Shown here: positions 1 through 64,000 of the stretch, piece by piece | How the letters are laid out: each line of letters opens with the position of its first letter | Position numbering within the stretch: the stretch's first letter is position 1 | Assembly: GCF_011302915.1 (NCBI RefSeq) | Contig: NZ_CP049872.1 | Span: 1,116,001 to 1,180,000 of the forward strand | Reading direction: 5' to 3' | DNA length: 64,000 bases | Source of the DNA: Thermomonas sp. HDW16 | Lineage (GTDB): Bacteria; Pseudomonadota; Gammaproteobacteria; Xanthomonadales; Xanthomonadaceae | Notes under the pieces: generated by a model | Databases searched by the model: none | What the model was told of the DNA's origin: nothing | What the model saw: only the letters and a program-made list of their open reading frames with translations | Position numbers and translations under genes: made by a program

Positions 1-283
1 GCCCTATCAGCATGTGACGCAGCAGGTACAACGCGCATAGCGTGCCGATGGCGATCCATTGGATGCCAAGTGACGCCAGGCCGAACAGCGCAAGTCGCGC
101 TGCCGGCGGCTCCGGTGCCAGTGCAAGCACCAGTGCCAGCGCTTCACCTGCCAGCAGCACGGCAATCAGGGCGGGGGGGCGGAACAGTGCATCCAGCGGG
201 CGGTAGCTTGGGATGTCCACGCGATCGGAACCTGCAGGATTGGCTCCAGCCAGTGGAGCGATAATAACCACGGTACCGCCCAT
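1..283 (-). CDS. N-terminus of a membrane protein, probably an AlgZ/FimS-type sensor histidine kinase (partial)
   Basis: The reading frame starts at the ATG complementary to 281-283 and runs off the left window edge after about 94 residues. It has a short cytoplasmic lead with the motif YRPLDALFRPP, then two hydrophobic segments (around residues 35-52 and 62-85) with a short loop between. This resembles the N-terminal membrane part of AlgZ/FimS (LytS-like) kinases. In Pseudomonas the AlgZ-AlgR pair controls the fimU-pilVWXY1Y2E operon, and here the gene lies divergent from exactly such an operon. The kinase domains are outside the window, so the assignment rests on this short segment plus context; another two-segment membrane protein is possible. 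Confidence 0.5.
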   Translation of the reverse strand, partial: MGGTVVIIAPLAGANPAGSDRVDIPSYRPLDALFRPPALIAVLLAGEALALVLALAPEPPAARLALFGLASLGIQWIAIGTLCALYLLRHMLIG

Positions 284-370
284 TCCGGGGAATGGGCCGC
301 CTATCGGACATCGATAGCGCGCCCGGTGGGTGCTGCCTTAGGGTACGTGTGCCGAATTCCGGGGAGAGTC

Positions 371-925
371 ATGCTGCAACGCAGCCAAAAATACGCGGGT
401 TGGAATGCCGTTCGGGGCTTCACCCTCATCGAGGTGGTGGTCACCGTGGCGATCATGGCCATTGTCGCGGCAATCGCCGTACCGAGTTTCACCAACCTGA
501 TCCGCGGCAGCCGGCTGACATCCTCAGCCAACGAGATGGTGACGATGTTGCAGACGGCACGCGTTTCCGCCATTAGCAAGCGTACCAGCGTCTCCGTATG
601 CCCCAGTTCGAACGGTAGTAGCTGCGCTGCAGCAGTCGGTAGTCGTTGGATCGTCTTGTCGGTGAAGGAAGGTGTGCTTCGCGACAGCACCTTGAATTCC
701 GACATCACGGTCAAGGCCAGTGCGAACCTTTCGGCGGCAAGCAACAAATTCACGTTCACGCCAAATGGGCTGTCGGCCGTCGGGGCGAGTGTCAGTGGGA
801 CGATTGGTCTGTGCTCGGCAAGCATGAGCGGCAAGAACGGTGCAGACGTCAGCGCAAGCACCGGCCGGATCAGTACCGCCCGGCGTTCAGCGGGGGGCGG
901 TTGTTCCAGCCCTGCGGACAACTGA
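371..925 (+). CDS. Type IV pilus minor pseudopilin, GspH/FimT (FimU) family
   Basis: 184 residues with the prepilin signature GFTLIEVVVTVAIMAI near residues 15-30: a short basic leader, glycine before the cleavage site, phenylalanine +1 and glutamate +5. PilD peptidase would cleave and methylate it. Minor pilins of this kind prime pilus assembly in the inner membrane. The start at 371 is preceded by GGGGAG and places the leader correctly; an in-frame ATG at 326 would give an unusually long leader. It is the first gene of the operon with pilV, pilW, pilX, pilY1 and pilE, 7 bp ahead of pilV. Confidence 0.85.
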   Translation: MLQRSQKYAGWNAVRGFTLIEVVVTVAIMAIVAAIAVPSFTNLIRGSRLTSSANEMVTMLQTARVSAISKRTSVSVCPSSNGSSCAAAVGSRWIVLSVKEGVLRDSTLNSDITVKASANLSAASNKFTFTPNGLSAVGASVSGTIGLCSASMSGKNGADVSASTGRISTARRSAGGGCSSPADN

Positions 926-932
926 GGTCATC

Positions 933-1379
933 ATGAAACCTGCATCGAAACTCGGACATTGGCGTTCGCAGAAGGGCATAGGCCTGATCGAGGTCATGGT
1001 CGCCGTACTGATCTTGGCGATCGGCATGCTCGGGATCGCGGCACTGCAGGCGGTGACCTTGAAGAACTCGGGTAGCTCGGCCAGCCGCACGCAGGCGGCG
1101 ATCCAGATCTACTCGATGATGGACATCATCCGGGCGGATCGCGCCAACCTTGGTACTTACAACACCAATATCTATACCGCGGGCGACGGCAGCGGCCAGC
1201 CAGGCAACATGATGGGCTGGCTGGATGGCCTGAAGACTTCGGTCGCACCGGATGCAAAGGGCATCGTCGTCTGTGATGGAAACGCCATGCAGTGCAGCGT
1301 GGGCGTGCAATGGAGCGACGAGCGCGCCACTGGTGGCGAGGCCGAGCCGGTCGAAATCAACATCACGAGCCAACTATGA
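933..1379 (+). CDS. pilV: Type IV pilus minor pilin PilV
   Basis: 148 residues with a prepilin leader and the segment KGIGLIEVMVAVLILAIGMLG, in which leucine or isoleucine replaces the usual FT after the glycine, as in PilV proteins. The C-terminal part is a compact globular pilin domain containing a cysteine pair near its end. PilV is part of the minor pilin priming complex with PilW, PilX and PilY1. The start at 933 follows GAGGTC. Its stop codon overlaps the start of pilW (ATGA at 1376), which suggests translational coupling. Confidence 0.88.
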   Translation: MKPASKLGHWRSQKGIGLIEVMVAVLILAIGMLGIAALQAVTLKNSGSSASRTQAAIQIYSMMDIIRADRANLGTYNTNIYTAGDGSGQPGNMMGWLDGLKTSVAPDAKGIVVCDGNAMQCSVGVQWSDERATGGEAEPVEINITSQL

Positions 1380-2428
1380 TGCTTACGCCCTCCACGATGA
1401 AGTCCGCACAACGTGGTTTCACGCTGATCGAGCTGATGGTATCGCTTGTGCTGGGGCTGCTGGTGGTGGGGGCCGCCGGCAGTTTGTTTCTGTCGAACCG
1501 CAAGGTGTACGGCAATACCGAGAGCGTCAATCGCATTCAGGAGAATCAGCGGAGCGCGTACGAGATGCTGGCGCGCGATGTGCGCGAGGCAGGGGGAAAT
1601 CCCTGCACACGCAATGTCGTCAACATGCTGGACACGTCCAAGCCTGGAGGCAGTTATTACACCGGCTGGCTTGATGGGATTTCGGGAGCGGACGGAACGG
1701 GCGCGAACGGTTCCGATGAGATCACCCTGAGCCAGGCGAATGGCGCTGCCATCAATGTGACGGGCAATGACACGCCGAGTGCGAATATTGACGTCACAAG
1801 TACCACGGGCTTGGCCGACAACGACATTGTCATGGTCTGCAATTCCGAAGTTGCGGCCATCTTCCAGGCCACGTCGCTCCCCTCTGGTTCGTCGATTCAA
1901 CACAACAGCGGGTCAGGTACCCCCGGGAATTTGGCGAAACCTTTCCAGATCGACCAGAAGGCCTTCGATAACTCTGTGGGCGGTACGAATGCACCGGGCT
2001 ATTGTTTCTTGCCTCCCGCAACCGGGGCCAATCCGAATTGTCTGAATCCACCCAGCGGTTCACCTGCGCAGGTCGTCAAGCCTTATGCCGTGCGCTGGTA
2101 CTTGGCGGCGAACACGCGTGGTGGCACGTCGTTATACCGACAGGTTGTCACCAATGGCGGTGCCTCGGTGCAGACCGCCGGTGAAATCGCGGAAGGTGTC
2201 ACCGGCATGCAGATTTCCTACAAGGTGGGCACTACGGCGAATTATGTTGATGCATCCGCCGTGACCGCCGCGCAGTGGAAGCTGGTGACGGCGGTGCGGG
2301 CGCAGTTGAGATTCCAGGCAGTGCAAGGCGCGTTGTCGAGCAACGATATCAAGGGTACTGACAACGCAAACCTGACCCGTACATTGGACGATTACATCGT
2401 CTTGCGAAACCACATGGATATCCAATGA
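1376..2428 (+). CDS. pilW: Type IV pilus minor pilin PilW
   Basis: 350 residues; the leader ends in [20 protein letters not shown], a standard class III prepilin site followed by the hydrophobic N-terminal helix. The long soluble domain after it is typical of PilW, the largest of the minor pilins. The start codon overlaps the pilV stop (ATGA); a second ATG follows immediately at 1379 and could also be used. Its own stop overlaps the pilX start at 2425. It works in the pilus priming complex in the inner membrane and periplasm. Confidence 0.88.
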   Translation: MMLTPSTMKSAQRGFTLIELMVSLVLGLLVVGAAGSLFLSNRKVYGNTESVNRIQENQRSAYEMLARDVREAGGNPCTRNVVNMLDTSKPGGSYYTGWLDGISGADGTGANGSDEITLSQANGAAINVTGNDTPSANIDVTSTTGLADNDIVMVCNSEVAAIFQATSLPSGSSIQHNSGSGTPGNLAKPFQIDQKAFDNSVGGTNAPGYCFLPPATGANPNCLNPPSGSPAQVVKPYAVRWYLAANTRGGTSLYRQVVTNGGASVQTAGEIAEGVTGMQISYKVGTTANYVDASAVTAAQWKLVTAVRAQLRFQAVQGALSSNDIKGTDNANLTRTLDDYIVLRNHMDIQ

Positions 2429-2958
2429 AGTCCATTTCATTCATCGGCGGTGCGCGTGGGCATCAGTCGGGTGCGGCGTTGATCGTCGTCCTTCTGTTGC
2501 TGGTGATCGTGACCTTGCTGGGTATCGCGTCCCTGCGTGGTGCCATCATGCAGGAACGCATGGCCGCAAATACCATGGCGCGCAGCATGGCGTTCCAGGT
2601 GGCGGAAGCCGGTCTTCGGCAAGCGGAGATCATTGCGCGTGATGGCACCATCACGTTCCCGGCATCCGGTTGTAGCGCGGGGCGCTGCAAGGATGCAACG
2701 TGGATGGCGAACACCAGCTTTTGGAGCAGTGGCGGCTTCCAGCTGGGTTCTGCTGTCCCGATTTCGGACAGCGTCAACGTGTCTCCGAAATTCATCATTG
2801 AAGACTATGGCCGTACATCCGTGCTGGGCACGTCCAACTGCATCGACTTGTCAAAATCCTGCATGGCGGGTACATCGCAAAGCGTTTACCGCATCACTTC
2901 CTACGCCACGACGCCACTAGGCGCCGAGGTGATTCTCCAGTCCGTGTATCGGCGCTGA
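2425..2958 (+). CDS. pilX: Type IV pilus minor pilin PilX
   Basis: 177 residues. The N-terminus has SGAALIVVLLLLVIVTLLGI, the degenerate prepilin site typical of PilX (alanine-leucine in place of the FTLIE core), followed by an alanine-rich helix containing FQVAEAGLRQAE, which is common in PilX_N domains. Four cysteines in the C-terminal half may form disulphides. The start overlaps the pilW stop by ATGA, and the pilY1 start overlaps this stop (TGATG), so the genes are translationally linked. Confidence 0.85.
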   Translation: MKSISFIGGARGHQSGAALIVVLLLLVIVTLLGIASLRGAIMQERMAANTMARSMAFQVAEAGLRQAEIIARDGTITFPASGCSAGRCKDATWMANTSFWSSGGFQLGSAVPISDSVNVSPKFIIEDYGRTSVLGTSNCIDLSKSCMAGTSQSVYRITSYATTPLGAEVILQSVYRR

Positions 2959-5900
2959 TGAGGCACATCATGAAGACCAAGAACATCCAGCCCAGCAAGC
3001 CTGGCCGGCTCCAAACCGTGGGTGTTGCCGGTGTTGCCGCTCTGGCAACACTGCTGGGACTGCCGGTCAATGCGGCTACTACTTCGTTTCCGCAGAATCC
3101 GTTGTTGACGGGTGGCAATGCGATCCCGCCTAACATCCTGATGATTCTCGATGACTCGGGATCGATGGACGGTGCTTGGATGACGGCGGACAAGGATGGC
3201 ACGGTCGATAAGGACAATTTGTCGGATAACGTTACCGATCGTTCGTACGTGAATAACACGTTGTATTACAACCCGCTGACGGTGTATCTGCCATGGCGCA
3301 CGTCAAGCACGAATCTGAACGACCGCATGGCCAACGCGAATTTCAAGTCGGTAGCCAGCAGTGCCACGAGTCCCACTAACAACAATATCAATCTGACCAG
3401 TAGTTCGAATGAGGGCGAGACATATTTCTATGTCCCCAATACGACTAACCCGGGTACGACTGCAAGCAATTACGACAAATACCGGATTTCCAGCTCCAGC
3501 TCGGCTACCAATTACAACGGCGGCGCCGTCCAGAAGCGGAGTATCGGCGATATTCTCTCCGGCACGTTTTCCAGAATTAATGACGGCAATTGGTCGACAT
3601 GTGTTGCTGTGCCTGTATCCGGCTACAGCCCAGTGACGATCACGGTAAGCGGGAGCTCTCGTGCTGAGTTGTATGTCTATAGTGCAAGTAATTGCTCATC
3701 AGGGACTTATGACCGTTACACCGGACGCGACGATCCCAAGAGTCTGACAATCACCCCGAATAGTGGGGCGACACATGTGTATTTCGACGTTTACGCAAAT
3801 GGTCGAAATGTCAGTAACCTTAATTACGCTGCGGTTGGGACGAGTTGGGCCGACATGACTCCCAGTGGCAACACCAGCGCGCTGCAACAGGCGGAGCTAC
3901 AGAACTTCGCCAACTGGTATCAATACCACCGTACCCGTAACAAGATGGCCAAAGCCGGCGCTTCTGAAGCGTTTGGGCGGTTGGGCAAGAACTACCGTGT
4001 GGGCTTCGACACGATCTGGAACCGCGGAGGGAGTTTCGCAAACACGAGCGGCTCCACCCCGGCATACCCGATCCCAGTAACAACCAATGGCGGGCTGTTC
4101 GAAGGAACGAACCGCACCGGGTTCTATTCCCGTCTGCAAGGCGCGGGTGCGAGTGATCGTACTCCGCTCAAAGGTGCCTTGCAGCGTGCTGCCCGGTACT
4201 ACACGACGGACGATCCGTGGAAGGATTCCAACGGCAATCTGCTGACCTGCCGGCAGAACTACGCCATCCTTACAACGGATGGCTACTGGAACAGCGATTC
4301 CGGCTACAACGATGTAGGTAATGCAGACAATGTGTCCACTTGGGCCTATCGGGATGGGTACACCGACACGCTGGCCGATGTTGCCTACAAATACTGGAGC
4401 GAAGATATGCGCACCAGTATGGCCAACAATGTGCTGACCAGCGCGGCGGACTCGGCCAACTGGCAGCATATGGTGACCTTTGGCGTCTCCATCGGTCTGC
4501 AGGGTACGTTGAATCCGAATAATCCCCCGCCTTCTCCATGGAATGTGGATCCAACATCCGGCGGGGAAAGCGCCAAGCGCATCGATGATCTTTGGCATGC
4601 CGCCTTGAACGGGCATGGCAGTTTCGTGGTTGCGTCCAATAGCGACAAGTTTGCAAATGCATTGATCTCCGCGCTGGCTGCCATCGACTCGCGTAGTGCG
4701 TCGGGTTCCAATATCGCGTCGAGTTCCACCAAGACGGACACCAGCACGCTGACCTTCGTGGCCGGCTTCACGTCCAGCACCTGGTTGGGCGACCTGATCG
4801 CCAGCCCGTTCAACGCCGCGTTGACGGGAGTGTCCACCACGCCGGACTGGATCCTGTCCAAGACTTTCGGTACTGGCGGCGTGAATGCCAATTTCAAGAA
4901 TCGCACCGTGTTGACCAGCAAGGGCGGCACGGCTGCGCTCTTCAATGCATCCGTTGCCAATGCCGGCGATTTCGGCGTGCGTACCGGGCAGGCGGACGAA
5001 GTCAGTGCTGCCGACAATATTGCCTATCTGAAGGGCGACCAGAGCAAGGAACTTGGTCAGACAACCGGCACCCTGCGCAAGCGCGCATATCCGATCGGCG
5101 ACATCGTGGATTCGTCACCTGCCTACGTGGAGGATTCCAAGACGGTGTACATCGGGGCCAATGACGGCATGCTGCACGCCATCAATGCGGATAGCGCCAG
5201 TTCAACCCGCGGCAAGGTGTTGTTCTCCTATGTGCCGAAGGGTATCGACTTCGCGGCCATGGCCAACCTGAGTTCCACTGCTTACGACCATCGTTATTTC
5301 GTCGATGGGCAGATCGATGTCATCAGCAAGGCCAACCAGGGCAACAACAAGAACATCCTTGTCGGAGCCTTGGGGCGCGGTGGCCGCGGAGTGTTCGCAC
5401 TGGATGTGACCAATCCATCCTCGATGGCCGCAAGCAACGTCGTATGGGACAACACGATCAACGGTAACGACATCACAACGGAGCCGAACATGGGCTACGT
5501 GCTGGGTGCGGTGCGTATTCGCAAGGGTAACGGAGGCAAGACCTTCGCCTTTGTCCCTAACGGCATCGACAGTCCAAACGGATCCGCGACGTTGTTCGTG
5601 TACCAGCTGGGCGCGAACGGAAACGTCGTCAGCACTTCAAGGCTGGTTGCAGATACCGGCGGGAATGGCCTGATGTCGCTGGGCATGGCCGACCTGAATG
5701 CCGATGGCACGGTGGACACGGTTTATGGTGGCGACTTGAAGGGCAATGTGTGGCGTTGGGACTTCAGCGATGCAACCGGGCTCGTGCCGACAAGCGCCGT
5801 CAAGCTGTTCCAGGCGGTGGATTCCATTGGTACGCCGCAACCCATCACGGGCGGTTTGGCCGTAAGTCGTGATGCTGGCGGCAGCATCTTCATCGGCTTC

Positions 5901-6530
5901 GGCACCGGGCGCTTCATCTCGAGCAATGACGTTCCTGGTGTGGCCACCCAACTGACGCAGAGCATCTACGGCATCAAGGACATCGGTAGCCTGATCAGCA
6001 GTCGTGCAAACCTGCAGGCGCGCACCATCCCGTACTCCGGGACGACCGCCTCGGGGGCGCAGGCTCGCGGATTCGAGGCGCATTCGGCATTGCCCGGAGG
6101 CAAGCAAGGTTGGTACATCGATCTGGCAACGCCAGAACGCGTGACATCCGCGCCGACGGTGTATGGAGCGGCAATGTTCGTGTCCTCCGTCATTCCTGCA
6201 ACTGGCAGTGATTGCCAGGGTGCGACAGGCAGCGGATTCCTGAATGCCATCGATATCTTTACTGGCACAAGTGGCGAGTCGGGTAGTTATTTCAACACCA
6301 CGGGCACTGTTACCAATGCAGGTGGGACCACCGGCATCCTGGGTAGCATCGCGATCACGGGTGGCATGCCGACTGAAGCGAATATCACCAGCTTGCTTGC
6401 AACCGTTGGCACCGGCGCCTTCAGCAGCGAGAACGGTGGCGCTGGCAACACCAACAGCACGCAGATCAAGCCACCCAGTGGCGGCGCCCCTAGTCGCGTC
6501 AAATGGCGCGAAATCGTGCCGCAGCAATGA
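2958..6530 (+). CDS. pilY1: Type IV pilus tip/adhesin protein PilY1
   Basis: 1190 residues with a Sec-type signal (hydrophobic stretch about residues 21-40). The MIDAS motif DDSGSM at residues 65-70 marks a von Willebrand A-like N-terminal region. The C-terminal half is the PilY1 beta-propeller, with the calcium-binding loop DLNADGTVD starting at residue 912. PilY1 sits at the pilus tip and acts in adhesion, surface sensing and control of retraction. Residues 100-330 are rich in Ser, Thr and Asn, unlike the rest, and probably vary between strains. An in-frame ATG at 2970 is an alternative start; 2958 overlaps the pilX stop and was chosen for coupling. Confidence 0.9.
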
Positions 6531-6544
6531 GCATCGGAGGCGCA

Positions 6545-6937
6545 ATGAAATCACGGAATACCGGGTTTACCTTGATCGAGCTGATGGTTGTAGTGGCCAT
6601 CATCGCGATCCTTGCCAGCATTGCTTTTCCGGCTTACACAAACTACGTGGTGAAAACCCGGCGGGCTGCGGGTGCCGCCTGTTTGCTTGAGCAAGCGCAA
6701 TTCATGGAGCGCTACTACAGCACCAACATGGGGTATTCCGGAGCCGTGCTCCCTGGCACCGCATGCACGACGGATCTAACCGCCCACTACACGATCGCCC
6801 TTGGAGCGTCCACAGCCTCCACATTCAGTTTGACCGCAACACCGAAGGGTGCCCAGGCAGCCAAGGACACATTGTGCGGCACGCTGGGTATCAACGAGAA
6901 AGGCGTGAAATCGCCGACGACGTCAGGGTGTTGGTAA
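6545..6937 (+). CDS. pilE: Type IV pilus minor pilin PilE
   Basis: 130 residues: leader MKSRNTG, then [24 protein letters not shown], a textbook prepilin N-terminus. The C-terminal globular part contains paired cysteines, with CW at the very end. PilE closes the fimU-pilVWXY1E operon in related bacteria. The start at 6545 is preceded by CGGAGGCGC; an upstream in-frame ATG at 6503 lies within pilY1. A strong hairpin terminator follows 35 bp downstream. Confidence 0.88.
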
Positions 6938-6971
6938 GCATCGGTGCAAAGGCAATGACGCCTCACCAAGG

Positions 6972-6996
6972 AAAAACCCGCCGAAAGGCGGGTTTT
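6972..6996 (+). terminator. Rho-independent terminator of the minor pilin operon
   Basis: Perfect stem AAAAACCCGCC / GGCGGGTTTTT with a GAAA loop, ending in a T-run. It lies 35 bp after pilE and just before the left end of the accessory region. Confidence 0.88.
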
Positions 6997-7003
6997 TCTT
7001 GTC

Positions 7004-7018
7004 TGGCGCCCGAAGTTG
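7004..7018 (+). repeat. attL-like copy of the tRNA-Asn 3' end
   Basis: TGGCGCCCGAAGTTG matches 46307-46321 exactly, that is, the CCA end, discriminator, acceptor strand and first T-arm bases of tRNA-Asn. Identity stops on both sides. It lies 8 bp after the pilE terminator hairpin, as expected for the leftover tRNA end on the distal side of an integrated element. Confidence 0.72.
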
Positions 7019-7080
7019 ACCTCGGAAGAATCGCCTAACCCTTGGATGTATCGAGAAATTCCGCCGTTGGAAAATTTTCC

Positions 7081-7101
7081 TCTACTCACACTTCTACTCA
7101 C
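7081..7101 (+). repeat. Left tandem TCTACTCAC pair, candidate integrase arm sites
   Basis: TCTACTCAC occurs at 7081-7089 and 7093-7101, a 12-bp period. The same pair, in the same orientation and with the same period, occurs at 46162-46182 near the other end. Short direct repeats flanking the core on both sides of attP are typical of tyrosine integrase arm-binding sites. The second copy overlaps the stop codon of the PDZ gene. Confidence 0.6.
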
Positions 7102-7469
7102 TCGCTAGGTGACTTTGCTGCAGCTGCGATCAGCTCTATGGAATGCAGTCCAGAACCGCTCCTTTGCACCTGCATCTTAAGGTGATCGCCCGGGCTAAAA
7201 CTGCTCATCAACTCGCCGAGCGCCTTGGCAGAGCCACCAGGCACCTTGCGGCCATTGACCGCCATGACGATGTCGCCGACGCGGAGACCCGCTGCTTCCG
7301 CGGGCGATTTTGGATGAACCGCAGTGACCTTCACCAGCTTGACCTTCGGGCTCATGAAGAAGCCTTCCGTCTCGATCGAGGTGGCAAATCCAAAACTGGC
7401 CTTTCCTGCCAAGGCGGGTATGGCGATCAGGGTCAACGCAATCACAATCCAACGAAGGGTTGATTTCAT
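7098..7469 (-). CDS. Small secreted single-PDZ-domain protein
   Basis: 123 residues: a signal peptide (hydrophobic residues about 7-21, cleavage near ALAGKA), then one PDZ domain with the carboxylate-binding and fold motifs AAGLRVGDIVMAVNGRKV. There is no protease domain, so it is not a complete DegP/RseP-type protease; it probably binds C-terminal peptides in the periplasm. It is the first gene inside the left island end, and its stop overlaps a candidate integrase arm repeat. Function and partner are unknown. Confidence 0.65.
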   Translation of the reverse strand: MKSTLRWIVIALTLIAIPALAGKASFGFATSIETEGFFMSPKVKLVKVTAVHPKSPAEAAGLRVGDIVMAVNGRKVPGGSAKALGELMSSFSPGDHLKMQVQRSGSGLHSIELIAAAAKSPSE

Positions 7470-7527
7470 CTTGGTTGTTATTTTGATGGCTATGAGGAAT
7501 ATCTCAGGGGACGAGAGAATTTCGGAT

Positions 7528-8298
7528 CTAGTCCCCGGTAGGCGCTGCCCTGGCCTTCTTTAAATCGATTGTCTCTACGAATCCGACAACGCAACCTTCA
7601 GGCAAATAGACTGCGGTCCACCCATCATTGTAGTCGGCGACTTCCCAAGCCTCCTGGCCAACGCGAAGGTATGTGATCCCGCCTGCTTTTTTGTCTGCTC
7701 TCACACGAAACAGCACCGGCTCTTGCAGCGAAATTCTGGCGAATTCCGCATGTTCACCAGCTGTGCTGAATTCGAGATTCCTGCGAGCCGACTCATTGCC
7801 AGCTCGCTTTGCAACGCACTGGTGGTAAGCATACATTCCTGGATCTCGAGCGACTCCCTGACCAAAGCCGTACGCGAGTCCCAAACCGACGTTGGCATCG
7901 ACATTGCCAAGTTCAACCGCGCGCTTTAGAAGGCGGAACCGGTATGCATATTGCTCGGGTTTATCCGGCCAAAGATCAGGCCAATTGAAGTAAAGAGCCC
8001 AATCCTCTAGACCCTCTGGATCTTCAAGTTCGGCGCTGCGTTTGAGTGCGCGAAGTGCCTTTTCCATGTTTGGCGGCTTGCTGTCCGTTTTCTTCGCATA
8101 TTCCCTTTCCCAGATCTCGAACTGGCGACGCCCCTCCGAGGCCTGCAAGTTCTTGGATTTCCCACCATCGTCAGGTGCTGTCACAGCTTGTGTTTGCAAA
8201 GCGCTCAACCCCAGCACGACGGCAAGGCCAAGTTTCCCGGCTGAGGTCATCAAATTCTTTGCGGAGGGATTCCCGATCTGATTGGCCGAGTTAGGCAT
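7528..8298 (-). CDS. Secreted Sel1-repeat protein with C-terminal SH3-like segment
   Basis: 256 residues from the ATG at 8298, which is preceded by AAGGGAGAAG; an open frame continues further upstream but lacks a comparable ribosome site. A hydrophobic segment at about residues 16-35 could be a signal peptide. The middle has helical pairs such as LKRAVELGNVDANVGLGLAY, typical of Sel1-like repeats. The last 60 residues (EAWEVADYNDGWTAVYLP) look like a small SH3-type fold. No enzyme motif is visible; a scaffold or envelope stress role is only a guess. Confidence 0.55.
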   Translation of the reverse strand: MPNSANQIGNPSAKNLMTSAGKLGLAVVLGLSALQTQAVTAPDDGGKSKNLQASEGRRQFEIWEREYAKKTDSKPPNMEKALRALKRSAELEDPEGLEDWALYFNWPDLWPDKPEQYAYRFRLLKRAVELGNVDANVGLGLAYGFGQGVARDPGMYAYHQCVAKRAGNESARRNLEFSTAGEHAEFARISLQEPVLFRVRADKKAGGITYLRVGQEAWEVADYNDGWTAVYLPEGCVVGFVETIDLKKARAAPTGD

Positions 8299-8334
8299 TG
8301 CCACTTCTCCCTTGATGGCGGCATGGTAGGTCGA

Positions 8335-8353
8335 ATATCGGAACATCCGATAT
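8335..8353. promoter_or_regulatory. Perfect palindrome between divergent genes, candidate operator
   Basis: ATATCGGA-ACA-TCCGATAT is an 8-bp perfect inverted repeat with a 3-bp spacer. It lies in the 102-bp gap between the Sel1-type gene and the XRE regulator gene, a likely site for autoregulation. A partial extra half-site (GGAATATCACATATAG) follows at 8355-8370. Confidence 0.5.
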
Positions 8354-8400
8354 AGGAATATCACATATAGGGTTTCGGTCGCACTTGCCGATCGCGACCA

Positions 8401-8709
8401 ATGCCGAAGACCCTCTACAGCGAGGAAGCCAAGCTCCTGCAGCGCCAATTGCGCGACGCCCGGGAGCAGGCAGGCATTACCCAGGCGTCCCTCTCCGAAG
8501 CAATGGGCCGGGGCCAGAGCTTCATCAGCGATATCGAGCGCGGTGTCCGCCGACTGGATGTCGTCGAGCTGTGGTTTCTGTGCAATGCGCTTGGCCTGGA
8601 TCTGACCTCGTTTGTGGGCGAGTTCCAGAAGGCCGTGGAGAGCCGGCCAGGCAAGCGCATCAAGCGACTTCGACGCAATGACGAAAGCCTGCCGCGCAAG
8701 CGGTCATGA
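8401..8709 (+). CDS. XRE-family helix-turn-helix regulator
   Basis: 102 residues with a Cro/C1-type HTH at about residues 10-70: REQAGITQASLSEAMGRGQ, then SFISDIERGVRRLDVVEL. The tail is basic (KRIKRLRR). Such small regulators commonly control accessory genes or an adjacent gene. It is divergent from the Sel1-type gene, with a palindrome in the shared promoter region that may be its operator. The leader has no clear ribosome binding site, so the transcript may be leaderless. Confidence 0.8.
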   Translation: MPKTLYSEEAKLLQRQLRDAREQAGITQASLSEAMGRGQSFISDIERGVRRLDVVELWFLCNALGLDLTSFVGEFQKAVESRPGKRIKRLRRNDESLPRKRS

Positions 8710-8973
8710 TTCATTGCTGGCTGGGCCCGATGCGCCGATTAAGCGTGCCGCAACGCGGCACAGCACCGCTCGATGCGTGAGTGCGTCCTGGTCTTCACCC
8801 TGCTGCAGGCCTCTTGCGATTTCCAGGGTCAGATTGACGTCTCGACCTGCGAACCGCTGCGTAACATCGATGGTGACCAACAGATCTTGATCCTTGGTGG
8901 GCCATCCAGTCGCATTGGCCCATGCGATAGCCTCAAAAAGCGCCTGCCGAAACCTGGGGTCGATGCTGGTCAT
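8704..8973 (-). CDS. Small hypothetical protein
   Basis: 89 residues, soluble, acidic, with no recognisable motif beyond an N-terminal helix (RFRQALFEAIAWANA). The start at 8973 follows GTGAGGAACCGCC. It converges on and overlaps the XRE gene by 6 bp. I do not recognise the family; the ribosome site and compact packing support it being real. Confidence 0.45.
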   Translation of the reverse strand: MTSIDPRFRQALFEAIAWANATGWPTKDQDLLVTIDVTQRFAGRDVNLTLEIARGLQQGEDQDALTHRAVLCRVAARLIGASGPASNES

Positions 8974-9070
8974 GGCGGTTCCTCACGGTGATGCCAGGTC
9001 AACCTGGCCCATTTGGAATACCTATTCGGTCCGTTGCGCTAATGGAGGAGGTATTTCGACTGTCTCATCG

Positions 9071-9598
9071 TCAGGACTTCAGGCTCCGCAGCAGCCAATG
9101 CTCTCCAAACACCAGCGCTGTCCAGCCACCAAACAGCAGCCAAATCGTGAGGACAGGCCACTGGGAGAAATACATCTCTAATGGTTGGCCGCTCCAAGTC
9201 AGCAGGATGGAAAGCGACAGAAGGTTGTAAGCGCCGACCACGCACCAAAGGCCCAGGCACGAAACGACATATCCGGATGCGACGCGTTTGAACCTCCGAC
9301 CTTGCACATCTAGATATTGGGCAGGTCCGGCGCGCAGTCGCAATGCCGCGTGCGCGCAGATCGATTGGCCGATGCGAGGTGCAAGGCTGGTGGCTACAGC
9401 AGCAAGCACCAAGATCGCGACCATCAGAGACCGAATCGGGCCCACGTGCGCGATTCGCAGGCAAAAGAATACGGCGCAGCCCAGAAGCAGTGTGTCAGCC
9501 CAGGCTCGCATGGCGACGAGGAGCGGAATTGCGTTTGCCAGCCATCGCTGCTGCTCCGAAGTCGGTCGATGAACGAGGTCCTTTGTCAGAAAGATCAT
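9071..9598 (-). CDS. Hypothetical integral membrane protein, about four TM segments
   Basis: 175 residues with four hydrophobic stretches (about 22-45, 56-75, 108-130, 146-165) separated by short polar loops; the central loop is basic (RGRRFKRVA). No catalytic or transport signature is visible. It starts with ATG at 9598 next to an AT-poor gap. It may be transcribed with the small gene that follows at 8973. Family not recognised. Confidence 0.5.
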   Translation of the reverse strand: MIFLTKDLVHRPTSEQQRWLANAIPLLVAMRAWADTLLLGCAVFFCLRIAHVGPIRSLMVAILVLAAVATSLAPRIGQSICAHAALRLRAGPAQYLDVQGRRFKRVASGYVVSCLGLWCVVGAYNLLSLSILLTWSGQPLEMYFSQWPVLTIWLLFGGWTALVFGEHWLLRSLKS

Positions 9599-9901
9599 GG
9601 AAGCTCCGCGTCAGTGAATGAGCCTCCATCACACACGGGGATTTCAAAAACCTAAGGCAACGGGAAAACGGTCTTTTCGAGCCGTCCGCACATCACGGCT
9701 CCGGCGCCGAGTGCCGAGCCCGGGATGCCTTGGCCGATCGAGGTGTGTCTTCAAGGACCTGGTCCATGCTGGACGGACGAAGTCACTGCGTGACGTCGGG
9801 GACGGTGGTACCTGTGCCAAATCCCTCGGCGATTCGGCAGATGCGTTCAATCGGCAGTTTGGGAGCGCCGGACATTCCCGGTGCTTTCAAGGAACCATGC
9901 C
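9599..9901. other. Intergenic stretch, about 300 bp
   Basis: Gap between a minus-strand membrane protein and a plus-strand recombinase. Only short overlapping frames without ribosome sites are present. It probably holds the two promoters and possibly the attachment site of the recombinase; I see no clear repeat here. Confidence 0.4.
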
Positions 9902-11320
9902 ATGAACCCCTTCACCACGAATGCCGCTTTGCAGGTCATGGGCCTGCCGCGGTTGTGCGTCGCGCAATACACCGCACTGGCCGAGCGGCCCGGCGAGCAG
10001 GCGTTCCTCGCCGCACTGCTTGACCTGGCCTTTCAAGGGCGCGTCCGCGAGGCGCAACACAGCCAGGCCATGCAGGCAGCCCATGAGTGTGGGCACGACT
10101 GGACCGGCGAGGACGAGGCGCATTGGCGTCAGCCGCTGCCGGCCGTGACGCTTCCTGAGCCTGACCTGTTGCGGGAGGCGGCGATCGAAGAAATCCGCCA
10201 TGCCCGTAGTCCGGTGACGGCCCATCGCTGGCTCGCTGCGACCCTGGATGGGATCGCGCTTCGCACGCCGTGCACCGATCCGGTGATCGAGCGCGAGCAG
10301 CAGGGCGGCGCCCGCTGCTTCACCCTGCGGGTCGCGCAGCCCCAAGCGCGCATGAACGCGGTCATCGCTTTCCCGCCCCGGTCGGACAGCCTCGCGCTGT
10401 CCGACTTTGCCTGGGAGTGGTTCGAGGCGATGGCCGTTGCCTGGCGCCCCACCACCCGGGAAGCCGTGCAGGTCATCCTTCGGGCCCACCTGCTGCCTGT
10501 TTTCGCCGGCCGGCCCGTCGAGGCGTTCGGCCGCGTCGATGTCCTGAAGCTGCGTAAGGAGTTGGCGACGCAGCCGGGCCCGGCTGGCAAGGTGCGTGGG
10601 CCGCGGCGCATCAATCGGATTCTCGATGTGCTGGGGCAACTGCTGGACGAACGGGAACGGCAGTTGGGTACCGCCAATCCCTGTCGCGGCTTACGTCGCC
10701 TGCCGCAGCGTCGCACCACGATCCACCCGTTCGCCCTTCCGGAATTGTTGCGGCTGGCGAGTGCCGCGCCGGATCACTTGGGTGACTACGTCCTCGTTCG
10801 AGGCCTGACCGGGTTGCGCAGCGGCGAGGCGAACGGACTGCTGTGGGATCAGGTCGACTGGGAGGCCGGCACAATCACTATCTCGGCGGCGCGGGTGCGC
10901 GGGCAGCAGGTGCTGCCCAAGAACGAGTACTCCGAGCGGACGATTGCAATGCTGCCGTCGGTCGAGGCGGGGATGCGTCGGCAATCGGAGCGGACGGGCA
11001 GCGGCGGTGGGTTCGTGTTTCAGACCCGGCGCGGGTGCCCGATCGATACGTGCAATTTCGCGCAGCGCGATTGGCCCCGACTTCTGGAGGCGACCGGATT
11101 GGCGAGCCGTGCCCCCGAACACCTGCGCCACACGGCGGCTTCACTGATGCTGGCCGCGGGCGAAGCGCCAATGTTCGTGGCGGCGACGCTCGGCCATAGC
11201 GACTCCCGCATGCTCATGAGTACCTACGCGCGGTTCGTTCCCAATGCACTCGGCCAGAGAGATGGTACGGCGCTTGAGAAGATAGTTGCTTCGTCGCAAG
11301 CAATGGCCATTGCGGAATAG
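9902..11320 (+). CDS. Tyrosine recombinase/phage-type integrase
   Basis: 472 residues from the ATG at 9902. The C-terminal catalytic domain has the full set of active residues: R306 in TGLRSGEANG, H407 and R409 in EHLRHTAAS, H432 in TLGHSDSRM and the nucleophile Y442 in MSTYARFV. The first 150 residues are unusual, without a standard arm-binding domain, followed by a SAM-like core-binding region (160-270). It is unrelated in detail to the P4-type integrase at the right island end, so the region probably took in at least two integrative elements. Its own attachment sites were not identified. Confidence 0.85.
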   Translation: MNPFTTNAALQVMGLPRLCVAQYTALAERPGEQAFLAALLDLAFQGRVREAQHSQAMQAAHECGHDWTGEDEAHWRQPLPAVTLPEPDLLREAAIEEIRHARSPVTAHRWLAATLDGIALRTPCTDPVIEREQQGGARCFTLRVAQPQARMNAVIAFPPRSDSLALSDFAWEWFEAMAVAWRPTTREAVQVILRAHLLPVFAGRPVEAFGRVDVLKLRKELATQPGPAGKVRGPRRINRILDVLGQLLDERERQLGTANPCRGLRRLPQRRTTIHPFALPELLRLASAAPDHLGDYVLVRGLTGLRSGEANGLLWDQVDWEAGTITISAARVRGQQVLPKNEYSERTIAMLPSVEAGMRRQSERTGSGGGFVFQTRRGCPIDTCNFAQRDWPRLLEATGLASRAPEHLRHTAASLMLAAGEAPMFVAATLGHSDSRMLMSTYARFVPNALGQRDGTALEKIVASSQAMAIAE

Positions 11321-11343
11321 CGGCTCTAGTGGCGGCCGCTACG

Positions 11344-11772
11344 TTACTTGATCGCGGCAAGGCGTTTAGCTGCCTCGCGCTTCCCGATGCCACGGACAGC
11401 CGCCAAGGATGCCCGTTGTGATGCACGCGGCACTGCCTTACCTGTCTCCCACTTGTAGATCGATTGCCCACTGGCGCCTGCCAGGAGTCCGAACTCAGCG
11501 GCTGATAGGCCTAGCTTTGCTCGTAGGGACTTCAGACCCTTAGCCGAGAAACGAGTGCTATTGGAAGATGCCTCGTCAATTTCTGCCCGAGCCTTTGCCG
11601 GCTTCGAGGCCGCTTTCAGATCACGCCGTAGCGATACGACCAGCCGCTTTAGCTCTGCGACCTCCTTGCGATGAGCGGCGCTCGCCTTCCGAATCGGATC
11701 GATTGCCGCCTTGATCTCTTTGCGAGCGAGGCGGGTGATCTCGCCTTTGAGAATCGTGCTGAGGTTCGGCAT
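11344..11772 (-). CDS. Coiled-coil plus XRE-type HTH DNA-binding protein
   Basis: 142 residues. Residues 1-75 are a basic helical region likely to form a coiled coil (LKRLVVSLRRDLKAAS); residues 85-135 form an HTH (LRAKLGLSAAEFGLLAGAS, then GQSIYKWETGKAVP). The start at 11772 has GGAGCG upstream; an in-frame ATG at 11784 is the alternative. It converges on the recombinase gene. Probable transcription regulator; target unknown. Confidence 0.7.
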   Translation of the reverse strand: MPNLSTILKGEITRLARKEIKAAIDPIRKASAAHRKEVAELKRLVVSLRRDLKAASKPAKARAEIDEASSNSTRFSAKGLKSLRAKLGLSAAEFGLLAGASGQSIYKWETGKAVPRASQRASLAAVRGIGKREAAKRLAAIK

Positions 11773-11784
11773 GGTGCGCTCCAT

Positions 11785-12244
11785 AACAACGTAAATATTT
11801 CACATCCTAACAGCGCAGGATGCCGGGGCGCCGGATATAGGTTTCGTGTTGCCACGTGCTCGCTTGCGTGTGAACGCTATGGGCCGCTTTCGGCCGAGGC
11901 TGTGTGAAAACTCTTGAGCAACTCTGCACTGATCAAAGAATGATCGTTTTGCGTCCCTCTCCGTGGATTCTGAGCATCCAACGTCTTGTCGAACCGCAGA
12001 ATTCAAGCTCGTCGTGCGACCCGGGAGTTTTTACACAGCCTCGGCCAAAAGCAGTCAATGGGATTCATGCTAGGGGCTGAGCCAGCCTAACTTTTGGCAC
12101 CGTCTTTTGCCGTTTCGTCGGCTGCCCATGGCTTTCATCTTCCAGCTCACTCGGTACAAATAGCGCGTCGCTAAGCTCCATCGCACCAGACCCATTGCCG
12201 GAAGGTTCCGTGCAGAACTGTCCTGTCCGCGCCCGGCAATCGCC
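11785..12244. other. Intergenic region holding MITE-like element A
   Basis: 460 bp between the HTH gene and the AraC gene. It is mostly filled by the 147-bp MITE-like element at 11896-12042; the remainder (12047-12244) has no supported gene and presumably carries the AraC promoter. Confidence 0.5.
11896..12042 (+). mobile_element. MITE-like element, copy A
   Basis: 147 bp bounded by terminal inverted repeats GAGGCTGTGTGAAAACTC (11896-11913) and GAGTTTTTACACAGCCTC (12025-12042), 17 of 18 bases matching, with the 4-bp duplication GGCC at 11892-11895 and 12043-12046. It encodes no transposase. Copy B at 22885-23032 is its inverted near-identical twin (one single-base indel seen). It would be mobilised in trans by a transposase recognising these ends. 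Confidence 0.8.
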
Positions 12245-13105
12245 ATGACGGCCCTCGCAACTCCCCCCGTGACCGGAATCGGGGTGATGGGCTTCGCGCT
12301 GCACCAGCAGGCGACCCCCGACCTCGCCATCGCCTATCTGCGCCCGACGATTCCGGAACACGACATTCATCGCCACCAGCATGCCGACATGCACCTGGTG
12401 GTGGTGCTGGCCGGGCATTACGTCAGCGATGCCGCCGGCATGCCTTCGGTTTGCGCCGAACCTGCGGTCATCCTCAATCCCCCGGGCACCGAGCATCGGG
12501 ACCGGTTCCGCTCGCGCGATGGCCTGTTCCTGACCCTGACGATGCCGTCGATCTCGCTCGAGCGCCTGTGCGACGGCCACGCGATCGGCGATCAACCCCG
12601 CCGCCTTCCGCGACGATCGCTGGCGCGCGCCATGCACTTGCTGTCCGAAGTCCGGCACTGGGAGCACGCGTCCCCGCTGGCAATCGAATCGATCTTCACG
12701 GAACTGATGGCGGATGCCCTGCTCCAGCCGATGCCCACCAACGGCGACAAGCTCCAGCGCGTGCTGGATCGCCTCGAGGCCGACCACGCACCGCCGCCCT
12801 CGCTCGGGGAACTCGCATCGATTGCAGACCTGCATCCTGTGTACCTCGCGCGGGCATTCCGAAAGCGCCATGGCATTGCGCCCAGCGAATACCTGCGCAA
12901 GCGCCGGCTGCACAAGGCGGTTTCGCTGATCGCCAGGCGGCGCACGCTGGCATGCGCCGCGTCGGAACTCGGCTTCGTCGACGAGAGCCACCTGCACCGC
13001 GCCTTCGTCGCGGAATTCGGCATGACGCCCGGGGCGTTCCGTCGACTGGCACTGAGCCGCGCCGAGGTTTCCCGGATACAAGATGCCCGCCTGCGCGGGC
13101 GCTAA
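12245..13105 (+). CDS. AraC-family transcriptional regulator
   Basis: 286 residues: an N-terminal cupin-like sensing region with HRHQHADMHLVVVLAGHYV, then two HTH motifs in the last 100 residues (SLGELASIADLHPVYLARAF and ACAASELGFVDESHLHRAF, ending FGMTPGAFRR). It lies 36 bp upstream of a serine hydrolase gene on the same strand, which is its likeliest target or operon partner. It is the first gene inside the MITE-flanked stress block. Confidence 0.85.
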   Translation: MTALATPPVTGIGVMGFALHQQATPDLAIAYLRPTIPEHDIHRHQHADMHLVVVLAGHYVSDAAGMPSVCAEPAVILNPPGTEHRDRFRSRDGLFLTLTMPSISLERLCDGHAIGDQPRRLPRRSLARAMHLLSEVRHWEHASPLAIESIFTELMADALLQPMPTNGDKLQRVLDRLEADHAPPPSLGELASIADLHPVYLARAFRKRHGIAPSEYLRKRRLHKAVSLIARRRTLACAASELGFVDESHLHRAFVAEFGMTPGAFRRLALSRAEVSRIQDARLRGR

Positions 13106-13141
13106 CGTCATCGGACACGAGAGCATCCACAAGGAACTTCC

Positions 13142-14185
13142 ATGCACCGCGCATTACTCTGCTTCACGCTTGCCACGGCGTCCTTCGCTGCGACGGCACA
13201 GACCGGCCGATTCGACCAGGCCGAGAAGGCCGTCGAGCGAGGCGACTACAAGGCGATTACCAGCATCCTGGTCGCCCAGGACGGCAAGGTGGTGTACGAA
13301 CACTACTTCGATGCTGCAGGCCTGGATGCGCGCCGCAACACCCGCTCGGCAACCAAGACGGTGGCCGGCATGCTGGCGGGACTGGCGGTTGCCGATGGGC
13401 GCATGTCGCGTGACTCCCGCATCTTCGACCTGCTGCCGCCGCAGCGTCGCGCGCGCATGCTCAACCCGGATCCGCGCAAGGACGCGATCACCGTCGAGGA
13501 CTTGCTGACGATGTCCTCTCAGGTCGAATGCAACGACGAAAGCGAATTCTCACGCGGCAACGAAGAGCGCATGTACCTCATCGAAGACTGGGTGCAGTTC
13601 TATGCGGACCTGCCGGTGCAGGGATTCCCCGCATGGATGCCGAAGCCCGCCGACTCGCCGCACGGACGCAGCTTCCGCTATTGCACGGCGGGCGTGACCA
13701 CGCTGGGCGAAGTCATCCAGAGCGCCGTGCACGAACCCTTGCAGGCCTATGCGCAACGCCGACTGTTCGATCCCCTGGGCATCCAGGCTCCCGAGTGGCA
13801 GTTTTCCCCGCTGGGGCTCGCCCAAGCCGGAGGCGGCCTGGGGCTGCGAACCCGCGACTTGTGGAAACTCGGCCAGTTGTACCTGGACGGCGGTCGTTAC
13901 GGCGGCAAGCAACTCATTCCGGCCGAGTGGGTCCACCGTTCGATTACCGCACAGGCGATGGCGCGCGACGACGCCGACTATGGGTATCTATGGTGGCTAA
14001 TGAAGATTCCGTCCGGCGACTCGACCATCACCAGCCCCATGATGGCCGGTACGGGAGGGAACGCGGTGTTCCTGCTGCCCGAAAAACGAGCCGTGGTCGT
14101 GATTACCACCGCCAACTACAACGAGCGGCAACCGCACCTGATGACGTTCAAACTCCTGACCCGCAACCTACTACCAGCGCTCTAA
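13142..14185 (+). CDS. Secreted serine hydrolase, beta-lactamase/class C (S12) family
   Basis: 347 residues with a signal peptide (1-19, cut near TAQ). The nucleophile motif SxxK is S69-A-T-K72. The second motif is YCT (in SFRYCTAGV), where a YxN or YxS is usual. The fold and length fit penicillin-binding-protein-like esterases and D-amino peptidases; true beta-lactam hydrolysis cannot be inferred. It is expected in the periplasm. It follows the AraC gene by 36 bp. Confidence 0.75.
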   Translation: MHRALLCFTLATASFAATAQTGRFDQAEKAVERGDYKAITSILVAQDGKVVYEHYFDAAGLDARRNTRSATKTVAGMLAGLAVADGRMSRDSRIFDLLPPQRRARMLNPDPRKDAITVEDLLTMSSQVECNDESEFSRGNEERMYLIEDWVQFYADLPVQGFPAWMPKPADSPHGRSFRYCTAGVTTLGEVIQSAVHEPLQAYAQRRLFDPLGIQAPEWQFSPLGLAQAGGGLGLRTRDLWKLGQLYLDGGRYGGKQLIPAEWVHRSITAQAMARDDADYGYLWWLMKIPSGDSTITSPMMAGTGGNAVFLLPEKRAVVVITTANYNERQPHLMTFKLLTRNLLPAL

Positions 14186-14281
14186 GTACGTCCCCAATGG
14201 GTCGAACCGAGCCGAACTGAAACTGCTGTGGTACCAACGATCATGCAAGACCAAAGCGACAGTGCTAGTTTCAAGACTGCA

Positions 14282-15139
14282 ATGCACAACCCGGGGATTG
14301 CCGTGACTCTGCGCAGAATCCAAACCGCCTTACCTGAGGACCGCGTCATCGACGACGGCGACATGCTGCTGCGGCGTGCCCTGCCGGTGGAAGGCCAGCC
14401 CTCGCTCGGGCCGTTCGTGTTCCTCGACCATTACCGCCACCAAAGCCGGCGCGGGATCGGCGACAAGCCGCATCCGCATGCGGGCATCGAGGTGATCAGC
14501 TACTTGCTCGACGGCAGCGTGGAGCATCGCGACAGCGTCGGCTTCAGCGACCGCCTCGGCCCCGGCGACGCGCAATGGATCCGCGCTGGGCGCGGCATGC
14601 TGCATGCGGAGCAGCCGGCCGGCGGCCGCCACGGCCTGCAGTTGTGGACCAGCCTGCCGCCGTCGATGAAATTCGCCGAGCCGGACTACGCCTCGTTCCG
14701 CGCTGCCGACATTCCCGAGCTGAACCTGCCAGGCGCCCGCGTCCGCGTCATCGCCGGCAAGGTGGACGGCGTGGCCGGGCCGATGCGCAACGCGACACCG
14801 ACGGTGTTCGTGCATGTGCAACTGGAGCCGGGCGCCGCGGTCGAGCTGGACGTCGATGCCGAGGAGCTCGGCTGCTACGTGCTGGAAGGCGCGCTCGCGG
14901 GGCCGGACGGCGAAACGCTGGCGCCGGGAACGCTGGTCGTGTTCGGCCCCGGCGCGCGGGTCGGATTGCAGGCCGCGGCCGGGCTGCCGGCCAATGTCGC
15001 CCTGCTCGGCGGCGCTCCGGTCGAAGGCGAGCTGATTTTCGACGGACCCTTCGTGATGGACACGCCGGAGCGCATCGTGCAGGCGAAGCGCGACTTCCTC
15101 GCCGGCAAGATGGGCAGGCTCGACGGCGTGCCGTTCTGA
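14282..15139 (+). CDS. Pirin family protein
   Basis: 285 residues (in-frame starts at 14228 and 14243 would extend it). The bicupin fold has the pirin N-terminal signature: LGPFVFLDHY, HPHAGIEVISYLLDG, then HRDSVG and WIRAGRGMLHAEQP, which contain the conserved metal-binding His and Glu residues. Bacterial pirins include quercetinase-like enzymes and redox or stress-linked proteins; the substrate here is unknown. It converges with doxX. Confidence 0.85.
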   Translation: MHNPGIAVTLRRIQTALPEDRVIDDGDMLLRRALPVEGQPSLGPFVFLDHYRHQSRRGIGDKPHPHAGIEVISYLLDGSVEHRDSVGFSDRLGPGDAQWIRAGRGMLHAEQPAGGRHGLQLWTSLPPSMKFAEPDYASFRAADIPELNLPGARVRVIAGKVDGVAGPMRNATPTVFVHVQLEPGAAVELDVDAEELGCYVLEGALAGPDGETLAPGTLVVFGPGARVGLQAAAGLPANVALLGGAPVEGELIFDGPFVMDTPERIVQAKRDFLAGKMGRLDGVPF

Positions 15140-15163
15140 CCGGCGGCCCGACCGTGAATTGAG

Positions 15164-15556
15164 CTACGGCAGGTAGGCGAACACGCCCGTCGGCGCTCCG
15201 CCGAACAGGGACATCGCCCCCGCGCCCACGATCGCCAGGACGAAGAAGCCGCCGGCCATGCCCACGTGCGCCAGCAACTGGTTGATGTCGTTCTTGTGGG
15301 CCGTGTAACCCGTCACCAGACACCACAGACCTAGCAGGACGCTGAACGTACGCGCGGGATAGCCAAGGCACACGCCCACGCCGCCGATGAGTTCGCAGAA
15401 ACCCACCAGATAGGCCAGGGCCTTGGCATCCGGCAGGCCCATCGACGCAAGCACGGGCACCAGCTTGGCTTCGCCGCCACGCAGTTTCATCGTTCCCCAG
15501 AGGATGAATGGGACGCCCAGGAAAAGTCGGGCAACCAGTAGTGCTTCGTCATGCAT
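15164..15556 (-). CDS. DoxX family inner membrane protein
   Basis: 130 residues with four predicted TM helices and the family features LLVARLFLGVPFILWG at the N-terminus and GLPDAKALAYLVGFCELIGG in the middle. DoxX-type proteins occur with oxidoreductases and in thiol or oxidative stress contexts. It lies 45 bp downstream of the YdeP-like gene on the same strand and probably shares its transcript. Confidence 0.8.
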   Translation of the reverse strand: MHDEALLVARLFLGVPFILWGTMKLRGGEAKLVPVLASMGLPDAKALAYLVGFCELIGGVGVCLGYPARTFSVLLGLWCLVTGYTAHKNDINQLLAHVGMAGGFFVLAIVGAGAMSLFGGAPTGVFAYLP

Positions 15557-15601
15557 CGGTGTTCTCCCCAGTGTGGAACCACCAGTTCGATAACGCAGGC
15601 C

Positions 15602-17866
15602 TCAGGCCACCACTCGCACCGGGATCGACTTCGCCGCGGGTGTGCCGCTCATGCGGTCGTAGTAATCCAGCGGGATCAGTGGGTTGAGTTCCGGGTAATA
15701 GCCGGCGATGGCGCCGCGCGGCATCGGGTAATCGAGCACGGTCAGGCCGTCGATGCGTCGCGGGATGCCGTCGTCGCTGAAGGCTTCCAGCGCGACCTTG
15801 TCGTATTCCTTCAGACCACGGTCGGCGATGTCCTGCGCGTTCATGAACAACACCATGCGGTCGTTGTACACGCCCCGGTAGCGATCGTTGTAACTGTAGA
15901 TCGTGGTGTTGAATTGATCGTGCGAACGCACCGTGGCCAGGCGCAGCATGGCCGGATCGTCGATGGGGTCGTCGGGATACAGGCCGGGCATGACCAGGAA
16001 ATTCGCCTTGCCGTTGGGCGTGGGCCACACGCGCCGGCGCGGCGGCACGTCCAGCAAGAAGCCCGCAGGATTGCGGATCTTCGTGTTGAAGTCGGTGTAG
16101 ATCTGCGGATACACCTTGGCGATGAGGTCGCGGATCGCATCGTAGTCGTCGACATAGCGACCCCAATCGAGCTTGCTGTCGGGCAGCGCGGCCATCGCCA
16201 TGCGGCAGACGATCTCCACTTCCGGTTTCGCGTCCGGACTGGCCGGATCCAGCACCCCGCGCGAGGCGGTGACCGTCGACATCGAATCCTCGATGGTCAC
16301 GAACTGCTCGCCGTTGGCGGTTTCGATCCGTTCCGAGCGCGCCACCACCGGCAGGATCAACGCCTCCTTGCCGTGCACGAGGTGCCCGCGGTTGAGCTTG
16401 GTGGCAATGCCGACGGTGAGCTCGAGCTTGCGCATCGCCGCGTAGGCCTGCTCGGTGTCCGGCACCGCGCGCACGAAATTCCCGCCCATGCCGATGAACA
16501 CCTTGGCCGTGCCCGCCTGCATCGCCATCACGCTCTCGATGGCGTGGTGGCCGTGTTCGCGCGGCGGCTCGAAGCCGAACACGTCGCGCACGCGATCCAA
16601 GTAGGCCTGCGAGGGCTTTTCGTCGATGCCGACGGTGCGGTCGCCCTGCACGTTGGAATGGCCGCGGATCGGGCTGATGCCGGCGCCCGGCTTGCCGTAG
16701 TTGCCCTTGAGCAGCAGCAGGTTCGACAGCTGCTGCAGCAGCTGCGATCCGTACTGGTGCTGGGTCAGTCCCATGCCGTAGCAGATGACGGTGGCATTGG
16801 AGCGGATGTAGATCTCCGCGCAGCGGCGGATCTGTTCCTCGGTGAGCCCGGAAATGGCCACGATCTGCGCCCAGTCCTGCGCCAGTGCGTCCTCGCGTAC
16901 CGCGTCGATGCCGACGGTGTGTTCGCGGATGAAGTCGTGATCGAGCACCGTTTCGCCGGCGGCCTCGCGCTCGAACATCACCCGCATGATGCCCTTGAAG
17001 AAGGCCAGGTCGCCGCCGATCCTGATGTGCGCGAACTCGCTGCTGATCGGGGTGGAACCGAAGGTCGCCATCTGCACGATGTCCTGCGGCTCGGTGAAGC
17101 GGATCAGCGCGCGCTCCGGCATCGGGTTGACCGCGACGATGGGGATGCCGCGTTTCCGCGCCTCCACCAGGTTGGTCATCATCCGCGGCGAATTGGTACC
17201 GGTGTTCTGGCCGATCACGAAGATCGCCTCGGCGCGGTCGAAGTCCTCCAGGGTGACGGTGCCCTTGCCGACGCCGATCACCGGCGGCAGCCCGCGGCTG
17301 GTCGGCTCGTGGCACATGTTCGAGCAGTCGGGGAAATTGTTGGTGCCGAACTCGCGCACGAAGATCGAGTACAGGAACGCGGCCTCGTTCGGCGTGCGCC
17401 CCGAGGTGTAGAACTCCGCGTGGTGCGGGCTGTCCAGCGCACGCAGGTGGCGGCCGATCACCTCGAACGCTTCTTCCCAGCTGCATGGCACGTAGTGGTC
17501 GGTCGCCGCGTCGTAGCGCATCGGCTCGGTCAGGCGGCCCTGCATCTCCAGCCAATAGTCCGACTGCTCCATCAGCTCGGTGACGCTGTGCTGCGCGAAG
17601 AAATCGCGGGTGACGCGGAACTTGGTGGCCTCGTGCGCCAGCGCCTTGGCCCCGTTCTCGCAGAAATCGAAGATCTTCTCGCAGGCCTGGTCCGGGAAGG
17701 CGCAGCTCGGGCACTTGAAGCCGCCCGGTTTGTTCATCTTCAGCAGCGCTTCGGATCCCTTCACGATCACGCTCTGTTGCAGCAGCACTTTGGCGGTCGC
17801 CGCCGCGGCGCCCCAGCCGCCAGCCGGCGCGTTGTAGGTCTTGTAGCGGGGTTTGTGCTCGGCCAT
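15602..17866 (-). CDS. FdhF/YdeP-family molybdopterin oxidoreductase
   Basis: 754 residues from the ATG at 17866. Molybdopterin oxidoreductase domain (about 110-500) with EFYTSGRTPNEAAFLYS, NNFPDCSNMCHEPTSRGL and IFVIGQNTGTNSPRM, and a C-terminal dinucleotide-binding domain (from about 600). The N-terminus has cysteines 52, 55, 62 and 69, a spacing unlike the usual formate dehydrogenase iron-sulphur motif. YdeP homologues are linked to acid resistance; the physiological substrate is unclear. It forms a likely operon with doxX and is divergent from the bestrophin gene. Confidence 0.88.
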   Translation of the reverse strand: MAEHKPRYKTYNAPAGGWGAAAATAKVLLQQSVIVKGSEALLKMNKPGGFKCPSCAFPDQACEKIFDFCENGAKALAHEATKFRVTRDFFAQHSVTELMEQSDYWLEMQGRLTEPMRYDAATDHYVPCSWEEAFEVIGRHLRALDSPHHAEFYTSGRTPNEAAFLYSIFVREFGTNNFPDCSNMCHEPTSRGLPPVIGVGKGTVTLEDFDRAEAIFVIGQNTGTNSPRMMTNLVEARKRGIPIVAVNPMPERALIRFTEPQDIVQMATFGSTPISSEFAHIRIGGDLAFFKGIMRVMFEREAAGETVLDHDFIREHTVGIDAVREDALAQDWAQIVAISGLTEEQIRRCAEIYIRSNATVICYGMGLTQHQYGSQLLQQLSNLLLLKGNYGKPGAGISPIRGHSNVQGDRTVGIDEKPSQAYLDRVRDVFGFEPPREHGHHAIESVMAMQAGTAKVFIGMGGNFVRAVPDTEQAYAAMRKLELTVGIATKLNRGHLVHGKEALILPVVARSERIETANGEQFVTIEDSMSTVTASRGVLDPASPDAKPEVEIVCRMAMAALPDSKLDWGRYVDDYDAIRDLIAKVYPQIYTDFNTKIRNPAGFLLDVPPRRRVWPTPNGKANFLVMPGLYPDDPIDDPAMLRLATVRSHDQFNTTIYSYNDRYRGVYNDRMVLFMNAQDIADRGLKEYDKVALEAFSDDGIPRRIDGLTVLDYPMPRGAIAGYYPELNPLIPLDYYDRMSGTPAAKSIPVRVVA

Positions 17867-17986
17867 GGGGGCGTGCTCCAGCGCGTGGTTGCCATGGACG
17901 ACTTTACGCCCATTCCCCACGCGTGGAAGATCAGGGCGCCGCCGGCATTTTCTCGCCGGACCCACCGCACCAGAGGCCCATCGAGA

Positions 17987-18883
17987 ATGTTCGTCAGGCA
18001 ACAACCCACGCTCCAGGACATCCTGTTCGCGATCAACGGCTCGATCCTGCCGCGGATCGCATTGCGGCTGGGGTTGATCGCCTTCGTCAGCGTGGTCGCG
18101 GTGTATGCGGCCGCGCACCATCCCGGCATCTTCGCGCGGATCAGCGCGGTACCGTTCACCCTGATCGGCATCGCGCTGTCGGTGTTCATGAGCTTCCGCA
18201 ACAACGCCTGCTATGCGCGCTGGTGGGAAGGACGCCAGTTGTGGGGTGAATTGATCATCGCCTGTCGTTCGTTCGCGCGCGAGACGGCGACGCTGGACGA
18301 GCCCGAACGCCGCCGGCTCTTGCATGGCCTGTGCGGCTTTACCGCGGGTCTGGCGGCGCACCTGCGCCGCGAAGACGAAACAGCGGCGATCGCGAGTTGG
18401 CATGACCTCGGCAAGGCCGCGACCGGTCCAAATCCCACCGACGCTGTATTGCATGCGCTCGGCAAGGACTGCCTGGAACTGAAGCGGCATCAGCGCATCG
18501 ATGCAATCCACTACTCGGTACTGGAAGCACAGCTGTCCCAACTCTCGCATGTGCAGGGTGGCTGCGAGCGCATCCTCAACACGCCGCTGCCCTTCGCCTA
18601 TTCGCTGCTGCTGCACCGCACGGCGCTGGTGTTCTGCATCACCCTGCCGTTCGCGCTGGCCGGTTCGCTGGGCGGGTGGACGCTGCTGCCGGTGCTGTTG
18701 ATTGCCTACACCTTCTTCGGTCTGGATGCACTGGGCCACCAGCTCGAGGATCCGTTCGCGCTGCAGCCGAACTCCCTGCCACTGCATGCGATGCAGCGCA
18801 CCATCGAGCGTGAGATGCTGGCATCGCTCGGGGAAACTGAGCTACCGCCGCCACTCGCGCCGCAAAAATGGGTGCTGAACTGA
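17987..18883 (+). CDS. Bestrophin family (YneE-like) channel protein
   Basis: 298 residues. The start at 17987 gives the typical N-terminus MFVRQQPTLQDILFAINGSIL. Family features include FTLIGIALSVFMSFRNN followed by CYARWWEGRQLWGELI, and HRTALVFCITLPFAL and DALGHQLEDPF in the C-terminal half. Bacterial bestrophins form pentameric ion channels in the inner membrane. It is divergent from the YdeP-like gene across 120 bp. Confidence 0.88.
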   Translation: MFVRQQPTLQDILFAINGSILPRIALRLGLIAFVSVVAVYAAAHHPGIFARISAVPFTLIGIALSVFMSFRNNACYARWWEGRQLWGELIIACRSFARETATLDEPERRRLLHGLCGFTAGLAAHLRREDETAAIASWHDLGKAATGPNPTDAVLHALGKDCLELKRHQRIDAIHYSVLEAQLSQLSHVQGGCERILNTPLPFAYSLLLHRTALVFCITLPFALAGSLGGWTLLPVLLIAYTFFGLDALGHQLEDPFALQPNSLPLHAMQRTIEREMLASLGETELPPPLAPQKWVLN

Positions 18884-18977
18884 GGCTGCCGTGAGGCGAG
18901 AAAAGCATGGCTCAGACGCATGAACTCGTCCGGCTCATGCATCCTCGGCTGCGCAGAAGAACCCGTGACGATCCTTT

Positions 18978-19964
18978 CTACAGCGGTGCGCCTGCGCCTT
19001 CACCACCGAAACGCTGTTCCACGGCTTCGCGGAACTGGGCCTCCGACTGTGGCTTCACGAACAACGCCACCACGGTCGGGAACGTCGCGCGCACGTCATG
19101 TTCGATCCCGGCCACGCAGTCCTCGATCTCACCGGTACACAAGGTATCGTCGAACTCGATGCTCAACGCCACCAGCGACTGGTCTGGTGCCAGCTGCGCG
19201 GTCAACGCGCTGTTCACCGCGCGCACGCCGGCATGCGCGGCGGCGATCCCGTGGATCGACTGCACCAAGGCCGGCGGGGCGCGTTCGCCGATCAGCAAGC
19301 TCTTGCTCTCGATCGCCAGCAGCACCGCAGTGGTGGCCAGCACCAGGCCGATCAGGATCGAGGCGATGCCGTCGAACACCGGCATGCCGGTGAGCTGGGA
19401 GGCGAGGATGCCGCCAATGGCCAGGATGATGCCGATCAACGCCGCACTGTCCTCGAACAGCACCATGAAGGTGGGCGGATCCTTGCTCTGCCGGAACGCG
19501 ATCCAGAACGGGGTACTGCCGCGCGCCTCTGCGAAACTGCGCCAGGCCACCCGCCACGACACAGCCTCGAACAGGAATGACAGCCCCAACACGATGTAGC
19601 TAACGTAGGCGTGCTGAACCGGATGCGGATCCTGTACATGGCGCACGCCCTCGTACAGCGAGACGCCTGCGCCCAGACCGAATAACAGCAGGGCGACGAT
19701 GAAGCTCCAGAAATACAGCTCGCGCCCGTAGCCAAATGGATGCACTGCATTCGGCCGCTGCCGTGAACGCCGCATGCCGTACAGCAGCAGCACTTCGTTG
19801 CCGCTGTCCACCACCGAATGCACCGCCTCACTGAACATTGCAGAGCTGCCGGTCGCCACAGCGGCGACCAGCTTGGTCGTCGCCACTGCAAGGTTGCCGG
19901 CCAGCGCGGCATGCACCACATGCCCGGCCTTGCGCTCGCCCTTCGCCGTCGTCGTGCCGTCCAT
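18978..19964 (-). CDS. Cation diffusion facilitator family transporter
   Basis: 328 residues, six TM helices. The metal-site helices carry SEAVHSVVDSGNEVLLLYG (His/Asp pair) and VLFEDSAALIGIILAIGG. This E/D-S-A form belongs to the SLC30A9-like group rather than the ZitB/CzcD group, so the substrate may not be zinc. The cytoplasmic domain follows at about 215-328. The start at 19964 was chosen because the frame upstream loses membrane character. Divergent from the MscS operon. Confidence 0.85.
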   Translation of the reverse strand: MDGTTTAKGERKAGHVVHAALAGNLAVATTKLVAAVATGSSAMFSEAVHSVVDSGNEVLLLYGMRRSRQRPNAVHPFGYGRELYFWSFIVALLLFGLGAGVSLYEGVRHVQDPHPVQHAYVSYIVLGLSFLFEAVSWRVAWRSFAEARGSTPFWIAFRQSKDPPTFMVLFEDSAALIGIILAIGGILASQLTGMPVFDGIASILIGLVLATTAVLLAIESKSLLIGERAPPALVQSIHGIAAAHAGVRAVNSALTAQLAPDQSLVALSIEFDDTLCTGEIEDCVAGIEHDVRATFPTVVALFVKPQSEAQFREAVEQRFGGEGAGAPL

Positions 19965-20024
19965 TTGCGCCCCTCTGTGCCGGGTTGTCGCCATCATGCC
20001 GGTTTCCGTTAACCTTCCACGGAC

Positions 20025-20576
20025 ATGTTGCTCACCGCCATCATCCAGCACGACTTGTTCGATCCCGGCACGCCTGTCGGCGCGGCCTTCTACGCCGCGC
20101 TCGCCTTGGTCGTGGCCTCGATCGTCGCCGTGCTGATCCGTCGCTTCAGTCGCCGGTTGGAGAAGCGCCTGAGCGACGTCACTGTGTTGCGCTTCGTTAC
20201 ATTGTTCGCGCAGATGCTGGTTTACCTGGCCGCCCTTGTGCTGTATGCGCACCTTGTGCCGGCGCTGCGAACCGTCGGCACCGCCTTGCTAGCGGGCGCT
20301 GGCGTGCTTTCGGTAGTGGCGGGCTTGGCCGCGCAGGACACGCTGGGAAACCTGATCGCCGGTTTCTCGCTGGTGCTGTCCGGCACGATCCACGAAGGTG
20401 ACACCATCCGGCTGTACACCCCCGTCGGCCTTATCACCGCGCGCGTGCATGCCATTTCGCTGGGTTTCACCGTGCTCATGGACGACGACAACAACGAGGT
20501 CGTGGTGCCCAACAGCGTGATCATGACGAGCGCCATCCTGCGCGTGTCGCACCCTCCATCGCCCCCATCGCTATGA
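20025..20576 (+). CDS. Small MscS-family mechanosensitive channel-like protein
   Basis: 183 residues: TM segments at about 20-40, 60-80 and 88-110, then the MscS beta domain. The pore helix and its exit are recognisable in LLAGAGVLSVVAGLAAQDTL and GNLIAGFSLVLSGTIHEGD, and the beta domain ends in VVPNSVIMTS. It is shorter than MscS (286 residues) and lacks the C-terminal alpha/beta domain. First gene of a four-gene coupled operon; its stop overlaps the peroxidase start (ATGA). Confidence 0.85.
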   Translation: MLLTAIIQHDLFDPGTPVGAAFYAALALVVASIVAVLIRRFSRRLEKRLSDVTVLRFVTLFAQMLVYLAALVLYAHLVPALRTVGTALLAGAGVLSVVAGLAAQDTLGNLIAGFSLVLSGTIHEGDTIRLYTPVGLITARVHAISLGFTVLMDDDNNEVVVPNSVIMTSAILRVSHPPSPPSL

Positions 20577-21553
20577 CCGACAGCCCTGTCCCGCAAGCCG
20601 TTGCCAGCCCACTGACCCGCGCGGCGATCTTCCTCGTCCTCACGGTGAAACCCGATGCCGTCAGCGAAGCTGCGGTGCGCGCCTTCCTGCCGGACCTATC
20701 CGGCTTCGTGCGCTCGGTCTGCTTCCGCGACCCCGAGCGCAGCCTGTCCTGCGTGCTCGGTATCGGCGCGACGGCGTGGGACCGGCTCACCGGGCTGCCG
20801 CGCCCACCCGGTCTGCACCTCTTCGTGGAGCTGCAGGCGGGCACGCGCCACGCGGTTTCCACACCCGGCGACCTGCTGCTGCACATCCGCGCCGACCATA
20901 TCGACCTGTGCTTCGAACTGGCCCGGCAAATCCGCGCGCGCCTAGGCGATGCGGTCGCCGTGGTCGACGAGGTCCACGGCTTCCGTTACTTCGACGCGCG
21001 TGATCTTCTTGGCTTCGTCGACGGCACCGAGAATCCGTCCGGCAACGAGGCGGAACAGGCCGTGCTGGTCGGCGATGAAGACCGCGCACGCGCCGGATCG
21101 AGTTACGTGATCGTGCAGAAATACCTGCACGACCTGGCCAAGTGGGAAGCGATCCCGGTCGAAGTGCAGGAGAAGATCATCGGCCGCCGCAAGCTGGACG
21201 ACATCGAATTCCCGGACTCCGCCAAGGCCAGCTACGCGCACAACGTGCTGACCAGCATCCAGGACGAGGACGGCCGCGACCTGAAGATCTTGCGCGACAA
21301 CATGCCGTTCGGCCGCATCGACGGCGATGAATTCGGCACTTACTTCATCGGCTACGCACGCGCACCGTCCACCATCGAGCGGATGCTACGCAACATGTTC
21401 ATCGGCCTGCCCGAAGGCAACTATGACCGCCTGCTGGACGTCAGCCACCCGGTCACCGGCAATCTGTTCTTCGTGCCGACCGCGACTTTCCTGGACGATT
21501 TCCCGATGCCGGCGGGCGCCGGCGACGCAAGCAGGGAGGCCAGCACGCCATGA
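20573..21553 (+). CDS. Dyp-type (YfeX-like) heme peroxidase
   Basis: 326 residues. The signature GFVDGTENP is at 147-155 (catalytic D150) and the probable proximal heme ligand is H223 in SYAHNVLT. The two ferredoxin-like halves and length fit class P/B cytoplasmic enzymes; no Tat signal is present. It oxidises substrates with hydrogen peroxide. It overlaps both neighbours by ATGA, which links it to MscS and the CbpA/CbpM chaperone pair. Confidence 0.88.
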   Translation: MTDSPVPQAVASPLTRAAIFLVLTVKPDAVSEAAVRAFLPDLSGFVRSVCFRDPERSLSCVLGIGATAWDRLTGLPRPPGLHLFVELQAGTRHAVSTPGDLLLHIRADHIDLCFELARQIRARLGDAVAVVDEVHGFRYFDARDLLGFVDGTENPSGNEAEQAVLVGDEDRARAGSSYVIVQKYLHDLAKWEAIPVEVQEKIIGRRKLDDIEFPDSAKASYAHNVLTSIQDEDGRDLKILRDNMPFGRIDGDEFGTYFIGYARAPSTIERMLRNMFIGLPEGNYDRLLDVSHPVTGNLFFVPTATFLDDFPMPAGAGDASREASTP

Positions 21554-22455
21554 GCGATCCCTATGCCGTGCTGGGTGTCTCCCGCGACGCCGGCCCCGAC
21601 GAGATCAAGCAGGCCTATCGCCGACTCGCTCGCAAGCTGCATCCCGATCTCAACCCGGGCGACAAGTCCGGCGAGGAGCGCTTCAAGGACGTCAACAACG
21701 CCTACCAGTTGCTGGGCGACCCGGAAAAGCGCAAGCGCTTCGACGCCGGTGAGATCGACGAGACCGGCGCCGAGCGCCCGCGCCAGCAGTACTACCGCGA
21801 CTACGCCGGCTCGCCGCAGGCTGAGCGCTATGCCAGCGATGCCGGCTACGCGGACTTCGACGACGGCGAGGATCCCTTCGCCGACCTGCTGCGCCAGGCG
21901 GCGCATGCGCGCGCCAACCGCCGGGGGCAGAACCTGCACTACCGCCTGCCGGTCACGCTGGCAGATGCGATCGAAGGCGGCACGCGACGGCTGACGTTGC
22001 CGACGGGTGGCACGCTGGACGTGGCCATCCCGGCGGGCGTGGTGGACGGCCAGGTATTGCGCTTGCGCGGCAAGGGCGCGCCCGGCGCCAGCGAAGGTGG
22101 CCCGGGCGATGCCCTGATCGAGATCGAGGTGCTGCCGGATCCGCGCTTCCAGCGCGACGGGGACGACATCGCCCTGGAATTGCCGGTGTCGCTGCACGAG
22201 GCCGTGCTCGGCGGCCGCATCCGCGTACCGACACCCACCGGCGCGGTGGAGATGGGCGTGCCTGCGGGCTCGAATAGCGGCACCACGCTGCGGCTGCGCG
22301 GCAAGGGTGCGCCGCGTCGCGGCGGCGGCCGTGGCGACCAGCTGGTCCGACTCAAGATCGTCCTGCCCAAGGCGCCCGACCCCGAACTCGAACGCTTCAT
22401 TTCGGGATGGGAGGCCGGCAAGGTCTTCGACCCGCGCGCGGAGGCCACGCCATGA
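21550..22455 (+). CDS. cbpA: DnaJ-class co-chaperone CbpA-like
   Basis: 301 residues: J domain 1-68 with HPD at 31-33, a short linker region, then two CTD beta domains (about 130-290) and no zinc-finger cysteines. This is the class B/CbpA layout. It stimulates DnaK and binds client proteins. The gene directly after it encodes a CbpM-like modulator, which confirms the CbpA assignment. Overlaps both neighbours by 4 bp. Confidence 0.9.
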   Translation: MSDPYAVLGVSRDAGPDEIKQAYRRLARKLHPDLNPGDKSGEERFKDVNNAYQLLGDPEKRKRFDAGEIDETGAERPRQQYYRDYAGSPQAERYASDAGYADFDDGEDPFADLLRQAAHARANRRGQNLHYRLPVTLADAIEGGTRRLTLPTGGTLDVAIPAGVVDGQVLRLRGKGAPGASEGGPGDALIEIEVLPDPRFQRDGDDIALELPVSLHEAVLGGRIRVPTPTGAVEMGVPAGSNSGTTLRLRGKGAPRRGGGRGDQLVRLKIVLPKAPDPELERFISGWEAGKVFDPRAEATP

Positions 22456-22757
22456 AGACCATCGACCTGCAGGCATTTCTGCTGGATTCGCGCATCGAGC
22501 GTGTGGTGCTGGAGCGCTGGATCGCGCGTCGCTGGGTCCTATCCATCGACGACGATGGACAACCCGTCCTGACCGATGCCGACGCGGCGCGCGCATGCTT
22601 CATCCGTGACCTCACCCGTGACTTCGGCGTCAACGACGAGGGCATCGACTTGGTACTGCACCTCGTGGACCAACTGCATGGCTTGCGCAGGATGCTGGCC
22701 GATGTGCGCGTGCAACTGGATACCGTCTCGCCGGGGCAGCGCGATTCGACCGGCTGA
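22452..22757 (+). CDS. cbpM: Chaperone modulator CbpM (MerR-like)
   Basis: 101 residues, a MerR_2-like winged helix without a typical DNA-binding role. CbpM binds the J domain of CbpA and blocks its co-chaperone action. Size, position directly after cbpA and the C-terminal helix (LVLHLVDQLHGLRRMLADV) fit this. The start at 22452 overlaps the cbpA stop. Confidence 0.8.
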   Translation: MKTIDLQAFLLDSRIERVVLERWIARRWVLSIDDDGQPVLTDADAARACFIRDLTRDFGVNDEGIDLVLHLVDQLHGLRRMLADVRVQLDTVSPGQRDSTG

Positions 22758-22884
22758 CGCCACCTCGCTGCCTGGATCAAATTCGCGAGTTGCTAGGCAG
22801 AAACCGAATCTCCTCACTCTCGCGTCATGATTTCTGGGAATAGCGGCTGGATCGAGAGCCAGCGTGGGGTGTCCGCTTTGGGTC

Positions 22885-23032
22885 GAGGCTGTGTAAAAAC
22901 TCCCGGGTCGCACGACGAGCTTGAATTCTGCGGTTCGAGCAAGACGTTGGATGCTCAGAATCCACGGAGAGGGACGCAAAACGATCATTCTTTGATCAGT
23001 GCAGAGTTGCTCAAGAGTTTTCACACAGCCTC
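22885..23032 (-). mobile_element. MITE-like element, copy B
   Basis: 148 bp in the opposite orientation to copy A and nearly identical to it along the full length. The ends are GAGGCTGTGTAAAAACTC and GAGTTTTCACACAGCCTC, flanked by the 4-bp duplication GGTC (22881-22884 and 23033-23036). Copies A and B bracket the 10.8-kb stress block. The separate target duplications indicate two insertions rather than one composite jump. Confidence 0.8.
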
Positions 23033-23048
23033 GGTCGAAAGCGGTCTC

Positions 23049-23978
23049 TCAGTCCAATAGCAGACTGATACTCCCTGCTGTCTGGACAGGTCGGCGTTCG
23101 ACCGTCTCGGTCACTGTCTGGCTTTCAGTCCTGCCATCCGACCTCTTGGTCGCCACTTTGGTCACCTTGGTCCGCCTCCATATGTTTCCGGCGGGGTCCG
23201 TCTCGAGAGTGACCGAAATGGTTCCAGATACATCCTCCTTCGCCCGCTCTTGCAGGGCCGCATCCAGCGTTACCGGCTTCTGCATTATTTCGCCGACAGC
23301 GACGTCGGATTCGGCGCGAGCGCGACGGACTGTGTCAGGATTGATCTCCAATACGACAGCAAACGTCGCGCCGTCTGGTCCAGTCGATTTCCTTGCCAGG
23401 ATTCCGGGGCCACTTGCCTCAGCTTCCTGGTAAGAGGCTCCCTCCCGGATACCAGCGGACCTCAGATCGAACGGTTCAATTGCTTTGATCACCGATTCCG
23501 GGTCGCATTCGATACGAAACGCATTCCACGTGAAAATCCAGTGCCCACAGGTGGCACGAGTCCATCCGGCAGCCTTGAGCCAGCCGTCGATCCGCGCTTC
23601 GAGTTCGGGGCGGTTGAGCAACTGCATCGGTCCTTTTGTCGGACGGAAAACACGCGCAGGAAATTGCCAGTTGCGCGCTCTTTCTTCTGCCGTGGCTTCC
23701 TTCGGGAGGTCGAATTCCAGCTCCAAACCATCTTCGCGCACTCCGATCACGCGCTCGAAAATGGTGTCTCGACCGCTAGAACTTCCCGATGAGCCATCGC
23801 TGGTCTCTTCGATGGTCTTGTACCTCTTGCTGATTTCGTGTTCCTCTCCGACTCTCGGCGTCCCGCGCAGCGATTCGCTGCGTGCAGCGTTGGCCGGAAA
23901 GAGCAGTGCCGCAATCGTGATCGTGAACAGCACTAGCTGCAAAATGACGTGTACCTGGCGCTTGCTTGATGTGTCCAT
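23049..23978 (-). CDS. Hypothetical secreted protein
   Basis: 309 residues with a signal peptide (hydrophobic residues 12-28, cut near ANAARS). It is followed by a Ser/Gly-rich linker (about 58-68) and a soluble alpha/beta region. Two cysteines in the centre (TCGHWIF and IECDPES) may form a disulphide. No catalytic motif is recognised. Its 3' end lies 16 bp from MITE copy B. Base composition is lower in GC than the stress block on the other side of the MITE. Confidence 0.55.
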   Translation of the reverse strand: MDTSSKRQVHVILQLVLFTITIAALLFPANAARSESLRGTPRVGEEHEISKRYKTIEETSDGSSGSSSGRDTIFERVIGVREDGLELEFDLPKEATAEERARNWQFPARVFRPTKGPMQLLNRPELEARIDGWLKAAGWTRATCGHWIFTWNAFRIECDPESVIKAIEPFDLRSAGIREGASYQEAEASGPGILARKSTGPDGATFAVVLEINPDTVRRARAESDVAVGEIMQKPVTLDAALQERAKEDVSGTISVTLETDPAGNIWRRTKVTKVATKRSDGRTESQTVTETVERRPVQTAGSISLLLD

Positions 23979-24045
23979 TTATCGAGATCGGTTGCTCTAG
24001 CAAGATTGAATATTCGCAATGGTCGGACGTGGCCACCTCACGCCG

Positions 24046-24636
24046 TTAGGCGGGGTCATTCGTTAACCGCCCTCTAAGGAACTTCCCGGCTGCACCCTTC
24101 AGTTCGCTCCTGTCAAAAAGCTTGCCTTGGAACTGGAAGTTCCGGTCAATGCGAACGATGAGTAGTTGTTCGAAGTCCCCCTGGTTTTTGACTAGTACAT
24201 GATCGCTAGTCTTCTCGGGCGAGATGGTTTTCACCTCAACAAGCTTGCCCGCAATTGTCCCGTCTGACCCTGCCGTATGAGTCTCGTGACGCCGAAGTCC
24301 GAACTTGATCTCGGCGTAGATTTCCCCGAGTTCGCCCCAGACCTGTAAATACCTGCCCGTGTTCTCGAAATGACGTGCCGCGCAGTCAATCAGATCCTGG
24401 AAGATTTCCGTCTGTTCCAAGACGCTATAGGGATAACCATCCCGACTCTGAAACGGCGCCTGTGCTTCGATCGAATCGGCATTGTCTTCCTGGGTGCCTT
24501 CAAGTTGCGAGTCCACCCACTCTCGATCGATGTATTTCATCTGCCAAGGCGCCACTCCGCAACCGGCGGCGTCTGCAATCTCGTCCGCGCTGTAGCCGAG
24601 TTCGTGCATCTCGTACAGAAAATCCCAATCGCCCAT
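24046..24636 (-). CDS. Hypothetical protein with a PD-(D/E)XK nuclease-like core
   Basis: 196 residues. The start at 24636 has a strong GGAGGGG ribosome site. Residues 1-45 form helical segments (ELGYSADEIADAAG). The central part has GELGEIYAEIKFGL followed by GSDGTIAGKLVEVKTISPEK, whose acidic residue plus ExK after a beta strand is the PD-(D/E)XK pattern seen in restriction-like nucleases. A short C-terminal alpha/beta part follows. Nuclease activity is inferred from this motif only. It could be a defence or plasmid-type protein; no methyltransferase partner lies nearby. Confidence 0.5.
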   Translation of the reverse strand: MGDWDFLYEMHELGYSADEIADAAGCGVAPWQMKYIDREWVDSQLEGTQEDNADSIEAQAPFQSRDGYPYSVLEQTEIFQDLIDCAARHFENTGRYLQVWGELGEIYAEIKFGLRRHETHTAGSDGTIAGKLVEVKTISPEKTSDHVLVKNQGDFEQLLIVRIDRNFQFQGKLFDRSELKGAAGKFLRGRLTNDPA

Positions 24637-24766
24637 GGCCCCTCCATGTCCGACCACTGGATGGCCGGATTCCGCGGCCGGTTATACGACGTAATCCACA
24701 ACTCACCAAGGGCAGCACCCTAGGGCGCTCGCAAGGGGTATCCGGATTGCCAATGACCGGGGCGGC

Positions 24767-26731
24767 TCAGGCTTCGACGCGGTCGAGCCATGCAAGGCGC
24801 CGCGCGTCGCTCGTGCTTTTCCTGACGGCAGTCAGTCCTTCGGGTCGCCCATACGCATGCAGCAGCAGCGGTCCGAGATCAGCCAAGGGTGACTTGGCTG
24901 CCATCAGGTCGCGGAGCAAGGCGAATGACCGTTCTTCGAATTCTCCCAACACGGTCGATCGGTAGCGTGCCGCATGGCTCATGCCGGACAGATACATCGC
25001 CCTCGGCACGGCGTAGTTCGGCCAGTGCAGCGCCATACGCAACGGCCACTCGAGCATATTGCGCTCGCCCCACATGCCTTCCCTTGACACGACTTCGTTC
25101 GCCACCAGTCCAAGCATCAGGGACTGCCCCAGTGCATCGAGGTAGGGCGGCATCTGTTCCAGCGTCGGACGTGTGTAGATCCGGTCATGGGGTTTCGTCT
25201 GGGGGGCGCCGAACTGCGGCAGAAGTCTGCCTTCAAGATCGAGCACCGCCGCCGCGAGTCCGGCTCGGTCAGTCGAGGTCACTTCTGTGGCAACAAGATC
25301 GCCCTTGGTGGTATCCCGTACACGGAGAGTTACGGTCCAGGTGTCGTCCACAACGGCGATCGAGCCCAGCACGACCATGTCGGCGAGTTCGGCAACCCGG
25401 AGGGCCGTTTCCCGCTCACCCGCATCGTCGTGCGCGCCGAACACCACCGGGCCGCCACCCATCACGACGGTCACAAGGGACTGGGCATGGGCGGTCGTCC
25501 ACTCATAGGCGCTTTCGGCCAGGTAGAGCGGAATGGCGCGGGTCATGCGTCCGATGTCGTCTTCACGCTGCTCCTCGGCTTGCAGAGTGCCGTCCATCGC
25601 CTTGCCGAGCATGAGGAAGATCACCTTTCGAGCATCCGCCGGTTTGTTCGGAAACAGCCAGTCGGGATCGCGAAGCCCATACATCCAGATCGGACGATCG
25701 AAGGGCACTTGACCAATTTCGAGAGCCTGCTCGCCGATCGGTCGGGGTGGCGTCGATGCGCGCCGACGCTCCTGGTATTGGCCGGCCATCTGGTCGAGGT
25801 ATTGCTTGAATGGCGGCATATTCAGGGCGTAGAGCCGATCGAGCAGTGCTTCGCCTTGATCCAGCTGTCCGATCTGCAGGTAAGCCTGCAACAGGTTGAG
25901 GCCCGCTTGCGGCGCATGGACAGCCGGATCGTAGTGTGGTGCCACCAGCTCGACGAACTCTTCGACCCGCCCGGCGTTGCCCAAGTCGCCGGAGATGGTG
26001 ATCAACGTATCTCGGTCGAAAGTACCCTGTTCAAGCACCCCTCGGAACAGGGCGATTGCACCGTTCGCATCCCCGGCTGCGAGCTTGTGCCGACCCAGCA
26101 TCAAATTTGCCCGCCAGCTACCCGGCAAGCTGGCGGCCCGCTGTAGTGCGGCAACGTAGGCCGCATCGCCACCTCGTTCGCGCTCGCGTGCGGCCCACCA
26201 GCCCAAACCGTTTTCCTGGTTGGGATCGAGCGTGATTGCTTTCCAGAGGGTGGCATCGGCCAGCGCGGAGTCGCCGCGCGACTCCTGGACCTTCGCCAGA
26301 TTGGTCAGAATCGTGCCGGTCTCGCCGACTTTTGCAATTGCATCCCGCAGGACGCGTTCCGCCTCATCGAGCCGCTCGAGCTTCATCAGGACGATCGCGC
26401 GGATAACGTGACCACGTTCCACGAGGGGATCAATGCCCGCCAACTGTGCGGACGCCGGCTCGATCTCCTGATCGAAGCCGTCATTGAGTCCATTGAGGAT
26501 GAGCTGGTACAGCGCATCGGGTTCGTTCCACTGCGCCTTGAGTTGCGGCAGCAAGACGCTGTCACGCCAGTCGGCGCGCGCGATCTGCATCTCCCGACCG
26601 TGCACGTCGTAAGCCGTAATGGTGTCGGAAGGCGGTGCGCCGGCTGGTGGGGTCACCGTGTTCCGCGTGATCTTGGTGGACTCGCTGGTCGAGGTCTTGC
26701 CGGTCAGGCTCTGAATCAGGCGTTTGAACAC
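24767..26731 (-). CDS. Large TPR-repeat protein, function unknown
   Basis: 654 residues from a GTG start. The central part (about 105-330) has tandem tetratricopeptide-like helices, for example LEAAERV-type pairs seen as LERLDEAERVLRDAIAKVG and ANGAIALFRGVLEQG. The first 60 residues are Thr/Pro-rich and look disordered, and the C-terminal half has an alpha/beta region (420-510). No signal peptide or enzyme motif is visible. It probably acts as a protein-binding scaffold. It stands alone, upstream of a 1-kb non-coding patch. Confidence 0.65.
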   Translation of the reverse strand: MFKRLIQSLTGKTSTSESTKITRNTVTPPAGAPPSDTITAYDVHGREMQIARADWRDSVLLPQLKAQWNEPDALYQLILNGLNDGFDQEIEPASAQLAGIDPLVERGHVIRAIVLMKLERLDEAERVLRDAIAKVGETGTILTNLAKVQESRGDSALADATLWKAITLDPNQENGLGWWAARERERGGDAAYVAALQRAASLPGSWRANLMLGRHKLAAGDANGAIALFRGVLEQGTFDRDTLITISGDLGNAGRVEEFVELVAPHYDPAVHAPQAGLNLLQAYLQIGQLDQGEALLDRLYALNMPPFKQYLDQMAGQYQERRRASTPPRPIGEQALEIGQVPFDRPIWMYGLRDPDWLFPNKPADARKVIFLMLGKAMDGTLQAEEQREDDIGRMTRAIPLYLAESAYEWTTAHAQSLVTVVMGGGPVVFGAHDDAGERETALRVAELADMVVLGSIAVVDDTWTVTLRVRDTTKGDLVATEVTSTDRAGLAAAVLDLEGRLLPQFGAPQTKPHDRIYTRPTLEQMPPYLDALGQSLMLGLVANEVVSREGMWGERNMLEWPLRMALHWPNYAVPRAMYLSGMSHAARYRSTVLGEFEERSFALLRDLMAAKSPLADLGPLLLHAYGRPEGLTAVRKSTSDARRLAWLDRVEA

Positions 26732-27053
26732 AACACGTCCTTATGCGCGCAATGGATTGGATTGGCGAAGTCCGCTGCCTTGGAACACATGGATGTTCGT
26801 GATTCGCATCCAACGGCGCCAGTGCGCATGGCCAGCGCGCTGGCGCGGATCAGGATCACGTCTGTCCCTGTGCAACGACTTCCTCCTGCAAGCCCACACA
26901 TTCTGCCTTGCAGGATGTGCCCTGAGCGCATCTGGGCATTAGCGAAAGGGAGAACGAGTGCAGACGGGCCCATCCCGAGGTCGTTCCTTGCCAGCGCCCG
27001 CGAGGGTCGGAACGCGGGAGCAGACGCTCGTGCACGTTCGGATCGCTTTTCCA

Positions 27054-27193
27054 GGTACATGTACCCGGAAAATCCATCTTTCCGGTATTTATTGGGAAAG
27101 TTGAAAATTCCTGTACTAATTACCCGGATTCTTGGCGAGAACGCCAATTTTCGCGAACTTTCCCAATAAATACCGGAAAGTTCAACTTTCCGG
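27054..27193. repeat. Nested palindrome cluster
   Basis: Contains the palindrome GGTACATGTACC (27054-27065), a perfect 25-bp inverted repeat (27078-27102 with 27156-27180), an internal hairpin TTGGCG-AGAA-CGCCAA (27132-27147), and CCGGAAAGTT-C-AACTTTCCGG (27173-27193). The RNA or single-stranded DNA would fold into a branched structure. The class is not recognised; REP-like or attC-like mobile DNA are options. Confidence 0.6.
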
Positions 27194-27357
27194 GTTAGAT
27201 AGGTTTACATGGGTGAACCGCACAGAAGGCATGGCTATAGTTGAGTGGGAATACGTATCAACCGGCAAATTTCGATTCCGCTTCCAATGTAGTAGAACGT
27301 CGGGCCATGAAGGAGCGTTTGTCGGCGCCAGGAATGCGGTGTCCAACAGGCCTTGTC

Positions 27358-27590
27358 AAAAAAGTCGGCCATTGGGCTATCCAAAACCGGAAAAGACTCG
27401 TTGTACGAGCCTTTTCCGCGTTCAAAAAGTCGGCCATTGAGGCAGAAAAACAGCCATTTCTGCACATGCAAATGGACACGAACGATCACCCTGTCTTATT
27501 CGCCGAAAAAAGTCGGCCATTGGTGTTCAGGAATAGCGGAAAAGACTCGTTGTACGAGCACTTTTGCGATTTCTAAAAAGTCGGCCATTG
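27358..27590. repeat. Four AAAAAGTCGGCCATTG repeats alternating with hairpins
   Basis: The 16-bp unit AAAAAGTCGGCCATTG starts at 27359, 27424, 27507 and 27575. Two of the three spacers contain the same hairpin: CGGAAAAG and CTTTTCCG arms around CTCGT-TGT-ACGAG (27388-27418), and a variant at 27537-27568. The copies are regular enough to be a repeat family, but spacing (65, 83 and 68 bp) and sequence do not fit CRISPR. Confidence 0.65.
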
Positions 27591-27801
27591 CCATGCAGAG
27601 AGCGCTCGAGAGACGACCTCCACCATCAGGCCATGGGTGTGGTCGAACTGCACCCTTCCAGTAGCCTTCCAGGTTGTCGCGCTTGGCGTTGTTGGCGTCC
27701 CGAGTATTTCGCATCGTAGGTAGAAGGCTGGCTTCCTCTCACGCCCGTACTGGAACGAGTCGATAGCCTGCAGCAACGCTCCAGGGCCGTCTGTTTCCGA
27801 C

Positions 27802-29030
27802 GGCGGTTTCAACCGGTCAACGCAACAGCCTGTCGGTAACGCTCAATTGGCGTCTCAAAGTTCAGCGTCTTGCGTGGCCGTTCGTTCAAGCGCCTAGCCA
27901 CTTCATCGAGCTGGGTCTGGGTGAAGCCTGACACGTCGATTCCCTTCGGGAAGTACTGCCGCAGCAGGCCGTTGGTGTTCTCGTTCGACCCGCGCTGCCA
28001 AGGGCTCTGCGGATCGCAGAAGTAGACCTGGATGTCCGTGGCCAAGGTGAAGCGACGATGGTCGGCCAGCTCCTTGCCGCGATCCCACGTGAGCGACTGG
28101 TACAGCTGGTTCGGCAGCTGGCGCGCATGTTCGATCAGCGCGTCAACCACCGTCCTCGTGTCCTTACGATCGACCTTCACCAGCATCACGTAGCGCGTGC
28201 TGCGCTCAACCAGCGTGGCGATCTGGCTGTTGCCGCTGCCGAACAGCAAGTCGCCTTCCCAGTGCCCGGGAACGGCCCGATCCTCGACGTCGGCGGGCCG
28301 CTCGCGGATCGACACGGTGTCGCAGATTCGGCCGTGGTCTGCCGTCTTCTGGGTGTGGTGGCGGGAACGACGCATCGCCCGCGTCCGCCGCAGGTGCTCC
28401 AGGAGCTCTTTCTTCAGCGCGCCGCGCGACTGGATGAAGAGCGTGCGGTAGATCGTCTCGTGGGACACCTGGCAGGCCGCATCATTGGGGTAGGTGCGCA
28501 TCAGCCAACCGGCGATCTGCTGGGGTGACCACTGCTGTTGCAGCTTGTCAGCCACCCGTTTCGCCAGCGCAGGATGCAGCGCCAGCTTACAAGTCTTCGG
28601 ACGATGCGCCCGGTCCCACGCCGCCTGATCGGCGTGGCTGGCGCGGTACCGCTCGGCGCCGCCATTACGCAGGATCTCGCGGCTGATCGTCGACGGAGCC
28701 CGGCCAAGCGTCGTTGCAATCGAGCGGATCGAATGCCCAGCCACCAGCGCCCGCGACACATCTTCGCGCTCGGCTAGGGTTAAGGCGCGGACCGACCGGC
28801 AGCGAGCCGGCGGGCGGATACCACCAGTCGCAGCAAGAATCCCGCGCACCGACGTGTGGTGTCTGTCGAACAGCCTAGCGATCTGGTGGAGTGACTCGCC
28901 CTTCTGCCAGCGGTCCCACATCAGGCCCTTCTGGGTATCGGTGTATTGAATCCGGGTTCTTCGCTTCAACCGCAACACTCCCGCTGCCTGGGCAGCTAGC
29001 CATGTGTTGCATTGATCGTATGAAACCGCC
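27802..29030 (-). mobile_element. IS30-family insertion sequence, copy 1
   Basis: 1229 bp, bounded by GGCGGTTTCA-type inverted ends and flanked by the dinucleotide AC on each side (27800-27801 and 29031-29032), consistent with a 2-bp target duplication. It encodes one transposase on the minus strand. It is the inverted twin of 38820-40048, and the encoded proteins are identical. Insertion interrupted a palindromic intergenic motif. Confidence 0.88.
27809..28978 (-). CDS. IS30-family transposase, copy 1
   Basis: 389 residues counted from a GTG at 28978, which lies fully inside the element; the frame is open to the element end, so the exact start is uncertain. An N-terminal HTH_38-type region (SLHQIARLFDRHHTSV, and later HSIRSIATTLGRAPSTISREI) is followed by the DDE catalytic core: D in GHWEGDLLFGSGN, D in LTWDRGKELADH and E in RGSNENTNGLLRQYFPKG. 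The gene appears intact and may be active. Confidence 0.9.
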   Translation of the reverse strand: MLRLKRRTRIQYTDTQKGLMWDRWQKGESLHQIARLFDRHHTSVRGILAATGGIRPPARCRSVRALTLAEREDVSRALVAGHSIRSIATTLGRAPSTISREILRNGGAERYRASHADQAAWDRAHRPKTCKLALHPALAKRVADKLQQQWSPQQIAGWLMRTYPNDAACQVSHETIYRTLFIQSRGALKKELLEHLRRTRAMRRSRHHTQKTADHGRICDTVSIRERPADVEDRAVPGHWEGDLLFGSGNSQIATLVERSTRYVMLVKVDRKDTRTVVDALIEHARQLPNQLYQSLTWDRGKELADHRRFTLATDIQVYFCDPQSPWQRGSNENTNGLLRQYFPKGIDVSGFTQTQLDEVARRLNERPRKTLNFETPIERYRQAVALTG

Positions 29031-29041
29031 ACCCAAAGCGG

Positions 29042-29995
29042 TCATTTCAACCTTCCGGATCCGACGAGCTGCTTCGAGTTTCTACCTGTTTTTGCGATGC
29101 GGTAGTCGGTTGGTGTGGTTCCAAATTGCCTCTTGAAGGCACGGCTGAAGGCTGGTTCGGACCCATACCCCACGCGTTCCGCGACTAGGGAGATGCGCAG
29201 CTTCGATGAAACCAGCATCTCGGCCGCCAATTGCATGCGCCAGCGGGTGAGATAGCGCATGGGTGGCTCGCCCAGTGTTTCGACGAAACGTTGGGAAAGG
29301 TTTGAGCGCGACTGGTTCAACTCGGACGCCAAGCCATCGACGCTCCAATTCCTCGCCGGCTGCGCATGCAGTAGTACGAGCGCGTGGCTTAGAACGGAGT
29401 CGTCTAATGCGCGGGCTAGACTGGTGGCCTCCGGAGATGAGGTCATCAGCCAGTGTCGCAATGACCATACGAATAATAGATCGATCAGTCGCGATAGCAT
29501 CACGACGCTTCCCAGCGATGGACGATCGGCCTCCTTCCGAATCGCCGCCAGTGTTACTGACAGCCATTCCCGTGGGCTATCCGGAAAAGAGGCGGATGGC
29601 TGTCCGGCGCCCGTTACGTGTAACAAAGCGGGTAATGCGCTGACCAATAATTTGCCTGCAGGACCCTCTAATCGAAAATCGCACGTCGTCACCTTTGCCT
29701 CTGCGGCGCCGTCACCCGTGTATTCAAGCTTATGCGAGCCTCCATGCGGTAGTACGACCAAGTCGCCGGTCTGCAAAAATAGACCTTGGCGATAGCCAGA
29801 TATATGCAGGCGGCAGGGAGCGCCTTCAATGAAGTGGAAACAAGCGGATACTTGTGAGAACTCCAGCGGTTGACCCACTTGCAAGGTTTGGATGGCGGCG
29901 CCTCCACCCTTGACCCGCGCGGACTCGAAGACTTCGAAGAAGGCATCGGCATTGTGCATGGGTGACCTTATGGTCGAGCTCTGGCGTTTCAGCAT
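29042..29995 (-). CDS. AraC-family regulator with cupin sensing domain
   Basis: 317 residues: cupin_6-type N-terminus (GDLVVLPHGGSHKLEY) and C-terminal double HTH (WSVDGLASELNQSRSNLSQRF and ISLVAERVGYGSEPAFSRAF, then FGTTPTDYR). It is divergent from an alpha/beta hydrolase gene, its probable target, a pairing common for AraC regulators. Its 3' end is 11 bp from IS30 copy 1; the protein still ends naturally after the second HTH. Confidence 0.87.
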   Translation of the reverse strand: MLKRQSSTIRSPMHNADAFFEVFESARVKGGGAAIQTLQVGQPLEFSQVSACFHFIEGAPCRLHISGYRQGLFLQTGDLVVLPHGGSHKLEYTGDGAAEAKVTTCDFRLEGPAGKLLVSALPALLHVTGAGQPSASFPDSPREWLSVTLAAIRKEADRPSLGSVVMLSRLIDLLFVWSLRHWLMTSSPEATSLARALDDSVLSHALVLLHAQPARNWSVDGLASELNQSRSNLSQRFVETLGEPPMRYLTRWRMQLAAEMLVSSKLRISLVAERVGYGSEPAFSRAFKRQFGTTPTDYRIAKTGRNSKQLVGSGRLK

Positions 29996-30076
29996 GGCGT
30001 TCAGGTGTTTGGGTCAGTTAAGGGCAATTGGTTGGTGATAAGTTTCATGCTGCATTCCTCAATCAGGAGAATACCG

Positions 30077-30769
30077 ATGAGCAAGCCCGCAGTGGTTCTG
30101 GTCCATGGTTTCTGGGGCGGAGCCGCCCACTGGACCAACGTCATCCTCGAACTGAACAAGCTCGGCTATAGCGACCTCCACGCCGTCGAAAACCCGCTGA
30201 CGTCGCTTGCCGACGACGCCGAACGTACGCGCAAGATGGTCGCACAAGTACAGGGCCCGGTCGTGCTGGTCGGTCACTCCTACGGCGGCGCGGTGATCAG
30301 TGAAGCCGGCAACCTGCCCAACGTTGCTGCGCTGGTGTTCATCGCTGCATTCGCACCTGATGCAGGCGAGAGCCCGGGTGCGATTACGCAGCAGCATCTG
30401 CCAGTGGCCGCAGCCAACCTAGCGCCGGACAGCGACGGCTACTTATGGCTCAAGGTCGACAAGTTCCACGAAAGTTTCTGCCAAGATCTGACGGCAGACG
30501 AAGGCTACGTCATGGCAGTTACACAGAAGGCGCCGTTGGCATCAACGTTCGGTGATAACGTCATCGAACCGGCATGGAAACACAAGCCATGCTGGTATCA
30601 AATCTCCAGCCAGGACCGGATGATCGCCCCCGAGAACCAGACGCGGATGTCCGCGCGTATGAACCCGCGTAAAGCCATCACACTCGATGCAAGCCATGCC
30701 TCGCTCGCATCGCGAGCGAAGGAGGTCGCTGCATTAATCGATGAGGCAGCCAAAGCGACAGCAGCCTAA
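30077..30769 (+). CDS. Alpha/beta hydrolase (EstC/salicylate-binding-esterase-like)
   Basis: 230 residues from the ATG at 30077, preceded by CAGGAGAAT. Oxyanion motif VLVHGFWGG at the N-terminus, nucleophile elbow GHSYGG, and catalytic His in LDASHASLA near the end. No signal peptide. It belongs to the small AB-hydrolase group acting on esters or related small molecules; the substrate is unknown. It is divergent from the AraC gene, the likely regulator. Confidence 0.83.
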   Translation: MSKPAVVLVHGFWGGAAHWTNVILELNKLGYSDLHAVENPLTSLADDAERTRKMVAQVQGPVVLVGHSYGGAVISEAGNLPNVAALVFIAAFAPDAGESPGAITQQHLPVAAANLAPDSDGYLWLKVDKFHESFCQDLTADEGYVMAVTQKAPLASTFGDNVIEPAWKHKPCWYQISSQDRMIAPENQTRMSARMNPRKAITLDASHASLASRAKEVAALIDEAAKATAA

Positions 30770-31314
30770 ATCCACTGAAAGAGCGGAGCTCGATGAGAGC
30801 TTCGCTCTGCGTGGGCGGAGCGTCGCCTCTTTCGCATCCGCACGGGCCAAAGCGGATATCGAGGCGGCCAGCACAGCTACAGCATTTACACCAGAGCAAT
30901 CGTTTCTGGCTTCTCAACGCCGCTCTGATCGAGCAGCGCAACAAGGTCGCCTAGGGGGGCGAGCATCAATACGGACCTGCTTTACAACGTGCTGTTCCCT
31001 CTCAGTTGCAACGCGTTCAATTACATCCTCGACCAAGACGCCGATAGCGCAAGCGAAGCTCAACCCTAATCGCGCGATAAAGCGTGATCCAGGCAGGGTG
31101 CAGCGCCGCTGAAGCCCACGCAGGTCCCACACCCGCATGCTAGGGGCGAACCGCCTCGTAAGCCCATCGAATGCGACACTTTGTAGGATTCCATGTCCGC
31201 TTCTGGCCGATAGCGCCAAGTCGGAATCCGACCCGAAGCAGACACTGGGGTGGTCCGCCGCATCGCAGCCTTGAAATTGTGTAACGGTCCAGGGCGCCGG
31301 TATCTTGGCGTCTC
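30770..31314. other. 545-bp gap, decayed or regulatory DNA
   Basis: Lies between the hydrolase gene and the metal-efflux cassette. Short frames have no ribosome sites and atypical composition. It contains an empty copy of the palindromic motif that hosts the mobile elements (31195-31215) and presumably the promoter of the efflux operon. Confidence 0.4.
31195..31215 (+). repeat. Unoccupied copy of the palindromic landing motif
   Basis: GTCCGCTTCTGGCC followed by GATAGCG. The same pattern (CCGCTTYNGGYC plus a partly inverted second half) is the reconstructed target of both IS30 copies and both MITE-like elements. Confidence 0.55.
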
Positions 31315-31731
31315 ATGTTACGCCGCCCGACATTCCCGCACGCATTCGCGCGTATGGCTCTCCTGGCCATGCTGGCGCTGAGCTTTGTGCTGCAGCCTGT
31401 GTTGGCGGCCATTGGCGAGACACACGAACTGAGCCATGCCGCTGCGATGCAGGCCGACGGTCACGTTGTCGACCAGCATGACCATGACGAGCAGGTCTCG
31501 GGCTCGGAAGATCCGGGTTATCCGGGTGCGCCCACTGACCCCGGTGAAGGCGATTCTTCATGGCATGCCGCACTCCATTTCGCGCACTGCTGTGGCCAAG
31601 TGCCGTCCACGCTGACCTCCGCGCACCTGACTGTGTCCATGCAGTTCGGTGCTGCGGCTGTACCCCAGGCTTACTCCACTCTAAGGGTGGCCAGTAGCGC
31701 CTTCGAGCCACAACGCCCACCCATCCTCTGA
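31315..31731 (+). CDS. CzcI-like periplasmic metal-efflux accessory protein
   Basis: 138 residues with a signal peptide (hydrophobic 14-31), a histidine/aspartate-rich segment (ELSHAAAMQADGHVV, DQHDHDEQ) and WHAALHFAHCCGQVPST, a His/Cys patch likely to bind metal. The position directly ahead of czcC matches small regulatory proteins such as CzcI. The name is based on position and composition, not on a strong sequence match. Confidence 0.6.
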   Translation: MLRRPTFPHAFARMALLAMLALSFVLQPVLAAIGETHELSHAAAMQADGHVVDQHDHDEQVSGSEDPGYPGAPTDPGEGDSSWHAALHFAHCCGQVPSTLTSAHLTVSMQFGAAAVPQAYSTLRVASSAFEPQRPPIL

Positions 31732-31798
31732 GCATCCGCTTCCAGCGAGTTGCATCGCGCTTTGGCGCGATGTCCGACGTTCATTCGAGGATTTTCCA

Positions 31799-33067
31799 AT
31801 GTCTATTCCCGACATCGCGCGGCGCGCATGCGCCGTTGCGTTGCTGTTGCCTCTTGCGGCCATTGCGCAGAGTGGGCCAACAGAGCCTTCCGGCCGTGCG
31901 CCGGAACCGCTGCGCGCTGCTGTTATATCCGCGTGGACGCAGCATCCAGCCCTCCGTGCCGCCGATGCACGGCGTGCCGCCGCCAGCGCCCGGCTCGATG
32001 CGGCGCGCCGGCCGCTCTACAACCCTTCGCTTGATCTCGCGTACGACCGTGAAGGGAGTGATCGAACCGATACCTTTGGCCTGAGCATGCCGGTGGACAT
32101 CAACGGCAAGCGTCGTGCGCGTTCAGATGCCGCCACCAGCCGCGTAGTGCAGTCCAATGCCGAAGCCCACGTCACCCGGCGCAATTTCGTTAGAAGTTGG
32201 CTAGGGAACTGGGCCGAGTGGCAAACCGCTGACGCGCGGGTTCGTGTCGGCGAGCGTCGTCTACAACTGCTCGGACGCTTCCAGGATCTCGCCAAGACCC
32301 AGTTTGCGGCTGGTGACATCTCCGGACTCGAGCGAGACCTTGCACAGCTGTCGAGGGCCGAGGCTCAGGCGGAACAGGCCGGCCTGCTGGCTGAGCGCGC
32401 GCAGGCTGAGGCTGGCTTACGCGCCCTTGGAAGTAATCCGGAAGCCGTTGCAACCTTGGATGTCGCGGATATGGCTCTGCCTGCTGCCAAGCTCACTGAT
32501 GCCGATGTCGACCGGCTACCGGATGTCCAAGCAGCTTATGCGGCAGCAGATGCGGCCGCTCGCGACATCGAGGTCGCCAAGCGGAACCGTCTCGGGGATC
32601 CGGTCGTCGGCTTCAACACCGGCCGACTTCGCCTGCCTGGCGGTGTGAGCGACACCGTGCTCGGTGTCTCGATCAGCATTCCGCTCAACATTCGCAATGG
32701 CTATCGCGCCGAAGTCCGCGCGGCTCAGGCCGAGGCTAACGTCGCTCGTGCCGAGGCCGATCAACTACGCCTTGCCGTCGTATCCAACCAGACACGTGCG
32801 GTCGAGAGCTATCGGGCAGCGAAGGCGGCGTGGGAGGCGTGGCAGGCGAGCCGAGGCACTGATGTCGAACGTCGTGCATTCCTTCTGGAACGCTCTTGGC
32901 GGGAAGGTGAGCTGTCGACGACGGACTACTTGCTGCAACTCAATCAGACCCTCGACACACAACAGGCCGGGGCTGCGCTGCAGGCGCAGGTCTGGAAGAC
33001 GTACGTCGACTACTTGGATGCCGCCGGCCAGCTCGAGCGCTGGGTCGGCCTGGAGGCCAACCCGTGA
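31799..33067 (+). CDS. czcC: Heavy-metal efflux outer membrane factor, CzcC-like
   Basis: 422 residues, signal peptide 1-23, then the TolC-type architecture with long coiled-coil helices (about 115-215 and 310-400). The conserved RRPLYNPSLDLAYDREG and LPGGVSDTVLGVSISIPLN mark the OEP/CzcC family. It forms the outer membrane channel of the CBA efflux pump with the two downstream products. Its stop overlaps the czcB GTG start. Confidence 0.88.
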   Translation: MSIPDIARRACAVALLLPLAAIAQSGPTEPSGRAPEPLRAAVISAWTQHPALRAADARRAAASARLDAARRPLYNPSLDLAYDREGSDRTDTFGLSMPVDINGKRRARSDAATSRVVQSNAEAHVTRRNFVRSWLGNWAEWQTADARVRVGERRLQLLGRFQDLAKTQFAAGDISGLERDLAQLSRAEAQAEQAGLLAERAQAEAGLRALGSNPEAVATLDVADMALPAAKLTDADVDRLPDVQAAYAAADAAARDIEVAKRNRLGDPVVGFNTGRLRLPGGVSDTVLGVSISIPLNIRNGYRAEVRAAQAEANVARAEADQLRLAVVSNQTRAVESYRAAKAAWEAWQASRGTDVERRAFLLERSWREGELSTTDYLLQLNQTLDTQQAGAALQAQVWKTYVDYLDAAGQLERWVGLEANP

Positions 33068-34302
33068 ACACAGATACGAATAAAGAAATTGGCACGACTG
33101 CAGCCGAACGACCTCTGGTCACAACCCCGCGGTCGATTGCCTTAGCGCTTGCGTTGTCCCTCGGGCTGTCCGCCTGCGGCAAGCAAGAAACGGGGAGCGA
33201 GCAAGGTACGGGCGGTTCGTCTGAGGCGGTTGCCAAGGTAGCTGGAGCAGAGGAACCAGAAGGTCGGCCCGAGGGAAGTGAGGAAGCGGCTGGGGAGCTG
33301 AAGCTCGACGCCGCGACCCTGACGCAGATGGGTGTCGAAGTGCAGCCAATCGGTTCGGGCTCGATCAGCGAAGAGCTGCGTGCACCTGGCGAGGTGATCG
33401 ATAGTGCCTACGGCACCACGCTCGTGACGCCCCGCGTGGTATCGCTGGTGGTCCGCCGCCACGCGAAGTTGGGCGACGAAGTTCGCCGGGGCGCGCCCCT
33501 TGTCACTCTGTCGAGCGTCGACGTCGCCAACGCTCAGGCTGATTTGCGCATTGCCGAACAGGAATCGCGGCGTGTCTCCGCGCTCGGGCGCGAAGCCGTC
33601 TCGGGTCGTCGGATCAGCGAGGCCCAAGTTGCAGTTGACCGCGCCCGTGCCGTCGCGCGTGCCTACGGACTTCCCGGCACGGCGCCCGGTGGCGCGAATG
33701 GCGAGTTCACCCTGACGGCGCCGCACGCCGGACGCATTACCGAGGACGAGTTCGTAGTGGGCGAGCGCATCGAGCCGGGCAAGGCTCTGTTCCGTTTGGT
33801 CGACGAGTCGACCGTCTGGATCGACGCCAAGTTACCTGCAGGGAGCGTGTCCCGCATCAACCCCGGCAGCAATGCCACGGTGGTCTTCAATGGGCAGCGG
33901 TTGGACGCGAAGGTCCTGCGGTCGGCGCACCGCACCTCGGATGCGACCCGCAATGCATCGGTTCGGCTCGAGGTTCGCAACCGGGACGACGTGCTGCATG
34001 GCGGCGACTTCGTCGAAATCTTGTTCGATGCGCCAGCAGGGTCGCGAGACGCAAGTCCGGCAGCGACCCGCCTGTCCGTTCCCAGCGAAGCCCTAGTGCA
34101 GTTGCAGGGCGACACAATCGTCTTCCGTCGCGATGCCGATGGTGGCCTCGTGTCGGTGCCGGTGCGGACCGGCGAGGTCGTAGGGGGCCGCACGCAGATC
34201 CTAGACGGCTTGAAGCCGGGCGACCAGGTGGTGGTCAAAGGTGCCTTCGCCCTGAAGTCCCAACTCCTGAAGGAAGAGATGGGAGGCGGCCATGGGCATT
34301 GA
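33064..34302 (+). CDS. czcB: Heavy-metal efflux periplasmic adaptor, CzcB-like
   Basis: 412 residues from a GTG overlapping the czcC stop. Lipobox LSACGK (C38) predicts inner membrane anchoring. Membrane-fusion-protein layout: lipoyl halves (about 115-150 and 215-240), helical hairpin (150-195), beta-barrel (245-320). The C-terminus ends GGGHGH, a small potential metal ligand cluster. It bridges the CzcA pump and the CzcC channel. Confidence 0.88.
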   Translation: MNTDTNKEIGTTAAERPLVTTPRSIALALALSLGLSACGKQETGSEQGTGGSSEAVAKVAGAEEPEGRPEGSEEAAGELKLDAATLTQMGVEVQPIGSGSISEELRAPGEVIDSAYGTTLVTPRVVSLVVRRHAKLGDEVRRGAPLVTLSSVDVANAQADLRIAEQESRRVSALGREAVSGRRISEAQVAVDRARAVARAYGLPGTAPGGANGEFTLTAPHAGRITEDEFVVGERIEPGKALFRLVDESTVWIDAKLPAGSVSRINPGSNATVVFNGQRLDAKVLRSAHRTSDATRNASVRLEVRNRDDVLHGGDFVEILFDAPAGSRDASPAATRLSVPSEALVQLQGDTIVFRRDADGGLVSVPVRTGEVVGGRTQILDGLKPGDQVVVKGAFALKSQLLKEEMGGGHGH

Positions 34303-34332
34303 TCGCCCCGTAAGTCATGGGGGAGATATCCC

Positions 34333-37300
34333 ATGTTGAATCGCCTCGTTGAAGTCTCACTACGCTACAAGTTCCTTGTCCTGATCGTGTTTCTGGTCAT
34401 CGCGTTCCTCGGGATCAGCGCGGTTCGCTCGGTGCCCATCGACGCCTTTCCGGATGTCACGCCCGCCCAGGTCAACGTCTACACCGAATCCCCCGGTCTC
34501 GCGGCGGAGGACGTCGAGCAGTTGCTGACCACGCCGGTGGAGTCGGCGCTGGCCGGTTTGCCGAAGGTGCAGGAAATCCGTTCGGTCAGTCTGTTCGGCC
34601 TGTCCTACGTCTCGGTGTACTTCGAAGACGACATGGACATCTACTTCGCTCGACAACTCGTCAATGAACGCCTGCAGGAAATCGGCGATCGCCTGCCAGA
34701 GGGCTACGGCACCCCGAGCATGGGGCCCAATGCCTCGGGTCTCGGGCAGGTCTATTGGTACACCGTCGAACGCGCACCAGGCGTCAGCAAGGAGCAGGTT
34801 AGCGACATGGACCTGCGGACATGGCAGGAGTGGACTGTCCGGCTGATCCTGCGCACGGGCCAGGGCGTCGACGACGTCACATCCTGGGGTGGTGGCGAGC
34901 GCCAGTACCAAGTGCAGATCGATCCGCAGAAGCTCTACGCGCGCGGCCTCGGGTTCAAGGACGTCATCGAGGCATTGCCCGCGAACAACGGCCAGGTCGG
35001 TGGCAACACCATGGACGTGGGACGCGAGCAGTTCCTTGTCCGTGGTCTTGGATTGCTGAAGTCGACTGATGACATCGGTGAGATCGTGCTTAAGGCCGAG
35101 GATGGGGTGCCGGTCTACCTACGCGACGTCGCGACGGTGACAGAGGCCGCCGCGCCGCGTTTCGGAGCAGTGACGCATGATGGCGAGGAGGTCGTTCTCG
35201 GCATGGCACTCGCGCGCATCGGCGAGAACGCCAAGAACGTGGTTGAGGCGGTCAAGGCCAAGGTCGACACAGCGCGCGCGGCCTTGCCGGAGGGCATGGT
35301 GCTGAAGCCGGTCTACGAGCGCACCGACCTGGTCAATAAGGCGGTCGGCACCGCGACCCGCGCGCTGGTCGAGGGTTCAATCCTCGTGGCCATCGTCCTG
35401 TTCCTGTTCCTCGGCGAACTGCGCTCGGCGATCGTCGTGATCGTCACCTTGCCACTGGCGATGCTCATCGCGTTCATCGGCATGGGCCAGGCGGGGCTGT
35501 CAGCCAACCTCATGTCACTCGCGGGGCTGGCGATCGGTATCGGGATGATGGTGGACGGCGCGGTGGTGATGGTCGAGAACGCGTTCCGGATCATGGCCGA
35601 GCGCCTGGAGCATGGCGAGAAAGTCGACCGCACCAGCGCGGTGCTGGCCGCGGCCAAGGAAGTCGCGAACCCGATTGCCTTCGCGATCATCATCATCATC
35701 GTGGTGTTCCTGCCGCTGTTCTCGTTGGAAGGGCTCGAAGGCAAGATGTTCAAGCCGATGGCCTTCAACATCGCCTTCGCGATGGCGGGCTCGCTGATCC
35801 TGAGCTTGACGCTAATCCCGGTGCTCGCTTCGCTGATCCTGAAGCCGAAGCCGGAACGAGACACATGGCTCGTGGCGCGGGTGAAGCGCGTCTATCAGTC
35901 GTTGCTGCAAAAGGCCTTGGCGAGGAAGAAGGTCGTGGTGGTCACCGCCGTGACCGCGCTGGTGGCTGGCCTCGCCATCTTTCCATTCCTGGGCAAGGAG
36001 TTCATGCCGCAGTTGCAGGAAGGGTCGATTATGTGGCGCGTCACCGGGATTCCCTCTACTTCGCTCGACGAATCCATTCGCACCAGCAAGATCATCGCCG
36101 ATGCCTTCAAGAAGTTCCCGGAGGTGGACAGCACGCTCGCGATGATCGGTCGCGCGGAGAAGGGCGAGACTGCTGACGTCAACTACATGGAGATTTATAC
36201 CGCGCTCAAGCCGCAGGACGAGTGGTCGGGCGACCGCGACATCAAGCAGCTCGAGGAAGCCATGCAGGAGACGCTCGAAAAAGTCGTTCCGAACGTGGTC
36301 CCAGCCTACACCCAGCCGATCCAGATGCGGGTGGAGGAGCTGATCTCCGGTGTGCGGGCCACCCTGGCGCTCAAGTTGTATGGCACCGATCTTGGAGAAC
36401 TGGATCGCCTCAGCACGGCATTGAAGGACGTACTCGGAAGCGTGCAGGGCGTGGCAGACCTGTCGCTGGAAGCCAACATCGGCAAGCCGCAGATCCGCAT
36501 CTCGGTCAATCGCGACGAGATGGCCCGGCATGGGATGAATGCCGAGGACGTGCTGACCATCGTGCGCAACGGATTGGGCGGAGAGCCCGTGAGCGTCCTA
36601 CTCGATGGCGTGCGGCGCTTCGACATCGCGGTGCGGCTGGATGACCAGGTGCGCACCAATGTCGAATCGCTGCGACGCATCCCGCTCAGGACCGCGACCG
36701 GTGCGATCGTGCCCTTGTCGGAGGTCGCCACCATCGAAGTGGGCGAAGGCTATTCATTCGTCCGACGCGAACAGTTGCAGCGCTATGCAGTGATCCAGAT
36801 GGACGTTCGCGGACGCGACATCGACGGCTTCGTCCGCGATGCCAACGCTGCGATCGCCCAGAAGGTGAAGCTTCCGGCCGGCTACTGGATCGAATGGGGT
36901 GGCGCGTTCGAGAACCAGCAGCGCGCTCTCGCCAAGCTCGCGGTAATCGTCCCCATCACGATCTTCTTCATCTTCGTGCTGCTCTACACCGCCTTCAACT
37001 CGATCAAGTACGCGGCGCTGATCCTCGCCAATGTGCCCTTCGCCACGATTGGGGGCCTTGTCGCACTTGCCCTCACCGGGCAATACCTGTCGGTGCCGTC
37101 CGCCATCGGGTTCATCGCGGTGTTCGGTGTAGCGATGCTCAACGGCATCGTGCTGGTCAGCGTCCTCAACGAGCTGCGGGACAAGGGGCTGTCGGTGCGA
37201 GACGCCGTGGTGCAGGGGACGGCGCTGCGATTACGCCCGGTACTGATGACCGCGAGCGTAGCGATCCTGGGCCTGGTGCCGATGCTGCTGTCGAGCGGCG

Positions 37301-37446
37301 TGGGTGCTGAGACTCAGCGACCGCTTGCCACCGTCGTGGTGGGTGGCCTGATCAGCTCCACGCTGTTGACGCTGATCCTGCTGCCTGTTCTGTATGAGTG
37401 GCTCGAACTGCGGGCCGAACGCCAATCCAAGGAGTCGACACCATGA
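34333..37446 (+). CDS. czcA: Heavy-metal RND efflux pump, CzcA/CusA family
   Basis: 1037 residues, 12 TM helices, starting MLNRLVEVSLRYKFLV. The proton-relay helix 4 reads GIGMMVDGAVVMVEN, with D408 and E415 conserved at the CzcA positions, but residue 402, aspartate in classical CzcA, is glycine. This pattern is closer to other heavy-metal RND subgroups, so substrate (zinc/cobalt/cadmium, nickel or copper/silver) is not settled. It exports metal to the outside with CzcB and CzcC. It overlaps the PII-like gene by 4 bp. Confidence 0.9.
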   Translation: MLNRLVEVSLRYKFLVLIVFLVIAFLGISAVRSVPIDAFPDVTPAQVNVYTESPGLAAEDVEQLLTTPVESALAGLPKVQEIRSVSLFGLSYVSVYFEDDMDIYFARQLVNERLQEIGDRLPEGYGTPSMGPNASGLGQVYWYTVERAPGVSKEQVSDMDLRTWQEWTVRLILRTGQGVDDVTSWGGGERQYQVQIDPQKLYARGLGFKDVIEALPANNGQVGGNTMDVGREQFLVRGLGLLKSTDDIGEIVLKAEDGVPVYLRDVATVTEAAAPRFGAVTHDGEEVVLGMALARIGENAKNVVEAVKAKVDTARAALPEGMVLKPVYERTDLVNKAVGTATRALVEGSILVAIVLFLFLGELRSAIVVIVTLPLAMLIAFIGMGQAGLSANLMSLAGLAIGIGMMVDGAVVMVENAFRIMAERLEHGEKVDRTSAVLAAAKEVANPIAFAIIIIIVVFLPLFSLEGLEGKMFKPMAFNIAFAMAGSLILSLTLIPVLASLILKPKPERDTWLVARVKRVYQSLLQKALARKKVVVVTAVTALVAGLAIFPFLGKEFMPQLQEGSIMWRVTGIPSTSLDESIRTSKIIADAFKKFPEVDSTLAMIGRAEKGETADVNYMEIYTALKPQDEWSGDRDIKQLEEAMQETLEKVVPNVVPAYTQPIQMRVEELISGVRATLALKLYGTDLGELDRLSTALKDVLGSVQGVADLSLEANIGKPQIRISVNRDEMARHGMNAEDVLTIVRNGLGGEPVSVLLDGVRRFDIAVRLDDQVRTNVESLRRIPLRTATGAIVPLSEVATIEVGEGYSFVRREQLQRYAVIQMDVRGRDIDGFVRDANAAIAQKVKLPAGYWIEWGGAFENQQRALAKLAVIVPITIFFIFVLLYTAFNSIKYAALILANVPFATIGGLVALALTGQYLSVPSAIGFIAVFGVAMLNGIVLVSVLNELRDKGLSVRDAVVQGTALRLRPVLMTASVAILGLVPMLLSSGVGAETQRPLATVVVGGLISSTLLTLILLPVLYEWLELRAERQSKESTP

Positions 37447-37763
37447 AGCAGATCAAGGCATTCGTGCACCGCACCCGAGTCGCCGACCTCATCCATGCCC
37501 TCGACGCCGCGGGCTTCGGTCGCGTCAGTCTGTTCGACGTCAAGGCCACGCTGCGCGCGCTCAGCGCGCGGGAGCAGGAGTATTCGGTCGAACTTGGCGA
37601 CAAGGTGTTCAGCGAAGTTCAAGTGGAGGTGTTCTGCGACGCCGCCGACGTCAGCCGCGCCACCGACGTGATCCGCAAGGCCGGACGCTCAGGTCATCGC
37701 GATGATGGCTGGATCTACGTCAGTCCGATCGAACAAGCGATTCCGCTCACCCCAAGGCTGTAA
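37443..37763 (+). CDS. PII-like signalling protein of the metal-efflux type (PII-NG)
   Basis: 106 residues with the ferredoxin-like PII fold: KQIKAFVHRTRVADLIHALD at the start, then RVSLFDVKATLRALS, VQVEVFCDAADVSRATDVI and GHRDDGWIYVSPIEQAI. The classical uridylylation tyrosine in the T-loop is not obvious. A separate PII group encoded next to CzcA-type pumps has been described (PII-NG). It is translationally coupled to czcA (ATGA) and may tune pump activity or sense metal or a nucleotide. Confidence 0.8.
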   Translation: MKQIKAFVHRTRVADLIHALDAAGFGRVSLFDVKATLRALSAREQEYSVELGDKVFSEVQVEVFCDAADVSRATDVIRKAGRSGHRDDGWIYVSPIEQAIPLTPRL

Positions 37764-37853
37764 GCGGAAGCCCCGGTCCGGCGCGCACTGGCGTCGCCGG
37801 GTCTGGAATCGAAACCACGCCGCGTCAATCGACGCGGCCACGAGGAGAGCAGC

Positions 37854-38750
37854 ATGGGTGCGGGACACGATCACGGCACGAGCGAAATCCAGCACGAACG
37901 CCCGCTCTGGTGGGCACTCGGGCTGACGGCCACCTTCCTGGTCGCCGAAGTCATCGGCGGGTTGGTCACCAACAGCCTGGCATTGCTGTCCGATGCCGCA
38001 CATATGATGACGGACGTCATCGCGCTCGGGGTTTCGCTGTTCGCCGTGAGGCTCAGCCGCCGGCCTGCCGATGCACGGCGGACCTACGGGTACGCACGAA
38101 TGGAGGCCATTGGCGCGATCATAAACGGCGGCCTGCTGTTCCTGGTCGCCGGCTACATCCTCTGGGAGGCAGTCGGCCGGTTCCGCGAACCGCCGGAGGT
38201 CGCGTCGACCGGCATGTTGGTTGTAGCGGTCATCGGTCTGGTGGTGAACCTGATCTCCATGAAGCTGCTGAAGGCGGGAAGCGGAACGAGCCTCAACGTC
38301 AAGGGCGCATACCTCGAAGTGTGGGCCGATATGCTCGGGTCCATCGGCGTCATCGTCGGCGCGCTTGTGATCGGTTTCACCGGCTGGACCATCGCCGACC
38401 CGATCATTGCCGTGTTGATCGGGCTTTGGGTGCTGCCCCGCACGTGGACACTACTCCGGCAAGCGGGACACGTCCTGATGCAGGGTGTGCCGGATGGAAT
38501 CGATCTCGATGAGATACGCAGCGCATTCCTGGGCCACGAGGGAGTGAAGGACGTGCATCACCTCCACGTCTGGGCACTTGCATCCAAGGAGGCGGTGCTC
38601 ACAACCCATGTCGTGACCGGCGACGGCACGGCCGCGAATGGCGACTCGCTGCGCGCTGGGCTCGTTGCGATGCTGGACGAGCGCTTCGGGATCGAGCACT
38701 CAACGATCCAGGTGGAAGCTGAAGCGTGTCACGACCGTGAGCATAGGTAG
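37854..38750 (+). CDS. czcD: Cation diffusion facilitator, ZitB/CzcD-like
   Basis: 298 residues, six TM helices. Metal site residues are visible in SDAAHMMTDVIALG (HxxxD, helix 2) and LEVWADMLGSIGVIVGA (helix 5). The cytoplasmic domain (about 205-290) has VHHLHVWALASKEAVLTTH. N-terminal histidines (GHDHGTSE) add a probable metal-binding tail. It exports zinc or related divalent cations to the periplasm, where the CzcCBA pump could act. Last gene of the cassette, 69 bp before IS30 copy 2. Confidence 0.88.
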   Translation: MGAGHDHGTSEIQHERPLWWALGLTATFLVAEVIGGLVTNSLALLSDAAHMMTDVIALGVSLFAVRLSRRPADARRTYGYARMEAIGAIINGGLLFLVAGYILWEAVGRFREPPEVASTGMLVVAVIGLVVNLISMKLLKAGSGTSLNVKGAYLEVWADMLGSIGVIVGALVIGFTGWTIADPIIAVLIGLWVLPRTWTLLRQAGHVLMQGVPDGIDLDEIRSAFLGHEGVKDVHHLHVWALASKEAVLTTHVVTGDGTAANGDSLRAGLVAMLDERFGIEHSTIQVEAEACHDREHR

Positions 38751-38819
38751 CACCTATCTAGAGGCCGTAACCCGCTGGGTGGGCACGACGCTTCAGATAC
38801 TCGAACGACCGCTTCTGGC

Positions 38820-40048
38820 GGCGGTTTCATACGATCAATGCAACACATGGCTAGCTGCCCAGGCAGCGGGAGTGTTGCGGTTGAAGCGAAGAACCCGGAT
38901 TCAATACACCGATACCCAGAAGGGCCTGATGTGGGACCGCTGGCAGAAGGGCGAGTCACTCCACCAGATCGCTAGGCTGTTCGACAGACACCACACGTCG
39001 GTGCGCGGGATTCTTGCTGCGACTGGTGGTATCCGCCCGCCGGCTCGCTGCCGGTCGGTCCGCGCCTTAACCCTAGCCGAGCGCGAAGATGTGTCGCGGG
39101 CGCTGGTGGCTGGGCATTCGATCCGCTCGATTGCAACGACGCTTGGCCGGGCTCCGTCGACGATCAGCCGCGAGATCCTGCGTAATGGCGGCGCCGAGCG
39201 GTACCGCGCCAGCCACGCCGATCAGGCGGCGTGGGACCGGGCGCATCGTCCGAAGACTTGTAAGCTGGCGCTGCATCCTGCGCTGGCGAAACGGGTGGCT
39301 GACAAGCTGCAACAGCAGTGGTCACCCCAGCAGATCGCCGGTTGGCTGATGCGCACCTACCCCAATGATGCGGCCTGCCAGGTGTCCCACGAGACGATCT
39401 ACCGCACGCTCTTCATCCAGTCGCGCGGCGCGCTGAAGAAAGAGCTCCTGGAGCACCTGCGGCGGACGCGGGCGATGCGTCGTTCCCGCCACCACACCCA
39501 GAAGACGGCAGACCACGGCCGAATCTGCGACACCGTGTCGATCCGCGAGCGGCCCGCCGACGTCGAGGATCGGGCCGTTCCCGGGCACTGGGAAGGCGAC
39601 TTGCTGTTCGGCAGCGGCAACAGCCAGATCGCCACGCTGGTTGAGCGCAGCACGCGCTACGTGATGCTGGTGAAGGTCGATCGTAAGGACACGAGGACGG
39701 TGGTTGACGCGCTGATCGAACATGCGCGCCAGCTGCCGAACCAGCTGTACCAGTCGCTCACGTGGGATCGCGGCAAGGAGCTGGCCGACCATCGTCGCTT
39801 CACCTTGGCCACGGACATCCAGGTCTACTTCTGCGATCCGCAGAGCCCTTGGCAGCGCGGGTCGAACGAGAACACCAACGGCCTGCTGCGGCAGTACTTC
39901 CCGAAGGGAATCGACGTGTCAGGCTTCACCCAGACCCAGCTCGATGAAGTGGCTAGGCGCTTGAACGAACGGCCACGCAAGACGCTGAACTTTGAGACGC
40001 CAATTGAGCGTTACCGACAGGCTGTTGCGTTGACCGGTTGAAACCGCC
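38820..40048 (+). mobile_element. IS30-family insertion sequence, copy 2
   Basis: 1229 bp, same length and encoded protein as copy 1, opposite orientation. It begins GGCGGTTTCATACG and ends GGTTGAAACCGCC, flanked by the dinucleotide GC at 38818-38819 and 40049-40050. The different flanks of copies 1 and 2 argue for independent insertions. The target is again the palindromic CCGCTTCTGGCC motif. Confidence 0.88.
38872..40041 (+). CDS. IS30-family transposase, copy 2
   Basis: 389 residues counted from the GTG at 38872, identical to copy 1. The frame is open further upstream into flanking DNA, so the true start must lie within the element. HTH and DDE residues are intact as in copy 1. Two intact identical copies suggest recent activity. 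Confidence 0.9.
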   Translation: MLRLKRRTRIQYTDTQKGLMWDRWQKGESLHQIARLFDRHHTSVRGILAATGGIRPPARCRSVRALTLAEREDVSRALVAGHSIRSIATTLGRAPSTISREILRNGGAERYRASHADQAAWDRAHRPKTCKLALHPALAKRVADKLQQQWSPQQIAGWLMRTYPNDAACQVSHETIYRTLFIQSRGALKKELLEHLRRTRAMRRSRHHTQKTADHGRICDTVSIRERPADVEDRAVPGHWEGDLLFGSGNSQIATLVERSTRYVMLVKVDRKDTRTVVDALIEHARQLPNQLYQSLTWDRGKELADHRRFTLATDIQVYFCDPQSPWQRGSNENTNGLLRQYFPKGIDVSGFTQTQLDEVARRLNERPRKTLNFETPIERYRQAVALTG

Positions 40049-40062
40049 GCCGTTAGCGGCCT

Positions 40063-40269
40063 TTATGGTTTGGTCGACGTGTGCGGGCTATGAGATTTCA
40101 GCCCTTGCACGAATGCTTCGATTTCATGCGAGTGCCAGCCAGACGCCCTCCCAGTCAATTTAACTGGGGGCGGGAAGTCGCCGCTTCTCACCATCTTATA
40201 GATGGTCGATCGCGCCAAACCCAGTTGCGCAGTGAGATCGTTCATCCGAAGGATCGTTGGCGATGTCAT
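40063..40269 (-). CDS. AlpA-family excisionase-like/phage regulator
   Basis: 68 residues, one winged HTH of the AlpA type: ILRMNDLTAQLGLARSTIYKM, then VRSGDFPPPVKLTGRASGWHSHEIEAFV. AlpA proteins regulate integrase excision functions in P4-like elements, so this may serve the right-end integrase about 5 kb away. It lies directly after IS30 copy 2. Confidence 0.85.
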   Translation of the reverse strand: MTSPTILRMNDLTAQLGLARSTIYKMVRSGDFPPPVKLTGRASGWHSHEIEAFVQGLKSHSPHTSTKP

Positions 40270-40542
40270 TGGATTACCTCCCTCATCTGTGACAACGAGC
40301 TTAGCTAAGTCTGACCGAACGAAATGCCGTATCGGTCGTCGAAAATCCCCATCGATCAGGGGTAAACACGGGGTAGCACGTTACGGGGAAGTCTCGTCCT
40401 TGCGGGACGATGCGCTATCGGCCGGAGGTTCAAAATGAGTGCAGATCAGCCATGTCTTCACTCAAATTTCTGCTCAGTATTCTCAACCCTGTCCAGTTCG
40501 GACGCGGGCATTCTGCCTAGAAACAGTTTTGATTGCGTTCTC

Positions 40543-41190
40543 TCAATTCCTTGTGGGCGCACATGATTTTCCAATTCGAGAAATCAACTCCGCATTCTGA
40601 GTCTCGAGTGTCTCCCGTCTCGCTATTAGATCCGCGACTTTTTCCATGGCCTGCTGCGTCGTTGTTCTGAGGGCATGCACCTCGTCCTTCAGTGCCATCA
40701 TCCGCTGCTCGTTCTCAGCGCGTAGCGCCGTCTCGACCGCCAACTGTTTCTCAAGCTCGCCAGCCATCGATTGCCAACGCTGTTCATTCATCTTTAAGGT
40801 CGAGATCTCGCCGATGGAGCGCGCCAATTCTTGGTCCAGCCGGTCTGCCAGCGCCATGGCCTCAGCGACATCCGTCTCCAGATCGCGGCGAGCTTCAGCC
40901 AGTGCTTCGCGTTCCACAGCAATGCGTGCTTCCGCAGCGGACGACGCCGACGCCCATACTTCATTTCCGATTCGCGTAAGCGCCTGCACGACGACATCTG
41001 GCACCGGAGTCTTTGAACTAGTCGCGCTAACCGCTTTGTGATCCCGCCACTCCACAAGCCACTTCTGAATGGTGGAAAAGGATCCTTGGCCGATCTCACT
41101 TCGGATCGCTTCGTGTGTTGGCTTTCTGTCCTCCGCAACAAGCGAGTCAGCAGCCTGCCAAACCTGCTCTTTGGAAATGGCCACAGTCAA
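40543..41190 (-). CDS. KfrA-type DNA-binding coiled-coil protein
   Basis: 215 residues: N-terminal KfrA_N-like domain (AADSLVAEDRKPTHEAIRSE, then IGQGSFSTIQKWLVEW) and a long alanine/glutamate-rich coiled coil from about residue 85 to 205. KfrA of plasmids binds its own promoter and helps partition. A perfect palindrome lies 8 bp upstream of the start (41198-41211), a plausible autoregulation site. Presence in an integrated element points to plasmid-derived parts. Confidence 0.8.
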   Translation of the reverse strand: MTVAISKEQVWQAADSLVAEDRKPTHEAIRSEIGQGSFSTIQKWLVEWRDHKAVSATSSKTPVPDVVVQALTRIGNEVWASASSAAEARIAVEREALAEARRDLETDVAEAMALADRLDQELARSIGEISTLKMNEQRWQSMAGELEKQLAVETALRAENEQRMMALKDEVHALRTTTQQAMEKVADLIARRETLETQNAELISRIGKSCAPTRN

Positions 41191-41197
41191 ACTCCAT

Positions 41198-41211
41198 TAC
41201 GTAATTACGTA
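41198..41211. promoter_or_regulatory. Palindrome upstream of the KfrA-like gene, candidate operator
   Basis: TACGTAATTACGTA is a perfect 14-bp palindrome between the divergently read start region of the KfrA-like gene and the next gene. KfrA proteins are known to bind such sites in their own promoters. Confidence 0.5.
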
Positions 41212-41233
41212 GGGCGCCATGCCAGGTCCGCGC

Positions 41234-41548
41234 TTAGGATCGTTCGAGAGCGCGGCGCGCGCGATTCAGCTGATTTGCGACCTTGCGGATCGCATCCTTC
41301 ACGTCGATGCAAACGTGTGCATATTCAATCGAACGCACGGTGTGAAGGTGGGCCGCGTCAGACAGCCTTTCGCGGAAAATGGTGTACATCAGCCGGATAA
41401 AGATTTGTTCCTCGGCTTCTGATATGTCTTTCAAGGGGATCTCGAATACGCCGCCCCCGGATTCGACGGCACCTTCAATGAATACGACCTCGAAGCTGTC
41501 GTTGAAAGCATTGTTTCCCATTCGGTGGACAATCACTGCGGTCGACAT
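41234..41548 (-). CDS. Small hypothetical protein
   Basis: 104 residues from the ATG at 41548 (an in-frame ATG at 41557 and an upstream one at 41608 are alternatives). Acidic middle part (PLKDISEAEEQIFIRLMYTIF) and a C-terminal helix rich in arginine. It lies upstream of the KfrA-like gene on the same strand, 43 bp apart, possibly co-transcribed. Family not recognised. Confidence 0.45.
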   Translation of the reverse strand: MSTAVIVHRMGNNAFNDSFEVVFIEGAVESGGGVFEIPLKDISEAEEQIFIRLMYTIFRERLSDAAHLHTVRSIEYAHVCIDVKDAIRKVANQLNRARRALERS

Positions 41549-41778
41549 TGCGCGCATGCATCGGTGTTGAGGTAGAGCTATTTTTCCAGCTTGCAACCGA
41601 AGCAACACACCCGAACCCTCGCTAAAATCGCTACCGATAGGGGGTAAAGCAGGGACTTCAAGCGGTGCGGCTCGAAATTAAAAGACAGGGCCGATTTGCA
41701 AGTGGACATCTTGGTCTGATTCTCCGCACTATTGGACGCAAGGGGCATCCCTAGACGCATTTGGCGATTGGCGAATCG

Positions 41779-42843
41779 ATGGGAAACGGCGAAGCGATCA
41801 ATTCGGTACAGCACTTCGACTCAATCGAAGACGTTTTGGTCGTACTTCAACGGGAAGTCGTTGCGGATGAGATGCGCAACCTCTTTAGGCTGGATGGTAT
41901 TGAATATCTCTGGACATCGGACGGAACCATGATTCCGTCGATCACGTCTGATTTTGTCTCCCCTTATCTGTATCGAGGGCAGACGGCGCGCCATCGCCCG
42001 TGTCTGCCAAGCGTCTTTCGTGGCCTAAGCGCGGTTGACCATCCCCAAAAGCTGACGCCCGCGGAACGAGCCCGCTGCTTCGTGGATCGCGTCAAACTGG
42101 AGGAGTTCACGCTAGCGCTGGAAATGCATCCGGCCAGTCGCTATGCGCGTGAAATCGGCCTGCGGGTGCATCCGTATGCCTTGGCACAGCACTATGAGTT
42201 GCCGACGGACAGAATTGATCTCACGCAGGATCATGCCGTGGCCGCGTTTTTCGCCACGAACTCATGCAAGAACGGTGTCTGGCTCCCGGAGCGCGACGGC
42301 ATAGGGATCGTGTATCGGCTCCATAGGAATTCATTCTCCGAACACTACCCGGACAATCTGGTGTGCATTGGAAAGCAGGCGCTGCCTAGGCCAGGCGAGC
42401 AGAAGGCATACGCCTTCACGTTGCCACTAGGCTTCGATTTCGAACGCTTTCCTATGGATATCTATACGTTCCAGCAGGTCGAATCCTGCGGACAACGCCT
42501 GAACGACCATTTCAAGGGCGGCGACTCATTGTTCCCTCCAGACGTAATGGCGGAGGTAGCAAATACGATTAAAGCGGCGACCACGCTTTCACGCCAGGTC
42601 GTAACTCGCATCCTAGGGCTCGATAAATCGCCACCCCTGCCTGCGACTAAGGCCCTTGAAATGAACGAGACATTCCTGAGGATGCATTCGTCCGTGCATG
42701 TGTCGGACAGAGAGCCCATTGCGATGAATTCCTCGCAGCGGAAGCGAGCGCAGGCCTCGGTCAAAAGGATGCGCAGAACCTTCCTGAAAGGTGTCGGGGC
42801 TCTCGCCGTGCGGAAGGTTAAGCCCGGCGAATTCGCCAGATAG
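41779..42843 (+). CDS. FRG-domain protein
   Basis: 354 residues from the ATG at 41779; a TTG at 41761 is possible. The FRG core is clear: SPYLYRGQTARHRPCLPSVFR, then LAQHYELPTDRIDLTQDHAVA AFFA-like sequence around residues 140-165. The function of FRG domains is unknown; they recur in phage-defence and mobile regions. The C-terminal tail is strongly basic (RKRAQASVKRMRRTFLKG). It lies 210 bp upstream of the retron-type reverse transcriptase and could be part of the same system. Confidence 0.75.
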   Translation: MGNGEAINSVQHFDSIEDVLVVLQREVVADEMRNLFRLDGIEYLWTSDGTMIPSITSDFVSPYLYRGQTARHRPCLPSVFRGLSAVDHPQKLTPAERARCFVDRVKLEEFTLALEMHPASRYAREIGLRVHPYALAQHYELPTDRIDLTQDHAVAAFFATNSCKNGVWLPERDGIGIVYRLHRNSFSEHYPDNLVCIGKQALPRPGEQKAYAFTLPLGFDFERFPMDIYTFQQVESCGQRLNDHFKGGDSLFPPDVMAEVANTIKAATTLSRQVVTRILGLDKSPPLPATKALEMNETFLRMHSSVHVSDREPIAMNSSQRKRAQASVKRMRRTFLKGVGALAVRKVKPGEFAR

Positions 42844-43053
42844 CGAGCGGGCTAGCGATCCAGAGCGGACGCCTCCAAAGTGGGCGCCTAGGGTTGCTAT
42901 TCCGTGTCAGTTTTCTTCAATTCCTTTTGCGGTCAGGTCTGATCTAGTATTGGGGTTGGGAGGGCGGCATCCGTTCATGGTGTTGGGGCGTGATTTCGCG
43001 TCCGCTGTAAAGTGACCACTCGCTTTCTGGACTGGGCTGCCCTCCCGCTTTCT
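42844..43053 (+). ncRNA. Candidate retron msr-msd region (unproven)
   Basis: 210-bp gap directly before the reverse transcriptase, the usual place for the retron non-coding RNA. GGGAGGGCGGC at 42958-42968 can pair imperfectly with GCTGCCCTCCC at 43037-43047, and TCAG/CTGA and CGCC/GGCG pairs lie upstream. I could not define the branching G or the a1/a2 ends with confidence, so limits are those of the gap. Confidence 0.35.
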
Positions 43054-44778
43054 ATGACTACTGTGTCCATGCAGCCTTGCGCGCATTTTCGTCTTGCTGA
43101 CGTCAGGACAGTTGACCAACTTGCACGTGCACTGGGCGTGCCCTTGCAGGTGTTTCACGAGGTCATTGCGTGCCAAGATCCGGGCTTGATCTATGCCATG
43201 CATAGCATCCCAAAGCGAAGTCAGAGAAACCCGGATGGCTTCCGCGTCGTGTGGGAAAGTCGCACCGAAGCTGTAGCAAGGTCTCATAAGGCAGCCGCTA
43301 GACGGCTCGACGATTTTGCAAGGCGCCAAGAAATTGGGTACCCCAATCCTGCTGTTCATGGCTATGTGCGCGGGGGATCCACGAGAAGCAATGCCTTACC
43401 GCACTGCGGTGCCCGTGTCGTGGTGCGGGCAGACATCGAGGACTTCTTTCAAACCATTACGTTGGAAAGGGTGGAGAGCGCGTTTCGCGCAATCGGAATT
43501 GCGCCAGAAACTGCGCACTCGCTGGCACTGTTCTCAACCATTAACGGGAAGTTGCCACTTGGTCTGCCGGAAAGCCCCGTTGTATCCAATCTTGTCTGCC
43601 TAGATCTCGATAGAGACCTGAAGGCACTAGCTGATCGGCACGGCGTCAAATACACGCGATACGCCGATGACATGACCTTTTCCGGCAATGAGAATCTGCC
43701 AAGTAGAGAGGAAATTCGCACTGTCCTGCTTCGACATGGATTCCGGTTGTCAGATCGAAAATTCAAGAAGTCAAAGCGCGGCCAAGCCCATTTCGTAACC
43801 GGACTCAGTGTGTCCGAGCGCGACTACCCTCATGTTCCAAGGAAGTTGAAGCGCATGCTTCGTTTGGAGCTTCATTTTTGCGAGAAGTATGGCCTAGCGA
43901 CTCATGCGGAAAATAGGCGGGAAAGCGAGAGGAAGACATACCTGCGAATTGATGGGATGGTCAACTACGTATCCTTCATTGAACGTAGAAAATCAGCGGC
44001 CATAAAGGGACAATGGGATCGCATACGAAAAAAGCACCTCGGGTCGACTTTGTACGCCAGACTTGCCGGGAAGGAGATTGGTGATCGTTTTGTAGTAGCA
44101 GATGAAACAGAATTCGAAGTGGATGGCATTGGCTATCTTGCGATTTGTTTTGTTCGGCTCTCAAATCTTGAGGATGTTGAGAAGTCGCTCGATCTATTGT
44201 TGGGGGACTACCTCACCAAGCCAGGGGCAAAAGGCAATCTCGATGTGCTGAAAAAGGTCGGGATCCACTATGCCGATGCGCATTTTGATTTGCGAACGAT
44301 GACTCTAGACCTGATGACGGAGTACCTGCAGTGGAGTGCATCGATCTGCTTTTCGCGGTTGCGGACATCTGACGACTACAAGGAAGCCTATCTCAGGATG
44401 TTTGCAGAGCTGGTCAAGCAGGAGTTCGTAACTTCAGATGGACTTCGTGTGGAGATGCTTGTCGAGAACAACGACAAGATCAAGCTTCCGGCATTGACGC
44501 AAGTTTGCGAGGCCGAGTATCGACGGTCTGAATCCGAAGATGGCCGCAGACCGATATCACTTCCTAGCATCCGGAGCGTGAAGAAGTCTGAGATTAGGTC
44601 GCTTACGCTTGCCGATTTCGTATTAGCCGCGTTTCGCGCATACGTTCTGCGTGCGCATGATGATCGAGTGTTGGACTTTGAGCGAATTCGCGACCGAGTT
44701 AGGTACGTGAGAGATTCGGATAGCGACAACTTCTACACCCGCAAGAAGCCCTTCCTTGGCATCGGCGACGTGACTTGA
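43054..44778 (+). CDS. Retron-type reverse transcriptase with C-terminal DUF3800-like extension
   Basis: 574 residues from the ATG at 43054 (a GTG at 43012 is in frame). RT domain about 50-320: retron marker NALPH (113-117), catalytic D in RADIEDFF (127-132 region), YADD at 203-206 and the retron marker VTG at 248-250. From about residue 345 a separate domain begins with VVADETEFEVDGIGYLAICF and later KVGIHYADAHFDLRT; the early DE pair and later histidine helix recall DUF3800 (RNase H-like) proteins. Retrons with a fused DUF3800 domain have been classed (type VII, as I recall). It would make msDNA from an adjacent RNA for antiphage defence. Low GC marks recent transfer. Confidence 0.8.
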   Translation: MTTVSMQPCAHFRLADVRTVDQLARALGVPLQVFHEVIACQDPGLIYAMHSIPKRSQRNPDGFRVVWESRTEAVARSHKAAARRLDDFARRQEIGYPNPAVHGYVRGGSTRSNALPHCGARVVVRADIEDFFQTITLERVESAFRAIGIAPETAHSLALFSTINGKLPLGLPESPVVSNLVCLDLDRDLKALADRHGVKYTRYADDMTFSGNENLPSREEIRTVLLRHGFRLSDRKFKKSKRGQAHFVTGLSVSERDYPHVPRKLKRMLRLELHFCEKYGLATHAENRRESERKTYLRIDGMVNYVSFIERRKSAAIKGQWDRIRKKHLGSTLYARLAGKEIGDRFVVADETEFEVDGIGYLAICFVRLSNLEDVEKSLDLLLGDYLTKPGAKGNLDVLKKVGIHYADAHFDLRTMTLDLMTEYLQWSASICFSRLRTSDDYKEAYLRMFAELVKQEFVTSDGLRVEMLVENNDKIKLPALTQVCEAEYRRSESEDGRRPISLPSIRSVKKSEIRSLTLADFVLAAFRAYVLRAHDDRVLDFERIRDRVRYVRDSDSDNFYTRKKPFLGIGDVT

Positions 44779-44828
44779 AGTGAAATCATTCCAAGCCTAA
44801 GTGTCTCCAGTCAGGAAGCAGCCTGCTA

Positions 44829-46043
44829 CTAACAGTCTGACCGATCTTTACTCTGTGCGCCGACAAGTGCGTCAAGGTAGTCCGCCCACCTCTGCATGAT
44901 TTCAATTCGCTTTCTCAGTTGCTTTGCTCGGTTATATGCCTTTTGCGTAGCGTCTCCCACGCTGTGTGCCAGCTGAGCTTCGAGCGCGTCAATGTCCACA
45001 TCGAACTCCTCCCGCGCCCTGGTCCGAAAGCTCGCCCGAAACCCATGCGGGACGTGTATCCCGCGCAGACCGCTGTCACGCAACGCCTTGCTCAGCGTGT
45101 CCCGACTCATGTGAGGCGTGCCCCGTTCCGCGATTGCGGGGAACACCCAGTCCTTCTTGCTGCCGCCCCTACGCCAGCCCAACGCTTCTCGCAGGAGTTC
45201 GAGTGCCTGCTTGGGCAAGGGAACGTCGTGATCGACCTTGGTCTTCATTTCTGCGCCCGGAATCTTCCAGATTGCGCGCTCCAGATCGATTGCCGACCAG
45301 CGCGCCGAAACGACATTTATCGGTCGCAGCGCTGTATATGCGGCCAGCCGCAATGCCGCCCCGATCATCCGCTCGGGATACTTGGATACGACCCCCATCA
45401 CTCGCTTGAGGGCTTCCTCTTCCACCGCGGCCGGCACGCTCTTGGCTTTCGGCAGCCGGACGGTTCCCTTCAACGTGAGCTTGCGCCCGTCCTCCCGGTG
45501 GCCCTTCCTGATCGCGAAATCGATGATTTGGTTGAGGTAGCTCTTGGCCTTCTGGGCCGTGTGCGGTGTGCGGGCGGCGATCTTCTCGATGGCAGCCGCA
45601 GCCTCCGGCGTTCCTAGCGTGCGGATATCTACCTTTCCGAGGGACGGGATCAGGTCCCCGTCCAGAATTGCTGTGATCTTGTCGACTGTCTTCTGGGCGA
45701 GCCCTTCCTGCTTCTCGATCCGCCACGCGCTAGCGACCGCCTCGAACAGGGCGGCATCGGCTGTCGCTTGGGCCTCCCTGGCGCTCCGACGGCTCGACCG
45801 GGGATCCGTGCCGGTCGACACCTTCCCACGGGCTTCCTGGGCCTTTTGGCGCGCCTCGGCGAGTCCGATGGCCGGATAGGGGCCCAAGGACATCATGGTG
45901 GCCTTTCCGGCCCACCTGAAGCGGTAGCGCCAGAGCTTTGACCCCGCCGGGGAGACCTCCAGGGCCAAGCCATCCCGATCGGCAACCCGATAGAGCTTGT
46001 CCTTGGGCTTGAAGGCCCGAATGCGGGTATCAGAGAGGGACAT
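44829..46043 (-). CDS. P4-type tyrosine integrase
   Basis: 404 residues: N-terminal DUF4102/arm-binding domain (VADRDGLALEVSPAGSKLWR, then SLGPYPAIGLAEAR), SAM-like core-binding domain (95-185) and catalytic domain with R240 in YTALRPINV, H333 and R336 in PHGFRASF, H360 in AQLAHSVG and Y370 in QKAYNR. It is read away from the tRNA-Asn that begins 264 bp upstream, the usual geometry for integrases inserting in tRNA 3' ends. It is the best candidate for mobilising the whole island. Confidence 0.92.
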   Translation of the reverse strand: MSLSDTRIRAFKPKDKLYRVADRDGLALEVSPAGSKLWRYRFRWAGKATMMSLGPYPAIGLAEARQKAQEARGKVSTGTDPRSSRRSAREAQATADAALFEAVASAWRIEKQEGLAQKTVDKITAILDGDLIPSLGKVDIRTLGTPEAAAAIEKIAARTPHTAQKAKSYLNQIIDFAIRKGHREDGRKLTLKGTVRLPKAKSVPAAVEEEALKRVMGVVSKYPERMIGAALRLAAYTALRPINVVSARWSAIDLERAIWKIPGAEMKTKVDHDVPLPKQALELLREALGWRRGGSKKDWVFPAIAERGTPHMSRDTLSKALRDSGLRGIHVPHGFRASFRTRAREEFDVDIDALEAQLAHSVGDATQKAYNRAKQLRKRIEIMQRWADYLDALVGAQSKDRSDC

Positions 46044-46161
46044 CTCCGACCTTCTACCGACCCGAAAAGGCTGGCAAAAGTGGACATGCGCAGGCGGTGC
46101 TTCGTTTGAGGAAGTTGTGCGCGGAAATTCGATCGTTGCAGCCCCGCCGGGGCGGCCGATT

Positions 46162-46182
46162 TCTACTCACAAATCTACTCAC
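46162..46182 (+). repeat. Right tandem TCTACTCAC pair, candidate integrase arm sites
   Basis: TCTACTCAC at 46162-46170 and 46174-46182, the same 12-bp period and orientation as the pair at 7081-7101. It lies 124 bp from the tRNA-Asn end and about 120 bp upstream of the integrase start. Confidence 0.6.
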
Positions 46183-46192
46183 ACCAAACGAA

Positions 46193-46228
46193 GATGCCCG
46201 CGGACGTCGGTGGACGTTCGCGGGCATC
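46193..46228. repeat. Long hairpin in the right island end
   Basis: GATGCCCGCGGACGTC pairs with GACGTTCGCGGGCATC (15 of 16) around a 4-base loop. No clear T-run follows on either side. It may be a weak terminator that shields integrase from tRNA readthrough, or part of the attachment region. Confidence 0.5.
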
Positions 46229-46306
46229 GAAAAGCGTGTAACTGCTTGTTTTACTGGATCTTTCGATCCGTCTATGGTCTCTAGGAGACGACCAGAGACA
46301 CAACGG

Positions 46307-46383
46307 TGGCGCCCGAAGTTGGACTCGAACCAACGACCCCCTGATTAACAGTCAAGTGCTCTAACCGGCTGAGCTATTCGGGC
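46307..46383 (-). tRNA. tRNA-Asn (GTT)
   Basis: 77 bases, complete cloverleaf: acceptor GCCCGAA pairs with TTCGGGC, anticodon loop CTGTTAA gives GTT, T-arm GGTTCGAGTCC, encoded CCA. The last 15 bases (46307-46321) are repeated at 7004-7018, marking it as the island insertion site; the gene was rebuilt intact. Confidence 0.95.
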
Positions 46384-46437
46384 GGGGAGCGCATTGTAGT
46401 CGGGCCGTTGGTGGTGAGCAAGCTACCCCGAGGCTGG

Positions 46438-46968
46438 TTAGCCCGGACATAGCGCGGGCGCTTTCGGCCGCTCGCTACGCGGCCGTCCCATATTGTTCAC
46501 GATGACGGCGGCAAGCAGTTCGTTTTGTTGATTGCAAATAGACACGGTCAGGTTGGCGCCAGCGCTGCGCCCGTCCGGCAGGTAGCGCAGTTGCTGCCTG
46601 CCGACCGTACTGATGACGCGCAAATGGCGGCTGGTAGGCTCCAAGTCGGTACGGAGGATTTCCTCGCTGGTGTCCGGGATGCGGTTGCCGTCTTCGTCCA
46701 GGAACAGCATCCAGCCCCGGCTCCAGTCTGTCCCGGCAAGACAGGTGTTGCCATCCGCCGAGGGGCAGAGTATTGCTCGCCGGTTGTGGCTAATCGCAGC
46801 CATGCGTGCCAGGGCCATATGCGACATGAGTGAGCCAACGGCTGTCGATGCACGTTGCCGTTCAATCAACGCCGCCATCGAGGGGAGGGCGATCCCGGCA
46901 CAGATCGCAACGACGGACAGGGTCGTGGCCAGTTCGATCAAGGTGAAACCGGCAGTGCGATGACGCAT
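46438..46968 (-). CDS. Second GspH/FimT-type minor pseudopilin
   Basis: 176 residues from the ATG at 46968, preceded by AGGAGCCTCGCC. Leader MRHRTAG, then FTLIELATTLSVVAICAG, a normal prepilin site, and a GspH domain with two cysteine pairs (CPSADGNTC; SICNQ and ALCPG). It lies on the uvrB side of tRNA-Asn while the main pilin operon lies on the other side of the island, suggesting the island split a former pilin neighbourhood. Confidence 0.83.
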   Translation of the reverse strand: MRHRTAGFTLIELATTLSVVAICAGIALPSMAALIERQRASTAVGSLMSHMALARMAAISHNRRAILCPSADGNTCLAGTDWSRGWMLFLDEDGNRIPDTSEEILRTDLEPTSRHLRVISTVGRQQLRYLPDGRSAGANLTVSICNQQNELLAAVIVNNMGRPRSERPKAPALCPG

Positions 46969-47126
46969 GGCGAGGCTCCTGATGGACTGGGCACAGTCTT
47001 CGCTGGCTTCGTGTCGCGCGTTATCGGTGAGGCGCCGGTTCGCGGGTAGGGAAACGCCGCGGGGAGTCATGGCCGGTTTTGCGGGGCGGCGTACACTCAA
47101 CGGTTGGCCTTTGCACGTCTCCCCCC

Positions 47127-49169
47127 ATGACCGAGCCTTCCGACCTCGACCTCACCACCAGCTCTGCCGGCTTCCAGCTGGTCTCGTCCTATCAGCCCGC
47201 CGGCGACCAGCCGCAGGCCATCGAAAAGCTGGTGGCCGGCTTCCAGAATGGCATCGCCAAGCAGGTGCTGTTGGGCGTGACCGGCTCGGGCAAGACCTAC
47301 ACTATCGCCAACATGATCCAGCAGGTGCAGAAGCCCACGCTGGTGATGGCGCACAACAAGACCCTGGCGGCGCAGCTGTACGGCGAGTTCAAGTCGTTCT
47401 TCCCGCGCAACGCGGTGGAGTACTTCGTCAGCTATTACGACTACTACCAGCCGGAAGCCTACGTCCCGTCCAGCGATACCTATATCGAGAAGGACAGCTC
47501 GATCAACGACCACATCGAGCAGATGCGTTTGGCGGCGACCAAGTCACTGCTATCGCGTCGGGACACGATCGTCGTCGCCACGGTCTCCGCGATCTACGGC
47601 CTTGGTGCGCCGGAAGATTACCTGTCGATGCGACTGATCCTGTCGCGCGGCGAACGCATCGACCAGCGCGAATTGCTGAGGCACCTGACCACGTTGCAAT
47701 ACACCCGCAACGAGCTGGTGCTGGATCGCGGCACGTTCCGCGTGCGCGGCGAAACCATCGACGTGTTCCCGGCCGAATCGGACTTGGAGGCCCTGCGCAT
47801 CGAATTGTTCGATGGCGAAGTCGAGCAACTTTCGATGTTCGATCCGCTGACCGGCGAAATCCTGCGCAAGATGCCGCGTTATGTCGTGTATCCGAAGACG
47901 CATTACGCCACCCCGCGCGAACGTGTACTGACGGCAGTGGAGACGATCAAGGCAGAATTGCGCGAGCGTCAGGAACAGCTGTATGCGGCAAACAAGCTGG
48001 TGGAAGTGCAGCGACTATCGCAGCGCACCCAGTTCGACCTGGAGATGATGGCCGAGGTCGGTTACTGCAATGGCATCGAAAACTATTCGCGGCACCTGAC
48101 CGGCAGCGCGCCCGGCGATCCGCCTCCGACCTTGTTCGACTACCTGCCGGCGGATTCGCTGCTGGTGGTCGACGAATCGCACGTCACCGTCCCTCAGATC
48201 GGCGCGATGTACAAGGGTGACCGCTCGCGCAAGGAGACCCTGGTCGAATTCGGCTTCCGCCTGCCGTCGGCGCTGGACAACCGTCCGCTGCGTTTCGAGG
48301 AGTGGGAAGAACGCGCGCCGCGTAGCGTGTTCGTATCGGCTACGCCGGGCCCGTACGAATTGCGCGAAGCGGGCGACGAAGTTGTCGAGCTGGTGGTGCG
48401 CCCGACCGGCCTGGTCGACCCGCCGGTGGAAATCCGCCCGGTTGCCACGCAAGTCGACGACCTGCTGGGCGAAATCCACGAACGCGTGGCGATGGGTGAC
48501 CGCGTGCTGGTTACCACCCTGACCAAACGCATGGCCGAGAACCTGACCGAGTACCTGTCCGAGCACGGCGTGCGCGTCCGCTATCTGCACTCCGACGTGG
48601 ACACGGTGGAGCGCGTGGAAATCATCCGCGACCTGCGACTGGGCATGTTCGACGTGCTGGTCGGCATCAACCTATTGCGCGAGGGCCTCGACATGCCGGA
48701 GGTCTCGCTGGTGGCGATCCTGGATGCCGACAAGGAAGGCTTCCTGCGTTCGACCAGTTCGCTGATACAGACCATCGGCCGCGCCGCGCGCAACCTGCGC
48801 GGCAAGGCGATCCTGTACGCCGACCGCATCACCAACTCGATGCAGAAGGCGCTGGACGAAACCGATCGTCGCCGCGCCAAGCAGGTGGAATACAACATCG
48901 CCCACGGCATCACCCCGCAATCCATCGTCCGCGCGGTGACGGACGTGATGGAAGGCGCGCGGCCGGAGCCGGGCGAGCTGAAGGGGCGGGGCAAGACGCG
49001 CCGCGTGGCTGAACCAGTGCAGGAGTATCTGCGCCTGAGTCCCGCGCAGCAGGCGGCGAAGGTCAAGGCGCTGGAACAGCAGATGCACCAGCATGCGCGC
49101 GACCTGGAGTTCGAGGATGCCGCCCGCGTGCGCGACCAGATCCGCAGGCTGCGGGAGGCGGCGCTGTAG
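47127..49169 (+). CDS. uvrB: Excinuclease ABC subunit B, UvrB
   Basis: 680 residues, normal length. Walker A GVTGSGKT near residue 47, beta-hairpin region [12 protein letters not shown], helicase motifs including [13 protein letters not shown] and [14 protein letters not shown], and the C-terminal UVR domain ([20 protein letters not shown]). With UvrA it loads at DNA lesions and recruits UvrC. The start at 47127 matches the family N-terminus ([17 protein letters not shown]). No clear LexA box was seen upstream. Confidence 0.97.
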
Positions 49170-49265
49170 GGCGGAAATCGTTAATCGGATCGTCACGCAA
49201 GGCGTGACACCCTGTGCGTCTGTATCGCAACGCAATCCAACTGCAACCAAGGAGAGGCAAGGCCC

Positions 49266-49808
49266 ATGGGTATGTTCGATTTCATCAAGAACGCCGGCGA
49301 GAAGATCTTCAAGCCAGGCGAAGCGAAGAAAGAAGCCGCGATCAAGGAACACATGGACAGCTTCGGCGGCGACTATGCCGGCGTGAGCGTCGAAGTCGAT
49401 GGCGACGTCGCCACCCTCAGCGGCAGCGTGTCCAGCACCACTGCGCGCGAGAAGGCCGTGCTGATCGCCGGCAACATCGAAGGCATCGACAAGGTCGACG
49501 ACAAGCTGGTGGTGAATGCCCCGGCCGCGCCGGCTCCGGATTTCTCCAACGTCAGCGGCGGCGTGGCTAGCACCGAAGCGATTGCAGGTGCCGGTGCAGC
49601 GACCGGTGGGCTGGCTTCGGCTGGCGGTGGCGAAGCCGATTCGCAGTTCTACACCGTGAAGAAGGGCGACACCCTGTCCAAGATCGCCAAGGAGTTCTAC
49701 GGCGAGGCCAGCAAGTACCCGCAGATCTTCGAGGCCAATAAGCCGATGCTGACGCATCCGGACAAGATCTACCCGGGCCAGATGCTGCGCATCCCGCCGG
49801 AAGCCTGA
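49266..49808 (+). CDS. BON-LysM potassium-binding/peptidoglycan-linked protein (Kbp/YgaU-like)
   Basis: 180 residues: N-terminal MFDFIKNAGEKIF, BON domain (about 25-85), an Ala/Gly-rich linker (88-125) and one LysM domain (FYTVKKGDTLSKIAKEFYG, ending IYPGQMLRIP). This is the YgaU/Kbp layout; in E. coli the protein binds potassium. It lacks a signal peptide. It has AAGGAGAGGCAAGGCCC before the start and is followed by tRNA-Val. Confidence 0.9.
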   Translation: MGMFDFIKNAGEKIFKPGEAKKEAAIKEHMDSFGGDYAGVSVEVDGDVATLSGSVSSTTAREKAVLIAGNIEGIDKVDDKLVVNAPAAPAPDFSNVSGGVASTEAIAGAGAATGGLASAGGGEADSQFYTVKKGDTLSKIAKEFYGEASKYPQIFEANKPMLTHPDKIYPGQMLRIPPEA

Positions 49809-49854
49809 TCAGTTGTAGCGAGGCCGCCGCCGGGCTAGAATGCGCGTCCCTTCG

Positions 49855-49929
49855 GGGCGGTTAGCTCAGCGGTAGAGCACTACCTTGACATGGTAGGGGT
49901 CACAGGTTCGAACCCTGTACCGCCCACCA
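49855..49929 (+). tRNA. tRNA-Val (GAC)
   Basis: 75 bases: acceptor GGGCGGT pairs with ACCGCCC, D-arm GCTCAGCGGTAGAGC, anticodon loop TTGACAT gives GAC, T-arm GGTTCGAACCC, encoded CCA. Confidence 0.95.
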
Positions 49930-49944
49930 CTTTAAGTGGCGATA

Positions 49945-49973
49945 CGGCGCACCTTCATCGGGTGCGCCGTTTT
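49945..49973 (+). terminator. Terminator after tRNA-Val
   Basis: CGGCGCACC and GGGTGCGCCG arms around a short loop, then TTTTCG. It ends the tRNA transcript and may also serve the convergent thioredoxin-like gene. Confidence 0.8.
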
Positions 49974-49995
49974 CGTTTGTGGCGGTCGGGTTGCG

Positions 49996-50559
49996 TCACC
50001 GAGCGGCGCTGCTGCCTGGAGCAGGCGCGGCGGAATCAATGGCGCAGCCTTCAGCCGTGCAGCTGGACGTAGCCGCATCGGAATACGGTTCGGCCAGCAA
50101 CTCGGCAATTTGCGCCCCCAGGGCGAGATCGCCGACCTGGCCAAAGTGTTGATGGCGCAGGCGTCCGTTGCGGTCGATGAGTATCAGCGTGGGTGTGCCG
50201 CGCATCGCATAGGCGCGCATGGTCTGCGGAATCGGATCGAGTTCACCCGGTTGGTCGACGCCGACCGGAAACGGCACGCGATACTCGTGCAGGAAGGCTT
50301 GCAATGCGACCGGCGTCATCGCCGCATGATGCTCGAACACGGTATGCAGGCCGATCACGGTCACCTGTTCGTGCGCGAAGCTTGCGTGGATCCGCGTCGC
50401 CTGCGGCAACCCGTGCGAGACGCAGCCGGGGCAGAGCATCTGGAAGGCTTCCAGCACGACGACTTTTCCGCGCAACGCGTCGAGCGTGATCGGCGTGGTC
50501 GTGTTGAACCAGCGTTCCACCTGCAGGGCGGGCGCCATTGGATGCGGTGTATCGGTCAT
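49996..50559 (-). CDS. Thioredoxin-like/TlpA-type redox protein
   Basis: 187 residues from the ATG at 50559, which has GGGAGACCCC upstream. Thioredoxin fold with C43-P-G-C46 in AFQMLCPGCVSHG, and the cis-proline segment AMRGTPTLILID. No N-terminal signal peptide is evident, so it may be cytoplasmic. The C-terminus has two extra cysteines (SSCTAEGCAI). Last gene of a probable operon with the secreted protein and the MarR regulator upstream. Confidence 0.8.
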   Translation of the reverse strand: MTDTPHPMAPALQVERWFNTTTPITLDALRGKVVVLEAFQMLCPGCVSHGLPQATRIHASFAHEQVTVIGLHTVFEHHAAMTPVALQAFLHEYRVPFPVGVDQPGELDPIPQTMRAYAMRGTPTLILIDRNGRLRHQHFGQVGDLALGAQIAELLAEPYSDAATSSCTAEGCAIDSAAPAPGSSAAR

Positions 50560-50610
50560 GGGGTCTCCCGCAACGCCCGCATCGGTGGATGCGGGCATTG
50601 GTATCGGTGG

Positions 50611-51369
50611 TCAGTGGTTGGGTTTGCCGGGCAGGCTGAGGTCGCCGGAGGCCACCTTGAACACGTTCAGCACGCACAGCAGTGGTGCGTGCACGGAGGC
50701 GTTGACTCGCAGGCCGGCGGTGACGCCGTCGAAGCTGCCGGCAGTGACGATGCCGATATCGTCGAACGGCACTTTCACCTCCACCGTTCCGGCATCCAGC
50801 GTCGGGCTCCAGCCCGGGCTGTCGAGCAGCAGCGGCAGGCCCGGCCAGGTCTTGGGCAGGCGCGGCTTCTGGCCTTCAGGAATATCGACCACGCCCAGCG
50901 CGCCGGGGCCGCAGGTTTCGGTTGGTTTCAGCACCACCCAATGGCTGTGCCACAGGTTGCCGTCGTTGTCGCGGCGGCCGTCGCCGTTTTCGTCGTACAG
51001 CGGGGTGTCGTCGAAATCCGGATGCGCGGTCACCGCCAGCGCCAGGATGCCGGCGCCATGCTCAAAGCCCACTTCGTAGGGATCGATAGTGGTCGGCCAT
51101 ACATAGGAAAACACCTCGCTGCCGGCCAGCTTGCCGGTGGCGGCGGGTTTGCTGTTGCCGGCCTTGCCGGACACCGCCATGTGGAAGGTGGCGACGTTGC
51201 CGTCGGTGCTGACCTTGGTGTGGACGATGTCGAAATCCGCGCGCACGGCGGGGTTGGTTTTGCTCTGGATGCCGTCCGCGTGTTTGGCGGCATCGTGCGC
51301 GTAGGCCATGCCTGTGCCGAGGCTGCAGGCGAGCGCGAGCGCGCTGATCGCTATGAGTTTCTGACGCAT
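50611..51369 (-). CDS. Hypothetical periplasmic protein with EF-hand-like loop
   Basis: 252 residues from the ATG at 51369 with AGAGGAGATT upstream. Signal peptide 1-25 (cut at AYAHDA), beta-rich secreted body, a calcium-loop-like DENGDGRRDNDGN and two cysteines (ETCGPG, LLCVLN). I do not recognise the family. It sits between a MarR regulator and a thioredoxin-like gene on the same strand, so it is probably under that regulator. Confidence 0.6.
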   Translation of the reverse strand: MRQKLIAISALALACSLGTGMAYAHDAAKHADGIQSKTNPAVRADFDIVHTKVSTDGNVATFHMAVSGKAGNSKPAATGKLAGSEVFSYVWPTTIDPYEVGFEHGAGILALAVTAHPDFDDTPLYDENGDGRRDNDGNLWHSHWVVLKPTETCGPGALGVVDIPEGQKPRLPKTWPGLPLLLDSPGWSPTLDAGTVEVKVPFDDIGIVTAGSFDGVTAGLRVNASVHAPLLCVLNVFKVASGDLSLPGKPNH

Positions 51370-51457
51370 ACTGGAATCTCCTCTTGCTTGCTCTTTCCGG
51401 GTGGGTGGAGGAACCGGGCGGCGGCCGATTGCAGTCGGTCGCCGCCCATCTTTTTCG

Positions 51458-52102
51458 CTAGGGTGGGGGGCGCCGCCGGAAGCGTTCGCGGTTGGCGGCC
51501 AGCAGGGCTTCATCGGCTGGAGCTTGTTCGGCGCAGTCGGCGCGCAGTTCGGCATCACCGAAGGCCTGGTCCAGAAAACCGCAGATATGCGGCTGGCGTG
51601 CATCGCTACTGGCGAACGGCTGGAAGTAGCGACAGCCCTGGCAAGTACGCAGGCCGGTGGCCATGCCCTGTTGCTGCGCTTGGCCGACCAGCAGTTGGGT
51701 AACCCGCAGCAGGGCGCCCACGTCGGCGGCATCCAGCCCCTGCAGCAGGGCAGCCATGCCACGTTCGGGATGATTGAGCCGCGCCGCCAGCGTGCGCCCC
51801 TGCTTGCTCAGGTGGAGCAGGGATGCGCGGCGGTCGTCAGCATCCACGCTGCGCAGGAGCCAGCCCTTGGCCTGCATCGCCTTCAGCGTATCGCTGAGAC
51901 TGGCCGCCGAGACATCCAGCCGCGCGGCGATCTGCCCCGCGCGCAGGCCTTCATTCGATGCCGCCAGCATGCGCAGCACGGCCGCCTGGGTCGGCGGCAG
52001 GGCAGGCAGGCCGTCGCTGCGCCAGGCCTGCGCACGCACCAGTGCGGCCAACTGTTCCAGCCCGGCGGCAGCCTGTTCGCGGTGGTTTGGATCGTTGGGC
52101 AT
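51458..52102 (-). CDS. MarR-family regulator with C-terminal four-cysteine cluster
   Basis: 214 residues. Winged HTH at about 35-100 (GQIAARLDVSAASLSDTLKAM, wing VDADDRRASLLHLS). The tail has C154, C157, C174 and C190 (CQGC, HIC, ADC), a pattern able to hold zinc or an iron-sulphur cluster, which suggests redox or metal sensing. A palindrome lies 10 bp upstream of the start. First gene of an operon with a secreted protein and a thioredoxin-like protein. Confidence 0.8.
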   Translation of the reverse strand: MPNDPNHREQAAAGLEQLAALVRAQAWRSDGLPALPPTQAAVLRMLAASNEGLRAGQIAARLDVSAASLSDTLKAMQAKGWLLRSVDADDRRASLLHLSKQGRTLAARLNHPERGMAALLQGLDAADVGALLRVTQLLVGQAQQQGMATGLRTCQGCRYFQPFASSDARQPHICGFLDQAFGDAELRADCAEQAPADEALLAANRERFRRRPPP

Positions 52103-52111
52103 GCGATAATA

Positions 52112-52122
52112 TAGGAGTCCTA
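52112..52122. promoter_or_regulatory. Palindrome in the marR promoter, candidate operator
   Basis: TAGGA-G-TCCTA, extended by TAAT and ATTA on the two sides, 10 bp upstream of the marR start. MarR proteins normally bind such short AT-rich palindromes in their own promoters. Confidence 0.5.
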
Positions 52123-52348
52123 ATCATTAACGTCAATGCCGTCCGTCGGCGCGCGGCAAGTCCTTGAAGCACTTGGGCCTGCTCAGTAGACTGGCGGCAT
52201 CGACAAGTGGCCTGCTGCTGAAGGTCGCCAAGCAATCCGGAAGAGGAAGGTGGCCTGCGGAAACGCCGGCCGAGCGTGCGACATGAGCACTACCAAGGCC
52301 CATCGCTGACCCGCCGACGCATTCGACCGCGCTCCCCGTGAGCCATCG

Positions 52349-52369
52349 AAAGGCGCTTCGGCGCCTTTT
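52349..52369 (+). terminator. Terminator-like hairpin in the thrS leader
   Basis: AAAGGCGC-TTCG-GCGCCTTTT, a stable tetraloop hairpin with a T-run, 65 bp before the thrS start. It may stop readthrough or act in attenuation of the thrS transcript. Confidence 0.55.
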
Positions 52370-52433
52370 CCGTTTTCGACACTCCATGCAAATGCCCGGC
52401 CATCGCGGCCCGGCCTTCCAAGAAGCCATCCCC

Positions 52434-54335
52434 ATGATCAACATCACCCTTCCCGACGGCTCCGTCCGCCAGTTCGATGCGCCAGTGACAGTGGGCGAAG
52501 TCGCCGCCTCCATCGGCGCGGGCCTGGCCAAGGCCACCCTGGCCGGCAAGGTCGACGACAAATTGGTCGATGCCGGCTTCCGCATCGACCACGACGCTGC
52601 GCTGTCCATCGTCACCGACAAATCGCCGGAGGCCTTGGACATCCTGCGCCACTCCACCGCGCACTTGCTGGCGCAGGCCGTGCAGCGCCTGTTCCCGGGC
52701 GCGCAGGTCACCATCGGCCCGGTCATCGACAACGGCTTCTATTACGACTTCGCCTACGAGCGCCCGTTCACCCCGGAAGACCTGCCGGCGATCGAGGCGG
52801 AGATGCAGAAGATCGTCAAGGAAGCGCATCCGGTCAGCCGCAGCGTGAAGTCGCGTGACGAGGCCGTGGCGTTCTTCAAGGACATGGGCGAGGCCTACAA
52901 GGCCGAGATCATCGAAAGCATTCCGGCCAACGAGGACCTGTCGCTGTATTCGCAGGGCGAGTTCACCGACCTGTGCCGTGGCCCGCACGTGCCCGGCACC
53001 GACAAGCTGCGCAGCTTCAAGCTGATGAAAGTCGCTGGCGCGTACTGGCGTGGCGACCACAACAACCAGATGCTCAGCCGCATCTACGGCACCGCCTGGT
53101 TGAACGACAAGGACCTCAAGGCCTACCTCACCCAGATCGAGGAAGCCGAGAAGCGCGACCATCGCAAGATCGGCAAGGCGCTGGACTTGTTCCATCTGCA
53201 GGAAGAAGGCCCGGGCCTGGTGTTCTGGCATCCGAAGGGCTGGAGCATCTGGCAGGTGGTCGAGCAGTACATGCGGAATGTCTATCGCAAGACCGGCTAT
53301 GGCGAAGTGCGCTGCCCGCAGATCCTCGACGTGTCGCTGTGGCAGAAGTCCGGCCACTGGGACAACTACAAGGACAACATGTTCTTCACCGAGTCGGAGA
53401 AGCGCACCTATGCGCTGAAGCCGATGAACTGCCCGGGCCACGTGCAGGTGTTCAACCAGGGCCTGCACAGCTACCGCGACCTGCCGATCCGCTACGGCGA
53501 GTTCGGCGCCTGCCACCGCAACGAGCCCTCCGGCGCGCTGCACGGCATCCTGCGCGTGCGCGGCTTCACCCAGGACGATGGCCACATCTTCTGCACCGAA
53601 AACCAGATCGAGTCCGAAGTTCGCGATTTCCACGAGCAGGCGCTGAAGGTCTACGAAGACTTCGGCTTTTCCGACATCCAGATCAAGATCGCGCTGCGTC
53701 CGGACAGCCGCCTGGGCGATGACGCCACCTGGGACAAGGCCGAAGACGCCCTGCGCAATGCCCTGCGCGCCTCCGGCGTGCAATGGGAGGAGCTGCCGGG
53801 CGAGGGCGCGTTCTACGGCCCGAAGATCGAGTACCACCTGAAGGACGCCATCGGCCGCACCTGGCAGCTGGGCACCATGCAGGTCGATTTCATGATGCCG
53901 GGCCGCCTGGGCGCCGAATATGTCGATGAACACAGCCAGCGCAAGCATCCGGTGATGCTGCACCGGGCCATCGTGGGCTCGATGGAGCGCTTCATCGGCA
54001 TCCTGATCGAGCACCACGCCGGCCAGTTCCCGGCTTGGCTGGCCCCGGTCCAGGCGATGGTCATGAACATCACCGATGCCCAGGCGGATTACGTCGAGGA
54101 GGTTCGGAAAACCCTTGCAAATCAAGGCTTCCGGGTCGACGCCGATTTGCGGAACGAGAAGATCGGCTATAAGATTCGCGAGCACACGCTGCAGCGCGTG
54201 CCGTACCTGCTGGTGGTCGGTGACCGCGAGAAGGAAAACGGCATGCTCTCGGTGCGCACGCGGGGTGGGGAAGACCTCGGTAACATGTCCGTCGCCGACT
54301 TCGCCTCGCGTTTGCGTCAGGAGCAGGCCGGCTAA
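52434..54335 (+). CDS. thrS: Threonyl-tRNA synthetase
   Basis: 633 residues from the ATG at 52434 (family N-terminus [14 protein letters not shown]). TGS domain 1-60, editing domain with HSTAH in residues 70-90, class II catalytic core with motif 2 ([17 protein letters not shown]) and motif 3 ([14 protein letters not shown]), and C-terminal anticodon-binding domain (from about 535). It charges tRNA-Thr and edits serine. First gene of the translation block shared by gammaproteobacteria. Confidence 0.97.
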
Positions 54336-54357
54336 CGCTTGTTTGCTCGAAAAAACC

Positions 54358-54402
54358 GGCGGACGATTCCGGAATCGTCCGCCCATCGGCCCAACCCGGG
54401 CC
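54358..54402 (+). promoter_or_regulatory. Two hairpins between thrS and infC
   Basis: A perfect 26-bp palindrome (54358-54383, arms GGCGGACGATTCC) is followed by GGCCC-AACCC-GGGCC (54388-54402) and TTCTTCT. The pair lies directly before the infC ribosome site and may set relative expression of thrS and infC. Confidence 0.55.
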
Positions 54403-54421
54403 TTCTTCTGGAGATTGCAAT

Positions 54422-54946
54422 ATCAGTACCACCGACTCGAAGCAGAACCGCAGGAATCAGGAAATCCGCGTCCCGCGCGTGCGCGTGATTGGCAGCGACG
54501 GCGAGATGATCGGCGTGCTTTCCCGCGATGAAGCCCTGCGCATGGCCGAGGACGAAGCCCTCGACCTGGTGGAAATCCAGCCGAACGCCGATCCGCCGGT
54601 CTGCAAGATCATGGACTTCGGCAAGTTCAAGTTCGAGCTGCAGAAGAAGGCCAACGAGGCCAAGAAGAAGACCAAGCAGGTCGAGATCAAGGAAGTGAAG
54701 TTCCGTCCGGTCACGGACGAGGGCGACTACCAGATCAAGCTGCGCAAGATGCGCGAGTTCCTCGAGGAAGGCGACAAGATCAAGGTCAACATCCGCTTCC
54801 GTGGCCGCGAAATGAGCCACCAGGAACTGGGCCGGCAGATGGCGGCGCGGATCGAGACCGACCTCGGCGAGGACATCGTCATCGAATCGCGCCCGCGCCT
54901 GGAAGGCCGGCAGATGGTGATGATGATCGCTCCGAAGAAGAAATAA
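54422..54946 (+). CDS. infC: Translation initiation factor IF-3
   Basis: 174 residues when started at the ATC at 54422, giving [21 protein letters not shown] in the expected N-terminal position. A GGAG site lies 8 bp upstream and no ATG or GTG is in place there; the first in-frame GTG (54479) would remove the N-terminal part. Non-canonical AUU/AUC starts are known for infC and let IF-3 repress its own translation. Domains: N-terminal to about 80, helix linker ([20 protein letters not shown]), C-terminal domain. Confidence 0.93.
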
Positions 54947-55225
54947 ATTCCCGCAAGGGGCTGATTTCGCAAGGAAAGATTGCAAACCCGGCAGGCGGCC
55001 GCCATAATGTGCGGCCCGGTTCGCCGGGTTTGTTGTTGAGTGGCACCCAGGACCCGCCTTGATCCCTTGAGGATCAAAGGCTTATCACCGGCTCAGGCAG
55101 GATGGAAAGCCCTGATTTTTGGGCTTCGCGACGTAGGAGCAAAGGCCGTAAGGCCTTGCTACGTAGTCGCAAAGACCAAAAAGAAGGCGCCTCGACCAGT
55201 TCAGTAGATTTCGCAAGGATTCCCA
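54947..55225. other. infC-rpmI intergenic leader
   Basis: 279 bp without a gene. It has a CCCGG/CCGGGTTT hairpin at about 54990-55031 and a long REP-like hairpin at 55128-55170. In other bacteria the rpmI leader is the target for L20 autoregulation; I could not identify the L20 site here. Confidence 0.45.
55128..55170. repeat. REP-like hairpin in the rpmI leader
   Basis: GCGAC...GTCGC outer arms with an inner stem GCAAAGGCC-GTAA-GGCCTTGC. The GTAGGAGC core resembles repetitive extragenic palindromes of Xanthomonas and Pseudomonas. Confidence 0.55.
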
Positions 55226-55423
55226 ATGCCCAAGATCAAGACCAATCGGGCGGCGGCCAAGCGCTTCCGGAAGACCGCTTCCGGCAAGTACAAGTGCGGC
55301 CACGCCAACAAGAGCCACATCCTCACCAAGAAAGCGACCAAGCGGAAGCGCAACCTGCGGCAGACGAACCACGTTCGTGCCGAGGACGCGGGCCGTCTGG
55401 ACCGCATGCTTCCGTATTTGTGA
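55226..55423 (+). CDS. rpmI: Ribosomal protein bL35
   Basis: 65 residues, full length; [17 protein letters not shown] at the start and the basic [11 protein letters not shown] stretch are characteristic. Component of the large ribosomal subunit. AAGGATTCCC precedes the start. Co-transcribed with rplT, 11 bp downstream. Confidence 0.98.
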
Positions 55424-55434
55424 GGAGATAAAAC

Positions 55435-59271
<3,837 letters not shown>

Positions 59272-59282
59272 AGGGGACAGCA

Positions 59283-59585
59283 ATGGCGTTGACCAAGGCG
59301 GAAATGGCCGAGCGTCTGTACGAAGACGTGGGCCTGAACAAGCGCGAGGCGAAGGAATTCGTCGATGCGTTCTTCGATGCATTGCGCGAAGCGCTGGAGC
59401 AGGGCCGCCAGGTCAAGCTGTCCGGCTTCGGCAATTTCGACCTGCGCCGCAAGAACCAGCGGCCCGGCCGCAACCCGAAGACCGGCGAGGAGATCCCGAT
59501 CTCCGCGCGCACAGTGGTGACCTTCCGCCCCGGCCAGAAGCTGAAGGAACGCGTGGAAGCCTACGTCGGAGCCGCGCATGCTTGA
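59283..59585 (+). CDS. ihfA: Integration host factor subunit alpha
   Basis: 100 residues, [20 protein letters not shown] at the start, the beta-arm tip [17 protein letters not shown] and the DNABII fold. With IhfB it bends DNA at specific sites. AAGGGGACAGCA precedes the start; it follows pheT by 11 bp as in other gammaproteobacteria, and overlaps the merR gene by 8 bp. Confidence 0.96.
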
Positions 59586-59934
59586 TCCGGGCAGTAACCG
59601 CGAACTTCCGCCGATCCCGGCCAAGCGCTACTTCACCATCGGCGAAGTCAGCGAGCTGTGCGACGTCAAGCCGCACGTGCTGCGCTACTGGGAAACCGAA
59701 TTCCCCAGTCTCGAACCGGCCAAGCGCCGTGGCAACCGCCGCTACTACCAGCGCCACGACGTGCTGATGGTGCGCCAGATCCGCAGCCTGTTGTACGAAC
59801 AGGGCTACACCATCGGCGGCGCGCGCCTGCGCCTGGAAGGCGAGGGCGCGAAGCAGGAATCCGCGCTCAGCAACCAGATTGCCAAGCAGGTGCGGGTAGA
59901 ACTGGAAGAAGTCCTGCAATTGCTGCGCCGCTGA
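59578..59934 (+). CDS. MerR-family regulator (IhfA-linked)
   Basis: 118 residues with a MerR HTH ([21 protein letters not shown], then [20 protein letters not shown]). The C-terminal part is short and lacks metal-binding cysteines. This gene follows ihfA in many Xanthomonadaceae and Pseudomonas genomes; its target is unknown. Starts inside the ihfA end. Confidence 0.9.
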
Positions 59935-59982
59935 GCGCTACGAAGCAGCGACTCGACAGGTTACAATTCGTGTTCGCGAAGT

Positions 59983-60059
59983 CGGGGCGTAGCGCAGCCT
60001 GGTAGCGCATCTGCCTGGGGGGCAGAGGGTCGTCGGTTCGAATCCGGCCGTCCCGACCA
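59983..60059 (+). tRNA. tRNA-Pro (GGG)
   Basis: 77 bases: acceptor CGGGGCG with CGTCCCG, anticodon loop CTGGGGG gives GGG, T-arm GGTTCGAATCC, encoded CCA. A tRNA-Pro behind ihfA-merR is common in gammaproteobacteria. Confidence 0.94.
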
Positions 60060-60155
60060 ATTCGCGGAACCTGAAGTGACAAGACACGCTCGAACGCCCG
60101 GCATCGTCCGGGCGTTTCGCTTTTCGCGGTTCACCCGGCAGTTGAACTTCAGGCG

Positions 60156-61247
60156 ATGCGCTCGGTCACACTGCGCCGAATGGATCGATGGAGCGTACGG
60201 ATGCGGATGACGATGCTGGCGGTTGCGTTGAGCTCGATGTTGCTGATGCCGCTGCAGGCGCAACAGGCGGCCCCGGTGCCCGTGAACGCGAACCCGTCTG
60301 CCCCCACCACGCAACAGGCCATGTCCGCCGATGGCATCCGCACAGAAGCCACTGTGGTGGTCACCGGCGAGCAACCGGGGCCTGGCTTGTGGCTGGTGCG
60401 CAATGGCAATCACGACCTGTGGATACTCGGCACGTTGAGTCCGTTGCCTGCGGGCATGCAGTGGCAGTCGAAGCAGTTGGATGAGATCGTCGCGAATGCG
60501 CAGGAAGTGATCTACGAGCCATCGTTGAACGTGAACTCCGACATCAGCAAGTTCCGTGCGTTGCTGTTGCTCCCTTCACTCATCGGGATCAAGAACAACC
60601 CGGATGGCAAGCGGCTGTCGGAGGTGTTGCCGCCGGTGACTTACGTGCGATGGAGCGCCTACCGCGATCGATTCCTCGATCGCGATGCCGACAAGTTGCG
60701 CCCCGCATTTGCTGCGGAAGCGCTGTGGAAGGCGGCGATCAAGCGCAGCGGCATGAGCGACAAGAACGTGGCGAAGACGACGGTCGCAGCGGCGGTCGAG
60801 CGCTACCACCCCAAGGTCACGCTGGTGCGGCAGACCATCACGGTGAAGGATCCGAAAGCCGTCCTCAAGCAGTTCAAGGCCTCGGAACTGGAAGATCGGA
60901 TTTGCCTGGAACGCACCCTCGACCGACTGGGACAGGACATGGAAACTCTGCGCGCGCGCGCCAACGCATGGGCGATGGGGAACGTGGCGGCGATTCGCGC
61001 GCTGCCGCAGAACGACCAGTACCAAGCATGTATGGAAGCCATCACCGAAAGCGGCATCGGCCGCAAGCTGGGCATGGGCGATGTCGCTGCCCGCTTGCAG
61101 GCCGAATGGCTGGCGAAAGCAGAAGCGGCGCTTGCGACCAATACCACGACCCTGGCGATCCTGCCGATGCAGGAATTGTTGCGCGCAGGCGATGTGATGG
61201 ATCAGCTCAAGGCCAAGGGCTACACCGTACTCGCGCCGGACGAATGA
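60156..61247 (+). CDS. TraB/GumN family protein
   Basis: 363 residues; later in-frame starts at 60180 and 60201 are possible. Signal peptide in the first 35-40 residues (LAVALSSMLLMPLQAQQA). TraB/GumN body from about 70: GLWLVRNGNHDLWILGTLSPLP, repeated half with FKASELEDRICLERTLD. GumN-type proteins are extracytoplasmic; related Tiki proteins are proteases, but the bacterial role is unknown. Converges on dxs, 15 bp apart. Confidence 0.82.
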   Translation: MRSVTLRRMDRWSVRMRMTMLAVALSSMLLMPLQAQQAAPVPVNANPSAPTTQQAMSADGIRTEATVVVTGEQPGPGLWLVRNGNHDLWILGTLSPLPAGMQWQSKQLDEIVANAQEVIYEPSLNVNSDISKFRALLLLPSLIGIKNNPDGKRLSEVLPPVTYVRWSAYRDRFLDRDADKLRPAFAAEALWKAAIKRSGMSDKNVAKTTVAAAVERYHPKVTLVRQTITVKDPKAVLKQFKASELEDRICLERTLDRLGQDMETLRARANAWAMGNVAAIRALPQNDQYQACMEAITESGIGRKLGMGDVAARLQAEWLAKAEAALATNTTTLAILPMQELLRAGDVMDQLKAKGYTVLAPDE

Positions 61248-61262
61248 ACCGGCGCGTATCGG

Positions 61263-63173
61263 TCAGGCGCTGCGCACCGCGCTGGTGGCTGGTTGCGCAA
61301 GTTGCGGCCAGCGCTTGATGATCGATGCGCGAATGCCGTCGGCATCCAGCCCAGCTTCGGCCAACAGATCCTCGCGGCTGGCGTGGTGCTGGAATTCATC
61401 CGGCAGGCCCAGGTGCAGGATCGGCATGGCGATGCCCTCCGCCGCCAGCAGTTCGGCTACGCCGCTGCCGGCACCACCGGCGACCACATTGTCTTCCAGC
61501 GTGACGAAACCTTCGTGCGTACTGGCCAGTTCCAGGATCAACGCGCGATCCAGCGGCTTCACGAAACGCATATTGACCACGGTGAGGCCGAGTCCTTCCC
61601 CGACTTTTTCTGCCGCCGGCACGAGTGCGCCGAAGGCGAGCAGGGCGATGCGTGATCCGCTGTGTCGCAGCTGCGCCTTGCCGATGGGGAGCGTGTCCAG
61701 CGATTGCGAAACCGCAACGCCAGGGCCGGTGCCGCGCGGATAGCGGACGGCGGCCGGGCCTTCGAATTCAAAGCCGGTGCTAAGCATCTGCCGGCATTCG
61801 TTTTCGTCGGCAGGCGCCATCACCACCATGTTCGGCACGCAGCGCAGGTAGCTGAGGTCCAGGTTGCCGGCGTGCGTCGCGCCGTCCGGGCCGACCACGC
61901 CGCCGCGGTCGATGGCGAACAGCACGTCGAGCTTCTGGATCGCCACGTCGTGCACCAGCTGGTCGTAGCCGCGTTGCAGGAAGGTCGAGTAGATCGCAAC
62001 GACGGGCTTGGCACCTTCGCAAGCCATGCCGGCGGCCAACGTCACCGCGTGCTGCTCGGCGATGGCGACATCGAAATAGCGTTCCGGATATTCCTTGCTG
62101 AAACGCACCAGGCCGGAGCCTTCGCGCATCGCCGGGGTGATGGCAAGCAGCTTGTCATCGGCCGCCGCCATGTCGCATAGCCAGTCGCCGAACACGTCCG
62201 TGTAGGTGGGCTTCTTCGCGCCGCCGGCCTTCGCCACCACGCCTTGCGCGGGGTCGAACGGGCTGACCGCGTGGTAGCCGATCTGGTCGCCTTCGGCGAG
62301 TTCGTAGCCCTTGCCCTTGACCGTCATCACATGCAGTAGTTGCGGACCCTTCAGGCCTTGCAGGGTCTTGAGCACGCCGAGCAAGGCATCGGTGTCGTGG
62401 CCGTCGATCGGGCCGGTGTAGTGGAAGCCCATTTCCTCGAACAGGGTGGAGGGCACGAACATGCCCTTCCAGTGTTCTTCCCAGCGGCGCACGAATTTCG
62501 CCGGGCCGGCGTGTTTGTCGCCAAGCAGCTTCTTGCCGCCTTCGCGCAGCGCATTGAGCGTCTTGCTGCCGGTCATGCGGCCGAGCATCTTGGTCAGCCC
62601 GCCGACCGCTTCGCTGATCGACATCCGGTTGTCGTTGAGGATGACCAGCAGGTTGGGTTCCTGGTCCATGCCGCCGGCGTGGTTCAGTGCTTCATAGACC
62701 ATGCCCGCGGTCATCGCGCCGTCGCCGATCACCGCGACGACTTTGCGGTCGTTGCCGGCACGCGCATTGGCGATCGCCATGCCCAACGCGGCGGAGATCG
62801 AGGTAGACGAATGGCCCACGCCAAAGGTGTCGTAGTCGGATTCCTCGCGCTTCGGGAATGGCGCCACGCCGTCCTTCTGCTTGACCGTGTGGATCTGGTC
62901 GCGGCGGCCGGTCAGGATCTTGTGCGGGTAGCACTGATGGCCCACGTCCCAGACGATGCGATCGTCCGGCGTGTTGTACAGGTAGTGCAGCACCGTGGTC
63001 AGTTCCACCACGCCGAGGCCGGCGCCGAAATGCCCGCCGGATTTGCCCACGGATTCGATCAGGTAGGCGCGCAGCTCGTCGGCGACGGCGCGCACATCGG
63101 ATTCGGGAAGCTGGCGCAGCTCGGCCGGGCTGTCGATCTTCGACAGCAGGGGGTAGCGGGTGGCGTCGATCAT
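61263..63173 (-). CDS. dxs: 1-deoxy-D-xylulose-5-phosphate synthase
   Basis: 636 residues from the ATG at 63173. ThDP-binding motif [15 protein letters not shown]..., with [17 protein letters not shown] ahead of it, and the transketolase-type central domain ([19 protein letters not shown]). It condenses pyruvate and glyceraldehyde-3-phosphate in the first step of the MEP isoprenoid pathway. The C-terminal domain ends [10 protein letters not shown]. Transcribed after the M13 peptidase gene, with a hairpin in between. Confidence 0.97.
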
Positions 63174-63248
63174 GTGGGTATTGTCGCGCCGCAATGATGT
63201 GGGGGCAATGAAGTGCGCCTGTCCGTGACGAAGTGTGAACCCCAAAGA

Positions 63249-63275
63249 CAAAGGCCCGGACTAGCCGGGCCTTTG
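63249..63275 (-). terminator. Terminator after the M13 peptidase gene
   Basis: CAAAGGCCCGG and CCGGGCCTTTG arms around a 5-base loop; on the minus strand it is followed by TCTTTGGG. It separates the peptidase transcript from dxs. Confidence 0.7.
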
Positions 63276-63300
63276 CTGACGTCCCGCGGGGAGGTGCGGG

Positions 63301-64000
63301 TTACCAGATCACCACTTGCTTGTCGCCGGTGCGCACCATCGGGTCGCCGGCCTTGCAGCCGAACGCCGTGGCGAAGGCCGGCATGTTGGACGGGGCACCG
63401 ATGGCGCGGTATTCGGCCAGGGCGTGTTCGTCGGTCTGCAGGCGCTTGTCCAGTTCCTGCGGGGTGAAGTTGCGACGCCACACCGTGGCCCAGCCGTAGA
63501 AGAAGCGCTGGTCGCGGGTCAGGCCGTCGATCATCGGATCGGGCTGGCCGGCAGTGGCCTTGAGCAGGGCGTCGTGGGCGGTGTTCAGGCCGCCCAGGTC
63601 GGCGATGTTCTCGCCCAGGGTGTGGTTGCCGTTGAGGTTCTTGCCGTTGCTGGCCTTGTAGCCGTCGAACTGGGCGACCAGCTTGCCGGTGCGGGCCTTG
63701 AAGCCTTCTGCGTCGGCCGGGGTCCACCAGTTCTCCATGTTGCCGCCGGGGCCGAACTTGCTGCCCTGGTCGTCGTAACCGTGGGTCATCTCGTGGCCGA
63801 TCACCGCGACGATGCCGCCGTAGTTGAGCGCGTCGTCTGCCTTCGGGTCGAAGAACGGCGGCTGCAGGATCGCGGCCGGGAAGGTGATCTGGTTGGCCAG
63901 CGGGTTGTACTGCGCGTTGACCGTCTGCGGGCGCATGCCCCATTCGGTCTTGTCGACCGGCTTGCCGATCTTGCCGATGTCCCACTGGTAGTTGAACTTG
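63301..64000 (-). CDS. M13 family zinc metallopeptidase (PepO/neprilysin-like), partial
   Basis: C-terminal 232 residues; the 5' part lies beyond the right window edge. Zinc motif HEMTH (in VAVIGHEMTHGYDDQG) and the third ligand glutamate in GENIADLGGL, as well as the substrate-binding NAQYNPLANQITFPAAIL. The end FGCKAGDPMVRTGDKQVVIW is typical of M13 enzymes. Usually secreted or periplasmic oligopeptidases; the signal is not visible here. Confidence 0.93.
   Translation of the reverse strand, partial: KFNYQWDIGKIGKPVDKTEWGMRPQTVNAQYNPLANQITFPAAILQPPFFDPKADDALNYGGIVAVIGHEMTHGYDDQGSKFGPGGNMENWWTPADAEGFKARTGKLVAQFDGYKASNGKNLNGNHTLGENIADLGGLNTAHDALLKATAGQPDPMIDGLTRDQRFFYGWATVWRRNFTPQELDKRLQTDEHALAEYRAIGAPSNMPAFATAFGCKAGDPMVRTGDKQVVIW

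Follow-up and report, generated by a model that had tools for sequence, protein, structure and literature searches.

The window (the whole stretch of 64,000 nucleotides from Thermomonas sp. HDW16 analysed here) contained on its forward strand an open reading frame, ending at 44778, that encoded a reverse transcriptase (RT) fused to a DUF3800-like domain, and a structured non-coding RNA (ncRNA) directly 5' of it. Two start codons were considered for the gene, ATG at 43054 and GTG at 43012. The GTG was discarded because it falls within the ncRNA and because the frame is closed in the relative L021 (open from 5986 only, 21 nt 5' of the L021 ATG at 6007). ATG 43054 is the likely start, with a product of 574 amino acids (43054-44778) in which the retron-type RT domain occupies residues 8-330 (43075-44043) and the DUF3800-like domain, with a predicted RNase H fold, residues 338-574 (44065-44775). 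With this start, the gap after the upstream open reading frame, which ends at 42843, was exactly the 210 bp given in the earlier note (42844-43053). The low GC content noticed there was also borne out: 0.523 at 43001-45000, the lowest among 63 rows across the window, 46 of which were at 0.60 or above.

The RT carried the claimed motifs NALPH (residues 113-117), YADD (203-206) and VTG (248-250). NAxxH (region X), YADD and VTG (region Y) together mark retron RTs. Residues N113, A114, H117, Y203, D205, D206 and V248-G250 were invariant in 15 of 15 aligned proteins (alignment A4, which comprised 15 proteins without L018, L019, L022 and L035), and YADD was replaced by YVDD or YSDD in some relatives. 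The PADLOC model RT-DUF3800_VII-A1 matched at 494 bits over residues 28-581 of the 588-amino-acid GTG form. Among the NCBIfam models, none of which reached its cut-off, retron St85 scored 145 bits for the RT versus 27 for Drt2 and 22 for group II. Retron RTs also ranked first in the search of PDB sequences and in the comparison of the predicted fold, which was closest to Eco2, an RT-effector fusion. PADLOC, NCBIfam, PDB sequences and predicted fold all agree with the retron-type RT proposed earlier.

The C-terminal extension had been described as DUF3800-like, with an early DE pair and a later histidine. These residues were located at D350/E351 and H405, and were invariant, together with E471 and D521, in 15 of 15 aligned proteins. 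The predicted model places D350 and E351 on the first strand, E471 where a strand ends and D521 in a late helix. The predicted fold of the domain matched solved RNase H-like structures (the nearest among those listed was RNase H2), and an RNase H fold is reported for DUF3800 (PMC10910872, PMC12669027); the structural comparison suggested in the earlier note points, in this predicted model, to the fold expected of DUF3800. The stand-alone PADLOC model DUF3800_VII matched the tail at 6e-6. The Pfam DUF3800 profile (PF12686) had no match in the window protein at E <= 1 and matched 1 of 15 family members, at 0.082, and a profile of the tail searched against PDB sequences gave weak matches only, to importin and complex I chains (best E 0.51). 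The DUF3800 identity is supported by the PADLOC matches and by the RNase H fold reported for DUF3800.

The protein type is already catalogued as PADLOC type VII-A1 (RT-DUF3800, one gene), with which the window protein agreed over nearly its whole length, in domain order and in motifs. The PADLOC models used were protein models only, and neither a type VII-A1 ncRNA nor a retron with DUF3800 was described in the literature searched; the ncRNA may be in print in the retron classification paper, reportedly Mestre et al. 2020. The RT also matched RT_VII-A2 (202 bits) and the tail the DUF3800_VII model mentioned above, but in type VII-A2 RT and DUF3800 are, by the model names, separate genes, whereas the window encodes one protein. 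No RT_VII-A2 locus was found for comparison in 369 genomes at E 1e-60, a search in which the control genomes were silent too. DUF3800 nucleases reported at some type V/VI CRISPR-Cas loci share the RNase H fold and a place beside defence genes, but are, in the passages describing them, proteins separate from any RT (PMC10910872, PMC12669027), whereas DUF3800 is fused to the RT here. Retron-Eco2 (Ec67, RT-Toprim) shares the fusion of RT and effector, but its effector is Toprim, versus the predicted RNase H fold of the window protein.

The ncRNA (42958-43046, forward strand; 89 nt, ending 7 nt 5' of the RT start codon) was retron-like and was aligned in 18 of 18 loci; one further listing of the same interval arose by construction. 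Its ends form the terminal helix P1, in which arm a1 (42958-42968) pairs with arm a2 (43036-43046) at 11 of 11 positions. The inverted repeat seen earlier in the gap, GGGAGGGC (42958-42965) with GCCCTCCC (43039-43046), lies within this helix and extends to its 11 pairs. Inside P1 were P2 (42973-42977 with 43028-43032; 73% of cells paired, two-sided changes at 4 of 5 pairs), P3 (GGU 42979-42981 with ACC 43015-43017; 100% of cells paired, two-sided changes at 2 of 3 pairs, each in one sequence), hairpin H1 (42986-43003; 7 pairs, loop AUUU, 99% of cells paired) and the short hairpin H2 (43004-43014; 71% of cells paired), which took a shifted-register pairing in single-sequence folds of the window and its two nearest relatives. 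Folding of 42957-43049 gave a z-score of -4.3, with 0 of 200 shuffles as good.

The 18-locus set included the window and was without L035, a duplicate of L027. When the three closest loci were aligned, 79-82 of the 89 ncRNA columns were identical, compared with 603-701 of 900 over the beginning of the gene (its first 900 nt) and 39-41 of 98-110 over the upstream 90 nt; the same ncRNA was seen on inspection in the loci of the other relatives (15, plus the duplicate L035). It ended 4-24 nt 5' of the start codon in the 17 loci with a placed start, window included (the start of L028 was not placed, and this locus was left out of the distances). The 11-nt ends paired at 10-11 of 11 positions in 18 of 18 loci, with 17 different 5' ends, and arms swapped between loci gave a mean of 6.1 pairs, 26 of 306 reaching 10. 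It is this difference between own and swapped arms that constitutes evidence; helix length alone is weak evidence, since shuffled flanks also gave long helices (mean 8.2 pairs, maximum 15, 336 of 900 reaching 9; observed 10-18).

The inner structure (P2, P3, H1 and H2) comprised 19 pairs with 86.5% of cells paired (87.0% without the window group) and two-sided changes at 11 pairs; slid controls had 26-53% of cells paired. The number of further pair types was no higher than in shuffles, 372 of 500 of which reached the observed value. P1-P3 were first drawn by eye across the 18 loci, and their pairs were counted afterwards. RNAalifold, given the untrimmed alignment, produced 10 pairs, consisting of H1 and a conflicting inner helix, and not P1-P3. 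The covariance-model search upstream of the RT that the earlier note had suggested located the ncRNA: a model of the other 15 loci found it at E 1e-9 in 83 kb (model R3, built on sequences from outside the window group, although that group was in sight when its structure was drawn). In a search of the same type over the 2.8-Mb genome, the 15-locus model gave the window ncRNA as its only match at E <= 1 (3.5e-8; 150 of 748 candidates scored). Neither the window region nor L032 matched Rfam at E <= 5, and L027 gave only two weak matches, to unrelated lncRNAs. Promoter scores before the ncRNA averaged 8.0 of 12 over the 18 loci versus 6.7 in shuffles, and no promoter is claimed for the window, whose score of 7 was reached by 61.5% of its own shuffles.

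The template of described retrons is located between msr and a2. The corresponding room here, after H2, was 14-21 nt in 18 of 18 loci (25-32 nt with H2 included); in the window this candidate template, or msd equivalent, would be the 21 nt at 43015-43035 (32 nt with H2). A long msd hairpin of the Eco1 or Eco2 kind (about 67-85 nt) was absent in 18 of 18 loci: the Eco2 msd has 67 bases and one long hairpin (PMC12405507), and the RT-DNA of Eco1 is about 85 nt (PMC8989520). No G was present between the 11-nt a1 and P3 in 7 of 18 loci, and no fixed priming G was placed; the guanosines of P3 were near-universal. A conserved unpaired stretch, ACUUGCUU, was exact in 9 of 18 loci, and reads ACUCGCUU in the window; 11 of 18 loci, the window not among these, had the form CUU-N-CUU. 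By analogy with the Eco2 msr, which has one stem-loop (PMC12405507), the msr hairpin could correspond to H1 and a tiny msd hairpin to H2. The long msd hairpin is usual in retrons but perhaps not defining, since the msdDNA topologies described in PMC13405049 reach kinked single-stranded DNA. Of the msr-msd proposed upstream of the gene, the position and the a1/a2 ends were borne out in 18 of 18 loci; a long msd was absent, no priming G could be placed, and the msr-msd function is putative.

By computation, the locus combined a retron-type RT, a fused RNase H fold with invariant acidic residues, a conserved, covarying ncRNA at the retron position and small template room, and probably encodes an anti-phage system of a catalogued type. 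From this we infer one transcript, priming, cDNA synthesis, gating, a trigger and toxicity, in the following form. The ncRNA and the RT-DUF3800 gene, lying head to tail, would probably share one transcript; the RT would use H1 and the a1/a2 helix to bind the ncRNA and would copy a template immediately 5' of a2 that is very short (some 20 nt, or some 30 with H2), so that its RT-DNA would be much smaller than that of Eco1 or Eco2. The resulting RT-RNA-DNA complex would keep the fused RNase-H-fold DUF3800 nuclease inactive until a phage damaged or bound the RNA or the DNA; the freed nuclease would then cut nucleic acid and growth would stop. This one-gene retron of type VII-A1, with its nuclease held in check until a phage trigger, is the account we consider reasonably probable. 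The gating is favoured by analogy with Eco2, in which the msdDNA has been proposed to block the fused Toprim RNase effector until it is degraded by a phage factor (PMC12405507).

In the main rival reading, the RNase H fold domain is not, or not only, a toxin but an RNase H belonging to the retron itself, which would remove template RNA and set the end of the short DNA, with host RNase H1 unneeded. It has this standing because retron RTs typically lack RNase H and use host RNase H1 (PMC8989520), and a predicted fold nearest RNase H2 in the structure list is here fused to an RT. We think it unlikely, given that PADLOC also has a stand-alone DUF3800_VII, that in other one-gene retron models the RT is followed by a Toprim, TIR or protease domain, and that a domain only maturing DNA would leave the retron without an effector. 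Nuclease gating and an RNase H role may both be true.

The small template room and the lack of a fixed priming G, together with an a2 that ends 7 nt before the start codon, would also suit an ncRNA that is not reverse transcribed, acting as a structural or regulatory RNA that keeps the DUF3800 nuclease inactive or controls translation while the RT copies something else. DUF3800 is reported with putative ncRNAs (PMC10910872), and PMC11701678 names the Rfam motifs DUF3800-I and -IX. This seems quite improbable: the catalytic residues of the RT were invariant, the a1/a2 ends and a position ahead of the RT gene are retron features, and the window RNA matched no Rfam family at E <= 5, the DUF3800 motifs included. 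That the RT is instead a non-retron defence RT (DRT/Abi) or a group II intron RT beside an incidental inverted repeat is hardly credible, since the RVT_1-type polymerase fold is common to all of these but retron RTs were far ahead in the HMM and fold rankings and the inverted repeat covaried in 18 of 18 loci.

A bolder version of the retron reading, which we hold to be doubtful, is a self-contained minimal retron whose RT has its own RNase H, like retroviral RTs, and makes an oligonucleotide of ~20-30 nt from the 89-nt RNA, dispensing with the usual msd hairpin and perhaps with canonical priming; the unpaired stretch mentioned above would be the template core, and its CUU-N-CUU form would allow slippage to short tandem repeats. 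If the retron of type VII-A1 is as proposed, a catalogued type for which no characterised member was found in the literature searched gains a defined ncRNA and a testable product. RNA and RT-DNA far below the size seen in Eco1 and Eco2 would bear on the minimal retron template and on compact DNA-writing tools; the small ncRNA suggests a possible route for making its DNA product. With an RNase H fold built into the retron RT, replacement of host RNase H1 versus toxicity becomes testable.

The species-genome scan for relatives of the protein gave 16 loci, with 66% identity in Dyella and Rhodanobacter and 32-36% in the rest; by name we take 12 of the 16 to be alphaproteobacteria, and there were one planctomycete and one Paceibacterota MAG. 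Among plasmids, 116 records had some match at 1e-10; one of these (Aminobacter, L018) reached a coverage of at least 80%, and a Rhizobium plasmid (L019) reached 77%. At E <= 1e-60 the protein family was found in 1 of 398 phylum genomes, its own (a sample of the same size as that of the RNA scan). The RNA model R1, run with stricter filters, matched 2 of 398 phylum genomes at E <= 0.001: its own and one weak match of 27.9 bits, read as chance because no RT relative lay in its 3,065-base locus. Phage records with RT-part matches numbered 9, 0 of them covering 80%; viral contigs had the protein in 0 of 32 candidate stretches, and the ncRNA core pattern in 7 stretches, none with an RT relative (tblastn, 1e-3). 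Of 98 relatives of the window's genome, 9 were matched, in the RT part only, and none of the 24 belonging to its genus, which fits acquisition of the RT-DUF3800 gene along with an island.

An integrase (44829-46043, reverse strand) and a tRNA-Asn (46307-46383, reverse strand) adjoined the gene at one end of this apparent island; the earlier note had likewise placed the gene at an island end. The tRNA-Asn 3' end (46307-46330) was repeated directly at 7004-7027 with 20 of 24 matches, the first 15 exact; 20 shuffles reached at most 17, and one other place, 22370, had 18. The two copies likely bound an integrated island of 39.3 kb. A second phage-type integrase frame lay at 9881-11320, and transposase-like frames (HTH_38 and rve) at 27809-29032 (reverse) and 38638-40041 (forward), the latter overlapping the frame at 37854-38750. 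The island carried efflux genes besides the retron, namely Cation_efflux (18978-20252, reverse) and an AcrB/AcrD/AcrF family gene (34333-37446, forward). Near the retron was a plasmid-type gene for a KfrA_N-domain coiled-coil protein (40543-41190, reverse; Pfam 1e-26), and directly 5' of the retron a gene for an FRG-domain protein (41761-42843, forward; Pfam 7e-11, PADLOC PDC-S15 weak). The latter was discarded as a retron partner, having no relative at E <= 0.01 in the loci of 18 relatives. The same genome held a second one-gene retron-like RT at about 231400 (L002:724-2409, reverse), matching RT-TIR_XII at 429 bits and then RT-Toprim_I-C at 322 bits in PADLOC. On the Aminobacter plasmid (L018:1663-5575), a Drt8 RT (454 bits) and a HerA-like ATPase (84 bits) were followed by the RT-DUF3800 gene, so that two defence-type RTs adjoined.
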